A stretch of DNA of 45,019 nucleotides. Origin: a virus. Position numbers and translations under genes: made by a program. The notes under the pieces were generated by a model. It was not told the origin of the DNA and made no database searches. It worked only from the letters and a program-made list of their open reading frames with translations. Position 1 is the stretch's first letter. Each line of letters opens with the position of its first letter. Location: positions 1 to 45,019 of the IMG/VR virus record IMGVR_UViG_3300048687_000028, one strand, 5' to 3'. This document shows positions 1 to 45,019 of this stretch, in pieces.

Positions 1-127
1 CCGCGGCGGCATCGGCGCAAAGCGCGTCGGCGCAAAGTCAAGCCGACGCAGCGGCAGCAGCTCAAGGTCAGGCGTCAGCGACGCAAGGTCTGTCGGCAGC
101 GTCGCAAGGTCTGGCGGCGGGAGGCCC
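1..127. repeat. Terminal direct repeat, left copy (circle closure)
   Basis: These 127 bases are identical to 44893-45019. The reading frame of the glycine-rich gene runs unbroken across the join, so the repeat means either a circular assembly with one k-mer of overlap or a circularly permuted genome. A length of exactly 127 is a common assembler k-mer, which favours the assembly explanation over a true terminal repeat. Confidence 0.95.
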
Positions 128-1094
128 GCTGGGCATCGGCCTCTCCGCCGGCCTCGGCCTCGGCGATCAGGACAGCGCCGCTGCAGCGGCCGCTGCCGGG
201 TTGCCGGGCGGCGGCGGCCTCCTGGGCTCGGGTTTGGGCGGTCTTGGGCTCGGCTTTGGCGGCCTCGGACCCACCGGCGACGTCACCGGCAGCAGTGTCG
301 CGGTTGATGCTGGCGCGGCCACCGCGGCCGGGCTGGCTTCGGCGGCAGGATTTAGCGGCTACGGCGGCATATCGAGCGCGGGCGGCCCTGCCGTCGCCGG
401 CTTCAGCACCGAAGGCGGCGGCCTCACCGGCCCTGGCGGCGGCCTGATGGGCGGCGGCGGACCGCAGGGCTTCGGCAACAGCGGCTTCAGCACCGGACCG
501 TCGGCGCAAAGCGCCCAGAGCGAGGCCGATCAATCGAGCGACAGCTCGGCGGCTACGTCCACCGGCTTGAGCGGACTGGGTGGCCTCGGCCTTGGTATCG
601 GGGCCGCAACGGAAGGCGTCGGCGGGCTCGGTCTCGGCGGGCTCGGCCTGGGCGGACCGACCGGCAGCTTCGAAGGCGGCGACGCATCCGCGGCATCCGC
701 GGCGGCTACGTCCGGTAACGCCGCGGGCATGGGCATCGGGCTTGGCATCGGGGCCGGCATGGGACTGGGCGGCGGGCTGGAAGGCGGTGGCGCCGTTACT
801 GGCGGCGGCCTGACCGGCGGCGGCCTGACCGGCGGCGGGCTTGAAGGCGGCGGTTCGGTCGATGTTGGCGGCGTCAGCACCGACACCGGCGGTATTGATA
901 CCGGCGGCGGCGGGCTCGGCGGCGACGCCGGCGGCGTCGGCGGCGCGGCAGTCGGCAGCGCCGGTGACACCGCGGGCGGACCCGGCTCAGGCGGGATTGG
1001 CGTCGGTGCGTCCGAAGGCGGTCCCGGCAGCGGCGACACGGCAGGCGGCCCAAGTGGCGACAGCGCCGGCGGCCCCGGTGCGGGCGACGAGTAG
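1..1094 (+). CDS. Glycine-rich low-complexity virion protein, 3' part (starts at 43920)
   Basis: This is the C-terminal half of the 688-aa protein that begins at 43920 on the far side of the join. The frame is open from base 3 and ends with TAG at 1092-1094. The segment begins with Ala/Ser/Gln repeats (SAQS, TQGLSAASQGL) and then becomes dominated by glycine in runs such as GGLGLGFGGLG and GGGLTGGGLTGGGLEGGG. Glycine-rich domains that stack into polyglycine-II bundles are known from some phage fibre-tip adhesins, which is one possible role. The alternative is simply disordered filler. A start at 201 would truncate the gene and is not supported by a ribosome site. Confidence 0.8.
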   Translation, partial: AAASAQSASAQSQADAAAAAQGQASATQGLSAASQGLAAGGPLGIGLSAGLGLGDQDSAAAAAAAGLPGGGGLLGSGLGGLGLGFGGLGPTGDVTGSSVAVDAGAATAAGLASAAGFSGYGGISSAGGPAVAGFSTEGGGLTGPGGGLMGGGGPQGFGNSGFSTGPSAQSAQSEADQSSDSSAATSTGLSGLGGLGLGIGAATEGVGGLGLGGLGLGGPTGSFEGGDASAASAAATSGNAAGMGIGLGIGAGMGLGGGLEGGGAVTGGGLTGGGLTGGGLEGGGSVDVGGVSTDTGGIDTGGGGLGGDAGGVGGAAVGSAGDTAGGPGSGGIGVGASEGGPGSGDTAGGPSGDSAGGPGAGDE

Positions 1095-1108
1095 CAGGGA
1101 GACGTGCG

Positions 1109-1477
1109 ATGTGCGGTCAGACAGGTTTTGGTGCCACGCCTGGCGCGGCGCAGCCCGGCATGTTCGGTGGCGCGGCGCCACCCGCCACGGCGGCCGGTGC
1201 GCTCGCACCGCAGCTGCAAGGGCGCGATCGCATCGCGCAAACTCTGATGCCACAGATGCAGCAGATGCCACAGACGCCGCAGATGCCGCAGACGACGCAG
1301 ATGCCGCCGACGCAGCAGCCGCAGATGCCGCTGGCGCAGCAGCTGCAGATGCAACGGCGCGCGCAGATGCAGCGTGGTATGCCGTCGATGGGTACGCCTG
1401 ACGACTTCGTGTCGCGCACGCCAGGGCCGCGGCCGTTCGATCCGACGACCTTCATGAACGCCTTTAGGAGACGATGA
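1109..1477 (+). CDS. Met/Gln/Pro-rich small virion protein
   Basis: 122 aa, ATG preceded by AGGGAG. The middle is a run of MPQ/TPQ units (roughly residues 46-80) that is probably disordered. Just before it lies GRDRIAQTLM (about residues 38-47), almost the same as GRDRITQALM in the next gene, so the two are probably diverged tandem paralogues. The C-terminus is FDPTTFMNAFRRR. No known domain is seen. The stop overlaps the next start (ATGA), indicating translational coupling. It sits between the glycine-rich protein and the GNAT-like protein in the late block, so a minor virion or assembly role is likely but unproven. Confidence 0.8.
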   Translation: MCGQTGFGATPGAAQPGMFGGAAPPATAAGALAPQLQGRDRIAQTLMPQMQQMPQTPQMPQTTQMPPTQQPQMPLAQQLQMQRRAQMQRGMPSMGTPDDFVSRTPGPRPFDPTTFMNAFRRR

Positions 1478-1812
1478 TGTATGAGCAAACCGCGTATGAC
1501 GGCGCCGGCGCCGGGCGCGATCGGATCACCCAGGCGCTGATGGGGGTACAGAACCCGCCACCAGTCGCCGAGATGCCGCAAATGCCGCCCCCGCCGATGC
1601 CAGGCGGAGCGCCGGGCGGCGGTCCTGGTGCCCCCGCCGGCGGCATGCCGGCCGCGGCGGCCGGGACGCCCGGAATGCCAGGGGCGCCCGGGATGGGACA
1701 GCCGATGATGCCGCAGCTCGGCTCCGCCGTGCCGCCTGGTATGCAGCCGGGCGGCATGCTGGCGCCGCAGCCGCCAGGTGCTGCACCGCAGCCGATGCCG
1801 CCGAGGTACTGA
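1474..1812 (+). CDS. Pro/Gly/Met-rich small virion protein
   Basis: 112 aa. The gene starts with a double ATG behind AGGAGACG and overlaps the preceding stop by four bases. After GRDRITQALM near residue 14 it becomes a PPPPMPGGAPGGGP-type tract to the end, with no predicted fold. The shared GRDRI-Q-LM motif with the preceding gene suggests duplication followed by divergence of the disordered tails. The function is unknown. A flexible virion-associated peptide is the simplest guess from composition and neighbours. Confidence 0.8.
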   Translation: MMYEQTAYDGAGAGRDRITQALMGVQNPPPVAEMPQMPPPPMPGGAPGGGPGAPAGGMPAAAAGTPGMPGAPGMGQPMMPQLGSAVPPGMQPGGMLAPQPPGAAPQPMPPRY

Positions 1813-1815
1813 TCA

Positions 1816-2316
1816 ATGCCGCTGCGCTACATCTACGAACAAGACGAGCTGGTCGCCGACTTCGTCGTGCGCTCCAAGCTTGCGTCCGGTGTGACCAAGC
1901 GCGCCGGCTTCGCCGACAAGAACCTGCGCGCGATCGGCATCGCCAATGCCGATAACGAGCTGATCGCCGGGCTGGTCTATTACAACTATAATCCCGAGGC
2001 CGGCACCATCGAACTGAGCATCGAGGCGCTGCCGAAGCAGCGCTGGCTCACCCCGACGACGCTGGCGGTGATGTTTCAGTATCCGTTCATGCAGTGCGGC
2101 TGTCAGATGCTGATCACCAAGACCTCGGCCAACAGCGAGCATGTGCTACGCATGTTGGCCGTGATGAATTTTCGGCTGATCTTGATCCCGCGACTGGGCG
2201 GGCGCACCGAAGACGGCGTGCTCGCATTGCTGACTTACGAGGACTGGCTCGAGAGCAAGTTCTGCAAGCGGTATCGCCACTATCTACCCGACGCCAAGGC
2301 AGGAAAGGCGGCATAA
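1816..2316 (+). CDS. GNAT-like acetyltransferase-fold virion-region protein
   Basis: 166 aa. The pattern of an early VVRSKLASG region, then AIGIANADNELIAGLVYYNYNPEAGTIELSIEA, then NSEHVLRMLAVMNFRLILIPR resembles the central strands and CoA-proximal part of GNAT acetyltransferases, with the ending LLTYEDWLESKF. Similar proteins are often encoded among podovirus internal-virion genes. The sequence does not show whether it still acetylates anything, and I cannot name a substrate. It is preceded by CGAGG and followed one base later by the next gene. The GNAT assignment is moderate. Its place in the late virion block is clear. Confidence 0.75.
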   Translation: MPLRYIYEQDELVADFVVRSKLASGVTKRAGFADKNLRAIGIANADNELIAGLVYYNYNPEAGTIELSIEALPKQRWLTPTTLAVMFQYPFMQCGCQMLITKTSANSEHVLRMLAVMNFRLILIPRLGGRTEDGVLALLTYEDWLESKFCKRYRHYLPDAKAGKAA

Positions 2317-2317
2317 C

Positions 2318-4078
2318 ATGGGCAGCTTTTGCACCAGCGATCCTCCGGCACCGCCCAACCCGGCACAAACCGCGGCAGCGCAGACCGGCACCAATGTCAG
2401 CACGGCGGTGGCCAATTCGCAGCTCAACCGCGTCAACCAGGTGACGCCGAGCGGCTCGCTCACCTATTCCAACACCGGCAACTATTCCTGGACCGACCCG
2501 TCGACCGGCGCGACCTATAACCTGCCGCTGCAGACCGCGACACAGACGCTCTCGCCGTCACAACAGAACATCTACAATCTCGGTCAGAACACCCAGACCA
2601 ATCTCGCCGGGCTCGCCGCCAATCAAAGCGGTATGCTGCAGAACCTGCTCGGCGTGCCGTTCGATCCTTCGCGCGGCGCCTTCGATGCGGTGAAGTATCT
2701 GCAGCAAAACCCCGACGTTTACGCCGCAGCAATGGCGGCCAACCGCCCGGCGGTGGCGGCGACGCCGGGCACGCCAGGCACGCCAGGCACGCCAGGCACG
2801 CCGGCCAGCACCGTGTTCGACCCGCAACTCTACCTGCAAGCCTATCCCGACGTGGCGGCGGCGGCGGCGCAATTCGGCATGACCCCGATCCAGGCCGCGT
2901 ATACGCACTATCAGCTGTACGGCCAGGCTGAGGGGCGCATGGGCGGCTTTGCGCCCGGCACACCGGGTACCGAAGGCACACCAGGTACGCCCGGCACGCC
3001 GGGCTCAGACGCGGTCAACGTCGACCCGCTCGCATTCGCGGCGCAGCACTACCGCCAGAGCGGCATGCTCGAGGGTCGCGCGCCGGGTGGCGCCACCGCG
3101 CCAACAGCAGGCGACCCTAATTCGCTGCAGGGTTTTGACGCCGACACCACCTACGGCGACCCGAACGATCGCCAGCTGCGCACGTTCGACGACGGCGACG
3201 GCATGGCGCTGCGCCAGCGCGCCGAGGATGCGCTGTTCCAGCGCATGGACCCGCAGCTGCAGCGCGACAAGGCGCAGCTCGAGGCGCGCCTGGCCGACCA
3301 GGGCATCAAGATCGGCTCACCGGCCTATCAAGCCGCAATGGACCAATTCGGCCGCCAGCTCACCGACACGCGATTGGGGATTACGGAAAAGGGCCTGGCC
3401 GAGCAGAAGGCGGCCTTCGAGCAGGCGCAAGGACGCGCCACGTTTTATAACGCGGCGCAACAGCAGGACTATACCCAGAGCGCGCTGCGCGGCCAGTTTA
3501 AGAACGCCGCGCAGGCGCAGAACATGGGCAACGCCGTGACGCGCATGAGCGCCGCTGACAAGGCGCGCGCCACCTGGCTCAACGAGCAGTACACTCAGCG
3601 CAACCAACCGATCAACGAAGTGACTGCGCTGATGTCCGGCTCGCAGGTGCAGCAGCCGAACTTCGTCAACGTCGCGAACGCCAACATTCCGACGACGGAT
3701 TACGCCGGCCTGGTGAACAATCGCTTCAGCCAGGACATGGCGAACTACCAGCAATCGTCGCAGAATTTTAATCAGATTATGGGGGGCATTTTCGGCGCGG
3801 TGGCAGGATTAACGCGATCTGACCGACGCGAGAAGGACGTCGGCGATCGGCTCGGCAGCGTGTTCGCCGCCGGACCTGACGGAGAAAAGCCGCTGCCGAT
3901 CTACGAATACAAATACAAGGATGACCCGACCTCGACCACGCATGTCGGGCCGATGGCGCAAGATGTCGAGAAAGTTGACCGCGGTGCGGTCAAGACGATC
4001 GCCGGCACCAAGTACATTGACCAGACGCGCATAGGCAGCATCCTGCGCGACAATAAGGGAGCACGCCGCCATGCCTGA
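2318..4078 (+). CDS. Virion protein with DPxxYL repeats and C-terminal S74-type chaperone domain
   Basis: 586 aa, with AGGAAAGG before the ATG. The N-terminus (MGSFCTSDPPAPPNPAQTAA, then NSQLNRVNQVTPSG) is of a type found in many podovirus minor virion proteins. Around residues 120-290 are repeats of the form FD..YLQ.YPDV..AA followed by HYQLYGQAEGR, separated by PGTPGT tracts coded by 9-base repeats. A long helical part follows (AEDALFQRMDPQLQRDKAQLEARLADQGI). The C-terminus from S501 has SDRREK, giving the Ser-x4-Lys spacing of intramolecular chaperone (peptidase S74) domains, then PIYEYKYKDD and VGPMAQDVEKV. This predicts self-cleavage before residue 501. It is probably an internal or tail-tip virion component. 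Confidence 0.8.
   Translation: MGSFCTSDPPAPPNPAQTAAAQTGTNVSTAVANSQLNRVNQVTPSGSLTYSNTGNYSWTDPSTGATYNLPLQTATQTLSPSQQNIYNLGQNTQTNLAGLAANQSGMLQNLLGVPFDPSRGAFDAVKYLQQNPDVYAAAMAANRPAVAATPGTPGTPGTPGTPASTVFDPQLYLQAYPDVAAAAAQFGMTPIQAAYTHYQLYGQAEGRMGGFAPGTPGTEGTPGTPGTPGSDAVNVDPLAFAAQHYRQSGMLEGRAPGGATAPTAGDPNSLQGFDADTTYGDPNDRQLRTFDDGDGMALRQRAEDALFQRMDPQLQRDKAQLEARLADQGIKIGSPAYQAAMDQFGRQLTDTRLGITEKGLAEQKAAFEQAQGRATFYNAAQQQDYTQSALRGQFKNAAQAQNMGNAVTRMSAADKARATWLNEQYTQRNQPINEVTALMSGSQVQQPNFVNVANANIPTTDYAGLVNNRFSQDMANYQQSSQNFNQIMGGIFGAVAGLTRSDRREKDVGDRLGSVFAAGPDGEKPLPIYEYKYKDDPTSTTHVGPMAQDVEKVDRGAVKTIAGTKYIDQTRIGSILRDNKGARRHA
2762..2801 (+). repeat. 9-bp tandem repeats coding GTP/TPG
   Basis: About four copies of a unit close to ACGCCAGGC lie here. 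A related set sits near 2957-3005 in the same gene, and together they encode PGTPGT linkers between the DPxxYL repeat units. Confidence 0.8.
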
Positions 4079-6068
4079 TGTATTACCCGCACAGAGCGGG
4101 ATCCTCGACCCGAGCAATCCGCTCGCATTCGCGTTCGGCGGCGGCAACAATGCCGGGCTGTCCTACCCCGAGCTGCAGCGCCGGCGCGCGATCGCGCAGG
4201 CGCTGGCCTCGCAGAAGCGCGGCTTCCCCAAGAACATCGGCGAGGGGCTGACCTCGCTCGGCGAGGCGGTCGGCGATCGCATGACCGATGCCCGCTTGGC
4301 CGCCGCAGAGCGCGGCTACGTCGGCGATCGCGCGACCCACCCGCTATTCCAGCAGCCTGGCGCACCCGCACCAGCGGCCGCCGCTGCGCCGCCAGGACCA
4401 CAGGCCGGTGCTGTCGACCCGATCCTGCAGCGGAGCAACATTGCGGCGCTGATAGCGCAAGGCGGGCCGGGGGTGCCGCAACCACACCCTACGCCGGCGG
4501 AGGGCGCAATCCCTCCGACGATGACCGCTACCTCGGCGCCGCCAACGCCAACGGCTGGTGGCCCGCCATCGGATGACGACGGGATGTGGGGCGCACGTTC
4601 GGCCGCAATTGGCGGCATTGAGACGGGCGGCGAGAAGGATCCCTACGCCACTGTCGGCAAGGCGCAGACCAAGTACGGCCGCGCGCTCGGTAAGTACGGC
4701 GTAATGACGGTCAACGTGGCGCCGTGGACGCAAGCCGCAACCGGCCAGGCGCTGACGCCGGAGCAGTTTCTCGCCAATCCACAGGCGCAGGACGCTGTGT
4801 TCCGACATCGCTTCGGGCAGTACGTCGCGCGCTTTGGCGAAGAGGGCGCGGCGCGTGCCTGGTTCGGCGGGGCGGGTAACGTCAACAAGCCACACCTGAC
4901 CGACGCCTACGAGAAGCTGTCGATCGGCGATTACGGCAAGGACTACCTGAAGCGCCTGCAGGGCGCGACGTCGACATCAGGCGCCAGTGGTGACGCCGGG
5001 GATCCTGGCGGCACGATGACCGACGAGGGCGACAACCCGCCGACGCCGACCACGATCCGACCCATCCCCGGTCCGGCCGACCTCCCGCCGGCAACACCGC
5101 GGCTGACCCCCGAGCAGCTGCAGCGTCAGCCCGGCTTTGACATTCCGTCAAGTCCGCCGCAGGCGCCGCGCAAGCAGGAGACGCTCACGCCGGAGGAGAG
5201 CCGCGGCTGGCAGATCCTCAACCACCCACGCTTCGCCGGCGACCCGCAGGCGACCGAAATCGCCAAGAACCTGATCAAGTTCGGCTCCGATCGGCGCGAG
5301 GCCGACTACAATCGCCAGGTCGAAGAGTACAAGCTGAAATACGGCACGCACGAGAAGGAGGCCATCCGGCGCGCCGAGGCCGAGAGCCCGCTGAAGCAGG
5401 CCGAGCTGCGCACCAAGCTAGGCGAAGAGGAGAAGCGCCAACGGCTCGGCGGCATCCCCGACGAAGAGTGGCAGAAGGGCCTGGCCGAGAGCCGCAAGAA
5501 CGTCGAAGGCGTACCGGCCTCCGCAATGGCGCTCAAGGCGGCGCGCGAAGATCTGATCCAGGGTAAGATGTTCACTGGCACCGACGCCGAGTTTCAGCTC
5601 GCCAAGGCCAAGGCCAAGGCGGCGCTGGGCTGGGATCCCGACCCGCGCATCCGGGCAACCGAGGCGTTCAAGGCCGAGGTCGCACCGATCGTCGCGGCGA
5701 TGCGCTCGGCCCTGGTCGGCAACCAAAACATCTCCGACGCGGACCGCAAGGCGGCCGAACGTGCCGCCGCCGGCGACATCACGCTCGACGCCGAGAGCAT
5801 CAAGCGCGTGTTCAATCTGGTCGAACGCATCAACACCGAGAAGGTGATCGCGCACAACAGGCAGCTGCGCACTTACGCCGGCAACGACGAGGCCGCGCAG
5901 CGCGGCACCTATGGTCGCTACGGCATCGATATGACCAAGGTGGTGCCCGGCTGGGCCGTCGATCGACTGCAGGAGAACAAGGACAACCCGCGGGCGCACA
6001 AGGACTTCGATGAGAAGTACCACTGGCCCGGACTGTCGAAGATTATACTGGACAGCCGGGAGGAGTAG
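4071..6068 (+). CDS. Virion-associated lytic transglycosylase-like protein
   Basis: 665 aa, starting inside the end of the preceding gene (8-base overlap) after AGGGAG. Residues about 175-297 match the lytic transglycosylase pattern: IGGIETGGEKDPYATVG with probable catalytic Glu184, then RALGKYGVMTVN, WTQAATGQALTPEQFLANP, QDAVFRHRFGQYVARFG and AARAWFGG. It probably cuts glycan strands of peptidoglycan during DNA entry, as an internal virion or tail-associated enzyme. The N-terminus carries RRRAIAQALA (residues 37-46), a motif shared with other virion proteins here, followed by an Ala/Pro linker. The C-terminal 300 residues are charged and helical (coiled-coil-like). No separate endolysin was recognised, so it could also contribute to lysis. 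Confidence 0.85.
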   Translation: MPDVLPAQSGILDPSNPLAFAFGGGNNAGLSYPELQRRRAIAQALASQKRGFPKNIGEGLTSLGEAVGDRMTDARLAAAERGYVGDRATHPLFQQPGAPAPAAAAAPPGPQAGAVDPILQRSNIAALIAQGGPGVPQPHPTPAEGAIPPTMTATSAPPTPTAGGPPSDDDGMWGARSAAIGGIETGGEKDPYATVGKAQTKYGRALGKYGVMTVNVAPWTQAATGQALTPEQFLANPQAQDAVFRHRFGQYVARFGEEGAARAWFGGAGNVNKPHLTDAYEKLSIGDYGKDYLKRLQGATSTSGASGDAGDPGGTMTDEGDNPPTPTTIRPIPGPADLPPATPRLTPEQLQRQPGFDIPSSPPQAPRKQETLTPEESRGWQILNHPRFAGDPQATEIAKNLIKFGSDRREADYNRQVEEYKLKYGTHEKEAIRRAEAESPLKQAELRTKLGEEEKRQRLGGIPDEEWQKGLAESRKNVEGVPASAMALKAAREDLIQGKMFTGTDAEFQLAKAKAKAALGWDPDPRIRATEAFKAEVAPIVAAMRSALVGNQNISDADRKAAERAAAGDITLDAESIKRVFNLVERINTEKVIAHNRQLRTYAGNDEAAQRGTYGRYGIDMTKVVPGWAVDRLQENKDNPRAHKDFDEKYHWPGLSKIILDSREE

Positions 6069-6071
6069 ATC

Positions 6072-7742
6072 ATGGCCGGCCGCAAAAATATGTTCGACGA
6101 CGAGCCGAGCGACGAGGAGCGCGGCGTCCCGCGCATCACGGTACGCCCGCAGCCGTCGTTCACACCGGCGCAGCGCAACATTACGCCGCCGCGCGGCAAC
6201 ATGTTCGACGCCGAGCCGGTGCCGCAGCCGAAGTCCGGCTTCAATGCGTTCTCGCCGCAGCAGTTCAACCGCCCGTTCGGCGAGCTGAAGCCGCGCAGCC
6301 TCGCGCCGTCTGAACAGGTGCAGTCGTGGGGGCAAGACGCGCTGATGGCAGCCGGTGCCAACCCCTACGTCGCCGGCAAGCTGTCGCGCGCTTACTCCGA
6401 CATCGGCCGCGCGTTCACGCCGATGGGCGCCATTCTGTCAGGCGCGGACATGCCCTACCACATCAACAAGGGCCAATACGGCGCCGCCGCGTTCGACGCG
6501 ATCGGCGCCATCCCCGGCGTCACCAGCGCGCGACGCGCCATTCCCGAGGGGCGCATGGGCTCCTCGCCGATGCCGACGGTACGCACCGCCGAAACGCCGG
6601 TCATCAATACTGCCGACTATGCGCGGCGCGCCCAAGAGGGCGGCCCGGCGGCACAGCGTCGCGCAGCCTACGAGGCGAGCCAGCCGAACATGCTGCCGGC
6701 CGTGCTGCCGCAGGGCCTGGAGAACTCGGCACGGGCCGCCTACCGCTTCTCCGAGCGCTCGCCGCTCGAGTATCACCCTGACGCGGTGGCGAACTACGTC
6801 GACCGCGCGCGCGCCTACCTGCAGAGCCCCTATCATGGCCAGGGTACGTTCAGCCCGGAGAAGGCGGCCGAGGCCTTCGCCACCCTGGAGCGGGCTGCGC
6901 AGGCCTTCCCGCGCGGCGGCAACCGCCCAGTGACCGCGAGCGACTTCGACACCTTGCGCCAGCAGCTCCAGGGCCTGCCCGGTCCGAGCGGGCCGGCCGG
7001 CCACCAGGCGGTCAACGTGCTCGATACTTTCATGCTGCGCCCGCCGCAAGGCATGCTCACCCGCGGCACACCGCAAGACATTGCTGCGCTGGAGAACGCC
7101 CTAATGCAAGCGCGCGGCGACTGGCGCGCGGCCAAGACCAGCGAGGGCGTCGCGGACGCCGTCGACTATGCGCTGATCAAGGCCGGGCGCGCCAACTCCG
7201 GGCAGAACCCCGGCAACACGACGCGCCAGGAGCTGTCCAAGTTCGTCTCCTCGCCGAGCGGCGAGAACCGCTTAATCGGCGCCACCGACGCCGAGCGTGC
7301 TGCCATCACCGACGCCGTGATGGGTGATCGCACCACCAATCTGCTGCGCTCCGGCAGCACGCTGTTCGGCGGCGGCGGTGGCCTGCAGCGCGGCCTGGCC
7401 GGCGCCGGCGGCGCCGGGACCGGCGCCTACCTCGCCTCGCATTTCGGGCTCGACCCGTGGACCTCGATGGCGGTGACTGGCACCGGCGCGGTGGCCGCAC
7501 CGCTGGCTGGCGCGTTGATGCGCTCCGGCGCCAATGCGCGCACGATCCGCGCCGGCGAGGAGGTCGCCGGCGACATCGCACGTAACTCGCCACTGTTCCG
7601 AGCGCGCGAAGCAGTGTCGCCGCCGGTGGCCGACCCGACCGTCGGGATGCGCGATCGAATGACCATGATGATGATGCCGGCCTTCCACGATAAGGGTATC
7701 GACCTGTGGAACGAGGACCAAGTCCCGTTCGCCAACCGCTGA
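6072..7742 (+). CDS. Putative internal virion (ejection) protein
   Basis: 556 aa, strong GGAGGAG site before the ATG. The N-terminus has two copies of a short NMFD-D/A-EP motif (residues about 6-12 and 43-49). The middle is Ala-rich and helical. Near residues 433-480 lies a Gly/Ala-rich hydrophobic stretch (GAGGAGTGAYLASHFGLDPW, then AVTGTGAVAAPLAGALM) that could insert into membrane. No enzyme motif is visible. It sits between the virion transglycosylase and a tail fibre, as podovirus ejection proteins often do. The functional call rests on context and composition. Confidence 0.75.
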   Translation: MAGRKNMFDDEPSDEERGVPRITVRPQPSFTPAQRNITPPRGNMFDAEPVPQPKSGFNAFSPQQFNRPFGELKPRSLAPSEQVQSWGQDALMAAGANPYVAGKLSRAYSDIGRAFTPMGAILSGADMPYHINKGQYGAAAFDAIGAIPGVTSARRAIPEGRMGSSPMPTVRTAETPVINTADYARRAQEGGPAAQRRAAYEASQPNMLPAVLPQGLENSARAAYRFSERSPLEYHPDAVANYVDRARAYLQSPYHGQGTFSPEKAAEAFATLERAAQAFPRGGNRPVTASDFDTLRQQLQGLPGPSGPAGHQAVNVLDTFMLRPPQGMLTRGTPQDIAALENALMQARGDWRAAKTSEGVADAVDYALIKAGRANSGQNPGNTTRQELSKFVSSPSGENRLIGATDAERAAITDAVMGDRTTNLLRSGSTLFGGGGGLQRGLAGAGGAGTGAYLASHFGLDPWTSMAVTGTGAVAAPLAGALMRSGANARTIRAGEEVAGDIARNSPLFRAREAVSPPVADPTVGMRDRMTMMMMPAFHDKGIDLWNEDQVPFANR

Positions 7743-7749
7743 GGACACC

Positions 7750-9192
7750 ATGCCGCGCGACGGATCAGGCATCTACACCCGCCCGCCAGGCACCAATGGC
7801 GTGCCGGACACGACGATCGAGTCCTCGAAGTATAACGGCTTCGTCGCCGACATCGAAACCGATGCGAATACGCCGCGCCCGATCGTAGCCGGCGGCACCG
7901 GTGCGAGCAGTGCCGCGCAGGCGCGCGCCAATCTCGGCGTCACCTCCGGCGCCGCCCAAGTCACCAACTACGACAGCCACGTATTTGAGACTGGCTCGTT
8001 CTGGTCGTCGCCGACCGCGACCGCGGCGCCGGTCGCGTCCAACATCAGCGGCACCGCGGTCGTGCTCAACGCCGACCCGAACTACATCACGCTCGACGCG
8101 CTCGACAACGCGACCGGGCTGTTCTGGACCAGGCGCAAGACTGGCGGCGTCTGGAGCGCGTGGGTCAAGCAGGACGCCAGCGACAAGCTGGCTCTGACAG
8201 GTGGCACCTTGACCGGCCCGCTGACCGTGCAGGGCGACATCACGACCTGGCGACCAGGCGCACCGAACACGGGCGCGCTGTTCTTCACCAACGGCGCGGG
8301 CGGCGCCAAATATCTGTACTTCGATGGCACGACCTTCCAGCTTGCGGGCGGCGGCCTGACTGCAGCGGCCTTCAACGGTCCTCTCAATGGCAACGCCACG
8401 ACAGCGAGCAATGCGTCCAACGCATACGCATGCAGCGGCAATTCCAACACGGCCAACTACGCCGCCAACTCAGGCGCCTGCAGTGGCAACGCGGCGACCG
8501 CGACGACAGCAGCGAGCTGCAGCGGCAACGCGGCGAGCGCTAACTACGCCACGACGGCGGGCAATATCGCCGGCGGCGGCAGCGTGACTGTCGGCGACAG
8601 CGGTGCCATCGAGGGGCCGTGGTACATCGACATGAAGGCGCCGGGTCACGCCGGCCATGATTTCTGCGCGCGGCTGATGGTCAACGGCGATCACACGTTC
8701 GACGTCACGACATCGAAACTTTATTCGAGCGGCGTGATCGAGAGCGCGATGGGCTACAAGACCGGCCCAGGCGGCAACGGCGGCTGGGAGACGTTCTCGT
8801 TCCGGGTGGACCCGCCCGCGGGCGGCTTCCTGCTCTACGTCACCGGCTCACTTGTCGGGCCGGTGTCGGTGTCGATTTCCGACTATCGCATCAAGAAAAA
8901 AGTCGCGCCGCTCGACAGCATGTGGGACCGCGTGAAGGCGCTCAAGCCGATCGCCTACATGCACAAGCAGCCGGATAACATGGCACCCAATGCGTTGATT
9001 GTTGATGACGGCGTCGAGCGGTGGGGCTTTGCCGCGCACGAGCTGCAGAAGACGTTGACCAAGAGCGCCGCGAGCGGCGCGAAGGATGGCGAGCATCTGC
9101 AATCACCCGAGCCGTGGACCGTGATCGCCGCGCTGACCAAGTCACTGCAGGAGGCAATGGGCCGCATCGAGGCGCTCGAGGCAGCGAGATGA
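7750..9192 (+). CDS. Tail fibre protein with S74 intramolecular chaperone
   Basis: 480 aa. The N-terminus (residues about 40-70, PIVAGGTGASSAAQARANLG) is a fibre motif seen in many phage fibres, followed by a beta-rich shaft with GGTLTGPLTVQGDI and SG-N-A-T/A repeats around residues 215-280. The C-terminal 104 residues start with SDYRIKK at S377, giving the Ser-x4-Lys dyad of the S74 chaperone, followed by MWDRVKALKPIAY and RWGFAAHELQ and a final helix. After trimerisation this domain is expected to cleave itself off. The domain is clearly related to that of the fibre at 39778-42216, so the phage has two fibres with duplicated chaperones. It is coupled to the next gene by an ATGA overlap. Confidence 0.88.
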   Translation: MPRDGSGIYTRPPGTNGVPDTTIESSKYNGFVADIETDANTPRPIVAGGTGASSAAQARANLGVTSGAAQVTNYDSHVFETGSFWSSPTATAAPVASNISGTAVVLNADPNYITLDALDNATGLFWTRRKTGGVWSAWVKQDASDKLALTGGTLTGPLTVQGDITTWRPGAPNTGALFFTNGAGGAKYLYFDGTTFQLAGGGLTAAAFNGPLNGNATTASNASNAYACSGNSNTANYAANSGACSGNAATATTAASCSGNAASANYATTAGNIAGGGSVTVGDSGAIEGPWYIDMKAPGHAGHDFCARLMVNGDHTFDVTTSKLYSSGVIESAMGYKTGPGGNGGWETFSFRVDPPAGGFLLYVTGSLVGPVSVSISDYRIKKKVAPLDSMWDRVKALKPIAYMHKQPDNMAPNALIVDDGVERWGFAAHELQKTLTKSAASGAKDGEHLQSPEPWTVIAALTKSLQEAMGRIEALEAAR

Positions 9193-9392
9193 TCCGCGCA
9201 GCCCTGATGGCTTTGCTGCTGTCGGGCTGCGCATCGATAGGCGGCGGCTGGTTCGGGCGCGGCGATGAGGTCATCACCCGTCCGCCGCCCTATTACGACC
9301 GGGCCGAGATTGACGCAATCAACGCGGAGGCGGAGTGCCGCCGCCTGGCGCGGACGACGCTGCAGGCACAACGCTGCGGAGTACGACGATGA
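9189..9392 (+). CDS. Small lipoprotein
   Basis: 67 aa, ATG within the fibre stop (ATGA). The first 14 residues, MIRAALMALLLSGC, form a short lipoprotein signal with lipobox LSGC, so Cys14 should become the lipidated N-terminus. The mature part is about 54 residues, includes RPPPYYDRAEIDAINAEAEC and has two further cysteines. A small outer-membrane lipoprotein next to a small membrane protein fits an outer spanin or another lysis accessory, but there is no clear Rz partner and the mature sequence is not strongly proline-rich. The longer upstream in-frame extension overlaps the fibre gene and is not credible. Confidence 0.75.
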   Translation: MIRAALMALLLSGCASIGGGWFGRGDEVITRPPPYYDRAEIDAINAEAECRRLARTTLQAQRCGVRR

Positions 9393-9565
9393 GCATTGGC
9401 CTGGTGTTCTGGATACTCATGCTGCTGTGGCTGGCGTTCGGCCTGTGGCGCGAATGGCCTGGCGTTGCCGCCGGGCAGTGGCACCCGCTCGGCGGCTCGC
9501 TGCTGCTGTTCATCCTGCTGCTATTGCTCGGCTGGCATTCGTTCGGGCCGCCGATCCGCGGTTAG
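9389..9565 (+). CDS. Two-helix small membrane protein (holin candidate)
   Basis: 58 aa, start overlaps the lipoprotein stop (ATGA). There are two hydrophobic helices: residues about 3-20 (IGLVFWILMLLWLAFGLW) and about 36-52 (GSLLLFILLLLLGWHSF), joined by a short loop REWPGVAAGQWHPL. Size and topology fit a class II-like holin or another inner-membrane lysis factor. The placement after a fibre gene and a lipoprotein gene supports that reading. The sequence alone does not prove a lysis role. It ends 4 bases into the convergent minus gene. Confidence 0.75.
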   Translation: MSIGLVFWILMLLWLAFGLWREWPGVAAGQWHPLGGSLLLFILLLLLGWHSFGPPIRG

Positions 9566-9744
9566 ACCCGCGTGCAGTCGTCGAGCAGCACGCGCGTCAC
9601 CGTGCCGGACTTGTCCAGCTTGACGTGAGCGATGTCGGGGCGCTTGTCGTTGATCGGCACCCGCGCCTCGACGATGCGGATGACCACCCCGTAGTGGTCG
9701 CCTTTCATCCACGCATCAGTGTAGGCGGGGATCTGGACGCGCAT
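9562..9744 (-). CDS. Small conserved-looking protein, unknown function
   Basis: 60 aa on the minus strand starting MRVQIPAYTDAWMKGDHYG. The sequence alternates beta-prone stretches (VVIRIVEARV, IAHVKLDKSG, VTRVLLDDC) and reads like a small SH3-like barrel. I recall similar short proteins (YTD-WM-GD-YG ... VKLDKSG ... V--DDC) in phage genomes but no assigned function. GGAG lies about 11 bases before the ATG. The gene overlaps the 3' end of the upstream minus gene by 29 bases and the convergent membrane-protein stop by 4. Confidence 0.65.
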   Translation of the reverse strand: MRVQIPAYTDAWMKGDHYGVVIRIVEARVPINDKRPDIAHVKLDKSGTVTRVLLDDCTRV

Positions 9745-9862
9745 CGTCGTCTTGCTCCGGCTGTGGCGGCTCGCCGCCAATGGTTGAGATCACACACAGG
9801 TTAATCAGGCACACCAGCAGGCCGAAGGTCAGGCCCCAGGAGATGGCGGCTAACGTCGTCAT
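9716..9862 (-). CDS. Single-pass small membrane protein (48 aa)
   Basis: Reading the minus strand from 9862 gives MTTLAAISWGLTFGLLVCLI followed by NLCVISTIGGEPPQPEQDDD and a short charged tail, ending with TGA at 9716. One strong transmembrane helix (about residues 5-27) is followed by an acidic soluble tail. GGGAG stands about 8 bases before the ATG. It is the first gene of a two-gene minus unit with 9562-9744 and diverges from 9928. Function unknown; antiholin, superinfection-exclusion or signalling peptides have this form. Confidence 0.6.
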   Translation of the reverse strand: MTTLAAISWGLTFGLLVCLINLCVISTIGGEPPQPEQDDDARPDPRLH

Positions 9863-9870
9863 GGCTCTAC

Positions 9871-9898
9871 TCCCATTGTGGTTCACTGGTCAATGGGA
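9871..9898. promoter_or_regulatory. Operator-like dyad between divergent genes
   Basis: TCCCATTG and CAATGGGA form a perfect 8-bp inverted repeat with a 12-bp spacer in the 65-bp gap between the minus membrane-protein gene and the plus gene at 9928. The left arm overlaps the ribosome site of the minus gene. A second small dyad (TAACG..CGTTA, containing CGTTAACG) lies at 9899-9917. The arrangement suits a repressor site controlling both directions, and the HTH protein at 10272 is a candidate binder. Confidence 0.5.
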
Positions 9899-9927
9899 TA
9901 ACGTCCATTCGTTAACGGAGGATTAAC

Positions 9928-10275
9928 ATGACCGAACGCGATCCGTACGGCGTGCAGCCGCACCAACCCGGCGCCAAGCTGGATGACGGCAAGTCGCCGG
10001 TGATGCGCGGCGCGATCCAGTATTTCCCGCGCGCGCTCACCGCGGTGGCCGACATCTCGCAATACGGCGCCAGCAAATACACCTGGAAGGGCTGGGAGGA
10101 CGTACCCGACGGCGTCAACCGCTACAGCGACGCGCTCGGTCGCCACCTGGTGCTCGAAGCGTGCGAAGGCCCGATCGACCCGGAGACAGGCATGCTGCAC
10201 GCCGCGCAAGTAGCCTGGAATGCGCTCGCCCGGCTCGAGCTGATGCTGCGCAGCGGCGAGGACGAGAAGGTATGA
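9928..10275 (+). CDS. dATP/dGTP diphosphohydrolase N-terminal-domain-like protein (DUF5664 type)
   Basis: 115 aa, GGAGG before the ATG. The pattern GAKLDDGKSPVM, then SQYGASKYTWKGWEDVPDG, then RYSDALGRHLV and DPETGMLHAAQVAWNALARL matches the all-helical family named for a putative dATP/dGTP diphosphohydrolase N-terminal domain. Family members are common in phages and may tune dNTP pools, but catalysis is poorly established. It leads a plus-strand island with two DNA-binding proteins, coupled by an ATGA overlap to the HTH gene. The opposing replication operon gives a plausible context for nucleotide-pool control. Confidence 0.75.
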   Translation: MTERDPYGVQPHQPGAKLDDGKSPVMRGAIQYFPRALTAVADISQYGASKYTWKGWEDVPDGVNRYSDALGRHLVLEACEGPIDPETGMLHAAQVAWNALARLELMLRSGEDEKV

Positions 10276-10472
10276 GCCACCGCATTCATCCCGATGTCAG
10301 GAAACTGCTTAACGAGATCAACGCTTATCGGGTCAAGCACGGCCTCGACAGGACAAAATTCGGGATCCTGGCGGCGAATGACGGCCACCTGTTGCCGCGG
10401 CTGGAAACCGGGCGCGAGCCGCGCCGGTCAACAGTCGAGAAGGTGCGGGCATTCATGAAGGGAGGGAAATAG
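10272..10472 (+). CDS. Small HTH protein (lambda-repressor-like)
   Basis: 66 aa. Residues 8-60 (LLNEINAYRVKHGLDRTKFG, then NDGHLLPRLETGREPRRSTVEKVRAF) fit a five-helix lambda-repressor-like DNA-binding fold of a type common in alphaproteobacteria. The ATG overlaps the previous stop (ATGA). It may act on the dyad at 9871-9898 or elsewhere. No dimerisation or cleavage domain is present, so it is not a CI-like repressor. Confidence 0.75.
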   Translation: MSHRIHPDVRKLLNEINAYRVKHGLDRTKFGILAANDGHLLPRLETGREPRRSTVEKVRAFMKGGK

Positions 10473-10475
10473 GCT

Positions 10476-10976
10476 ATGCAGCGCAACGGCGACATGGACT
10501 GGAGCAAGGATCGGATGGCGCGGCTGCGCGCGCTGCACCGCAACGACAAGCTATCGTTCGACGCGATCGCGGCCATGCTGTCGGAAGAGTTCGGGGTCGC
10601 GCTGACCAAGAACAGTTGCATCGGAAAGGCCCGCCGCATGGGACTGCCGGAGCGCAAGAACAGACACCGACGCAAGGTATTCCGCGGCGACAAGCGCCGC
10701 CGCCAGATCACCCTGGTGGCGCCCGCGCCAGCCTATGTCGAGCCCGAGGTGGTGCCGTGCGTGCTGCCGCGCTGGAAGGTCATAGCGGATGAGGCACCGG
10801 CCGAGCGCGGAAAGCTGACCCTGATGCAGCTCGACGGCAACAAGTGTCACTGGCCGAGCGGCGATCGCGTGCCTTACCTGTTCTGCGGTGCGCCGACCGC
10901 CGGCAAGACCTACTGCGCCTATCATACCGGGATCAGCTGCGGCCACATGATGACGCGCGCGAGGGTCCACGTATGA
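10476..10976 (+). CDS. GcrA-family transcription regulator
   Basis: 166 aa. The N-terminal part, MDWSKDRMARLRALHRNDKL then AIAAMLSEEFG.ALTKNSCIGKARRMGL, is the GcrA HTH domain. The C-terminal part, LMQLDGNKCHWPSGD ... YLFCGAPTAGKTYCAYH (about residues 116-150), matches the sigma70-binding end of GcrA. GcrA is an alphaproteobacterial cell-cycle regulator that works with RNA polymerase at promoters carrying GANTC, the CcrM methylation site. A phage copy could redirect host transcription or time late genes. Start 10476 follows GGAGGG; an ATG at 10494 would give the more typical GcrA N-terminus. No phage CcrM gene is seen. Confidence 0.85.
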   Translation: MQRNGDMDWSKDRMARLRALHRNDKLSFDAIAAMLSEEFGVALTKNSCIGKARRMGLPERKNRHRRKVFRGDKRRRQITLVAPAPAYVEPEVVPCVLPRWKVIADEAPAERGKLTLMQLDGNKCHWPSGDRVPYLFCGAPTAGKTYCAYHTGISCGHMMTRARVHV

Positions 10977-11251
10977 AACCGATGACGGACACCCCCCTCG
11001 TCAACCGCATGGTCGACGACCTCTATCGGCAGATCGAGCCGATCCTGCGTGACAAGGCTAAGGCGATCGTGCTGCTGACGCTGATCCGCGCGATCGCCAC
11101 CATGCTGGCGCGCTCGGACGACCACACCCGCGATAAGATCATCGAGGCGATCCCGATCACGCTGCGGGGGACATTGGCGCATTTTGACGAGCAGCATCCG
11201 CATGCCAACGGCGCAGCCACGCTTCGAACGCCTCCTGCGCGCCCATCTTGA
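10973..11251 (+). CDS. Helical hypothetical protein (92 aa)
   Basis: Starts with ATG overlapping the GcrA-like stop (ATGA). The sequence is mostly helical (TPLVNRMVDDLYRQIEPILR, then KAIVLLTLIRAIATMLARSD), with no known domain. The last 95 bases overlap, on the opposite strand, the 3' end of the helicase gene, and the C-terminal residues (ANGAATLRTPPARPS) look like low-constraint tail. Coupling to the GcrA-like gene suggests co-function. Confidence 0.65.
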   Translation: MKPMTDTPLVNRMVDDLYRQIEPILRDKAKAIVLLTLIRAIATMLARSDDHTRDKIIEAIPITLRGTLAHFDEQHPHANGAATLRTPPARPS

Positions 11252-12590
11252 AGTGGACGCGGTCGAGCTTCAGCTCGTCGACCGTACCGGACGCCACGCA
11301 CACGCGCACCACCACTGGGCGCTGCTGGCCCGGGCGCGCCAGGCGCGCGATGGTCTGCTCCCACATTTCCGGCGACCAGGTCGGGCAAATCCAGGCCATA
11401 TCTGCACCGCCATGCTGCAGATTGAGGCCATGGCCGCCTGAGGCGGGGTGCAACCCCATGAAGCGCAGCCGCCCCGCGTTCCAATCCTCAATTGTGCTCG
11501 CCGCCTGCTTGTCAGTGACGCCGGCGCCGAGGTAGCGCAGCTGCTCGCCGGTGGCGGCGTGCACCTCATGCTCGAGCATCGCCAGGTCGGCGCGGTACTC
11601 ATAAACGACCAAGGTCGGCTCGCTCGCCTCGGCGATGAGATCCTTGAGCCAATCGCGCTTGGCGCTGTGCACGTCGTTGACGTCGTGGCTGCCGCCGGCA
11701 CCATAGACGAAGCCGTTGGCCATCTGGGCCAACTTGCCGGTGGCGACCGCCGCGCTTGAGGCGATCACGTCGTCGTCCTCCAGCTCGGTCATCAGCCGCG
11801 TCTGCATCTCACGGTACTGCAGCCGCGCCTTGGCCGGTAACTCGACCTTGTCGAGCACCACGGTCGGTGTGACGATCGGCATCTCGCCTTCGGCCACCGT
11901 GACAGTGAGCGGCGCCAACTCGGTGTTCAGCTTCTCCTCGGCGCCAGGCAGCGGCCGCCACTCGTAGCCGTATTGATCGGTCGGATAAAAATGCTCCTTG
12001 CGCCACTGCCAGTATGAACGGCCCCACAGCTTACCGCGGGTCACCACCCTGGCCGGCATGAACAGGTCGAGCGGGCCGCTCGGCCGCAAGGTGCCGCTCA
12101 GACCCCAGATCATGCGCCAGTGGTGGGCGTATTTAGCCAGCGCCTTGGCGCGCTCGCCGGTCGGGTTGCGCAGGCGGCTCGCCTCGTCGATCACCAGCAG
12201 GTCGTAGAGCGCATGGTCGGTATGATAGGCGGTGAGCGCCTCCATCAGCCATTGCACCACATCGAGCCCGATGATGGTCAGGTCGTAGTCGATGGCGTTC
12301 TTTAGCGCCGCCAACCGCTTCTCAGGCGAGCCGTCGAGCACCTGGTAGGTCAGGCCGGCGGTGTGCGCCCATTCGCGCAGCTCGTCCGGCCAGACTACCC
12401 TGGCGACCCGCTTGGGCGCGATCACCAGCGCGTGGCGGATCTCGCCCTGGTCGAGCAGGTCGACGATCGCAGTGAGCGCGGCGATGGTCTTGCCGCCGCC
12501 TGGGCGCAGCACGCACATCGCCTCGTTCTGCTCATAGAGGTGGGTGGCGATACGCTGCTGGTAAGGCCGCAAATCGGATAGCTGTCTCAT
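11157..12590 (-). CDS. SNF2-like superfamily II helicase
   Basis: 477 aa. It begins LRPYQQRIATHLYEQNEAMC, with Walker A RPGGGKT at about residues 29-35, motif Ia VIAPKRV, Walker B VIDEAS at 133-138, motif III GLSGT, and a C-terminal motif VI of the form QTIARLARPGQ. This is the compact phage SNF2-type helicase that travels with phage PolA, VRR-NUC and DUF2800 genes. It is probably used to remodel DNA during replication or recombination. It is the last gene of the minus operon. Its ATG overlaps the stop of the 55-aa gene, and its 3' end overlaps a plus gene by 95 bp. Confidence 0.9.
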   Translation of the reverse strand: MRQLSDLRPYQQRIATHLYEQNEAMCVLRPGGGKTIAALTAIVDLLDQGEIRHALVIAPKRVARVVWPDELREWAHTAGLTYQVLDGSPEKRLAALKNAIDYDLTIIGLDVVQWLMEALTAYHTDHALYDLLVIDEASRLRNPTGERAKALAKYAHHWRMIWGLSGTLRPSGPLDLFMPARVVTRGKLWGRSYWQWRKEHFYPTDQYGYEWRPLPGAEEKLNTELAPLTVTVAEGEMPIVTPTVVLDKVELPAKARLQYREMQTRLMTELEDDDVIASSAAVATGKLAQMANGFVYGAGGSHDVNDVHSAKRDWLKDLIAEASEPTLVVYEYRADLAMLEHEVHAATGEQLRYLGAGVTDKQAASTIEDWNAGRLRFMGLHPASGGHGLNLQHGGADMAWICPTWSPEMWEQTIARLARPGQQRPVVVRVCVASGTVDELKLDRVHFKMGAQEAFEAWLRRWHADAARQNAPMSPAA

Positions 12591-12754
12591 CCGACGTTCA
12601 CCACCCTGATAAAGCGCTTGGTGCTGTCGGCATCTTCGTGTGTTGCCGCTTCAAAACAGAGCGCCAGTTTCTCGGTGTAGTCCGCTATCACCGCCAGCGA
12701 ATTATCGATGCTCTCCAGCAAATCCAGCAGCTTTTCTGTTTGTTCATTGGTCAT
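12587..12754 (-). CDS. Small acidic helical protein (55 aa)
   Basis: Minus-strand frame starting MTNEQTEKLLDLLESIDNSL, ending TKRFIRVVNVG. A very good ribosome site, AGGAGGGTGGC, precedes the ATG. The start overlaps the upstream stop (ATGA) and its own stop overlaps the helicase ATG (ATGA), which strongly supports a real coupled gene. The N-terminal half is a leucine-rich amphipathic helix that may form a coiled coil. Function unknown. Confidence 0.7.
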   Translation of the reverse strand: MTNEQTEKLLDLLESIDNSLAVIADYTEKLALCFEAATHEDADSTKRFIRVVNVG

Positions 12755-13944
12755 GCCACCCTCCTCTGGATGCGCTCGCGCAGCAGCTCGCCGCTTTGCG
12801 GCATCGTGTACCCCTCGTGCACCTGACCATCGATCATGCCGCGGTTCAGCTCACTCAGCTCGGCGTGATGCAGCCCCGGAACCGTGACCACGATGCGATA
12901 GCCATTCCAGGCGAAGTCGCGCATGCCGCGGAAGTGCATCTTCACCGCGCGTCCGTCCGCGCGCACATGCGGCCGCACGATATGGAAGATGCGCTTGCGC
13001 CGGCCGTTCTCGTTCACCACCAACTCGCGATCCTTGAAGAAATACGGCGTGCGCTTGATGTTGACGGTAAACGCCGCGGTCAGATCGGCGCGATTGACGC
13101 TGACCCGGACCATCGAATTTTGCGCCAGCTCGACCAGCACCGTCGCCTGCGCGAACAGCCGCTGCGCCATTTCCTCGGCCTCAATCCGATGCTCGCCAGC
13201 CCAGCCGCGCAGGAATGCCCCACCTTTCGCCCATACCGGGCGCTCGAATGTCGTGCGCCGACCGCGGTCGATGCCGCGCTTGTGGCGGATCGTCACCGTC
13301 TCGCTGGTCAGCGTGCGCAACAGCCGCACGCTGCCGTCGCGCTCGACCGCCACCGCCAGCTCGGACGGCGCAGCCTTAAACCCTTTCTCCTCCGGTCGAT
13401 CCCAGTAAGCCGTCAGCACGTAGACCGCGCCGTCAGTCACCGGCTCGATCGCGACTGGGCCGCGTCCGTGCTTATACTTGCGAAAATAAAAGAAGCGCGG
13501 CCACAGACTATGCTTCTTCGAACTGACCTCGGCCTCCGAGCGTCGCGCCTTGTCGCCGTAGAACACCGCGCCGAAATCGGGCAGCACCGTGCGAAACCAC
13601 GACGACACCCCAAGACCGATCAGTGGATAATCACTGTCATCCAGCAACCCGCGCGGCATCAGCAACGCGCCGACGCGCGAGTAGAGCCCAAAGGCGTCGG
13701 GATCACTGCGCCGCATGCGCTTGATGCAAGTGAAATAATAATCAAGCTGGTCGAGGATCGCCTCGCGAAAGTAGAACTCGCCGCTGTCGACGTCGTACTG
13801 GCCCGCGGCCGGCGCAATCGGCGCCAGCGGAAACGGCGAACGCTCGATCGGCTGCGGCAGTCGCTCGATGAACGGAGGAGGCGGCGGACGCCACCACAGC
13901 ACGACGCGATGATAGATCGACTGCACATGCTCGATCAGGGTCAT
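12751..13944 (-). CDS. Replication-operon protein of unknown function (397 aa)
   Basis: It lies between DNA polymerase and the 55-aa gene with ATGA overlaps at both ends, so it belongs to the replication operon. There is a helical N-terminus with PPPPP, then GLYSRVGALLMPRGLLDDSD and GLGVSSWFRTVLPDFGAVFYG, then a basic mid-part (RIEAEEMAQRLFAQATVLVE, ENGRRKRIFHIVRPHVRADGRA). It has no recognised nuclease, ATPase or polymerase motif. The rich aromatic and arginine content would fit a nucleic-acid-binding protein. I do not recognise the family. Confidence 0.8.
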   Translation of the reverse strand: MTLIEHVQSIYHRVVLWWRPPPPPFIERLPQPIERSPFPLAPIAPAAGQYDVDSGEFYFREAILDQLDYYFTCIKRMRRSDPDAFGLYSRVGALLMPRGLLDDSDYPLIGLGVSSWFRTVLPDFGAVFYGDKARRSEAEVSSKKHSLWPRFFYFRKYKHGRGPVAIEPVTDGAVYVLTAYWDRPEEKGFKAAPSELAVAVERDGSVRLLRTLTSETVTIRHKRGIDRGRRTTFERPVWAKGGAFLRGWAGEHRIEAEEMAQRLFAQATVLVELAQNSMVRVSVNRADLTAAFTVNIKRTPYFFKDRELVVNENGRRKRIFHIVRPHVRADGRAVKMHFRGMRDFAWNGYRIVVTVPGLHHAELSELNRGMIDGQVHEGYTMPQSGELLRERIQRRVA

Positions 13945-16139
13945 AGCCCGTGGCTCCCGTCGTGCTTGGTGTAGTAATAGGCCTGCGTCTCCTCGCTCAT
14001 CAGCGGCAAGCCTTCGCTCCAGTCAAACCCCTCGCGCATGATCGCGCGCAAGCCATCCGCAACGCCGTCGGCGTTCTCGCGATCGCACTCCACCAGCACC
14101 TCGTCGTGAGTGTGCAGGCGCACGCGCACGCCGAGCCGCTCCAGCTTGACCAACGTGCCGCGCAGCACGTCAGCGGCGACCGCCTGCACGGCGTTCTCGC
14201 ACAGCAGGCCGTGCCACAGCTTGATGCGACCATAGCCGCGGGTGAAGCGCAGCGCGCGGCTCTGCCCGATCACCTCGCCGTCGTCGTCGTAATCGTCGAC
14301 CACCTCGGCGTAGAGCGCGCGATAGGTGAGCAGCCGGCCAGAGGGCAGCACGCAGAACAGCGAGCCGCCGAGGTAGTCGTTGCGATAGACGTAGAACAAC
14401 CGCCCGACGCGATGCGCCGTGCCGGGCAAGCGCATGCACTCCTCGACCGCGTGCGACAGCTCACCCCAAAAATTAACGCACCACGGATTGGCATCGCGCC
14501 ACAGCTTGACCGTGATGCGCGCCTCGGCGTCGGAGACGTGCAAGCCATAGCCGGCGCCCATCGCCTGCAGCGAGCCGACGCCGCCACCAAAGCCGAGCGC
14601 CAATTCGGCCACCTTGCCGCGCTGGCGGATCGGCTTGGTGACCTGCTCGATCGGCAGATGCGACAGCACCGCCGCGGTGCGGGTGTAGAGGTCGGGCAGC
14701 TTCGGGTTGGCGTCGACGGCGTGGAAGATCTCTAGGCGCGCCAGTGCGCCAGGGTCGTTACCGGCGAGCCAGGGCAGCACGCGCGCCTCGATGTTGCTCC
14801 AGTCGCTCCAGACGAACACGTTGTCGCCGGACGGCACGAAGGTCGGACGGATCAGCAGCGAAAGCTGACGCGCCACCGGGGTGGCGTGCGGCCCGCAGAG
14901 GGCATCGTAATTGCAGCCTGCCGTGATGGTGTCGATCGTACCGGCCTCGTCGGGGAGCGTATCGCGCGCCAGGTTGTGCACCTGGACGCCGCGGCTCGAG
15001 GCGCGCCCGGTTTGCGATGCACCATTGAAGACGTATTGGCCGAACAACACCCCGTCGACGTGGCTGGCGAGCATTTTGGCGAACTTGGCCGGGGTCTTAC
15101 TGCCGCCATACAGGCGCAGCTGCAGCACGCGCAAGACGTCAGCTAAATTCGTACAATTAGCGGCTCCGATTTCCGGTTCTATTTGTACGGTTGAACAAAA
15201 CGCGATCAGCCGCTCGACCCGACCACGGGTCAGCGCATGCTTGGGCGGCCGGGTCACATTGCCGTGATCGTCGACCTCCTCGGCGCGCTTGGTGAGGATC
15301 TCGCGCCCCTCCACCGGCAGCCGGGCGAGCAGCCAGGCGGTCAGCCGGGCGACCATGTCGACGGTCATCTTGGGGTCGCCGGTGATCGCACGCAGCTCGG
15401 TCTTTGACCTGTCCTTGTCCTCGGCGGCGAGCGCGGCGGCGCGCTCGACCAGGCGCAGATCGATCGCGGCGCCGCGATCGTTGATCGCCTCCATCGCCCA
15501 GTATTCGCGCCACTCCGCCAGGGTCAGCTGACGGGTCTGCAGGAACACGGCGCGCAGCGCCTCGATGTCCTGGGCGGCGTACTGCAGGAAGGCGGCCCAA
15601 CCCTCCGGGAAGCCTTGCGGCGTCGCCGTGCTGCCGGGCAGGCAGAACGTCTTGATCAGCTCGCGCCCGGCCTTGTCCTTGCGCTGCGGGCCGGCCTTGG
15701 CCGCAGCGGCCAGGTCGGCCGGCAGGCCGGAGGCCGCCGCCTGCGCCATCACGTCGATGATGTGCTCGGGTTTCATCAGGGGAAAACCGAGCGTGGCGAA
15801 GTTCCAGATGGCGCGATCGAAGCCGGCGTTCCAGGCGGCGTAGATCCCGGTCCCGTTCATCACCTTGGCGTGAAAGGCGAGCAGGCCGGTCGGCAAGTCG
15901 ACCAGGTCGAGCGGCCGGGAAAAGTCACGCACGGCGACGGTGCGCACCGGGGCGCTGCCGATCGCATAGGTGAGGATGATGGCGTCCGCCTCGGTCGCGT
16001 AGCGCACGGCGCCGGCCTGCTTGATGTCGACCGGGCTGCGCGTCTCGAAGTCGATAAAGCAGATGTCGGCGAGCGCGAAGGTCGGGCCGTTGGCACGTTC
16101 GGACGCATGTGCGAAACGCATTTTAGTGCGGACGTTCAT
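13941..16139 (-). CDS. Family A DNA polymerase with 3'-5' exonuclease
   Basis: 732 aa from the ATG at 16139, chosen because it overlaps the preceding stop (ATGA); an in-frame extension upstream is out of character. Exonuclease motifs: FIDFETRS with Asp30 and Glu32, WNAGFDRAIW at 103-112, and YAAQD ending at Asp191. Polymerase motifs: A SDWSNIEAR (Asp446), B RQRGKVAELALGFGG (505-519), C THDEVLVE (HDE at 678-680). There is no 5' nuclease domain. This is the replicative phage PolA and the core of the minus operon. Motif A has Trp where Tyr is usual (DYS), as in some phage enzymes. Confidence 0.95.
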   Translation of the reverse strand: MNVRTKMRFAHASERANGPTFALADICFIDFETRSPVDIKQAGAVRYATEADAIILTYAIGSAPVRTVAVRDFSRPLDLVDLPTGLLAFHAKVMNGTGIYAAWNAGFDRAIWNFATLGFPLMKPEHIIDVMAQAAASGLPADLAAAAKAGPQRKDKAGRELIKTFCLPGSTATPQGFPEGWAAFLQYAAQDIEALRAVFLQTRQLTLAEWREYWAMEAINDRGAAIDLRLVERAAALAAEDKDRSKTELRAITGDPKMTVDMVARLTAWLLARLPVEGREILTKRAEEVDDHGNVTRPPKHALTRGRVERLIAFCSTVQIEPEIGAANCTNLADVLRVLQLRLYGGSKTPAKFAKMLASHVDGVLFGQYVFNGASQTGRASSRGVQVHNLARDTLPDEAGTIDTITAGCNYDALCGPHATPVARQLSLLIRPTFVPSGDNVFVWSDWSNIEARVLPWLAGNDPGALARLEIFHAVDANPKLPDLYTRTAAVLSHLPIEQVTKPIRQRGKVAELALGFGGGVGSLQAMGAGYGLHVSDAEARITVKLWRDANPWCVNFWGELSHAVEECMRLPGTAHRVGRLFYVYRNDYLGGSLFCVLPSGRLLTYRALYAEVVDDYDDDGEVIGQSRALRFTRGYGRIKLWHGLLCENAVQAVAADVLRGTLVKLERLGVRVRLHTHDEVLVECDRENADGVADGLRAIMREGFDWSEGLPLMSEETQAYYYTKHDGSHGL

Positions 16140-16327
16140 GGCTCGTTCTCGCGCTCGATCACTGCTTTCACTGCCGTGATCGCCTCGGCGACGCGACCAG
16201 GATTGACGCCGTAGACCCCCGCCATGTCGTGCTGGGTGATCCCGCGCACGATGCAGTAGTAGGCGCAGGTCAGCTTCTCTTTCGGCGTCAGCTTCGCCTT
16301 GGGAACAAACCCGCGCGCTTGTGCCAT
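16136..16327 (-). CDS. Small HTH DNA-binding protein (63 aa)
   Basis: Starts MAQARGFVPKAKLTPKEKLT, followed by CAYYCIVRGITQHDMAGVYG and VNPGRVAEAITAVKAVIE. The second half is a plausible helix-turn-helix of the Trp-repressor/resolvase kind. The ribosome site GGAGGGG stands 3-4 bases from the ATG, and the stop overlaps the polymerase ATG. Directly upstream lies an array of TCCGCA half-sites (16342-16381), so autoregulation of the polymerase end of the operon is a reasonable inference. Confidence 0.75.
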   Translation of the reverse strand: MAQARGFVPKAKLTPKEKLTCAYYCIVRGITQHDMAGVYGVNPGRVAEAITAVKAVIERENEP

Positions 16328-16341
16328 GGGCCCCTCCAATC

Positions 16342-16381
16342 TCCGCAAAGTCCGCACGGTCCGCATTGCGGACCGTGCGGA
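16342..16381. promoter_or_regulatory. TCCGCA half-site array with perfect 31-bp palindrome
   Basis: TCCGCA occurs at 16342, 16351 and 16360, and its complement TGCGGA at 16367 and 16376. Spacing is 9 bp on each side of a central T at 16366. The inner 15-bp arms (TCCGCACGGTCCGCA and its complement) are perfect. It occupies the gap between the 262-aa gene and the small HTH gene on the minus strand. It could be a multi-site operator. As RNA it folds into a strong hairpin, but the following CTTTG is a poor U-tract, so a simple terminator is less likely. Confidence 0.65.
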
Positions 16382-16397
16382 TTGACACACAGCAGGC

Positions 16398-17186
16398 TCA
16401 GGCTGCGCTCGGGCGGCGGCGCTGCCCGACATGGGTCTGCGCCGTCGGAACGGGCTGGGCGGGCGCCGGAGCAGGCGCCACGGCCGGCTCCGCGGCGACC
16501 GGGCGCAACGACGTCTTGCGAACGCGCGGCGGCCGGGTCGGCTCGGCGGTCGGGGTGCGATCGGCCAGGGCGGGCGCCGCCGCACCGGTATCGAGTTCGC
16601 CTTGCATGTTGGCCCAGCCGACCACGGTAAAGATCGGGAAGGCGGTCGGGCCCCACTTCTTGTGCTGGTAGCTGTCAGAGGTGAGCACCAGCACCGGGCA
16701 AGGATAAGCCGGCCGGCTGGCGAGCTGGCCGTAGATCTCGTCCATCAGAGCCATGATGGCGCGCTTACCGCCGACCGAGTTGATGCGGTAGACCACCTCT
16801 TTGCCGGCGTCGTCGCCGTTGAGGCACTTCATCTCCATCGAGTAGAGTTCCTTGAACTCGGTGTCGCCGATCGGCGCCGGCTGGACCGGCCGCGGCAGGG
16901 TCATCGAGACGAGCACCTCGCCGGCCAGGTCGTTGGCCTTGCCGACGCCGCCATCAACCCAGCAGCTCCAGCCGTGCGCCATCGACATGATGTTGACGGC
17001 CCAATGGCTGCCGTCCTGCATCTCTTCGTTGTTCGGGCCGAACACGTAGCGACCGTTCTTCATCAGGCGGAAGAACGGCTTGCCGCCGGGGATGATGGTG
17101 GTGGCACGGCTTTCGGCGATGCCGGACATCAGGCGCGCGACGAAGTCGGCCGGCAGGGTGTCGGAACGCTTGGTAATGTCACTCAT
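16398..17186 (-). CDS. Probable ssDNA-binding/replication accessory protein
   Basis: 262 aa starting MSDITKRSDTLPADFVARLM. The conserved-looking core spans residues about 35-195: FFRLMKNGRYVFGPNNEEMQ, SHWAVNIMSMAHGWSCW, then LNGDDAGKEVVYRINSVGGK and LTSDSYQHKKWGP, which reads as a beta-rich fold. The C-terminal 60 residues are Pro/Ala-rich and end RRRPSAA. Its place between the DUF2800 nuclease and polymerase genes is where DUF2815-type ssDNA-binding proteins sit in comparable phage modules. I infer, without motif proof, a similar role. AGGA lies about 11 bases before the ATG. A longer start adding 9 residues is less likely. Confidence 0.7.
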   Translation of the reverse strand: MSDITKRSDTLPADFVARLMSGIAESRATTIIPGGKPFFRLMKNGRYVFGPNNEEMQDGSHWAVNIMSMAHGWSCWVDGGVGKANDLAGEVLVSMTLPRPVQPAPIGDTEFKELYSMEMKCLNGDDAGKEVVYRINSVGGKRAIMALMDEIYGQLASRPAYPCPVLVLTSDSYQHKKWGPTAFPIFTVVGWANMQGELDTGAAAPALADRTPTAEPTRPPRVRKTSLRPVAAEPAVAPAPAPAQPVPTAQTHVGQRRRPSAA

Positions 17187-17225
17187 AGCTCTGGTTTCCT
17201 GTCTGCAAGTCACAATAGGGGCCGG

Positions 17226-18488
17226 TCACTCGGCCGCCTGGTTCTGAAGGAGCCGCAGTGACGCGGTAAACTTGTCGATCAGCGCTACGCGCTCGACCGG
17301 GGGCGCCGGGTCGTCGGAGGTGGCCAGCGTGGTGCCGCTCGGCGGCGGCGCCACGCGCAGCTCGTCGGGGATCTTGACCCCGATGCGCTTGGCGGTGTTG
17401 TCGGCCTGGGTGAAGGTGACCAGCTCGCGGCGCCAGATCTCATCCTCGGCAAAGCCGAGGCTGCCCAGCGTCTCCTCGACCACGTCGGGATCGATCCACT
17501 GGCGCCGTGTCGCCTTGTCCTTGAGGCGCCAGCCCGGGATGGTGCCGCCGTTCTCCAAATACGCATGCATCTGGGCGTCGACCTCGCCCTTGAGCTGCAC
17601 CGCGGTGTCGAGCAGCGCCTTGGCGTAGCCGAGGTAGAGCGCGTAATTCGACACCAGATGCTTGGGCGGTGCCGTCTCGCGGTCGACCGGCTGCAGCGCG
17701 GCGAGGTCGAGTAGCGGGCCAGTCCAGAGCGGGCAAGCGACCTTGCACGGCGCCCACCTGCAGTGCTCCCCTTTGCGCATCGGTGGGTTGCGATCGACCG
17801 CGGCAAGCAGGGAGTTATGCAAGTCCTCCACGAAATTTTTCATTTCTTGGCGGGTGATTTCGGTAAAGGTGAGCGGAGAGGCCGAACGCGGCTGGATGAT
17901 CGCGACCACGATGCGACGGCGGCCGAACCAAGACGGCTTGGTATGGCGCGCGGCGGCGGCGTAATACAACAATTGCGGATTGACGATCGCGCCTTCGCCG
18001 TCGCTGTAGACGGTCTGCACGCCGACGCCTTGGCCAAATTTCCAATCGACCAGCAGGATGAAGCGATCATTGCGCAGGACCAGGTCGACGGTGCCAAAGG
18101 CGCCGGGGATGCCCGGAAAACGCACGCGCTGCTCGACGCCAACAACCTCGAAGCCGCCGGCGGTGTCGAACTCCTGCTCCAACGCGACGAGGTGCTCGAG
18201 CGCCGGATAGATCATGGTGTCGAGGTGCTCCGACGTCAGCGGCCGATCGTGCACCAATTGGCCGAGGTCGAGGCCGGGGACGCCAGTGTCGTAGTCGGCG
18301 CCGTTAACGCCGTTATGGCGCCCGCATAGCGCGCGATCCATCGCCGCGTGCATCGCGGTGCCTTCTTCGGCGTATTCGGACGGGAGGTCGGCGGTCGCCG
18401 GCAGTGCGCGCGTGGCGGCGAGCGAGGCGGGACAATTCAGCAGGCGGCCGGCGGTCGAGCCGCCGACGATCGCGGAATGCTTGCTCAT
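17226..18488 (-). CDS. DUF2800-type PD-(D/E)XK nuclease
   Basis: 420 aa from the ATG at 18488, which overlaps the previous stop (ATGA). Motifs: NCPAS (Cys20), EEGTAMH (Glu41/42, His47), GTVDLVL (Asp135), LLVDWKFG (Asp148, Lys150) and PQLLYY (Gln172). Three more cysteines at 243, 248 and 252 (HCRWAPCKVAC) with Cys20 resemble the Fe-S cluster layout of Cas4/AddB-like nucleases. The enzyme is expected to process DNA ends in replication or recombination, together with the nearby polymerase and helicase. The C-terminal 90 residues are less conserved, ending SLRLLQNQAAE. Confidence 0.88.
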   Translation of the reverse strand: MSKHSAIVGGSTAGRLLNCPASLAATRALPATADLPSEYAEEGTAMHAAMDRALCGRHNGVNGADYDTGVPGLDLGQLVHDRPLTSEHLDTMIYPALEHLVALEQEFDTAGGFEVVGVEQRVRFPGIPGAFGTVDLVLRNDRFILLVDWKFGQGVGVQTVYSDGEGAIVNPQLLYYAAAARHTKPSWFGRRRIVVAIIQPRSASPLTFTEITRQEMKNFVEDLHNSLLAAVDRNPPMRKGEHCRWAPCKVACPLWTGPLLDLAALQPVDRETAPPKHLVSNYALYLGYAKALLDTAVQLKGEVDAQMHAYLENGGTIPGWRLKDKATRRQWIDPDVVEETLGSLGFAEDEIWRRELVTFTQADNTAKRIGVKIPDELRVAPPPSGTTLATSDDPAPPVERVALIDKFTASLRLLQNQAAE

Positions 18489-18784
18489 GCCAGTGCCTCG
18501 AGCGAAGCGCGGTGCTCGTGGACACATTCGCGCGGCAGGCGGGCGTCGGCGGGCTTGAGGTAGAGGTAAGCGTATTCGCTGCCCTGCTCGACCATGTGCC
18601 ACGGCGAGAGGCCGCCGAAGCGGACGCGCGGATATTCCTTCTTGGCGGCGTTCTGCGCCTTGCGCAGCGTGTCGGCGACGTAGACGCCCTTGATATAGTC
18701 GATCGTCTCGGGGAAGTCGCCGTGGCCGTACTCGGCGGTGTTTTCGCTGTAGCGGCGGCTCGCGATCAGCATGTACGTCGTCAT
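18485..18784 (-). CDS. Hypothetical protein, first gene of replication operon
   Basis: 99 aa, starting MTTYMLIASRRYSENTAEYG. It has mixed alpha/beta character with many Tyr residues (FPETIDYIKGVYVADTLRKA, GSEYAYLYLKPAD). No recognised domain. AAGGGTG precedes the ATG. The stop overlaps the DUF2800 start. As the first gene of the operon it lies at the divergent promoter region. Confidence 0.75.
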   Translation of the reverse strand: MTTYMLIASRRYSENTAEYGHGDFPETIDYIKGVYVADTLRKAQNAAKKEYPRVRFGGLSPWHMVEQGSEYAYLYLKPADARLPRECVHEHRASLEALA

Positions 18785-18830
18785 TTAATTCACCCTTGCC
18801 TATTCCAAGTCCAAATGTTCTGGTAGCACC
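18785..18830. promoter_or_regulatory. Divergent intergenic region (replication operon versus nuclease/primase)
   Basis: These 46 bp separate the minus replication operon from the plus genes VRR-NUC and PrimPol/VapE. They are AT-richer than the surroundings. Any two-way promoter must be here or just inside the flanking genes. No convincing sigma70 -35/-10 pair was seen. Confidence 0.4.
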
Positions 18831-19127
18831 ATGAATGGGAGATCTGCCATTGTCAAGGAGGCCGCGGTCGAGCGCGCGCTGTTCGAGCGTGTGACGGCGC
18901 GTGGCGGGGTGTGCATTAAAGTTCAGGCGCTCGGCGTGCGCGGATTTTTCGACCGAATTATTCTGCTACCAGGGCCGCGGGTCATCTTCGCGGAAATCAA
19001 GCGGCCGCGGCGCGGCCGGCTGTCGCCGCACCAGAAGCAGTATATCGCGCTGTTCGAGGCACTAGGGGTGGATGTTGTAATCATCCGCGAGTCGGCGGAT
19101 ATTGATCGCCTGCTCGCCGCGCCCTGA
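18831..19127 (+). CDS. VRR-NUC domain nuclease
   Basis: 98 aa. Active-site pattern: GVRGFFDRI (Asp41), then VIFAEIKRP (Glu55, Lys57), then SPHQKQYIALFEALG (Gln68), ending with VDVVIIRE. This is the stand-alone VRR-NUC fold of the PD-(D/E)XK superfamily common in phage replication modules, probably a structure-specific endonuclease. The chosen ATG has only a weak upstream ribosome site; a strong AAGGAGG lies inside the gene near 18854 without a start codon after it. It diverges from the replication operon. Confidence 0.88.
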   Translation: MNGRSAIVKEAAVERALFERVTARGGVCIKVQALGVRGFFDRIILLPGPRVIFAEIKRPRRGRLSPHQKQYIALFEALGVDVVIIRESADIDRLLAAP

Positions 19128-19138
19128 ACGGTCGAGCT

Positions 19139-19169
19139 GGGCCGAGGCGCTTGGAGGGCGCCCCGGCCC
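19139..19169 (+). terminator. Hairpin between nuclease and primase genes
   Basis: GGGCCGAGGCGC (19139-19150) pairs with GCGCCCCGGCCC (19158-19169) through 12 bp with one A/C mismatch around a 7-base loop. There is no following T-run, so it may be an attenuator or mRNA-processing/stability element rather than a classical terminator. Confidence 0.45.
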
Positions 19170-19204
19170 GATCTGAACCTTGGAAAAGAAGGCTGCAGAC
19201 CACT

Positions 19205-21442
19205 ATGGACACAGATAACCGGACCCAGCTGCGACTGCAACTGCTCGCGCTGGGCTATGAGCCCATCCCCAACGTCGGCAAAATTCCCGCGCTGCATGGC
19301 TGGAACGCGCCGGACTACCTCAAGCGCGAGCTGGCCAAATATGGCAACGCCCACGAGATCATCGCCTCGTGGGAGCGGCGCTTTCCCCAGGCGCTGTCGA
19401 CCGGGGTGCGGCTGACCAAGGGGCTCGGCTCGATCGACGCTGACATCGACGAGGAGCGCCTGGCCGATGCGTTCTGGGACTGCCTCGAGCAAGTCGCGCC
19501 GGACGTTGCCGAGAGAGCGCCGCGGCGCTTCGGCGGCGGCACGCACAAGGTGGCGCTGTTCGTGCAGGTCAAGGGCGAGCAGTGGGTCCGCCTCGCCTCG
19601 CGCAGCTATGGCGGTCACAAGCTAGAGATATTCGGCGGCGCCGCACTGTCGGGCGGGCGCGTCTCGCGCCAGTTCGGCATGGCCGGCCCACATAGCGAGG
19701 GGGTGAGCTACCTATTCGCGACCGGCGTTCCTCACCTCGACACGATCGGCCTGCGCGAGCTGATAGGGCTGACGCGGGCAGAGGCGGCGGCGCTGATCGA
19801 CGCCTTCGACGCGGCGGCGGTGCGCTTGGGCTTTGTCGCCGACACGCGCCACGACGAGGCGGCGGGCGCCGAGGAGGCGTTCGACATCACGCCGGAGGCG
19901 GTGTTTTCGATCGATGACGGCGAGGCTGCGAGCTATGACGATCTGGCGGGCCTGATCGGGCGGCGCTGCGCCTCGTCGTTCATCCCGGGTGATACCGGGC
20001 ATAACCGGACCAAGTGCTGGATCTTCTGGTCGGCGCGACATGACTGTGTCGGGGTGTATGACTTCGAGACGACGGTGCGACACTATCCGGCCGCGCTCGC
20101 GCCGGTCGAGCCGGCGGCGTTCGCCGAGAAGCTGGCCGAGACAGCCGCGCTGCACGGGGTGATCATCCCGCCGGGGGTGCCGCTGTGGCGCGAGATTTAC
20201 CCGAACGGGTCGCCGCGCGCCTCGCTGCACAATGCCTGCGTGGCGCTCGAGGCGGGCGGCTTTGTCGGGTCGTATGATGTGTTTCACAACAAGATGTTCC
20301 TCGGACGCGGCGAGGCGGCGGACGTGCGCGCGGCGTTGCCGCCGTTTTGCGGCGAGGTGACGGACAACCGCATCGCGCTGCTGCGGCGCTGGGTGTCGGA
20401 CACATACGGGCGCGACTTCACCGAGAAGCATGTGCGCGATGCGGTGATCGTCTCGGCGCTGGCGCATTCATTCAATCCGGTCACTGACATGCTGGCGGAG
20501 GCGGAGGCGGCGTGGGACGGCACGCCGCGGCTCGATCGCCTGGCCTGTGACTTCTTCGGCTGCGCGGACACGCCGCTCAATCGCGCCATGGCGCGCAAGA
20601 CGCTGATCGCGGCGGTGGCGCGCGCACGGCGACCAGGCTGCAAGTTCGACACCATCCTGGTGCTGGAGGGGCCGGAGGGGTGGAACAAGTCCTCGGCCTG
20701 GGCGGTGCTGGCCGGCGAGGGCAACTTCTCGGACGAGCGGATCATCGGGCGCGACAGTCGCGAGGTGGTCGAGCAGCTGGCCGGCATCTGGATCCACGAG
20801 AACGCGGACCTCGCCGGCATGCGCAAGGCCGAGGTCGAGACGGTCAAGGCGTATGCCTCGCGCCAGGTCGATCGGGCGCGGCCGGCTTACGCGCGCTTCT
20901 TGGTCGAGCAGCCGCGCCACTCGATCGAGGTGGGGACGACCAACAACGACGAGTACCTGCAGGCGCAGACCGGTAACCGGCGCTTTTGGCCGATGCGGCT
21001 GGAGCGGCGGATCGACTTGGGTGCCTTGCGCGCGGCGCGACTGCAGCTGTGGGGCGAGGCAGCCGCGGCTGACACGAGCGGAGAGAGCCTGGTGCTCGAC
21101 GAGGCGCTATGGGGCGTGGCCGCGATCGAGCAGGAGGCGCGGCGAGTGCGCGACCCATGGGAGGAGGCACTGGCGAGGCTGTCGCCGGTCGGCGCGCGCG
21201 ATAGCATATTGGCCGGCGTCGGGATGGTCGGGTTTGGTATCGTACAAGTTGCAGGGGATGAGTGGCGGGTTGCGACAAAAGACATCTTCCAGGTCGCACT
21301 GGGCATGCCGGCGCACATATTGGACGACCGGCACACCAAGCGACTGGCGAACGCGATGCGGGCGCTGGGATGGACAAGAGGGGTGATCAGGTTTGAAGAC
21401 GGCGTGGCGCGAGGGTATCGACGTAAGGCGAACGGTGCGTGA
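19205..21442 (+). CDS. PrimPol-VapE primase-helicase
   Basis: 745 aa from ATG 19205 (the 18-residue upstream extension is not credible). The N-terminal domain (about residues 10-190) looks like a phage PrimPol: YEPIPNVGKIPALHGWN, TGVRLTKGLGSIDADID with Asp78/Asp80, and a later GGHKLEIFGG. The C-terminal half is a VapE-type AAA/SF3-like ATPase: ILVLEGPEGWNKSSAWAVLA with the Walker A lysine near residue 494, then GIWIHENADLAGM, then GTTNNDEYLQAQTGNRRFWP. It probably primes and unwinds for the PolA encoded on the other strand. Walker A has Asn before the Lys where Gly is usual. The stop lies in the loop of a hairpin at 21431-21450. Confidence 0.9.
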   Translation: MDTDNRTQLRLQLLALGYEPIPNVGKIPALHGWNAPDYLKRELAKYGNAHEIIASWERRFPQALSTGVRLTKGLGSIDADIDEERLADAFWDCLEQVAPDVAERAPRRFGGGTHKVALFVQVKGEQWVRLASRSYGGHKLEIFGGAALSGGRVSRQFGMAGPHSEGVSYLFATGVPHLDTIGLRELIGLTRAEAAALIDAFDAAAVRLGFVADTRHDEAAGAEEAFDITPEAVFSIDDGEAASYDDLAGLIGRRCASSFIPGDTGHNRTKCWIFWSARHDCVGVYDFETTVRHYPAALAPVEPAAFAEKLAETAALHGVIIPPGVPLWREIYPNGSPRASLHNACVALEAGGFVGSYDVFHNKMFLGRGEAADVRAALPPFCGEVTDNRIALLRRWVSDTYGRDFTEKHVRDAVIVSALAHSFNPVTDMLAEAEAAWDGTPRLDRLACDFFGCADTPLNRAMARKTLIAAVARARRPGCKFDTILVLEGPEGWNKSSAWAVLAGEGNFSDERIIGRDSREVVEQLAGIWIHENADLAGMRKAEVETVKAYASRQVDRARPAYARFLVEQPRHSIEVGTTNNDEYLQAQTGNRRFWPMRLERRIDLGALRAARLQLWGEAAAADTSGESLVLDEALWGVAAIEQEARRVRDPWEEALARLSPVGARDSILAGVGMVGFGIVQVAGDEWRVATKDIFQVALGMPAHILDDRHTKRLANAMRALGWTRGVIRFEDGVARGYRRKANGA

Positions 21443-21450
21443 GCACCGTT
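21431..21450 (+). terminator. Perfect 8-bp hairpin at the primase stop
   Basis: AACGGTGC and GCACCGTT flank GTGA; the stop codon TGA of the primase-helicase lies in the loop. Only GTTGT follows, so termination would be weak. A second small dyad, ACGCG..CGCGT, follows near 21462-21478. Confidence 0.45.
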
Positions 21451-21522
21451 GTATCACGTCGTTACGCGAAACACCGCGTTTCTCAGGAGTCTACGTTTCT
21501 GTCTCTACTACTCTTACTACCT

Positions 21523-21528
21523 TATAAT
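21523..21528 (+). promoter_or_regulatory. Candidate -10 box of a sigma70-like promoter
   Basis: An exact TATAAT lies in a conspicuously AT-rich patch (21490-21570), 41 bases before the ATG at 21569. No good -35 box stands 16-18 bases upstream. The hexamer is overlapped by an imperfect dyad, TTACTACCT..AGGTGTAA, that could be an operator. Confidence 0.45.
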
Positions 21529-21568
21529 AGGTGTAACAGAAGATACAGTATTGAAAAGGAAGGACAAA

Positions 21569-21961
21569 ATGGCGCTACAGGGCCCGTTACGATGCGTTAC
21601 AATGGTGTTATGGCTCGCGCTGGATTATTCGGCCGTCGCGGCGGCGGACAAAATCCAGGACCGACACCCGGCCATGGTGGCGCAGGCCAAGGATACAACC
21701 GTGCACACGTTCGAGGAGCGCTGGGCGCCGGTGCGCGGGTTGTTGTACCGGCAGCAGCTCGGTCACGAGATGCTGGTGCCGCCGCCGCGGGCGGCGCCGC
21801 CGGCGCTGGCGGCGGCGCCACCGGTCGAGGTGACGCCGCTGCCGCCCGAGCGGCCGGTCAAGACGGTGCGGGTGACGATCCGCAAGCCAGACCGGGAGAC
21901 GTGCCTGCGGCACGGTCTTCGGACGGTGTGGAGCGGAGCAAGTTGGAGGTGCAGGCGATGA
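21569..21961 (+). CDS. Small exported protein (130 aa)
   Basis: ATG after GGAAGGAC. The N-terminus MALQGPLRCVTMVLWLALDY then SAVAAADK looks like a signal peptide with cleavage after AVAAA, though its charge pattern is weak. The mature protein has a Pro/Ala-rich middle (PPPRAAPPALAAAPPVEVTP) and a basic, Cys-containing end (CLRHGLRTVW, SWRCRR) that could bind cell-wall or nucleic acid polymers. I do not recognise the family. It is coupled to the next gene (ATGA) and is first after the candidate promoter. Confidence 0.65.
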   Translation: MALQGPLRCVTMVLWLALDYSAVAAADKIQDRHPAMVAQAKDTTVHTFEERWAPVRGLLYRQQLGHEMLVPPPRAAPPALAAAPPVEVTPLPPERPVKTVRVTIRKPDRETCLRHGLRTVWSGASWRCRR

Positions 21962-22317
21962 GTGCGAACGGGGTGATGGAGCGGATGGAGCGGGTGCTGG
22001 CGACGGCACCGATGGCTCCGGTGGCGGACAGCTGGCAGCGCAAGGTCGAGGCGGGGATGCGGGCGGCGCACGAGCTGGAGCAGGAGCGTGACATGGCGGC
22101 CAAGGCGTTGGCCGATTGTCGTACCGAGTTGCGTGGGCTGCAGGCCGAGCACGACGCGCTGCGGCTGGCGCACGCCAGGCTGCAGACCGAGGTGGAGGCG
22201 TATCGGCGCGATCGCGATGACGCGGTGGAGCGGCGCACGGCGGCCGAGACGTTGATCGATGGCGCGATCGCGGTGCTGTCGCGGCGGCGCGCGGAGCTGG
22301 ACGAGAAGCAAATCTGA
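21958..22317 (+). CDS. Coiled-coil protein (119 aa)
   Basis: Starts MSANGVMERMERVLATAPMA after GGAGGTGCAGGCG and overlaps the previous stop. Residues about 30-90 (HELEQERDMAAKALADCRTE, LRLAHARLQTEVEAYRRD) form a long heptad-type helix. No other domain. The reading frame extends upstream to 21439, but that part is the other frame of the exported-protein gene. Function unknown. Confidence 0.7.
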   Translation: MSANGVMERMERVLATAPMAPVADSWQRKVEAGMRAAHELEQERDMAAKALADCRTELRGLQAEHDALRLAHARLQTEVEAYRRDRDDAVERRTAAETLIDGAIAVLSRRRAELDEKQI

Positions 22318-22323
22318 GCGCAT

Positions 22324-22347
22324 CCTCCGGTGTCCCAACACCGGAGG
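22324..22347 (+). promoter_or_regulatory. Perfect hairpin that buries the ribosome site of the PEP-CTERM gene
   Basis: CCTCCGGTGT and ACACCGGAGG form a perfect 10-bp stem with loop CCCA. The GGAGG at 22343-22347 is the only Shine-Dalgarno sequence for the ATG at 22356 (8 bases away) and is fully paired in the stem. It also sits 7 bases after the previous stop, so it could act as a terminator, but CCTTCCCC follows rather than a T-run. Confidence 0.7.
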
Positions 22348-22355
22348 CCTTCCCC

Positions 22356-23123
22356 ATGCGAAAAGCTATTCTGGCGGCGGCGCTGATCGCGCTCGCCGCT
22401 CCCGCGTATGCACTCGAGTTTGATTTCGGCGGCGGCACTAATCCGCTGCTCGACACTGCGTTTCAGAGCAACGCCAATACGTCCACGCTCACGGTGTCTG
22501 GCCCTGTGCCGGATGGCAACCAGCCGCAGAATATTCAGTGCATTATCTGCGGCACGCATCAACCGCAGCAGGATCTCACGTTCGGCTATAACAACTACAA
22601 GCAGGGGGGAAACATATCGACGTTTGCCACCTCGTCGACCAGCGCGCTCGGCGGCGTGCAGCTCGACAACAATACGCTGGGCGATGGCTATACAAAATTA
22701 TTCTTGTTGGCGTTCCTGGCGGCGACCAACAACTTCAGCCTCAACGTCGGCATCGACGTGAACACGGCCGCGGGCGCTGGGCCGGAGATCCTCGAGCGCT
22801 TCGTGGTGGTCGACCTGGCAAACCATCTGATCCTGGCTGATACCGGGCAGATCCACATGAGCCTGCCGACGCTGAACAACGGCACCGGCTTCCCCGACTA
22901 CACGATCAGCGGCTTCGACATCAATCGGGCCGACATCCTGCCGGGGGCGGAGCTGGCTTTTCTGGCTCGCTGGTCGAACACATCTGACGGTGCCGAGAGC
23001 TTCTTCATCGTTCCGCAGGCAGTGCCGGGGCCGGTCGTGGGCGCGGGTCTGCCGGGCTTGATGGCGGCTTGTGTTGGGCTGTGGGGCCTGGCGCGGCGCC
23101 GGCGGGGTCGGCTGGCCGCCTGA
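22356..23123 (+). CDS. Secreted protein with PEP-CTERM-like (VPGP) sorting signal
   Basis: 255 aa. The N-terminus MRKAILAAALIALAAPAYA is a clean signal peptide with cleavage after Ala19. The C-terminus has VPGP at about 223-226, a hydrophobic helix (VVGAGLPGLMAACVGLWGLA) and RRRR, which is the tripartite PEP-CTERM/VPxP-CTERM signal recognised by exosortases. The body is beta-rich with Asn/Thr repeats (FDFGGGTNPLLDTAFQSNAN) and a Cys pair in QCIICG. No exosortase gene is in this genome, so a host enzyme would be needed. A cell-surface or exopolysaccharide-associated moron protein is the likely role (inference). Confidence 0.85.
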   Translation: MRKAILAAALIALAAPAYALEFDFGGGTNPLLDTAFQSNANTSTLTVSGPVPDGNQPQNIQCIICGTHQPQQDLTFGYNNYKQGGNISTFATSSTSALGGVQLDNNTLGDGYTKLFLLAFLAATNNFSLNVGIDVNTAAGAGPEILERFVVVDLANHLILADTGQIHMSLPTLNNGTGFPDYTISGFDINRADILPGAELAFLARWSNTSDGAESFFIVPQAVPGPVVGAGLPGLMAACVGLWGLARRRRGRLAA

Positions 23124-23208
23124 GGGCCATATTGCGGGCGAAGCTATCGGCGGCGAGGCGCTGGGCTGCCAGCGCCTCTTCGTAGAACAGGTTGGTTTCG
23201 CTGCTCAT
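23005..23208 (-). CDS. Possible small minus-strand gene
   Basis: The 67-aa frame starts MSSETNLFYEEALAAQRLAA, which looks like a natural protein start, but the second half (PADPAGAAPGPTAQHKPPSS) is antisense to the PEP-CTERM C-terminus. There is no good ribosome site. It is kept only as a candidate because it covers the otherwise empty 23124-23208 segment. Confidence 0.3.
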   Translation of the reverse strand: MSSETNLFYEEALAAQRLAADSFARNMALRRPADPAGAAPGPTAQHKPPSSPADPRPRPAPALPAER

Positions 23209-23267
23209 GGTATTGTTATGCCTGTGGATAACTTGACGCGCTGTGGCGCTTGCGAGCAGTATCTTAC

Positions 23268-23465
23268 ATGGCCGGGATGAAGGTTGTCAGCATGCTCGAG
23301 CACGAGGTCGCCAAGGCGCGACAGGTGGCGCAGCGTGACTTGGAGCAGCTACAACGTCAGCTGCTCGCGGTCACCACGTCGCTGGCCGACAGCCTGGTGG
23401 CGCTGGCCGATCGGGTGACGGAGTTGGAGCGTAGCGGAACAAACAGAGGACGGGGTGACCCGTAG
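23268..23465 (+). CDS. Short coiled-coil protein (up to 65 aa)
   Basis: Frame with ATGs at 23268, 23277 and 23292; none has a strong ribosome site, so the start is uncertain. The sequence LEHEVAKARQVAQRDLEQLQ then LAVTTSLADSLVALADRVTE is a continuous coiled coil. It overlaps the next gene's GTG start by 11 bases. Small coiled-coil proteins next to terminase genes can be oligomeric packaging partners, but nothing specific is seen. Confidence 0.55.
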   Translation: MAGMKVVSMLEHEVAKARQVAQRDLEQLQRQLLAVTTSLADSLVALADRVTELERSGTNRGRGDP

Positions 23466-23724
23466 ACAAGTGGCTGGAGCACCGACGGAAATTAGGTCAT
23501 GGGCGCGCTCGCATTCCAAAGAGGCGATCCAGACGCTTGCCGGCATTGCGCGCAACGGCAAGCAGGAGGCTGCGCGCGTCGCCGCGGCGACTGCGCTGCT
23601 CGATCGTGGCTGGGGCCGGCCGCCGCAAGCGCACACCGGCGAGAATGGTGAAGGCGATATACGTGTCACCATTAGGCACATCGTCCAGGAGATTAGCGCG
23701 CAAAAGGTCATCGATCATGAGTGA
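23455..23724 (+). CDS. Terminase small subunit candidate
   Basis: 89 aa from a GTG start behind GAGGACGGG. The segment RSWARSHSKEAIQTLAGIAR followed by ARVAAATALLDRGWGRPPQ resembles the DNA-binding N-terminal helices of small proteins encoded before terminase in many phages and prophages. The end, GDIRVTIRHIVQEISAQKV, is beta/helical. The position just before the palindrome-rich region and terL supports recognition of a packaging site. The assignment is by pattern and position. Confidence 0.6.
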   Translation: MTRRQVAGAPTEIRSWARSHSKEAIQTLAGIARNGKQEAARVAAATALLDRGWGRPPQAHTGENGEGDIRVTIRHIVQEISAQKVIDHE

Positions 23725-23790
23725 CCTTTTAGCCGATGCGACACAGACGCGACATGAGTGTGAGTTATCCTACTCTCGCAACGATAAACA

Positions 23791-23807
23791 GCGGATTGCT
23801 AATCCGC
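23791..23807. repeat. Perfect palindrome P1
   Basis: GCGGATT, spacer GCT, AATCCGC. Confidence 0.85.
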
Positions 23808-23816
23808 TAGTCGTGT

Positions 23817-24044
23817 GTGATGCTTAATCATCCGATGATTAAGCATGACGTGCGTACCCTGCATGCTGGTGCGTATCATGCCAGCATGCAGGGCCAGGGT
23901 AATCCCCACCCCCATTCGATCGTAAAGGTACCAATCAAAGAGCGGGAGGTTGCGAGGCCAACTATCATCCGCCCGCCCGTAGTTTTATCCGTTTACGATC
24001 CTCCTCCTAAAAATCCTTTCAACCCTTTTAGTTGGTCCGCCTAA
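23817..24044 (+). CDS. Doubtful small ORF across the palindromes
   Basis: A 75-codon frame that begins inside palindrome P2; its first half simply reads through the palindromes. The second half (VKVPIKEREVARPTIIRPPV then VYDPPPKNPFNPFSWSA) looks more protein-like. No ribosome site is seen for any internal ATG. It is more likely non-coding, at least in its first half. Confidence 0.3.
   Translation: MMLNHPMIKHDVRTLHAGAYHASMQGQGNPHPHSIVKVPIKEREVARPTIIRPPVVLSVYDPPPKNPFNPFSWSA
23820..23846. repeat. Perfect palindrome P2
   Basis: ATGCTTAATCAT, spacer CCG, ATGATTAAGCAT: 12-bp arms and a 3-base centre, an AT-rich operator-like dyad starting 12 bases after P1. Confidence 0.9.
23857..23893. repeat. 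Perfect palindrome P3
   Basis: CCCTGCATGCTGG and CCAGCATGCAGGG, 13-bp arms around an 11-base spacer, 10 bases after P2. Confidence 0.9.
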
Positions 24045-24053
24045 AGGCCTGAC

Positions 24054-24188
24054 ATGCCGCGCGAGATCTGGTTCGCCCTGCCGCTCAAGCTGCGCCAGCG
24101 CTGGTGGCGCGAGACGGGTTACGGCGCCCGGCCGCCGTCGCCCGAGCTGCTCGCCGCGATCGAGGCCGCCTATGCCGATCGACATTGA
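24054..24188 (+). CDS. Small pre-terminase protein (44 aa)
   Basis: MPREIWFALPLKLRQRWWRE then TGYGARPPSPELLAAIEAAY. AAAGG precedes the ATG by 7 bases, and the 3' end overlaps the terL start by 17 bases. The WFALPL-LRQRWW-ET-YG pattern recurs, as I recall, in small proteins encoded directly before terL in other phages, which supports a real gene. Function unknown. Confidence 0.65.
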   Translation: MPREIWFALPLKLRQRWWRETGYGARPPSPELLAAIEAAYADRH

Positions 24189-25548
24189 GCTGCCCTACAA
24201 TGGCTGGCTGCCGCGGCCGCACCAGGCCGGCCTGTGGCGCTACCTGCAGGGTGGCGGCACCCGCGCCATGGCGGTGTGGCATCGCAGGGCGGGCAAAGAC
24301 GAGATTTGCCTGCATCACGCCGCGGTTAGCATGATGAAGCGTAAGGGAAATTACTGGCATTGCTTACCCGAATATTCACAGGCCAGGAAGGCGATCTGGA
24401 CCGCGGTCAACCCGCACACCGGGCGCCGGCGGATCGACGAGGCCTTCCCCGAAGCGCTGCGCGAGAACACCAACGACCACGAGATGTTCATCCGCATGTG
24501 CGGCAGCACATGGCAGCTCATCGGGAGCGACCGCTTTGACGCGACTGTTGGCTCAGGTGTTGCGGGCATTACTTACTCTGAGTGGGCATTGGCAAACCCC
24601 TCCGCCTGGGCCTACCACAAGCCGATCGTCGAAGAGAACGGCGGCTGGGCGGCGTTCATAACCACACCGCGCGGCAGGAACCATGCGCACGACATGTACA
24701 AGCACGCCAGCCGCACCTCCGGCTGGTTCTGCGAGCGCTTGACCGCGTTGGACACTGGCGCCTTGAGCGCCGAGCGCCTCGACGAAGCGCTGACCGAATA
24801 CCAAGCTTTGTATGGCCAGGACGTCGGCGCGGCCCAGTTCCAGCAGGAGTATATGTGCGACTGGCATGCCGCCATCTTGGGCGCCTTCTACGCCTTCGAG
24901 ATGAAGACGGTGCGCGACGAGCAGCGCGTGACCGAGCAAGCGGTGGCGCTCGAAGGCGTGCCGGTGCATCGCGCCTGGGATCTCGGCGTCGGCGACGACA
25001 CGAGCATCTGGTGGTTTCAGCCGGTCGGCGGCCAGCTCTACATCCTCGATCACTACGCCTCCTCCGGCGTAGGTCTTGAGCACTACGCCGGCGTGATCGA
25101 GGCGCGCCATCACCAATATGGATGGGTCAACGGCGACGACTGGGTGCCACACGATGCGAAAATCAAAGAGTGGGGCAGTGGACGAACCCGTGTGGAGACT
25201 ATGCAGTCGATGGGGTTACGTCCCCTGTTGGTGCCGCATCATTCACTCGATGACGGGATTAACGCCGTCAGGAGAACGCTTCCCCTCTGTGTGTTTCATC
25301 CCCGAACTGAAGAGGGCGGCCTTAGTGCTCTCGAACAGTACAGAAGAGAATGGGACGATGAAAAAAAGTCGTTCCGCGCCAACGCCGTCCACGACTGGAC
25401 GAGCCACCCGGCGGACAGCTTCCGCTACCTGAGCATGGCCTGGCGCAAGGCGCCGCTGCGCAAGGTGAAGCCGCCAGCCAATCCGTTTTTCAGCGGCTGG
25501 GTCATTCCGCCGCCGCCTGATCCCAAGCGTGGAGGGATGCGGCTGTGA
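24172..25548 (+). CDS. terL: Terminase large subunit
   Basis: 458 aa. The ATPase part has Walker A HRRAGKDE at 37-44, Walker B-like GITYSEWA at 132-139 and TTPRGRNH at 164-171. The RNase H-like nuclease part has HRAWDLGVGDDTSIWW with Asp270, VPHDAKIKEWGSGRTR (Asp328) and a C-terminal HDWTSHPADSFRY (Asp415). This is the complete motor and nuclease that cuts and packages DNA through the portal encoded just downstream. The start is supported by GAGG 6 bases before. The stop overlaps the next gene by GTGA. Confidence 0.95.
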   Translation: MPIDIELPYNGWLPRPHQAGLWRYLQGGGTRAMAVWHRRAGKDEICLHHAAVSMMKRKGNYWHCLPEYSQARKAIWTAVNPHTGRRRIDEAFPEALRENTNDHEMFIRMCGSTWQLIGSDRFDATVGSGVAGITYSEWALANPSAWAYHKPIVEENGGWAAFITTPRGRNHAHDMYKHASRTSGWFCERLTALDTGALSAERLDEALTEYQALYGQDVGAAQFQQEYMCDWHAAILGAFYAFEMKTVRDEQRVTEQAVALEGVPVHRAWDLGVGDDTSIWWFQPVGGQLYILDHYASSGVGLEHYAGVIEARHHQYGWVNGDDWVPHDAKIKEWGSGRTRVETMQSMGLRPLLVPHHSLDDGINAVRRTLPLCVFHPRTEEGGLSALEQYRREWDDEKKSFRANAVHDWTSHPADSFRYLSMAWRKAPLRKVKPPANPFFSGWVIPPPPDPKRGGMRL

Positions 25549-25697
25549 GAAAGCGCCCGTCCAAGCGCCGCTGGAAGGCGCGTTGCCGCGCCGGGCGCGT
25601 CATCCCGTTCAGCGCGATCGCCGATCATCAGCTCGACCGCTGGTTCTCGTTCAAGCTGGTCAGCGTCGCGGCCGATATGTGGAGAGCGCGACCGTGA
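25545..25697 (+). CDS. Small basic protein (50 aa)
   Basis: GTG start overlapping the terL stop (GTGA), with GGAGGG about 8 bases upstream. Sequence MRKRPSKRRWKARCRAGRVI then PFSAIADHQLDRWFSFKLVS. The N-terminal half is strongly basic and could bind DNA. It ends with TGA overlapping the next GTG start. Overlaps at both ends support translation. No family recognised. Confidence 0.55.
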   Translation: MRKRPSKRRWKARCRAGRVIPFSAIADHQLDRWFSFKLVSVAADMWRARP

Positions 25698-26095
25698 CCG
25701 ACATCGTCGACCGCATGCGCACTTGCGCCGCCGCGATCGTCGCGGTCAACCCGAGCGAGGGCTGGACCGCGCTGGTCACCCACGACGCGGCTAATCTGCT
25801 GATCGAAGCGTCTAACCTGATCCTCGAGCAGCGCCCCGAGCCGCCCGCAGCGGAGCAGCTCGCACTTGAGTCGTTCGTGTTTCCACCCACACCGGATCCG
25901 CCGGCGCCGTCGGCCGCTTGGATCGACGCGCGCGACACGCTGCCTGGCGCCGGTCGCTCTGGCACAAAGTCACCCAAGGCCTGTCCGCAGTGCGACAGTC
26001 GCGCGCACAAGCGTGTCTATCGCGACGGCCGCCGGCTGATGCTCGCCTGTCCAGTCTGTGGTAATGCCTGGGCCTGGCAGGGGAGTGCGGCATGA
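25694..26095 (+). CDS. Zinc-ribbon protein (133 aa)
   Basis: GTG start coupled to the previous stop. Residues 1-45 are helical (VTHDAANLLIEASNLILEQR), the middle is Pro-rich, and the C-terminus has ACPQCDSRAHKRV then LMLACPVCGNAW, a C2-C2 zinc ribbon. It sits directly before the portal gene (ATGA overlap). The role may be nucleic-acid or protein binding during head assembly, but this is a guess. Confidence 0.7.
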   Translation: MTDIVDRMRTCAAAIVAVNPSEGWTALVTHDAANLLIEASNLILEQRPEPPAAEQLALESFVFPPTPDPPAPSAAWIDARDTLPGAGRSGTKSPKACPQCDSRAHKRVYRDGRRLMLACPVCGNAWAWQGSAA

Positions 26096-28494
26096 GCGAC
26101 GTCGACATCCGTCACGACGACCTCGAGTTCGATCCCACCATCGAGCCGCGCGAGTCGCGCGCCTGGCTCAATCTGCTGAAGGAAAGCGAGAAGGCGTTCG
26201 ACGACTGGAATACGCGCTGCGACAACATCGATCGGCGCTATGCCAATATCGAGCGCCTGGTCGGCGACGGCCGCGGTAAGGAATTTCAAATGTTCTGGGC
26301 CAACACCGAGGTGATCGGCCCCTCTATTTACGCCACCCCGCCCCAGCCGGCGATCGTGCCGAAATGGAAGGACCGCCGGCCGGTGCCGCAGGCTGCCGCC
26401 GAGGTGCTCGAGCGCTGCGTCACCGCCACCTTCGACCAGTGTCACATCGACGAGCTGATGAAGCTGGTGCGCGACGACGTCGTGCTGACCGGGCGCGGCG
26501 TGGTGTGGTGTCGTTACGAGCCGAAAGACGACGACTACGGCTACGAGCGCGTCTGTTTTGACTTCAAGCACCGCAAGGATTTCTTGCACAGCGTCTCGCG
26601 CAACTGGCGTGAGGTGACCTGGGTCGCCGGCGCCTCTTATCTGACCCGCGGTGAGGCGCGCGAGCGCTTCAAACCGACCAGTGGCGATTGCTACCAGGAG
26701 GCCGACTACAAGGTCGACCGCGACACCAAAGAGGTCGGCGGCACCGACAATCGCGAGCGCGCCAAATTCTGGGAGATCTGGGACCGCACCAACAAGCGCG
26801 TGGTCTGGGTCGCCGAGGGCTGCGAGAAGATCCTCGACGAAGCCGACCCGCACCTCGACTTCGCTGATTTCTTCCCCTGCCCGCGCCCGGCCTACGGCAC
26901 CCTGCAGCGCGGCAGCTTGGTGCCGGTGCCCGACGTGCTGCAATACAAGGATCAGCTCGACGAGATCAACGTGCTGACCGCCAAGATCCACGCCTTGAGC
27001 GACGCGCTCGAGTGCAAGGGCTTCTACCCGGCCGGCGGCGCCGAGCTGTCCGACGCAATCCAGGCCGCGGTCGCCACCAACACGCCGGGGCGCATCCTGG
27101 TGCCGATTTCCAACTGGGCCGCCTTCGGCGGCTCCAAAGAGGTGATTGTCTGGCTGCCGATCGACGTCATTGCGCAGACCATCCAGCAGTGCGTCACGCT
27201 GCGCCAGCAGATCATCCAGGACATTTACCAAATCATGGGCTTGTCCGATATTATGCGCGGCGCCACCGATCCTGGCGAGACGCTCGGCGCGCAGGAATTA
27301 AAGACCCAGTACGGCTCCGCGCGCATTCGCGACAAGCAGGAGGCGCTGGTGCGCCTCGCGCGCGACTTGGTCAACATCACCGCCGAAATCATCACCGAGA
27401 ATTTCGACGAGGTGACGATCATCGAGATGAGCCAGACCCAGCTGCCGACCACCAAGATGCAGGAGAAGCAGGCGCGCGAGCTGGCGACGCAAATTCAGCG
27501 CCAGGAGCAGCAACTCGCCATGGCGCGCGAGAAGCTGCAGCAGCCGCCAGCACCTCCGCCTGGCCTTCCGCCTGGTGCTGTTCCGACCGGGCCGGCACCG
27601 GCGGGGCCGCCTGGCGCCTCTCCACCGTCACCCGGCGGGGCGCCGGGCGCGCCGCCTGGCGGGCAGGATCCGCAGGAGCTGCTCAAGCAGGCGCAGGACG
27701 TGATCGACGAGGGCCACAAGACGCTCAAGGCGGTGCTCGAGAAGCCGACCTTCGACCAGGTGATGACGCTGTTCAAAGACAGCCGCATCAAGTGCTTTAC
27801 TCTCGACATCGAAACCGACAGCACCATCCAGATCGATGAGAATGCCGAGAAGCAGCGCCGCTCGGAGTTCACCGCGGTGCTGGCCCAGCTGCTGCCGCAG
27901 CTCGCCCAGATGATCGCGACCGAGCCGCAGACCGGATCGTTCTGCGCCGAGGTGCTCAAGTTCACTGTCGCGCCGTATCGCGCCGGGAGAAGCCTCGACG
28001 GCGCGATCGACGACCTGGCCGAGCTGATGAAGGACAAGGCCGAGCAGCCGCGCGGGCCGGACCCGACCACGATCCAGGCGCAGACCGCCAAGGAAATCGA
28101 GACGATGAAGATCGCGCACGCGAGCCAGAAGGACCAGGGTGAAGCCGAGCTGAAGAAGCAGGAAATGGCCATGCGCGACGCGCACGAGAAGGCGAAGATC
28201 GCCTCCAACGAGAAGCTGAAGCTGGCCGAGCTGCGTGCGCGCCAGGGCGACGACGCGGCCAAGGCGCAGCAGACCCAGCTCAAGGCGATCGCCGATCGCG
28301 AGAAGCACCAGGCCGACATGCTCGGCAAGCAGGCTGACGTGCAGTTCGACGCGCAGAAGCTGGATCATGCCAAGCAGCTGGCGCAGCTTAAGATCCAACA
28401 GACGATCCAGCAGGGCGAGCAGAAGCGCGTCGCCGAGCAGTTCAAGCTGCAGCAAGCTGCGATGCGCCCGCCGCCGGGCCGGCCGGGGATGTGA
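26092..28494 (+). CDS. Portal protein with Pro-rich insert and long coiled-coil tail
   Basis: 800 aa. The N-terminal two-thirds match podovirus-type portals: LKESEKAFDDWNTRCDNIDR then ANTEVIGPSIYATPPQPAIV, RGVVWCRYEP, and the stem/wing region QCVTLRQQIIQDIYQIMGLS. Residues about 484-525 form a Pro/Gly-rich linker. The last ~140 residues (IASNEKLKLAELRARQGDDA and similar) are a charged coiled coil, possibly the barrel that projects into the head or a scaffold contact. The dodecameric ring connects terminase, head and tail. ATGA-coupled to the zinc-ribbon gene. Confidence 0.88.
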   Translation: MSDVDIRHDDLEFDPTIEPRESRAWLNLLKESEKAFDDWNTRCDNIDRRYANIERLVGDGRGKEFQMFWANTEVIGPSIYATPPQPAIVPKWKDRRPVPQAAAEVLERCVTATFDQCHIDELMKLVRDDVVLTGRGVVWCRYEPKDDDYGYERVCFDFKHRKDFLHSVSRNWREVTWVAGASYLTRGEARERFKPTSGDCYQEADYKVDRDTKEVGGTDNRERAKFWEIWDRTNKRVVWVAEGCEKILDEADPHLDFADFFPCPRPAYGTLQRGSLVPVPDVLQYKDQLDEINVLTAKIHALSDALECKGFYPAGGAELSDAIQAAVATNTPGRILVPISNWAAFGGSKEVIVWLPIDVIAQTIQQCVTLRQQIIQDIYQIMGLSDIMRGATDPGETLGAQELKTQYGSARIRDKQEALVRLARDLVNITAEIITENFDEVTIIEMSQTQLPTTKMQEKQARELATQIQRQEQQLAMAREKLQQPPAPPPGLPPGAVPTGPAPAGPPGASPPSPGGAPGAPPGGQDPQELLKQAQDVIDEGHKTLKAVLEKPTFDQVMTLFKDSRIKCFTLDIETDSTIQIDENAEKQRRSEFTAVLAQLLPQLAQMIATEPQTGSFCAEVLKFTVAPYRAGRSLDGAIDDLAELMKDKAEQPRGPDPTTIQAQTAKEIETMKIAHASQKDQGEAELKKQEMAMRDAHEKAKIASNEKLKLAELRARQGDDAAKAQQTQLKAIADREKHQADMLGKQADVQFDAQKLDHAKQLAQLKIQQTIQQGEQKRVAEQFKLQQAAMRPPPGRPGM

Positions 28495-28495
28495 C

Positions 28496-28588
28496 ATGAT
28501 CCCGGGCGATCGCATCGCGATCTATGTGCTGATCGGGCTTGCGGTGACTTGCCTGGTGATCGTGTTCTGGGCGGTGGGAGCATTCTGA
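28496..28588 (+). CDS. 30-aa single-pass membrane peptide
   Basis: MIPGDRIAIYVLIGLAVTCL then VIVFWAVGAF, almost entirely one transmembrane helix. It starts one base after the portal stop and its stop overlaps the next ATG (TGATG), so it is tightly embedded in the operon. A micropeptide of this kind could be a pinholin-like or virion membrane component. Below usual annotation length but well placed. Confidence 0.5.
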   Translation: MIPGDRIAIYVLIGLAVTCLVIVFWAVGAF

Positions 28589-30183
28589 TGGCAGAGCGCT
28601 ACAATCCGTTCGGCCTCGACTACTTGCGCGGTTCGGTCGATACGCCGAACTATGCGGTCGACAGCCGCTGGCCCGACCAGCCCGACGTCGCCGACGCCTA
28701 CCGCATGGGCGGCCTGGCCGCGATGGATCAATATCGCATGCAGGATGCGCCGCACGCCGCCTTTGGCGCCTACGATCGCGCCCAGGGCCAGGCGGCGCGC
28801 GATGAGGCGCAGGCCGGCCGGGTGCAGCGTGCTGCCGACGTGGCGGCCAGCCTGAGCGGCCAGGCCGGACCCGCCGACATCCGCCCGGTGCTCAAAGGCA
28901 TGCGCGCGGCTGACACGATCGGCGAGGCGCTGGCGCCCGATGACGTGTTCGGTGCCACGACGCTGTTCAGTCCCAAGCGCCTCGGCGCGATCGGCAAGGC
29001 CATCCCCGCTGCCACCGGCGCCGTGCTCGGAGCTGACACCGCCGAGGCCGCCGGCGCGCGCGACCCGCGCTTCTGGCACGGTATCTCCGGCATCAAGCTG
29101 CGCCAGCCGATCGACCAGTATTCGTCCGTGCACGACGTGCGCGCGCCGATGGTCGGCAAGACCGTCGGCTTCGACGAGCTGAAGGGCAAGCGACTGCTGC
29201 CGACGGTCGGCGACACCACGGTGCCGAACACGTACCTGGAGCAGATCGAGGCCTATAAGCTGCCCGAGCGGGTCAAGATGGGCGGCGGCGGACGCTTCGC
29301 CGACGTGCAAGGCAACAATCCCGACGTCTGGATGTCGGCGCAGACGCTGGCACAGGGTCTGGCCAACAAGTCCGACGAGATTGCGCGCAAAACCGGCGAC
29401 GATGTGCTCACCGTGCCGACTGCGCTATCCGGCACCGGCGGCGATTATTCGCACCACGTTTGGTCGCCGCTGGTCGACGTATTGAAGGACACCAAAGGCA
29501 TCAGCAAGTCAGCGCGCGAGGACTTCAACGCCGCGATGCGCGAGGCGGCGCCCGACTTCCCCGGCATCAACGCGCGGCGCGACACCTTGCAGCGCTACTT
29601 CCAGCAGGCGCCGCGCACGCCGCGCACCTCGTTCGCGCAGATCATGGACACACGCCGCTTCCAGGATCTCGGCTTCCCTGACGTCGCCGCGGTGCGCCAT
29701 GCTGCCACCGACCCCGAGCTGCTGCACGCACCGATGGGCTCGTCCGGCTATTCGGTGTTTCGCATCGACCCGCAGCAGACCGTGCGCCCATCCGATCGAC
29801 ACGGCACCTACAGCCACGGCATCACCGGGCAGAACGTCGGCAGCATGGGCGTGATCGCGCCGCCCGAGCTGGTTTTCCCCGATGTTATGAACAGCCTGCA
29901 CCAGATGGCGCAGGCGAGCGGCAAGCCGCTCGCCAAGTATATCGGCCGGCCGGACTACTACTTCGCCGGCAAGATCCCGCCGACGCTCAAGGGCGAGCCG
30001 CTGGCGCAGTCGCAGCTGGTCGACGATAAGTGGATCAACCGCATGGGCGACTACGCCGAGCGCTATAAGAAGGTCGGCGGCGCCGCGGCGCTCGCCGCCG
30101 GTATGACGCTGGCCGAGATCGCCCAGGCGCAGGATGCTGGCAAGATGGGCGATACCGCCGATCCGAGCAGATACAACGACTGA
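28588..30183 (+). CDS. Virion-region protein of polyvalent-protein type (531 aa)
   Basis: Start MAERYNPFGLDYLRG with GGGAG before it; an upstream in-frame ATG overlaps the 30-aa gene and is not used. Residues about 1-150 are Ala-rich and helical. Residues about 165-470 hold GFDELKGKRLLPTVGDTTVP, GGGGRFADVQGNNPDVWMSA, LTVPTALSGTGGDYSHHVWS and ISKSAREDFNAAMREAAPDF, a pattern I recall from large multi-domain phage proteins carried in virions. No catalytic residues can be named. It probably belongs with the internal proteins injected with DNA. Confidence 0.65.
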   Translation: MAERYNPFGLDYLRGSVDTPNYAVDSRWPDQPDVADAYRMGGLAAMDQYRMQDAPHAAFGAYDRAQGQAARDEAQAGRVQRAADVAASLSGQAGPADIRPVLKGMRAADTIGEALAPDDVFGATTLFSPKRLGAIGKAIPAATGAVLGADTAEAAGARDPRFWHGISGIKLRQPIDQYSSVHDVRAPMVGKTVGFDELKGKRLLPTVGDTTVPNTYLEQIEAYKLPERVKMGGGGRFADVQGNNPDVWMSAQTLAQGLANKSDEIARKTGDDVLTVPTALSGTGGDYSHHVWSPLVDVLKDTKGISKSAREDFNAAMREAAPDFPGINARRDTLQRYFQQAPRTPRTSFAQIMDTRRFQDLGFPDVAAVRHAATDPELLHAPMGSSGYSVFRIDPQQTVRPSDRHGTYSHGITGQNVGSMGVIAPPELVFPDVMNSLHQMAQASGKPLAKYIGRPDYYFAGKIPPTLKGEPLAQSQLVDDKWINRMGDYAERYKKVGGAAALAAGMTLAEIAQAQDAGKMGDTADPSRYND

Positions 30184-30193
30184 GGAGATCGCA

Positions 30194-30625
30194 ATGGCCG
30201 TCGCACCGTTCGTCAAGTTCAACAGCTTCATCGATGAACTGAGCAAAGGCGGTCATAATCTCACGACCGCAGCCTTTAAGGTCGCGCTGACCAACACCGC
30301 GCCGAACGCCGCCAGCGACACGGTGTGGAACACGACGCAGGCGCCGGCACCGGCCGCCGCCAACGGCTACACCGCAGGCGGCAACGCGATGTCGACCGCG
30401 AGCGCGACGACGAGCGGCGGCATCTTCAAGCTGACCTTGAATGACACGGTGTTCACTGCGACCGCGGGCGGCATCGGCCCGTTCCGCTACGCCGAAATCT
30501 ACAACACCTCCGCGACCAACAAGCTGCTCGGCTACTACGACTACGGCTCGAGCATCACGCTGGCCGATACTGAAACCTTCACCGTGGATGCGGACGCAGC
30601 CAATGGTGTCCTCACCATCACTTGA
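30194..30625 (+). CDS. Conserved small phage structural protein (143 aa)
   Basis: Begins MAVAPFVKFNSFIDELSKGG after GAGGAG; a 20-residue upstream extension overlaps the previous gene and is unlikely. The sequence (AFKVALTNTAPNAASDTVWN, NGYTAGGNAM, GIGPFRYAEIYNTSATNKLL, GYYDYGSSITLADTETFTVD) is a recurrent all-beta phage protein often found in head/tail gene clusters with no proven function. Capsid decoration or fibre base are possibilities. Confidence 0.75.
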   Translation: MAVAPFVKFNSFIDELSKGGHNLTTAAFKVALTNTAPNAASDTVWNTTQAPAPAAANGYTAGGNAMSTASATTSGGIFKLTLNDTVFTATAGGIGPFRYAEIYNTSATNKLLGYYDYGSSITLADTETFTVDADAANGVLTIT

Positions 30626-30959
30626 TCGGGCGCATGTCCCGTGCGGTGATTGTCATCTGTGCTGTCGGCTGATGACGCCGATCCGCACCGATATGGGCGA
30701 CGATCCGGCGAGCTATCAGACCGCGATGTGCCTCACGCCGGGCAAGACGCCGTACATGATCCTCGATCGCAAGGACAACGGCGATTGCGTCTATCTCGAT
30801 GCACACGGCTGCACGATCTACGACCGCGCGCCGTATGAGTGCCGCAAGTTCGACTGCCGCGCCACGTTCAGGAACAGCGATCGCGCCGGCCGCAGGCTTG
30901 CGGTGAAGAACGGCCTGATGCCGAAGGCGATCTTTGATCGCGGGCGGGAGTTGGCCTGA
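30603..30959 (+). CDS. YkgJ-like cysteine-cluster protein (118 aa)
   Basis: The ATG at 30603 lies inside the end of the preceding gene. Cysteines: C14-x2-C17-x2-C20-C21, C43, C62, C70, C80, C85, in the arrangement PCGDCHLCC ... GDCVYLDAHGCTIYDRAPYEC ... DC of YkgJ/Zn-or-Fe-cluster proteins. Such proteins are thought to bind a metal cluster, with unclear function. An upstream extension to 30441 would be an alternate frame of the structural gene and is rejected. Its position inside a virion operon is unusual. Confidence 0.8.
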   Translation: MVSSPSLDRAHVPCGDCHLCCRLMTPIRTDMGDDPASYQTAMCLTPGKTPYMILDRKDNGDCVYLDAHGCTIYDRAPYECRKFDCRATFRNSDRAGRRLAVKNGLMPKAIFDRGRELA

Positions 30960-33625
30960 TGGCGCTCCCGGTCACCATCACTGGCATCTCGACAGCGATC
31001 GCGCCGATTGGGCCGTTTGTAAAAAACGTGGTGGCCGAACAACTCACCACTGACGGAACATTTATTTTCGGTACTGAGGTTGGCAACGACAGGTGCGGGC
31101 AGTCATTCACGACCGGGGCCGATGCGGTTTCCGTGACGCTCGTCAAGTTCAGTATCGGCAAGGGCAACTCTCCGACCGACAATTTGTTTGTCGATATTTT
31201 TGCGGCGGCGGCTGGGGTGCCGACCGGCACAGCGTTGGGGACATCGAACGCTGTTGCGGGTACAAATCTTCAGGCTAATGGATTTACTACTTTTACGTTT
31301 TCAACACCTGTCCCGCTGGCGGCGTCAACGATGTATGTCGCCGTGCTTCGTCGCAGTGCTTGGAACGCCAGCAACTATTATCAGATGGGGATGAGAGGTC
31401 TCGATGTATATGCAGGAGGAACACGGCTAACCACCTTTAACAATGTCTGGTCTATTGGTAGTGGCGATATTGGTTTTCAAATTCAAGGAATGGGGCTTAA
31501 GGAGTATTATTTCATTGGTCGCGACAGTACCAACGCCTTGACGTTACAGGTCTATAAATCAACCGCGCCCGACACATCGTGGGCCAGCGTCAGGACGATG
31601 GCGCACGCCAATAGCATTTCAAACATCGCAGGATTTCAAGTCGGAAACATTATCCACCTTTTGACTGTGCAAGCATTGGGTGCTGGTGTCACTACGGTTT
31701 ATTTCACGTTCGACATGTCCACCGACAACTTTGCGGTGACGGGCGAGACTGTCATCAATAATTTGAGTACGACCGGCCAGACCGGGGGGCTACAATACGG
31801 CGCCTCACTCGTCGTTCGTGGCAACGGCGAGGTGGTCGCCTTCTTCAACGGCCTCGAAACCAAGACATCCGGCACGTTCCGTGCGCGCGTTTATTATTCA
31901 CGCCGCACTGCGGTCAACACATGGACTGCGGCGGTTCAGGTCGATGCCAATACGGGAATTGACAATATCTATCCTGAAGTCGTCGTTACATCGACTGATG
32001 TCTGTCATTTTATTTGGTATAACTCGAGTAATACTGCACAGAGAACGCTGACCGCAGCCAATGTGTTGCAGACGGCTTCTACACCGAACGGCGGCGTCAC
32101 CGGCCAAACAATTGGTTTTGTGAATAGCGGCGATAGGGTTGTCTCGCAATATGCGGCAGGCACGGTAAGTTTTCTCAGCGCCAACACACCGACGCTTGCT
32201 CTGGGCGGTTATCCGAGCAGCATCCCCAATGCGCTGCCAAGCACGCTATTTGTTGATGGCACGGATGTTTATTCGTTGGCTGGATTAACCCCTGACAGTC
32301 GCTTGTACGTGAGCAAGAGTACCAACAACGGTGTTACATGGGGCACTGCTGTCATCGCTTCGTTTGCCAACGTCACCATCGGCACGGCTGGGCGTAATAA
32401 TCTTTCTCGCGACGGCAACATCTACCAGCGCGGCAACAACATCGTCATCCCGTACCTCGTTAACGATGGCGGTACGCTGAAGTACGACGAGTATGTTGTC
32501 CGCTCGCTCGCGCCGCCTGCTGCCGAAATTGATCTGACTGTCGGCGCGGTCACGCTGTCGGGCAAGACTGCGCTGCTGCGGGTCGATCGGCACATGGACC
32601 TTGGCGTCCTTGCGGTCAACGTCATCGGCCGCGACACCAGCGGCACGAAGGGCCAATTGCTCACGCTGCAGAAGGGCAGCGTCACGCTCGCAGGCTCGAC
32701 GGCAACGCTGCGCGCTGATCGCAAGCTGCCGCTCGCGACCTACGGCGCTGCGCTGGCGGGCAAGAACGCGATCCTGCGCGTCGGACGCAAGATGCAGGCG
32801 ACGGTAGGCGCGATCACGCTGACCGGCGTCGATGTCAATCTGCGCTACGGGCGCGGCTTTATGCTCACGACGCAGCCGGGTGCGGTCACGCTCGCCGGCA
32901 AAGACGTCGACCTGGTCTACACGCCGTCACTGATTACCGCCTACGTGCTGCAGGCGGGCACGGGTGCGATCACCGTCGCGCCGAAGACCGCGATCGTGCG
33001 CTACGGCCACGTCCTGACGGCGCAGAAGGGCGCGGTCGCGGTCAGCGGCGTGCCGGCGAACGTGCGCCGCGCCTACACGCTGTCGCAGACTGTCGGTGCG
33101 GTCACGTTGTCCGGTAAGACAGTGAACCTGAAGTACGGTCGCGCCTTCGCCTTCACGGCGGGCCTGGGCGCGATCGCCGTCTCGATGAAGAGCGCGACCT
33201 TGCGGCGCAATCGCATGCTGTCGCTCGCGACCGGCTCGATCGCCGTCACCGGCATCCCGGCCGACCTGAAGACCCGCATAAATTACAAGCTGACCGCGCA
33301 GCCTGGCGCGATCGTCGTCACCGGCAACCCGGCCGTGCTGACCACGCGCAGCGACAAGGTGCTGCGCGTGCTGCCTGGCGCGATCACGCTGATCGGCCAG
33401 GATGCGACGCTAAAGCCGTCGCGCGCGCTGCCGCTCGCGCCAGGTGTGGTCAGGCTCACTGGCTATCCGGTTGTCCTTGACCATCACATTCACCAGGATT
33501 ACCGCATGGAGCTGGCGCCGGCGGCGGTTGTGGTTGCCAGCCAGTACGCCGAGCTGCAGTATGGCAACCGACAGCCTGGTCGCATGACCTTCGGCCTCCG
33601 TGCAGAAATACCCGGACGCTGGTAA
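30959..33625 (+). CDS. Large fibre/spike protein with repeat-array C-terminus
   Basis: 888 aa, coupled to the previous stop (TGATG). Residues about 35-135 look like a carbohydrate-binding jelly roll (FTTGADAVSVTLVKFSIGKG ... ASTMYVAVLRRS). Residues about 180-520 look like a beta-propeller of the sialidase/BNR kind, with an Asp-box-like STNNGVTWGTA near residue 457. From about 524 to 870 there are about 14 copies of a ~24-residue unit of the form GAVTLSGKTALLRVDR. DNA for the first half is distinctly AT-richer than the second, suggesting acquisition. Likely a receptor-binding or glycan-binding virion protein. No active-site proof. Confidence 0.75.
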   Translation: MALPVTITGISTAIAPIGPFVKNVVAEQLTTDGTFIFGTEVGNDRCGQSFTTGADAVSVTLVKFSIGKGNSPTDNLFVDIFAAAAGVPTGTALGTSNAVAGTNLQANGFTTFTFSTPVPLAASTMYVAVLRRSAWNASNYYQMGMRGLDVYAGGTRLTTFNNVWSIGSGDIGFQIQGMGLKEYYFIGRDSTNALTLQVYKSTAPDTSWASVRTMAHANSISNIAGFQVGNIIHLLTVQALGAGVTTVYFTFDMSTDNFAVTGETVINNLSTTGQTGGLQYGASLVVRGNGEVVAFFNGLETKTSGTFRARVYYSRRTAVNTWTAAVQVDANTGIDNIYPEVVVTSTDVCHFIWYNSSNTAQRTLTAANVLQTASTPNGGVTGQTIGFVNSGDRVVSQYAAGTVSFLSANTPTLALGGYPSSIPNALPSTLFVDGTDVYSLAGLTPDSRLYVSKSTNNGVTWGTAVIASFANVTIGTAGRNNLSRDGNIYQRGNNIVIPYLVNDGGTLKYDEYVVRSLAPPAAEIDLTVGAVTLSGKTALLRVDRHMDLGVLAVNVIGRDTSGTKGQLLTLQKGSVTLAGSTATLRADRKLPLATYGAALAGKNAILRVGRKMQATVGAITLTGVDVNLRYGRGFMLTTQPGAVTLAGKDVDLVYTPSLITAYVLQAGTGAITVAPKTAIVRYGHVLTAQKGAVAVSGVPANVRRAYTLSQTVGAVTLSGKTVNLKYGRAFAFTAGLGAIAVSMKSATLRRNRMLSLATGSIAVTGIPADLKTRINYKLTAQPGAIVVTGNPAVLTTRSDKVLRVLPGAITLIGQDATLKPSRALPLAPGVVRLTGYPVVLDHHIHQDYRMELAPAAVVVASQYAELQYGNRQPGRMTFGLRAEIPGRW

Positions 33626-33652
33626 GCTGCTTAACCGCAAGGAGGACGACAC

Positions 33653-34372
33653 ATGGCCCAGAGCGCACTGACCGTCACGCCGCCTAATCCGACACCGCCC
33701 ACCAATATGTCGTTCACCGGAGCGACGCCGCCCAATCCGCCCAATTTCACCAAGAACACCTACGCCGACGCGGCCGACAACAACATCTTCAACACCTATC
33801 CGCCGCCCTATTTTGACGACGGCGCAGCAGGATCGCTCACTGCGTTCGCGGCCAATACAGCTGCTCTGGCGAGCGGGACCGGGGCCACAGCCGGAGGCAC
33901 CGAGGGGTCATACCCGGGAGCTGCCAACGGTGTGGTCCCGGCTTCTACCTCCGTGGCGCACGAAGGCGCCGGCACCGAGGTGGTGGTCAACGCGACCTCG
34001 ACCAATCCGGGACCGCTCGGCCAGCTGCAGACCGTGTCCACCATGGGCGCCTATACGCTAACGCCGAATGCCAGCCATGCGTCCTACCTGACCGGCACGG
34101 TCGGCGTCGCCACGCCGACGACGTCGGCGGCAAGCGGCGCGAGCAACGTCTCTGGCGCGGGCACCACGCTGCTGACCGTGACCGGCACCAACTTCAACCG
34201 CTCCAGTGTCGTTTACGTCAACGGTGTTGCGCAGACGACGAACTACGTGAGCGCGACTTCGTTGACGGTCACCAACGCACCGAAACGGGCCACCGCCGGC
34301 ACCCTGCCGGTTACGGTCATCAACGGTGTCGGTGGCACCCCCAGCAACGCAACGAATTGGACGTTCACATGA
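33653..34372 (+). CDS. Virion protein with C-terminal IPT/TIG domain
   Basis: 239 aa; AAGGAGG before the ATG. The N-terminal 70 residues are Pro/Asn-rich (TPPNPTPPTNMSFTGATPPN). The C-terminal ~70 residues (LLTVTGTNFNRSSVVYVNGV, then SLTVTNAPKR and LPVTVINGVGG) form an IPT/TIG Ig-like domain. Ig-like domains on phage virions commonly decorate capsids or tails and bind surface glycans weakly. ATGA-coupled to another IPT/TIG gene. Confidence 0.78.
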   Translation: MAQSALTVTPPNPTPPTNMSFTGATPPNPPNFTKNTYADAADNNIFNTYPPPYFDDGAAGSLTAFAANTAALASGTGATAGGTEGSYPGAANGVVPASTSVAHEGAGTEVVVNATSTNPGPLGQLQTVSTMGAYTLTPNASHASYLTGTVGVATPTTSAASGASNVSGAGTTLLTVTGTNFNRSSVVYVNGVAQTTNYVSATSLTVTNAPKRATAGTLPVTVINGVGGTPSNATNWTFT

Positions 34373-35340
34373 GCACGCCACGGGTACCCGACGACGGCCG
34401 CAACGAGCGCCAACGCCAGCGCGAGGCGGAGATCAACCAGGACCGACCGTTCGACGACGGTCAGCGCGATCGGCTCAAGAATGAGAAGAACCGCCCGCCC
34501 AGTGATGCCGAGCGGCGCGATAAGGCCGAGGGCGACGAGCAGCGCGAGTTGCTGGAGAAGAAGCCATTCGACTTCATCGAGCGCACCAAACCGGAAGACA
34601 AACTCGACGAGCGCGGCGGCCAGCAGACGCGCGACAACGTCAATCCAGCGATCCCGAGCGTAACCCGCGAAGAGGTCGGCCCGCCGCACCAGCGCGTACT
34701 CAACCCCGGCGGCATCGTCGACCCCAAGCGGCTCGGCATGGAGGGCCAGGCTGGCGTCGCGCCACCGCAACCGGAGAACCAGCCGGAGCAGTGGCCGAGC
34801 CTCGGCCTCGACCACACCAAGGACGGCGCCGACCAGGTGCAGGAGGCGGAGAACCGCCAGCGCCAGGCGCGTGAAGGGTCCGGCGGCCTGGGTGAAACCG
34901 ATCGGCTGGTCAGCATCAATGAGCCGCCTGGCTCGCGTGTCTATGAGGGCGAGAACGGCCCGAACCAGATCCCGGACGACCCCAAGCACGATCTGCCGCC
35001 GTTGGCGCTCTCCGACATCGATCCCGACAGCGCCGTGATTGGGATGACCGACTTCACCTTGACCGTCACCGGCAGCGGCTTCACCCCTAACAGCGTCATC
35101 GTGTTCGATGACGAGGAGATGCCGACGGTCTTCGTCAATCAGACCCAACTGACGACCAACCCGCCGTCGCCGGCCGAGCCGGCCGTGGTCGACGTCGAGG
35201 TGCACCGCGGCGAGGAGATGAGCGATGTGCTCACCTTCGAGTTCACCGCCGAGGCGCCGGTGAGCCGCGGCAAGCGCGAGCAGGAGCGCAAGCCGAAGAA
35301 GGCCGAGCCGGCGAGCAAGCGTAAGAAGGGCAAGAAGTAA
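34369..35340 (+). CDS. Highly charged virion protein with IPT/TIG domain
   Basis: 323 aa. Residues 1-210 are extremely charged and probably disordered (RQREAEINQDRPFDDGQRDR). Residues about 215-300 (SDIDPDSAVIGMTDFTLTVT, GSGFTPNSVIVFDDEEMPT) form an IPT/TIG domain, and the tail is Lys-rich (KREQERKPKKAEPASKRKKG). The charged arm may bind DNA or the capsid interior, with the Ig-like domain as a structural or decorating module. The start is the ATG overlapping the previous stop. Confidence 0.75.
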   Translation: MSTPRVPDDGRNERQRQREAEINQDRPFDDGQRDRLKNEKNRPPSDAERRDKAEGDEQRELLEKKPFDFIERTKPEDKLDERGGQQTRDNVNPAIPSVTREEVGPPHQRVLNPGGIVDPKRLGMEGQAGVAPPQPENQPEQWPSLGLDHTKDGADQVQEAENRQRQAREGSGGLGETDRLVSINEPPGSRVYEGENGPNQIPDDPKHDLPPLALSDIDPDSAVIGMTDFTLTVTGSGFTPNSVIVFDDEEMPTVFVNQTQLTTNPPSPAEPAVVDVEVHRGEEMSDVLTFEFTAEAPVSRGKREQERKPKKAEPASKRKKGKK

Positions 35341-35573
35341 TGGGCCTGGCGGTTGTCACGATTGCCGCCGGCGGCCTGCCGGTGGTCGACGTCAGCGCGA
35401 TCGCGCCGCGCAGCGGCCTGCCGGTGACCGAGGCTGCCAACGGCTACGGCGTCGCGGTGACCAAGGTGGTCGGCAAGCCTGGCCTGCCGGTGGTGTTCGT
35501 ATTGCCGCCACTGCTACGGGGAGACGATGGTCCAGCTGGTCGAGGTCGCGCCGAACGTCTGGCGCGTCGATAA
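35340..35573 (+). CDS. Small conserved hypothetical (77 aa)
   Basis: Starts MGLAVVTIAAGGLPVVDVSA, its A shared with the preceding TAA. The repeated GLPV motif (GGLPVVDV, GLPVTEA, GLPVVFV) predicts a small beta structure; similar tiny proteins with GLPVVDV ... PVTEA-NG-G-AVT are common in phage structural clusters. The last ~15 residues overlap the next gene in another frame and may be poorly constrained. Confidence 0.6.
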   Translation: MGLAVVTIAAGGLPVVDVSAIAPRSGLPVTEAANGYGVAVTKVVGKPGLPVVFVLPPLLRGDDGPAGRGRAERLARR

Positions 35574-35856
35574 ACCGAGCGCGCCGGTGGCGCGCTCGAG
35601 CCTGCCGTGCCCGATGGTGATCTCGGATGAGATGCCGCCGACCGAGCATGTCGACGGGCGCTTCTACACGTCGAAATCATCCTTTCGTGCGCTCACGCGC
35701 GCGGAGGGTCTTACCGAGGTTGGAAATGAAAAGTTCACGCCGAAAACCCGTGCGAGCGAAGACCGCCAAGTCAAAAAGCAAAGGCGCGAAACGATCAGCC
35801 GGGCGGCCGCCCAGTACCGGGCGGGCCGACGCGCGCAAGTGATGCCGCGCACATAG
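35527..35856 (+). CDS. Conserved hypothetical (109 aa)
   Basis: ATG after GGGGAG. The core EHVDGRFYTSKSSFRALTRA then EGLTEVGNEKF, followed by a basic helix (RQVKKQRRETISRAAAQYRA), is of a type common in phage head gene clusters. Function unknown. Last gene before a hairpin at 35864-35889. Confidence 0.7.
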   Translation: MVQLVEVAPNVWRVDKPSAPVARSSLPCPMVISDEMPPTEHVDGRFYTSKSSFRALTRAEGLTEVGNEKFTPKTRASEDRQVKKQRRETISRAAAQYRAGRRAQVMPRT

Positions 35857-35863
35857 TTCACGA

Positions 35864-35889
35864 CGCGGGGGGACGGGGGTCCGACCGCG
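35864..35889 (+). terminator. Hairpin before the capsid operon
   Basis: CGCGG..GGAC / GTCC..CCGCG pair around GGGG with a small internal loop, 7 bases after a stop codon. GTTTCACC follows, so termination may be partial. It separates the capsid genes from the upstream block. Confidence 0.5.
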
Positions 35890-35918
35890 GTTTCACCTCA
35901 AGGCTCGTCCAGCTCGAA

Positions 35919-35942
35919 GCAATTGCAATTGCAATTGCAATG
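35919..35942 (+). repeat. Hexamer tandem repeat (GCAATT) in capsid-operon leader
   Basis: Three perfect GCAATT units followed by GCAATG, then AAGGA, which is the ribosome site of the gene at 35957. Each unit overlaps a self-complementary CAATTG. Slippage here would change leader length or structure next to the ribosome site. Confidence 0.75.
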
Positions 35943-35956
35943 CAAGGACGCGCCCT

Positions 35957-37198
35957 ATGTCAGACGTTGCCAATGCTCCCGCAGCTCCCGTAGCTCCCGC
36001 GCCCGCCCCGGCCCCGGCGCCGGCCGCCAGCGAGGTGCCGATCAATCCGAACCCGGCCTCGCCGCCGGCGCCGATCGGCTCCCAGGCGCCCGACAAGCCC
36101 GCGGAGGCGCCTAGTCGGCGCGAGGCGATCCAGAAGGCGTTCGCCAAGTCGCGCGCCGACAATCCGCCGCAGCCGCGCCGAGCCAAGATCGGCGACAACC
36201 AGCCACCCGAGCCGATCGATCGCGAAAAGCCGACGATCGACCTGAAGCGGCGCCCCGACGACCAGCCGCAGGCCAAGGCGCCGGACAAGCCAAAGGATCA
36301 GCGCGAGCGTGTCGAGCACGGCCACTTCGCGCCACGCGAGCAGAAGGGTGACACCGTAGCACCCTCACCCCCGCACGGTAGCACCCCTCAGCTGCCGGCG
36401 AATGCGCCCTACCGCGAGCCGCCGCAGCGCATGCACGAGCGCGCCAAGGCCGACTGGGCGGCCACGCCGGAGAGCGTGCGCGGCGACATCTACCGCGCCC
36501 AGGGCGAGTTCCAGAAGGCCTACCAGACCTACAAGGGCGACATCGAGGTGATGGGCACCATTCGCCCGTTCCACGAGATGGCGAAGCAGCAGGGCACCAC
36601 GCTCGAACGTGCGCTGAACAACTACGTCTCGATGGAAAACAAGCTGCGCCAGGATCCGGTCGCGGGGTTGGACACCATTGTCTACAACCTCAATCTGCGC
36701 ACCGACACCGGCGATCGCATCACTTTGCGCGACATCGCCTTTCATGTGCTCAACCAGACGCCGGAACAGCAGGAGCTGCTGAAGAACCAGAACAAAGTCG
36801 ACGCCCAGGCGCAACAAATTGGACAGCTGCACCAAACCGTGAACAAGCTTGTCAGCGGCATCCAACAGATGCAGTATCAGGCCACGTTCGCGCAGACGAG
36901 GGCACAGCTTGATCGGTACGCCGACGCCAAGCCCCGCTTCGACGAACTCAGCGACCTGATCGAGCGCGAAATCAAACTCGGCTTTACGCTCGACCAAGCT
37001 TACGCCAGGGCTGACTTGCTCCGCCCGGCAACCCAAGCGGCTCAGACCCGCACCCCGCCGGCTCAGACCCGGACCGCTGCGAAATCCATTTCTGGTGCCC
37101 CCGCAGGCCCGTCCAACGGCGTGGCACGCAGGGATAAGCCAGTCGGCCGCCGCGAGGCGATCGCAGGTGCCATCCGGCGCGCGAACGGTTCGCTCTGA
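35957..37198 (+). CDS. Scaffold-like protein before the major capsid
   Basis: 413 aa. The N-terminal 100 residues are Ala/Pro-rich and then highly charged. A central region (RMHERAKADWAATPESVRGD, then IYRAQGEFQKAYQTYKGDIE) and a long helix (KNQNKVDAQAQQIGQLHQTV) follow. The type and position directly before the capsid gene are those of podovirus scaffolding proteins. RREAI occurs near both ends (residues 54-58 and about 398-402, the latter in a C-terminal basic helix RREAIAGAIRRANGSL). Basic C-terminal helices bind coat protein in known scaffolds, so the C-terminal copy may be the coat-binding element (inference). Confidence 0.8.
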   Translation: MSDVANAPAAPVAPAPAPAPAPAASEVPINPNPASPPAPIGSQAPDKPAEAPSRREAIQKAFAKSRADNPPQPRRAKIGDNQPPEPIDREKPTIDLKRRPDDQPQAKAPDKPKDQRERVEHGHFAPREQKGDTVAPSPPHGSTPQLPANAPYREPPQRMHERAKADWAATPESVRGDIYRAQGEFQKAYQTYKGDIEVMGTIRPFHEMAKQQGTTLERALNNYVSMENKLRQDPVAGLDTIVYNLNLRTDTGDRITLRDIAFHVLNQTPEQQELLKNQNKVDAQAQQIGQLHQTVNKLVSGIQQMQYQATFAQTRAQLDRYADAKPRFDELSDLIEREIKLGFTLDQAYARADLLRPATQAAQTRTPPAQTRTAAKSISGAPAGPSNGVARRDKPVGRREAIAGAIRRANGSL

Positions 37199-37225
37199 TC
37201 CAACATCCAACGGGGAGCATCACTG

Positions 37226-38248
37226 ATGCCCAATATTACCTCTAACGCGACCTACCAGCAGATCCTGAGCATGGCGGTCGAAGACCGCTCGTCCTCCTAC
37301 GAGGATCTCGTCAGCAATAACAACGCATTGCTGGCGGTCATGAGAAGGAAAGGCTTGTGGCAGTCCTACTCCGGCCCACGTATCCGCCAAACACTACAGA
37401 TTGCAAAACAGGTCGCGCAATGGTATAGCGGATACGACCAACTCCTTAATCCTGCAATAGATTTGTTCAATGACGCCTTTTTTGATCCGAAGATGGTCGT
37501 CGTGCCTATCGTGTTGAGCATGCAGGAGATTTTGAACAACCAGGGCGAGAATCAGCTGGAAGACGTTCTCGACGCCTACATGGAGGCGGCCGAGCGCAGC
37601 CTCGAAGATACGATGGATGCGGCCCTGTACGGCGACGGCACCGCCAACGGCGGCAAGCAGCTCACCGGGCTCGCCACCGCGGTGCCGATCGTGCCGACCA
37701 GCGGCGTCTACGGCGGGATCGATCGCGGCACCGCCACCATCTGGCAAACCAAGACTTACGACGCGCACACCTACGCGCCGACGATCGGCACCCAGGTCGC
37801 CGCCACCACGATCCGGCCTTTGATCAACGCGGTGATGACCAAGCAGAGCCGCGGGCGGCAGTACGCTGACCTGCTCGTAATGTCCCCGGAACACTACGCC
37901 GCGTATGATGCCGCAACGGTAGCTATACAACGCATCACGGGCGATACCAGCATGGGCAAGCTCGGTTTCACCTCACTGGAGTATATCGGCGGCGGAAAAC
38001 GGGCCGAGATAGTATTGGATGGCGGCATCGGAAGTAATATGCCGGCCAATACCACCTTCGGGTTGAACACGGATACTTTCCGTCTTCGGTATCATCCGTC
38101 CCGTAACTTCGATAAACTGTTCGAAGGCGAAGGACAGATGCCGATAGACAAGGACGCGATTGCTCAATTCATCGGATGGATGGGCGAGCTAACAATGGTA
38201 AATCCGCAAATGAACTGGCGGTTGTACGACAGCGTTCCGGCGTCCTGA
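37226..38248 (+). CDS. Major capsid protein
   Basis: 340 aa, GGGGAG before the ATG. The protein reads as an HK97-fold coat protein: N-terminal helices (SSYEDLVSNNNALLAVMRRK), E-loop and spine region (QGENQLEDVLDAYMEAAERS), ALYGDGTANGGKQLTGLATA, then LVMSPEHYAAYDAATVAIQR and a C-terminal NPQMNWRLYDS. Position after the scaffold gene and before strong hairpins fits a highly expressed coat gene. I cannot place it in a finer coat family by sight. Confidence 0.88.
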   Translation: MPNITSNATYQQILSMAVEDRSSSYEDLVSNNNALLAVMRRKGLWQSYSGPRIRQTLQIAKQVAQWYSGYDQLLNPAIDLFNDAFFDPKMVVVPIVLSMQEILNNQGENQLEDVLDAYMEAAERSLEDTMDAALYGDGTANGGKQLTGLATAVPIVPTSGVYGGIDRGTATIWQTKTYDAHTYAPTIGTQVAATTIRPLINAVMTKQSRGRQYADLLVMSPEHYAAYDAATVAIQRITGDTSMGKLGFTSLEYIGGGKRAEIVLDGGIGSNMPANTTFGLNTDTFRLRYHPSRNFDKLFEGEGQMPIDKDAIAQFIGWMGELTMVNPQMNWRLYDSVPAS

Positions 38249-38255
38249 TCGACAT

Positions 38256-38298
38256 CGGGGGAGGGACAAGACCCCCCAAGCCTTCCCGCTCTCCCCCG
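38256..38298 (+). terminator. GC-rich hairpin after the major capsid gene
   Basis: CGGGGGAG pairs perfectly with CTCCCCCG across a 27-base loop that itself can pair GGG..CCC. It starts 8 bases after the capsid stop. No T-run; perhaps partial termination or protection of the abundant capsid mRNA. Confidence 0.55.
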
Positions 38299-38308
38299 GT
38301 CAAAGGAG

Positions 38309-38347
38309 CCGCCGCCTGTGTCCCATAGGACGAGCCTCGGGCGGCGG
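38309..38347 (+). terminator. Second hairpin after the major capsid gene
   Basis: CCGCCGCC and GGCGGCGG pair around an inner GTCC-CATA-GGAC hairpin. It stands 11 bases after the first hairpin and about 30 before the next ATG. Confidence 0.55.
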
Positions 38348-38377
38348 TTCCGACCCCTTTCACGTGAAACGGAGCTG

Positions 38378-39097
38378 ATGATGATCCCGATGCAGATGCA
38401 GTCGCGCGACCCGGACGGCGTCCTGGTGGCGACGTTCCGCAACATGGTGATCCCCAACGCTGGCAAGAGCGCAGCCGAGGGGCGTCCGATCTTTGATGAC
38501 GTCGAGGTGTGCGAGGTGCGCGTGCCCGGCTCGCGCAACTGGACGCCTTACCCGGCGCATGCGCATTCGCATTGGCGCGTCGACCCGTTCACCGGCGAGC
38601 AGACCTCGATCACCTACGCACAGCGCTTCGAGCACCAATATCGCCAGTTCACCGCCCAGCAGCAGCAGACCAAGAGCGGCACGCCGCTCGACTTTGCCAC
38701 CTTCCTGACCGAAGGCCAGCGCGCCGGGCTGCAGGCGCAGAACGTCTACACGGTCGAGCAGTTGTCCACGATCGACGGCCAGGAGCTGAAGAACCTCGGG
38801 CCGAGCGGGCGCGACTGGAAGAACCGCGCCGACGAGTATCTCGCCGCGGCCAAGGCGAACGCGCCGGCCACCCAGCTGATGGCCGAGCTGGAGGCGATGC
38901 GCGCGCGCAACATGGCGCTCGAGGAGGACAACGAGGCGCTGAAGAAGACCGGCGGCGAGGGCCAGTTCAAGGACATGGACCTCGAGCAGATCCGCGAATA
39001 CATCACCGCCCACACCGGCCAGGCGCCAGTCGGCAGCTTGAACCGCAAGGCGCTGGTGCGCATGGCGCTCGACGCGCGGCCAGACAAGGCGGCCTGA
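38378..39097 (+). CDS. Capsid-adjacent conserved protein (239 aa)
   Basis: Starts MMIPMQMQSRDPDG; the double ATG after CGGAG leaves a one-codon ambiguity. The N-terminal half (DDVEVCEVRVPGSRNWTPYP, RFEHQYRQFTAQQQQTKSGT, PLDFATFLTEGQ) is typical of conserved proteins encoded next to podovirus capsid genes. The C-terminal half is helical and includes LMAELEAMRARNMALEEDNE, a coiled coil, and a final small helical motif (MDLEQIREYITAHTGQAPVG). It may be a head assembly or vertex protein. Confidence 0.72.
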   Translation: MMIPMQMQSRDPDGVLVATFRNMVIPNAGKSAAEGRPIFDDVEVCEVRVPGSRNWTPYPAHAHSHWRVDPFTGEQTSITYAQRFEHQYRQFTAQQQQTKSGTPLDFATFLTEGQRAGLQAQNVYTVEQLSTIDGQELKNLGPSGRDWKNRADEYLAAAKANAPATQLMAELEAMRARNMALEEDNEALKKTGGEGQFKDMDLEQIREYITAHTGQAPVGSLNRKALVRMALDARPDKAA

Positions 39098-39098
39098 G

Positions 39099-39791
39099 AT
39101 GAGCCTGTTGACGGTGGTGCGGGACGTCTGCGCCGCCGTTGGCGTGGCGCTCCCCTCGACAGTGTTCGGCGGGCTGAACACCAATCGCACGATGCAAGAA
39201 ATGGTCGCGCTGGCTAACGAGATGAGCCAGCGCATCGCCTACGACACACGCGACTGGTCGGCGCTCAAGGCGTTGCAGGCCTACACCGGCAACGGCGCGC
39301 AGACCGAATTTCCGCTCCCGGCCAACTTCAAGCGCATGCTGCTGACCACCAATGTCTGGTCGTCGCTCAACAGCCAGGCGCCGATGCTGTTCATCCCCGA
39401 CACCGACGACTGGCTGCGCAACCGGCTGGCCAATCGTACATATAGCGGCATTGGCGAGTGGACCTTGTTGGGCGACAGCCTGGTGATCCAGCCGGAACTC
39501 GGCATCGGCATCACGGCGACGTTCGCCTACCTCGATCGTAACTGCGTGAGCCTGGCCAGCGGCGGCTACGGCGACAGCTTCCTGGCTGACAATGACCGCT
39601 TCCGGCTCGACGAGCGGCTGTTGAAGCTGGGCATGATTTGGCAGTGGATGGCCAATAAGGGCTCGCCTTACGCCGAACCGATGGGGACTTACAGCGACGC
39701 GCTGGCCAACGCGATGGGACATGACCAGCCCGCGCCGATCCTGATCAACCGCACGCCGGCGTCGCAGTGGTCGCGCAATGCCAACTATTAA
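39099..39791 (+). CDS. Head-tail adaptor (tail tubular A-like)
   Basis: 230 aa. The sequence SLLTVVRDVCAAVGVALPST, QEMVALANEMSQRIAYDTRD then WSALKALQAY, followed by FPLPANFKRMLLTTNVWS, matches adaptor proteins that form the ring below the portal in podoviruses. It lies two bases after the previous gene and overlaps the fibre gene by 14 bases. Confidence 0.78.
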   Translation: MSLLTVVRDVCAAVGVALPSTVFGGLNTNRTMQEMVALANEMSQRIAYDTRDWSALKALQAYTGNGAQTEFPLPANFKRMLLTTNVWSSLNSQAPMLFIPDTDDWLRNRLANRTYSGIGEWTLLGDSLVIQPELGIGITATFAYLDRNCVSLASGGYGDSFLADNDRFRLDERLLKLGMIWQWMANKGSPYAEPMGTYSDALANAMGHDQPAPILINRTPASQWSRNANY

Positions 39792-42216
39792 CCAGCCACG
39801 CAGCAACGCCGGCGCCTTCGATATTGCGTTGCAGGGTCCGCCTGGCCCGACGGGACCGGAAGGTCCGATCGGGCCGCCCGGGCCGGTCGGTCCGCAGGGC
39901 GCGACCGGCGCCGACAGCACGGTGCCAGGTCCGCAGGGGCCGGCTGGCGCCTCGACCAGCCGCTTCTTCTATCGCTTTGACGCCAACTCAACGTCACCGA
40001 ACGACCCCGGCGCCGGCAAGTTTCGCTACAACAACGCCAATCCGGCGCTGGTCACTGCGCTCTACATGGACGCGCAGACGCAGGACGGCTTTGACCCGAC
40101 CGTGATGTTCCAAGTCGCGACGTTCGACGATCAGTTCATCCTGCAGGACAAGGACATCTCGGCCAGCCATCAGGTCTGGCGGCTGACCGGCCCCGGCATT
40201 CCCTACCCGGATTGGTTCGAGGTGCCGGTCGCGCTCGTCTCGGCGCAGGGCGCTACCTCTTGGAACCACAATCAAGAGCTGGCCTTCTTGCTGCGCGCGA
40301 TCGGGCAGAAGGGCGACAAGGGCGACACGGGCGCCACGGGCGCCGCCAGCACGGTGCCGGGTCCGCCTGGCGCGACCGGGCCGACAGGCGCCACCGGCCC
40401 GCAGGGCATCCAAGGTGTGCAGGGCGTCAAGGGCGACACCGGGGCAGGCGTCGCACCCGGCGGCACGGCTGGTCAGACGCTGACCAAGATCGATGCCACC
40501 AACTACAACACGCAGTGGACGAACCCGCCGGTTGGCGATGTCACCAAGGCATACACCGACACGCAAGACGCGCTGCGGGTGCTGAAGACCGGCGACACGA
40601 TGACGGGTGGACTGACGCTCAGTTATTCAGACCCGACAATTGTTATGTACAAGCCCGCTGATGCCAACGTCGATCAAATGTATATTCAGTCGGCGGGGAA
40701 AACTAAGTGGATTTGGCGATTTGCTGATGCGACCGCCAATGATTTTAATTTATTCCGCATAAATGCTGCCGGTGACGCGGTTATCAGCACACCTATATCA
40801 GTTAGTTGGGCTACCGGCGCGCTGAATTTTGGTGGGATCGCGACCGCATCAAATGGACGCCTGTGGGGTGCGAACGATTTTGCCAATCCTTCCGGCACTT
40901 ATCTGCCGCTGGCTGGCGGCTCAATGGCAGGTCGTATCAGTCTGGCTGCTCAAACTACGCCCGGTGGATTTAAGGTAGGTGGATCAGATAATATCAACAC
41001 CACTCGCCTCGACAGCGGTTTCTGGGAATGTTCGACGGGAACGACTGCCAAGGGTTATCCGACCAACAACGGCTGGCACCATACAATTTCATGCACGCAC
41101 AGCAATGATGGCAATTATTATTCCCTGCAATTGAGCGCGCCGTTTGCTCCTGCCGGCAATCTGTACTGGCGGCCCACGGAGAGCAATGGCGCCACAGCAT
41201 GGCGAACGGTGTGGGACAGCAACAACGCACCCGGTGGACCGTGGCTACCAATGGCTGGAGGTGCATTGAGTGGCGCTCTTTCCTGCACGGGATTTAGCGC
41301 GACAAACTATATAATCACTTACAATTGGGCAGGTGATCCGAACAACGGCATCATCTTTATGAACGCCGCGCAGACCAGATATATTAACTGCGTTGGCAGT
41401 AACTACACTTTTGCCGGGGGAGAGATTAACGCGAGTAATGGACGGCTGTGGGGGTCGAGTGACTTCGCTAATCCTTCCGGTGCCTATCTCCCGTTGGGCG
41501 GTGGTACGATCAGCGGCGCTTTCGGTGTTACTGGCGTCTCCTATCTCCATGAAATACAGCTTGCCTATTCGGCATCAGGGTCAGGCATATGGTATGAGGT
41601 GCCCGGATATGGCAACCGTTATTACGTAGGTACCGAAGGTGCCAGCGATTTGTGGAGAGTGTATACGACCAGTGGCGGTAACGCTCTTCGTATTGATGGT
41701 AACGGTAATGTCAGCGGTAAGAATATCTCTTCAGACAGTCACGTCCATGCGACCAACGGCTATCGTTGCAGAGCGGGTCAAAACGATCCGGCCTACGTGT
41801 TCTCAATTGATTGGCCGGGTGCATGGTTTTACATCGGCGGCACCGCCGTCGCGCAACTTGCGTTTCAATCGGACTATCGCATCAAGAAGGACATCGAGCC
41901 GCTTAAGGGCATGTGGGATCGGGTCAAGGCACTTAAGCCGATCAGCTACACGCCGAAGGAATATACGCCGCCCGGTCTTGAGGCGACAGCGAAGAGCGAG
42001 GGCAAGCCGTTCGTTGTTGAAACCAACATTGAGCATTGGGGTTTCATCGCGCACGAACTGCAGGACACGCTGCTCTACACGGCGGCGAGCGGGCGTAAGG
42101 ACGATCCCGATGTAGTGCAGTCGCTCAATTGGCCGCCGATCTTGGCGGCGACCGTGAAGGCGCTGCAAGAGGCGATGGCGCGCATCGAGGCGCTGGAAGC
42201 GAGGCTCGCCGCATGA
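39778..42216 (+). CDS. Collagen-like tail fibre with S74 intramolecular chaperone
   Basis: 812 aa. Two collagen-like Gly-x-y blocks lie at about residues 19-60 and 180-225 (GPPGPTGPEGPIGPPGP, GPPGATGPTGATGPQG), which should form triple-helical stalks. Then comes a beta-rich body with repeated NGRLWG..DFANPSG.YLPL units (near 357 and 555). The last 115 residues start with SDYRIKK at S698 (Ser-x4-Lys), then MWDRVKALKPISY and HWGFIAHELQ, a self-cleaving chaperone clearly paralogous to that at 8878-9189. The DNA of the body (40620-41800) is AT-richer than both ends, a mark of module exchange. Likely receptor-binding fibre. Confidence 0.9.
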   Translation: MPTINQPRSNAGAFDIALQGPPGPTGPEGPIGPPGPVGPQGATGADSTVPGPQGPAGASTSRFFYRFDANSTSPNDPGAGKFRYNNANPALVTALYMDAQTQDGFDPTVMFQVATFDDQFILQDKDISASHQVWRLTGPGIPYPDWFEVPVALVSAQGATSWNHNQELAFLLRAIGQKGDKGDTGATGAASTVPGPPGATGPTGATGPQGIQGVQGVKGDTGAGVAPGGTAGQTLTKIDATNYNTQWTNPPVGDVTKAYTDTQDALRVLKTGDTMTGGLTLSYSDPTIVMYKPADANVDQMYIQSAGKTKWIWRFADATANDFNLFRINAAGDAVISTPISVSWATGALNFGGIATASNGRLWGANDFANPSGTYLPLAGGSMAGRISLAAQTTPGGFKVGGSDNINTTRLDSGFWECSTGTTAKGYPTNNGWHHTISCTHSNDGNYYSLQLSAPFAPAGNLYWRPTESNGATAWRTVWDSNNAPGGPWLPMAGGALSGALSCTGFSATNYIITYNWAGDPNNGIIFMNAAQTRYINCVGSNYTFAGGEINASNGRLWGSSDFANPSGAYLPLGGGTISGAFGVTGVSYLHEIQLAYSASGSGIWYEVPGYGNRYYVGTEGASDLWRVYTTSGGNALRIDGNGNVSGKNISSDSHVHATNGYRCRAGQNDPAYVFSIDWPGAWFYIGGTAVAQLAFQSDYRIKKDIEPLKGMWDRVKALKPISYTPKEYTPPGLEATAKSEGKPFVVETNIEHWGFIAHELQDTLLYTAASGRKDDPDVVQSLNWPPILAATVKALQEAMARIEALEARLAA

Positions 42217-43910
42217 GCGCACACGCAGCCTTCAGGCGGCAGCCGGTGCCGGGTCAGTACGCCCAGCAGCACAAGGCGATCACCTTGCCGGCGCCGACCC
42301 GCGGCATCATCCAGAGCGAGAACGACGCCTATATGGGGCCGGGCTCCTGCATCGTCTCGGACAACTGGATCCCGACCATGCGCGGGGTCAAGCTGCGCGG
42401 CGGCTGCGTGCGCCACTGCGTGCTCGACGCCGTGCCGGTCATCTCCGCATTCGAGTATGTCGACATCACGCAGCAGCGCATGTTCGCCGGCCAGGCGACC
42501 AAGCTGTACGACGTCACCGCGCCTGGTGCGCCGGTGGTGGTCAAGGCGGCGCAGAACAGCGGCAACTACTGCGCCAGCCCGCTGTCCAACCTCTCCGGCA
42601 ACTGGCTGATCGTGGTCAATGACGCCGGCGACCCGGTGCTGCGCTTTAACGGTAGCAGCTGGGCGACCCTGCTGCCGCCGGCGGTGCCGTCGGACGGCGC
42701 CAGCGCGATCACCGGACCGGTCGGCTCACCGGTCGAGTTCGGCCGCAACCTGACCTACGTCGCCAAGTATCGCAGCCGGCTCTACTTCATCGAAAAGCAG
42801 TCGATGAACCTGTGGTACCTCCCGACCGACAGCGTCGGCGGCACCTTGGTCAAGATCCCGCTCTCCGGCGCGGCCACCTTGGGCGGCTACCTGCTGTTCC
42901 TGGCGAGCTGGACGATCGACGCCGGCGACGGAATTGACGACAAGCTGGTCTGCGTCACGAGCGAGGGCGAGGCGCTGATCTTCACCGGCAACAATCCGGC
43001 CGATCCAGCGACGTGGAGGCAAGAAGGCCGCTATTTCGTCGGCAAGCCGATGGGGATGAACGCGCACAGCCAGGTCGGCGGTGACCTGCTGATCCTGACC
43101 ATCGAGGGCATTGTCCCGATCAGCCAGGTGATCACCAAGTCATCCGGCGAGATGGAGCTGGCGATGATCTCGCGCGCCATCAAGCCGATGTGGCGCGAGG
43201 AGGTGGCGAGCAAGCGCGCCTTCCCCTGGACGATCAAGCGCTGGGACGAGTACGGCGGCATCTTCGTCACGTTCCCCGGCGGCACGCCGGGCAATCGTTA
43301 CTGCCTGATGATGAACAGCGTCACCGGCGCCTTTGCGCGCGCGGTCGGCTGGGATGCGACCTGCTTCATCCGCAAAGGCGCGGATATGTTCTTTGGCACG
43401 CAAGGCGGCGTCATCATGCAAGCCGAGCGCAGCGGCTACGATGACGGCGTACCGTACGTCGCCACGCTCATCGGCGGCTGGGAGATGTTTCAGGCGCGCT
43501 CGCAAAACGTGACCTGGCACCAGGCGCGCGCGGTGTTCACGGCGAGCGAGCGCGAGCAGTTCAACCCACAGATCGACGCGGCGACGGATTTCTTTGTCAC
43601 CATCCCGCCGCCGCCACCGGCTGGTCCAGATCCTGGCGTGTCGGATGTCTGGGACCAAGGTCGCTGGGGGCCGGACATGGGCGGCCCGCCGCCGCCGGTG
43701 CCGACGGCGCCGCAGCGCGCGCAGTACGCGCAATGGGATCAGCCGCCGCCGACGCGACCGTCGAACCGCAACACGCTCTGGGTTTCGGTCGGCAAAAGTG
43801 GTTTCAGTCACGCGCCGATCGTGCAGATCACCATCGCACAGCAGGTCAAGCCCGACGTCGAGCTGGTCTGCATCCACGCCACCTTCGAGGTCGGCGGCGT
43901 CAACGTCTAG
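42213..43910 (+). CDS. Tail nozzle (tail tubular B-like) protein
   Basis: 565 aa, ATGA overlap with the fibre stop. The N-terminus KAITLPAPTRGIIQSENDAY followed by SCIVSDNWIPTMRGVKLRGG, FEYVDITQQRMFAGQATKLY, and repeated propeller-like strands (RLYFIEKQSMNLWYLPTDSV, GYLLFLASWTIDAGDGIDDK) are of the podovirus nozzle family. A Pro-rich loop lies near 475-520. It forms the distal part of the short tail through which DNA passes. The fibre gene just upstream probably supplies its attached fibres. Confidence 0.85.
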   Translation: MSAHAAFRRQPVPGQYAQQHKAITLPAPTRGIIQSENDAYMGPGSCIVSDNWIPTMRGVKLRGGCVRHCVLDAVPVISAFEYVDITQQRMFAGQATKLYDVTAPGAPVVVKAAQNSGNYCASPLSNLSGNWLIVVNDAGDPVLRFNGSSWATLLPPAVPSDGASAITGPVGSPVEFGRNLTYVAKYRSRLYFIEKQSMNLWYLPTDSVGGTLVKIPLSGAATLGGYLLFLASWTIDAGDGIDDKLVCVTSEGEALIFTGNNPADPATWRQEGRYFVGKPMGMNAHSQVGGDLLILTIEGIVPISQVITKSSGEMELAMISRAIKPMWREEVASKRAFPWTIKRWDEYGGIFVTFPGGTPGNRYCLMMNSVTGAFARAVGWDATCFIRKGADMFFGTQGGVIMQAERSGYDDGVPYVATLIGGWEMFQARSQNVTWHQARAVFTASEREQFNPQIDAATDFFVTIPPPPPAGPDPGVSDVWDQGRWGPDMGGPPPPVPTAPQRAQYAQWDQPPPTRPSNRNTLWVSVGKSGFSHAPIVQITIAQQVKPDVELVCIHATFEVGGVNV

Positions 43911-43919
43911 GAGCGCGTC

Positions 43920-45019
43920 ATGTCGGATTATGGCTTCGCAGATCCTCCGACCGGATGGGGCATCGACGCCGAGGCGCGCCGGCGCGCGATCGTGCAGGCG
44001 CTAATCGAGGCCGAGGGCGCCGGCGGCATCCCGCGCAATCGGCGTGAAGATCCCTACGGCTTCGGCGCCGAGGCTGGCGCTGGTCTGTTGGGTGGCGCGA
44101 CCCCCTCCGGCTTCCAGGGCTGGGGCGGCAGCGTGTTCGGCGACTTCTTCGGCGGAGCGCCGCTTCCCGACAGCTCCAACCCCGAGATCAGCGGACCCCA
44201 GGCAGCGCCGGCACCGGCTGCGCCGGCACCGGCTGCGCCGGCACCGGCTGCGCCTGCGCCGGCGGCGCCGTCGCCCGCCACGGCGCCAGTGGCTGCTCCC
44301 GCGCTGACACCGGACAACGACATATCGATCAGCGACGAGGCATCGCTTAACGACGCCGCCATCTCGCAAGGTAATCTTGCGGCGTCGCCCGCGCTCGGTG
44401 GCCCGGCCATGACCGGCTTTAGCTCCGGCATTCTCGGCTCGGCCGCGAACACGCCAGGCACGGCCCAGACCGGCGGCCTCATGAGCACAGGCAACCTTAC
44501 CGGCGGTCAGTTGCAGGGCGGTCCCGAGCAAGACGCCTCGCAGAGTGCGCTGGCCGAGCAAGCCGGGATCAACGACATCGGCATCGGCTTCTCGTCGTCT
44601 CCAATGGGCAATCTCAACGCGGACCCCTCGACCAGTGCGCTGGCGAACGAGGCCGGGCTAAACGACATCGGTAACGCCAGTGCCCCTACCGGCAACGTGA
44701 GCCAAGGCGGCTCCCCGTCGATGGGCACCGGGCCGCAGGGCCAGGGCCTCGGCTTGTCGGGCAGCGGCTTCAATGCCGGCGGCTACGGCATCGGCCAGGG
44801 CATGGGGACGACCGGAACACCCGGCTTCTCCGGCAACAACGGTCCCGGCAGCGCCTTCAGCCAAGGCATATCCGACCCGGCCGCGGAAGCGGCCGCGGCG
44901 GCATCGGCGCAAAGCGCGTCGGCGCAAAGTCAAGCCGACGCAGCGGCAGCAGCTCAAGGTCAGGCGTCAGCGACGCAAGGTCTGTCGGCAGCGTCGCAAG
45001 GTCTGGCGGCGGGAGGCCC
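43920..45019 (+). CDS. Glycine-rich low-complexity virion protein, 5' part (continues at base 1)
   Basis: ATG at 43920 follows AGGAG with about 7 bases spacing, just after the nozzle gene stop at 43910. The frame has no stop to the window end and, after removing the 127-base repeat, joins the frame ending at 1094, giving 688 aa in total. The N-terminus carries the helix-like motif RRRAIVQALI (about residues 21-30), then an Ala-Pro tract built from a 15-base tandem repeat, then Gly/Ser/Ala/Gln-rich sequence with short repeats such as SALAEQAGINDIG and SALANEAGLNDIG. It has almost no hydrophobic core and no recognisable enzyme domain. Position after nozzle and before other virion proteins suggests a structural or fibre-associated role. 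That role is inferred from context only. Confidence 0.85.
   Translation, partial: MSDYGFADPPTGWGIDAEARRRAIVQALIEAEGAGGIPRNRREDPYGFGAEAGAGLLGGATPSGFQGWGGSVFGDFFGGAPLPDSSNPEISGPQAAPAPAAPAPAAPAPAAPAPAAPSPATAPVAAPALTPDNDISISDEASLNDAAISQGNLAASPALGGPAMTGFSSGILGSAANTPGTAQTGGLMSTGNLTGGQLQGGPEQDASQSALAEQAGINDIGIGFSSSPMGNLNADPSTSALANEAGLNDIGNASAPTGNVSQGGSPSMGTGPQGQGLGLSGSGFNAGGYGIGQGMGTTGTPGFSGNNGPGSAFSQGISDPAAEAAAAASAQSASAQSQADAAAAAQGQASATQGLSAASQGLAAGG
44205..44249 (+). repeat. Three 15-bp tandem repeats (Ala-Pro codons)
   Basis: GCGCCGGCACCGGCT occurs three times back to back, followed by a degenerate fourth unit. It encodes AAPAP-type sequence inside the 688-aa glycine-rich protein. Identical units imply recent slippage expansion. 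Confidence 0.9.
44893..45019. repeat. Terminal direct repeat, right copy (circle closure)
   Basis: Second copy of bases 1-127, beginning CCGCGGCGGC and ending GAGGCCC. Removing one copy leaves a unique circle of 44,892 bp. The repeat lies wholly inside a coding region, with no palindrome or intergenic feature that would suggest a packaging terminus. Confidence 0.95.

Follow-up and report, generated by a model that had tools for sequence, protein, structure and literature searches.

Why would a phage encode a protein with a bacterial sorting signal, when the exosortase substrates described so far are proteins encoded on bacterial chromosomes and linked to exopolysaccharide? The question is raised by one gene in the window analyzed here, the entire 45,019 bases of IMG/VR virus record IMGVR_UViG_3300048687_000028. 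An earlier note on this DNA described a protein with a signal peptide cleaved after Ala19 and a C-terminal VPGP, hydrophobic helix, and RRRR, took this tail for an exosortase signal, and suggested that the phage carries the substrate without the enzyme and would exploit a host exosortase to bring the protein to the cell surface or its vicinity, for instance to mask receptors or to exclude superinfecting phages. The parts of the gene and its neighbors are listed in Table 1.

Table 1. Features of the tail gene and its surroundings in the window
Feature	Coordinates	Strand	Basis or position
Whole gene, encoding an exported protein of 255 aa that ends in a sorting-type tail	22356..23123	+	ORF, ATG start
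Shine-Dalgarno GGAGG, 8 nt 5' of ATG	22343..22347	+	Sequence
Signal peptide, residues 1-19, predicted cleavage A19/L20	22356..22412	+	Sequence; AF2 helix 3-12
Core, residues 20-222, all-beta, conserved ICGT, NNY, NNG-GFPDY, and DGAESFF motifs	22413..23021	+	Alignments; AF2
Tail signature VPGPVVGAGLPG, residues 223-234	23022..23057	+	Tail pattern matches and comparison of unique tails
Tail hydrophobic helix, residues 229-246	23040..23093	+	Sequence; AF2 helix 233-254
Tail basic cluster RRRR, residues 247-250	23094..23105	+	Sequence
VapE-type helicase/primase	19151-21442		Neighbor of tail gene
Possible small terminase	23455-23724		Neighbor of tail gene
TerL	24172-25548		Neighbor of tail gene

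The description of the protein proved accurate. The N terminus (MRKAILAAALIALAAPAYA) is predicted to act as a Sec signal peptide cleaved at an A-Y-A site, in agreement with cleavage after Ala19, and the tail (residues 223 to 255, VPGPVVGAGLPGLMAACVGLWGLARRRRGRLAA) is laid out as VPGPVVGAGLPGL, a hydrophobic stretch, and RRRR. Compared with the definition of PEP-CTERM proteins, the protein has the N-terminal signal peptide and the C-terminal transmembrane helix (GAGLPGLMAACVGLWGLA) followed by a basic cluster, but VPGP takes the place of the Pro-Glu-Pro signature. The AF2 model (mean pLDDT, 79) places most of the core at 75 to 93 and gives it a beta-rich, beta-sandwich fold. The core sequence matches no Pfam, NCBIfam, or PHROG family, and the fold has no PDB match at an E value of ≤0.001. 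Between the window and its nearest relative (L007), the dN/dS of the core is ∼0.16 (dN, 0.20; dS, 1.24), and it ranges from 0.06 to 0.14 among other family members, for the pairs with computable dS. The window gene and its family members are under strong purifying selection and hence represent a real coding gene. Immediately upstream, a perfect 10-bp inverted repeat, CCTCCGGTGT-CCCA-ACACCGGAGG (window 22324-22347, plus strand), pairs with the Shine-Dalgarno sequence of the tail gene (RNA fold z-score, -3.7). That such a hairpin is common to tail genes was rejected, as it is missing in the nearest relative and is not enriched at tail genes.

The earlier note had named the lack of a match to PEP-CTERM or VPxP-CTERM profiles as one of two outcomes that would refute its reading of the tail, and formally this outcome was obtained: neither the window protein nor its last 36 residues matched any Pfam or NCBIfam model, permissive E values included. 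In particular, the VPLPA-CTERM, PEPxxWA-CTERM, GlyGly-CTERM, and MYXO-CTERM models of NCBIfam gave no match at an E value of ≤10, and the curated cutoffs of TIGR02595 and PF07589 were reached neither by the protein nor by its tail. A tblastn search with the 34-aa tail alone found no match in plasmids or phages, but low-complexity filtering was on and makes this result uninformative. Taken alone, the missing profile match would count against a sorting tail; it is outweighed, however, by homologs with true PEP-CTERM tails.

Such homologs came from IMG/VR, where a single-sequence scan yielded 6 relatives and an alignment scan yielded 22 viral contigs, with cores 32 to 78% (mostly 43 to 57%) identical to that of the window. 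None were found among INPHARED phages, PLSDB plasmids, and GTDB genomes, the genome scans relying on short exact peptide patterns that distant relatives may escape. The C termini of the homologs differ in type, comprising VPEPASLAVLGTGLLGLGMVKRRRR, TPEPMSLALMGVGLLGLGFVRR, TPIPGAVWLFASGLGGLGLLLRRRKR, another sequence, and the VPGP-GAGLPG type of the window. Most of the 22 carry canonical PEP-CTERM tails above the curated cutoffs, and the others have PEPxxWA, VPLPA-like, or window-type tails. The PEP motif is present in L009-L019, L021, L023, L024, L026, and L027; both TIGR02595 and PF07589 exceed their curated cutoffs in L002, L003, L004, and L006 (46 to 57% identity), and PEPxxWA-CTERM (NF035944) does so in L024, with VPLPA/PEPxxWA-type tails in L193 and L022 falling below cutoff. 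When whole records were searched, PF07589 exceeded its cutoff in 13 of 22 virus records (two such proteins each in 2 of the 13) and in none of 14 control genomes. These matches to PF07589 and TIGR02595 therefore demonstrate that environmental phages encode canonical PEP-CTERM proteins, and the window protein is a homolog of these with a different tail.

Because the same cores are found in different phages with canonical PEP-CTERM, PEPxxWA, VPLPA-like, or VPGP-GAGLPG tails, one core can be said to carry interchangeable tails. On a quick tree of the family-0 cores, built after removal of the signal peptide and tail from a sampling that favored the pattern, the tail type switches 5 or more times (the lowest number possible being 3), and the pair that includes the window sits among PEP-tailed rows.

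The window tail belongs to a recurrent class that was defined in the present analysis by VPxPxxGAG(L/I)PG, a hydrophobic stretch, a basic cluster, a signal peptide, and unrelated cores, all of which the window protein displays. IMG/VR was scanned with a 35-base DNA pattern that encodes V-P-x-P-x-x-G-A-G-(L/I/M)-P-G. The pattern matched at least 120 viral contig stretches, and among the matches listed, 135 of 137 were in frame within 50 residues of the C terminus of an ORF. The full pattern had no match in seven alphaproteobacterial plasmids totaling 5.4 Mb, and a shortened pattern, reversed but not complemented as a control, had none in 50 virus records. Given this C-terminal placement and the empty controls, the pattern exceeds chance. 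BLAST clustering of the matches listed distributed the tails over ∼18 core groups, the largest having 57, 27, 11, 9, 6, and 4 members, with the window protein in the group of 57. According to a loose regular expression applied to the matches listed, 122 of 123 tailed proteins have a hydrophobic N terminus and, after it, an AxA-like cleavage site. Two tails occur in 11 of 36 records with C-terminal tails (shortened-pattern scan), and no VPGP-GAGLPG match is present in G003-G014, whose tails are of the PEP or PEPxxWA type. A Trp-rich subtype of the tail, sought in isolate prophages, was found in metagenome contigs only.

Conservation within the tails bears on whether they are anything other than anchors. 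A signal peptide, a C-terminal helix, and RRRR suffice for a type I anchor, and a protein held in this way would remain on the periplasmic side of the inner membrane, where it could, for example, block DNA entry by a second phage. A generic anchor would need no fixed signature, yet at positions that the search pattern left free, the 108 unique tails show G at position 3 in 88, L at position 13 in 86, and A at position 16 in 77. Together with the alternation of these tails with true PEP-CTERM, this makes a simple anchor quite unlikely. In the same set, basic residues are conserved at positions 25 to 28, no tail has an acidic residue before the basic cluster (108/108), and 105 have at least 3 basic residues among the last 15. 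Cys occupies position 17, within an AAC in the middle of the hydrophobic stretch, in 52 of the 108, the window included.

Tails of the window type are also found on proteins of curated PEP-CTERM families. For example, two phage proteins (L052 and L149) are full-length matches to the cistern family PEP-CTERM model (NF033947; 131 and 119 bits against a cutoff of 60), and a third (L147) belongs to the DVUA0089 family (NF038127; 144 bits against a cutoff of 29). Core family-4 proteins, with the same tail, resemble the FxDxF PEP-CTERM family below its cutoff. An 80.6-kb record (G030) encodes two paralogous proteins of core family 1, one with the VPGP-GAGLPG tail and the other with a PEPxxWA-type tail that scores 17.9 bits against TIGR02595 (cutoff, 16) and 31.8 against PEPxxWA (cutoff, 35). 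Such paralogs with two sorting tails (G030:C1; L066 7520, minus strand, and L193) might point to a host with two enzymes or to two hosts.

Similarity at the DNA level indicates how the tails may come to be shared. The tail DNA of L081 and L121 is 96% identical even though their cores are unrelated (22% amino acid identity), that of L047 and L034 is 85% identical, and, overall, tail DNA identities of 96%, 88%, and 85% were observed between cores at 22 to 26% amino acid identity. In another pair (L105 and L142), the signal-peptide DNA is 91% and the tail DNA 84% identical, with cores at 39%. Because near-identical tail DNA occurs on unrelated cores, the tail, and sometimes the leader, is exchanged as a module. 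In bacteria, likewise, one sorting tail can be replaced by another on one protein family, and tripartite tails are served by unrelated enzymes (PMC3237569).

The latter point raises the alternative that the VPGP-GAGLPG tail is a signal not for an exosortase but for another host enzyme, either a rhombosortase- or myxosortase-like intramembrane protease or one that is undescribed. The signature is Gly rich rather than PEP and matches no profile, and interchangeability on one protein family is what is seen for tails with unrelated enzymes (PMC3237569). We nevertheless consider this alternative unlikely: the motif starts with VPxP, as PEP and VPLPA tails do, and the tail takes the place of PEP tails both on the same cores and in curated PEP-CTERM families. 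Of what the earlier note claimed for the tail, the sorting-type character stands, on the strength of the PEP-CTERM tails of homologs and the curated families, whereas the window tail itself lacks a PEP-CTERM or VPxP-CTERM profile match.

The genomic setting argues that these genes are cargo. A location close to terminase is seen in the window and in some relatives only; across many unrelated contigs, tail genes adjoin differing neighbors, including terminase, portal, prohead, polymerase, and integrase genes. Moreover, cores that are ∼50% identical are found in phages whose polymerase and terminase are only 27 to 31% identical. Similar cores in diverged phages, combined with varied neighbors, identify the tail genes, as judged by sequence comparison, as mobile cargo and not as core genes of the phages. 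In one record (L128 1177-1842, minus strand), a window-type tail gene lies between lysozyme-like and integrase-like genes, as read from their translations, which suggests that temperate phages too carry such cargo. Directly upstream of the window tail gene (window 21443-21961, plus strand) is a gene for a small, apparently exported protein with the C terminus CLRHGLRTVWSGASWRCRR; of 146 scanned sequences, 8 contain its motif, C-x-RH-(G/N/H)...(S/T)W(R/K)C(R/K), and a tail gene does not always adjoin.

These observations also weigh on the possibility that the tail genes are bacterial surface-protein genes, acquired by accident or through assembly contamination, with no function in the phage. 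Some cores do fall in bacterial families (cistern and DVUA0089), but the location of the genes among phage genes in many unrelated contigs, the strong purifying selection, and the lack of any detected GTDB relative of the window core family leave this explanation very improbable and already disfavored.

The window TerL is 61% identical to those of Rhizobium phage RHph_I3_18 and Bradyrhizobium phage ppBjS10J-1, and for this reason a Hyphomicrobiales host is likely. Similar tails probably occur on Bradyrhizobium chromosomal proteins. In the two phages, no such gene is listed in the annotated regions around TerL, and the tail pattern is absent from their whole records.

No PF09721 exosortase was detected in the window record or in 50 other virus records (most of them probably incomplete genomes), and none was present in the seven alphaproteobacterial plasmids. 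Within these 51 virus records, phages encode the substrate without an exosortase, which bears out the corresponding claim for the 45-kb record, itself perhaps incomplete. The combined evidence is best read as phages supplying substrates, of an uncurated tail class, to an exosortase-type enzyme of the host. The window gene, specifically, is probably phage cargo for a secreted envelope protein that uses the exosortase-type sorting pathway of the host. Against this reading stand the VPGP in place of Pro-Glu-Pro, the missing match to a curated model, and the negative outcome of looking for bacteria with this tail or its enzyme, in that GTDB scans with the core gave no hit and the seven plasmids lacked both the tail and PF09721.

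Under this preferred reading, the window protein would be exported through Sec by means of its signal peptide and held in the inner membrane by the VPGP-GAGLPG helix and RRRR, with the motif on the periplasmic face. An exosortase-family enzyme of the host would then cut at or near VPGP and pass the core outward, probably to the outer membrane or exopolysaccharide. Outward delivery by a host enzyme is drawn by analogy with the proposal of Haft and colleagues that PEP-CTERM proteins leave the cytoplasm through Sec, are retained by their tails with the motif at the periplasmic face, and are cut by exosortase (PMC1569441). The tail would serve as an exchangeable address label, one that presumably fits the sorting enzyme available in the host. 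Our best guess is that the surface core might change the envelope or receptor access of the infected cell, so that further phages adsorb less; alternatively, it might affect exopolysaccharide or biofilm. More broadly, environmental phages may possess a set of mobile secreted envelope proteins, with cores that switch between tails matched to host enzymes and with VPGP-GAGLPG as an uncataloged class, that remodel the cell surface, a tentative generalization that falls somewhat short of probable.

The cores are beta domains of a secreted type, and some of them give hints of function. The models of family-1 cores are jelly rolls, for which the first Foldseek match is the flagellar sheath protein FlaA1, with carbohydrate-binding modules next (E values, 1e-4 to 5e-3; TM-scores, ≤0.47). 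This modeled fold is weakly compatible with glycan binding. Core family 5 (L073 11032, plus strand, L070, L107, and L091) contains WC(L/V)D ... QLAIW motifs reminiscent of the Cys-Gln thioester domains of adhesins, an assignment that was dropped as no Pfam or PDB sequence match was found.

In the open-access papers searched, no description of exosortase substrates encoded by phages turned up. Phages appear to borrow the protein-sorting enzymes of their hosts. If they encode substrates without the enzyme, they would rely on host protein sorting while infecting, and the tail type, if the reading is true, could help to predict the hosts of uncultured phages. The many natural swaps of tails on cores that stay constant make it directly testable which enzyme reads which tail, and the uncurated tail class merits a model of its own.

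Several known systems can be compared with the phage proteins. GlyGly-CTERM, the rhombosortase substrate signal (TIGR03501; PMC3237569), is likewise a tripartite tail with a Gly-containing motif; however, its model is not matched, and the phage motif starts with VPxP rather than being of the Ser-Gly-Gly type. PEPxxWA-CTERM (NF035944) and VPLPA-CTERM (TIGR03370) are curated variant tails that are present on the same phage core families, although the window tail matches neither model. The cistern PEP-CTERM (NF033947) and DVUA0089 (NF038127) families include phage members by cutoff (L052, L149, and L147), whereas the window core is in neither. Finally, the PEP-CTERM/EpsH system (TIGR02595, PF07589, and PF09721; PMC1569441) differs in that the window protein is phage encoded without the enzyme, with the motif VPGP-xx-GAG(L/I)PG and a tail that no profile matches. 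The two are nonetheless alike in the signal peptide, the motif-helix-basic tail, and divergent cores without known homology, and viral homologs of the same core bear true PEP-CTERM tails, some phages encoding several in one genome.
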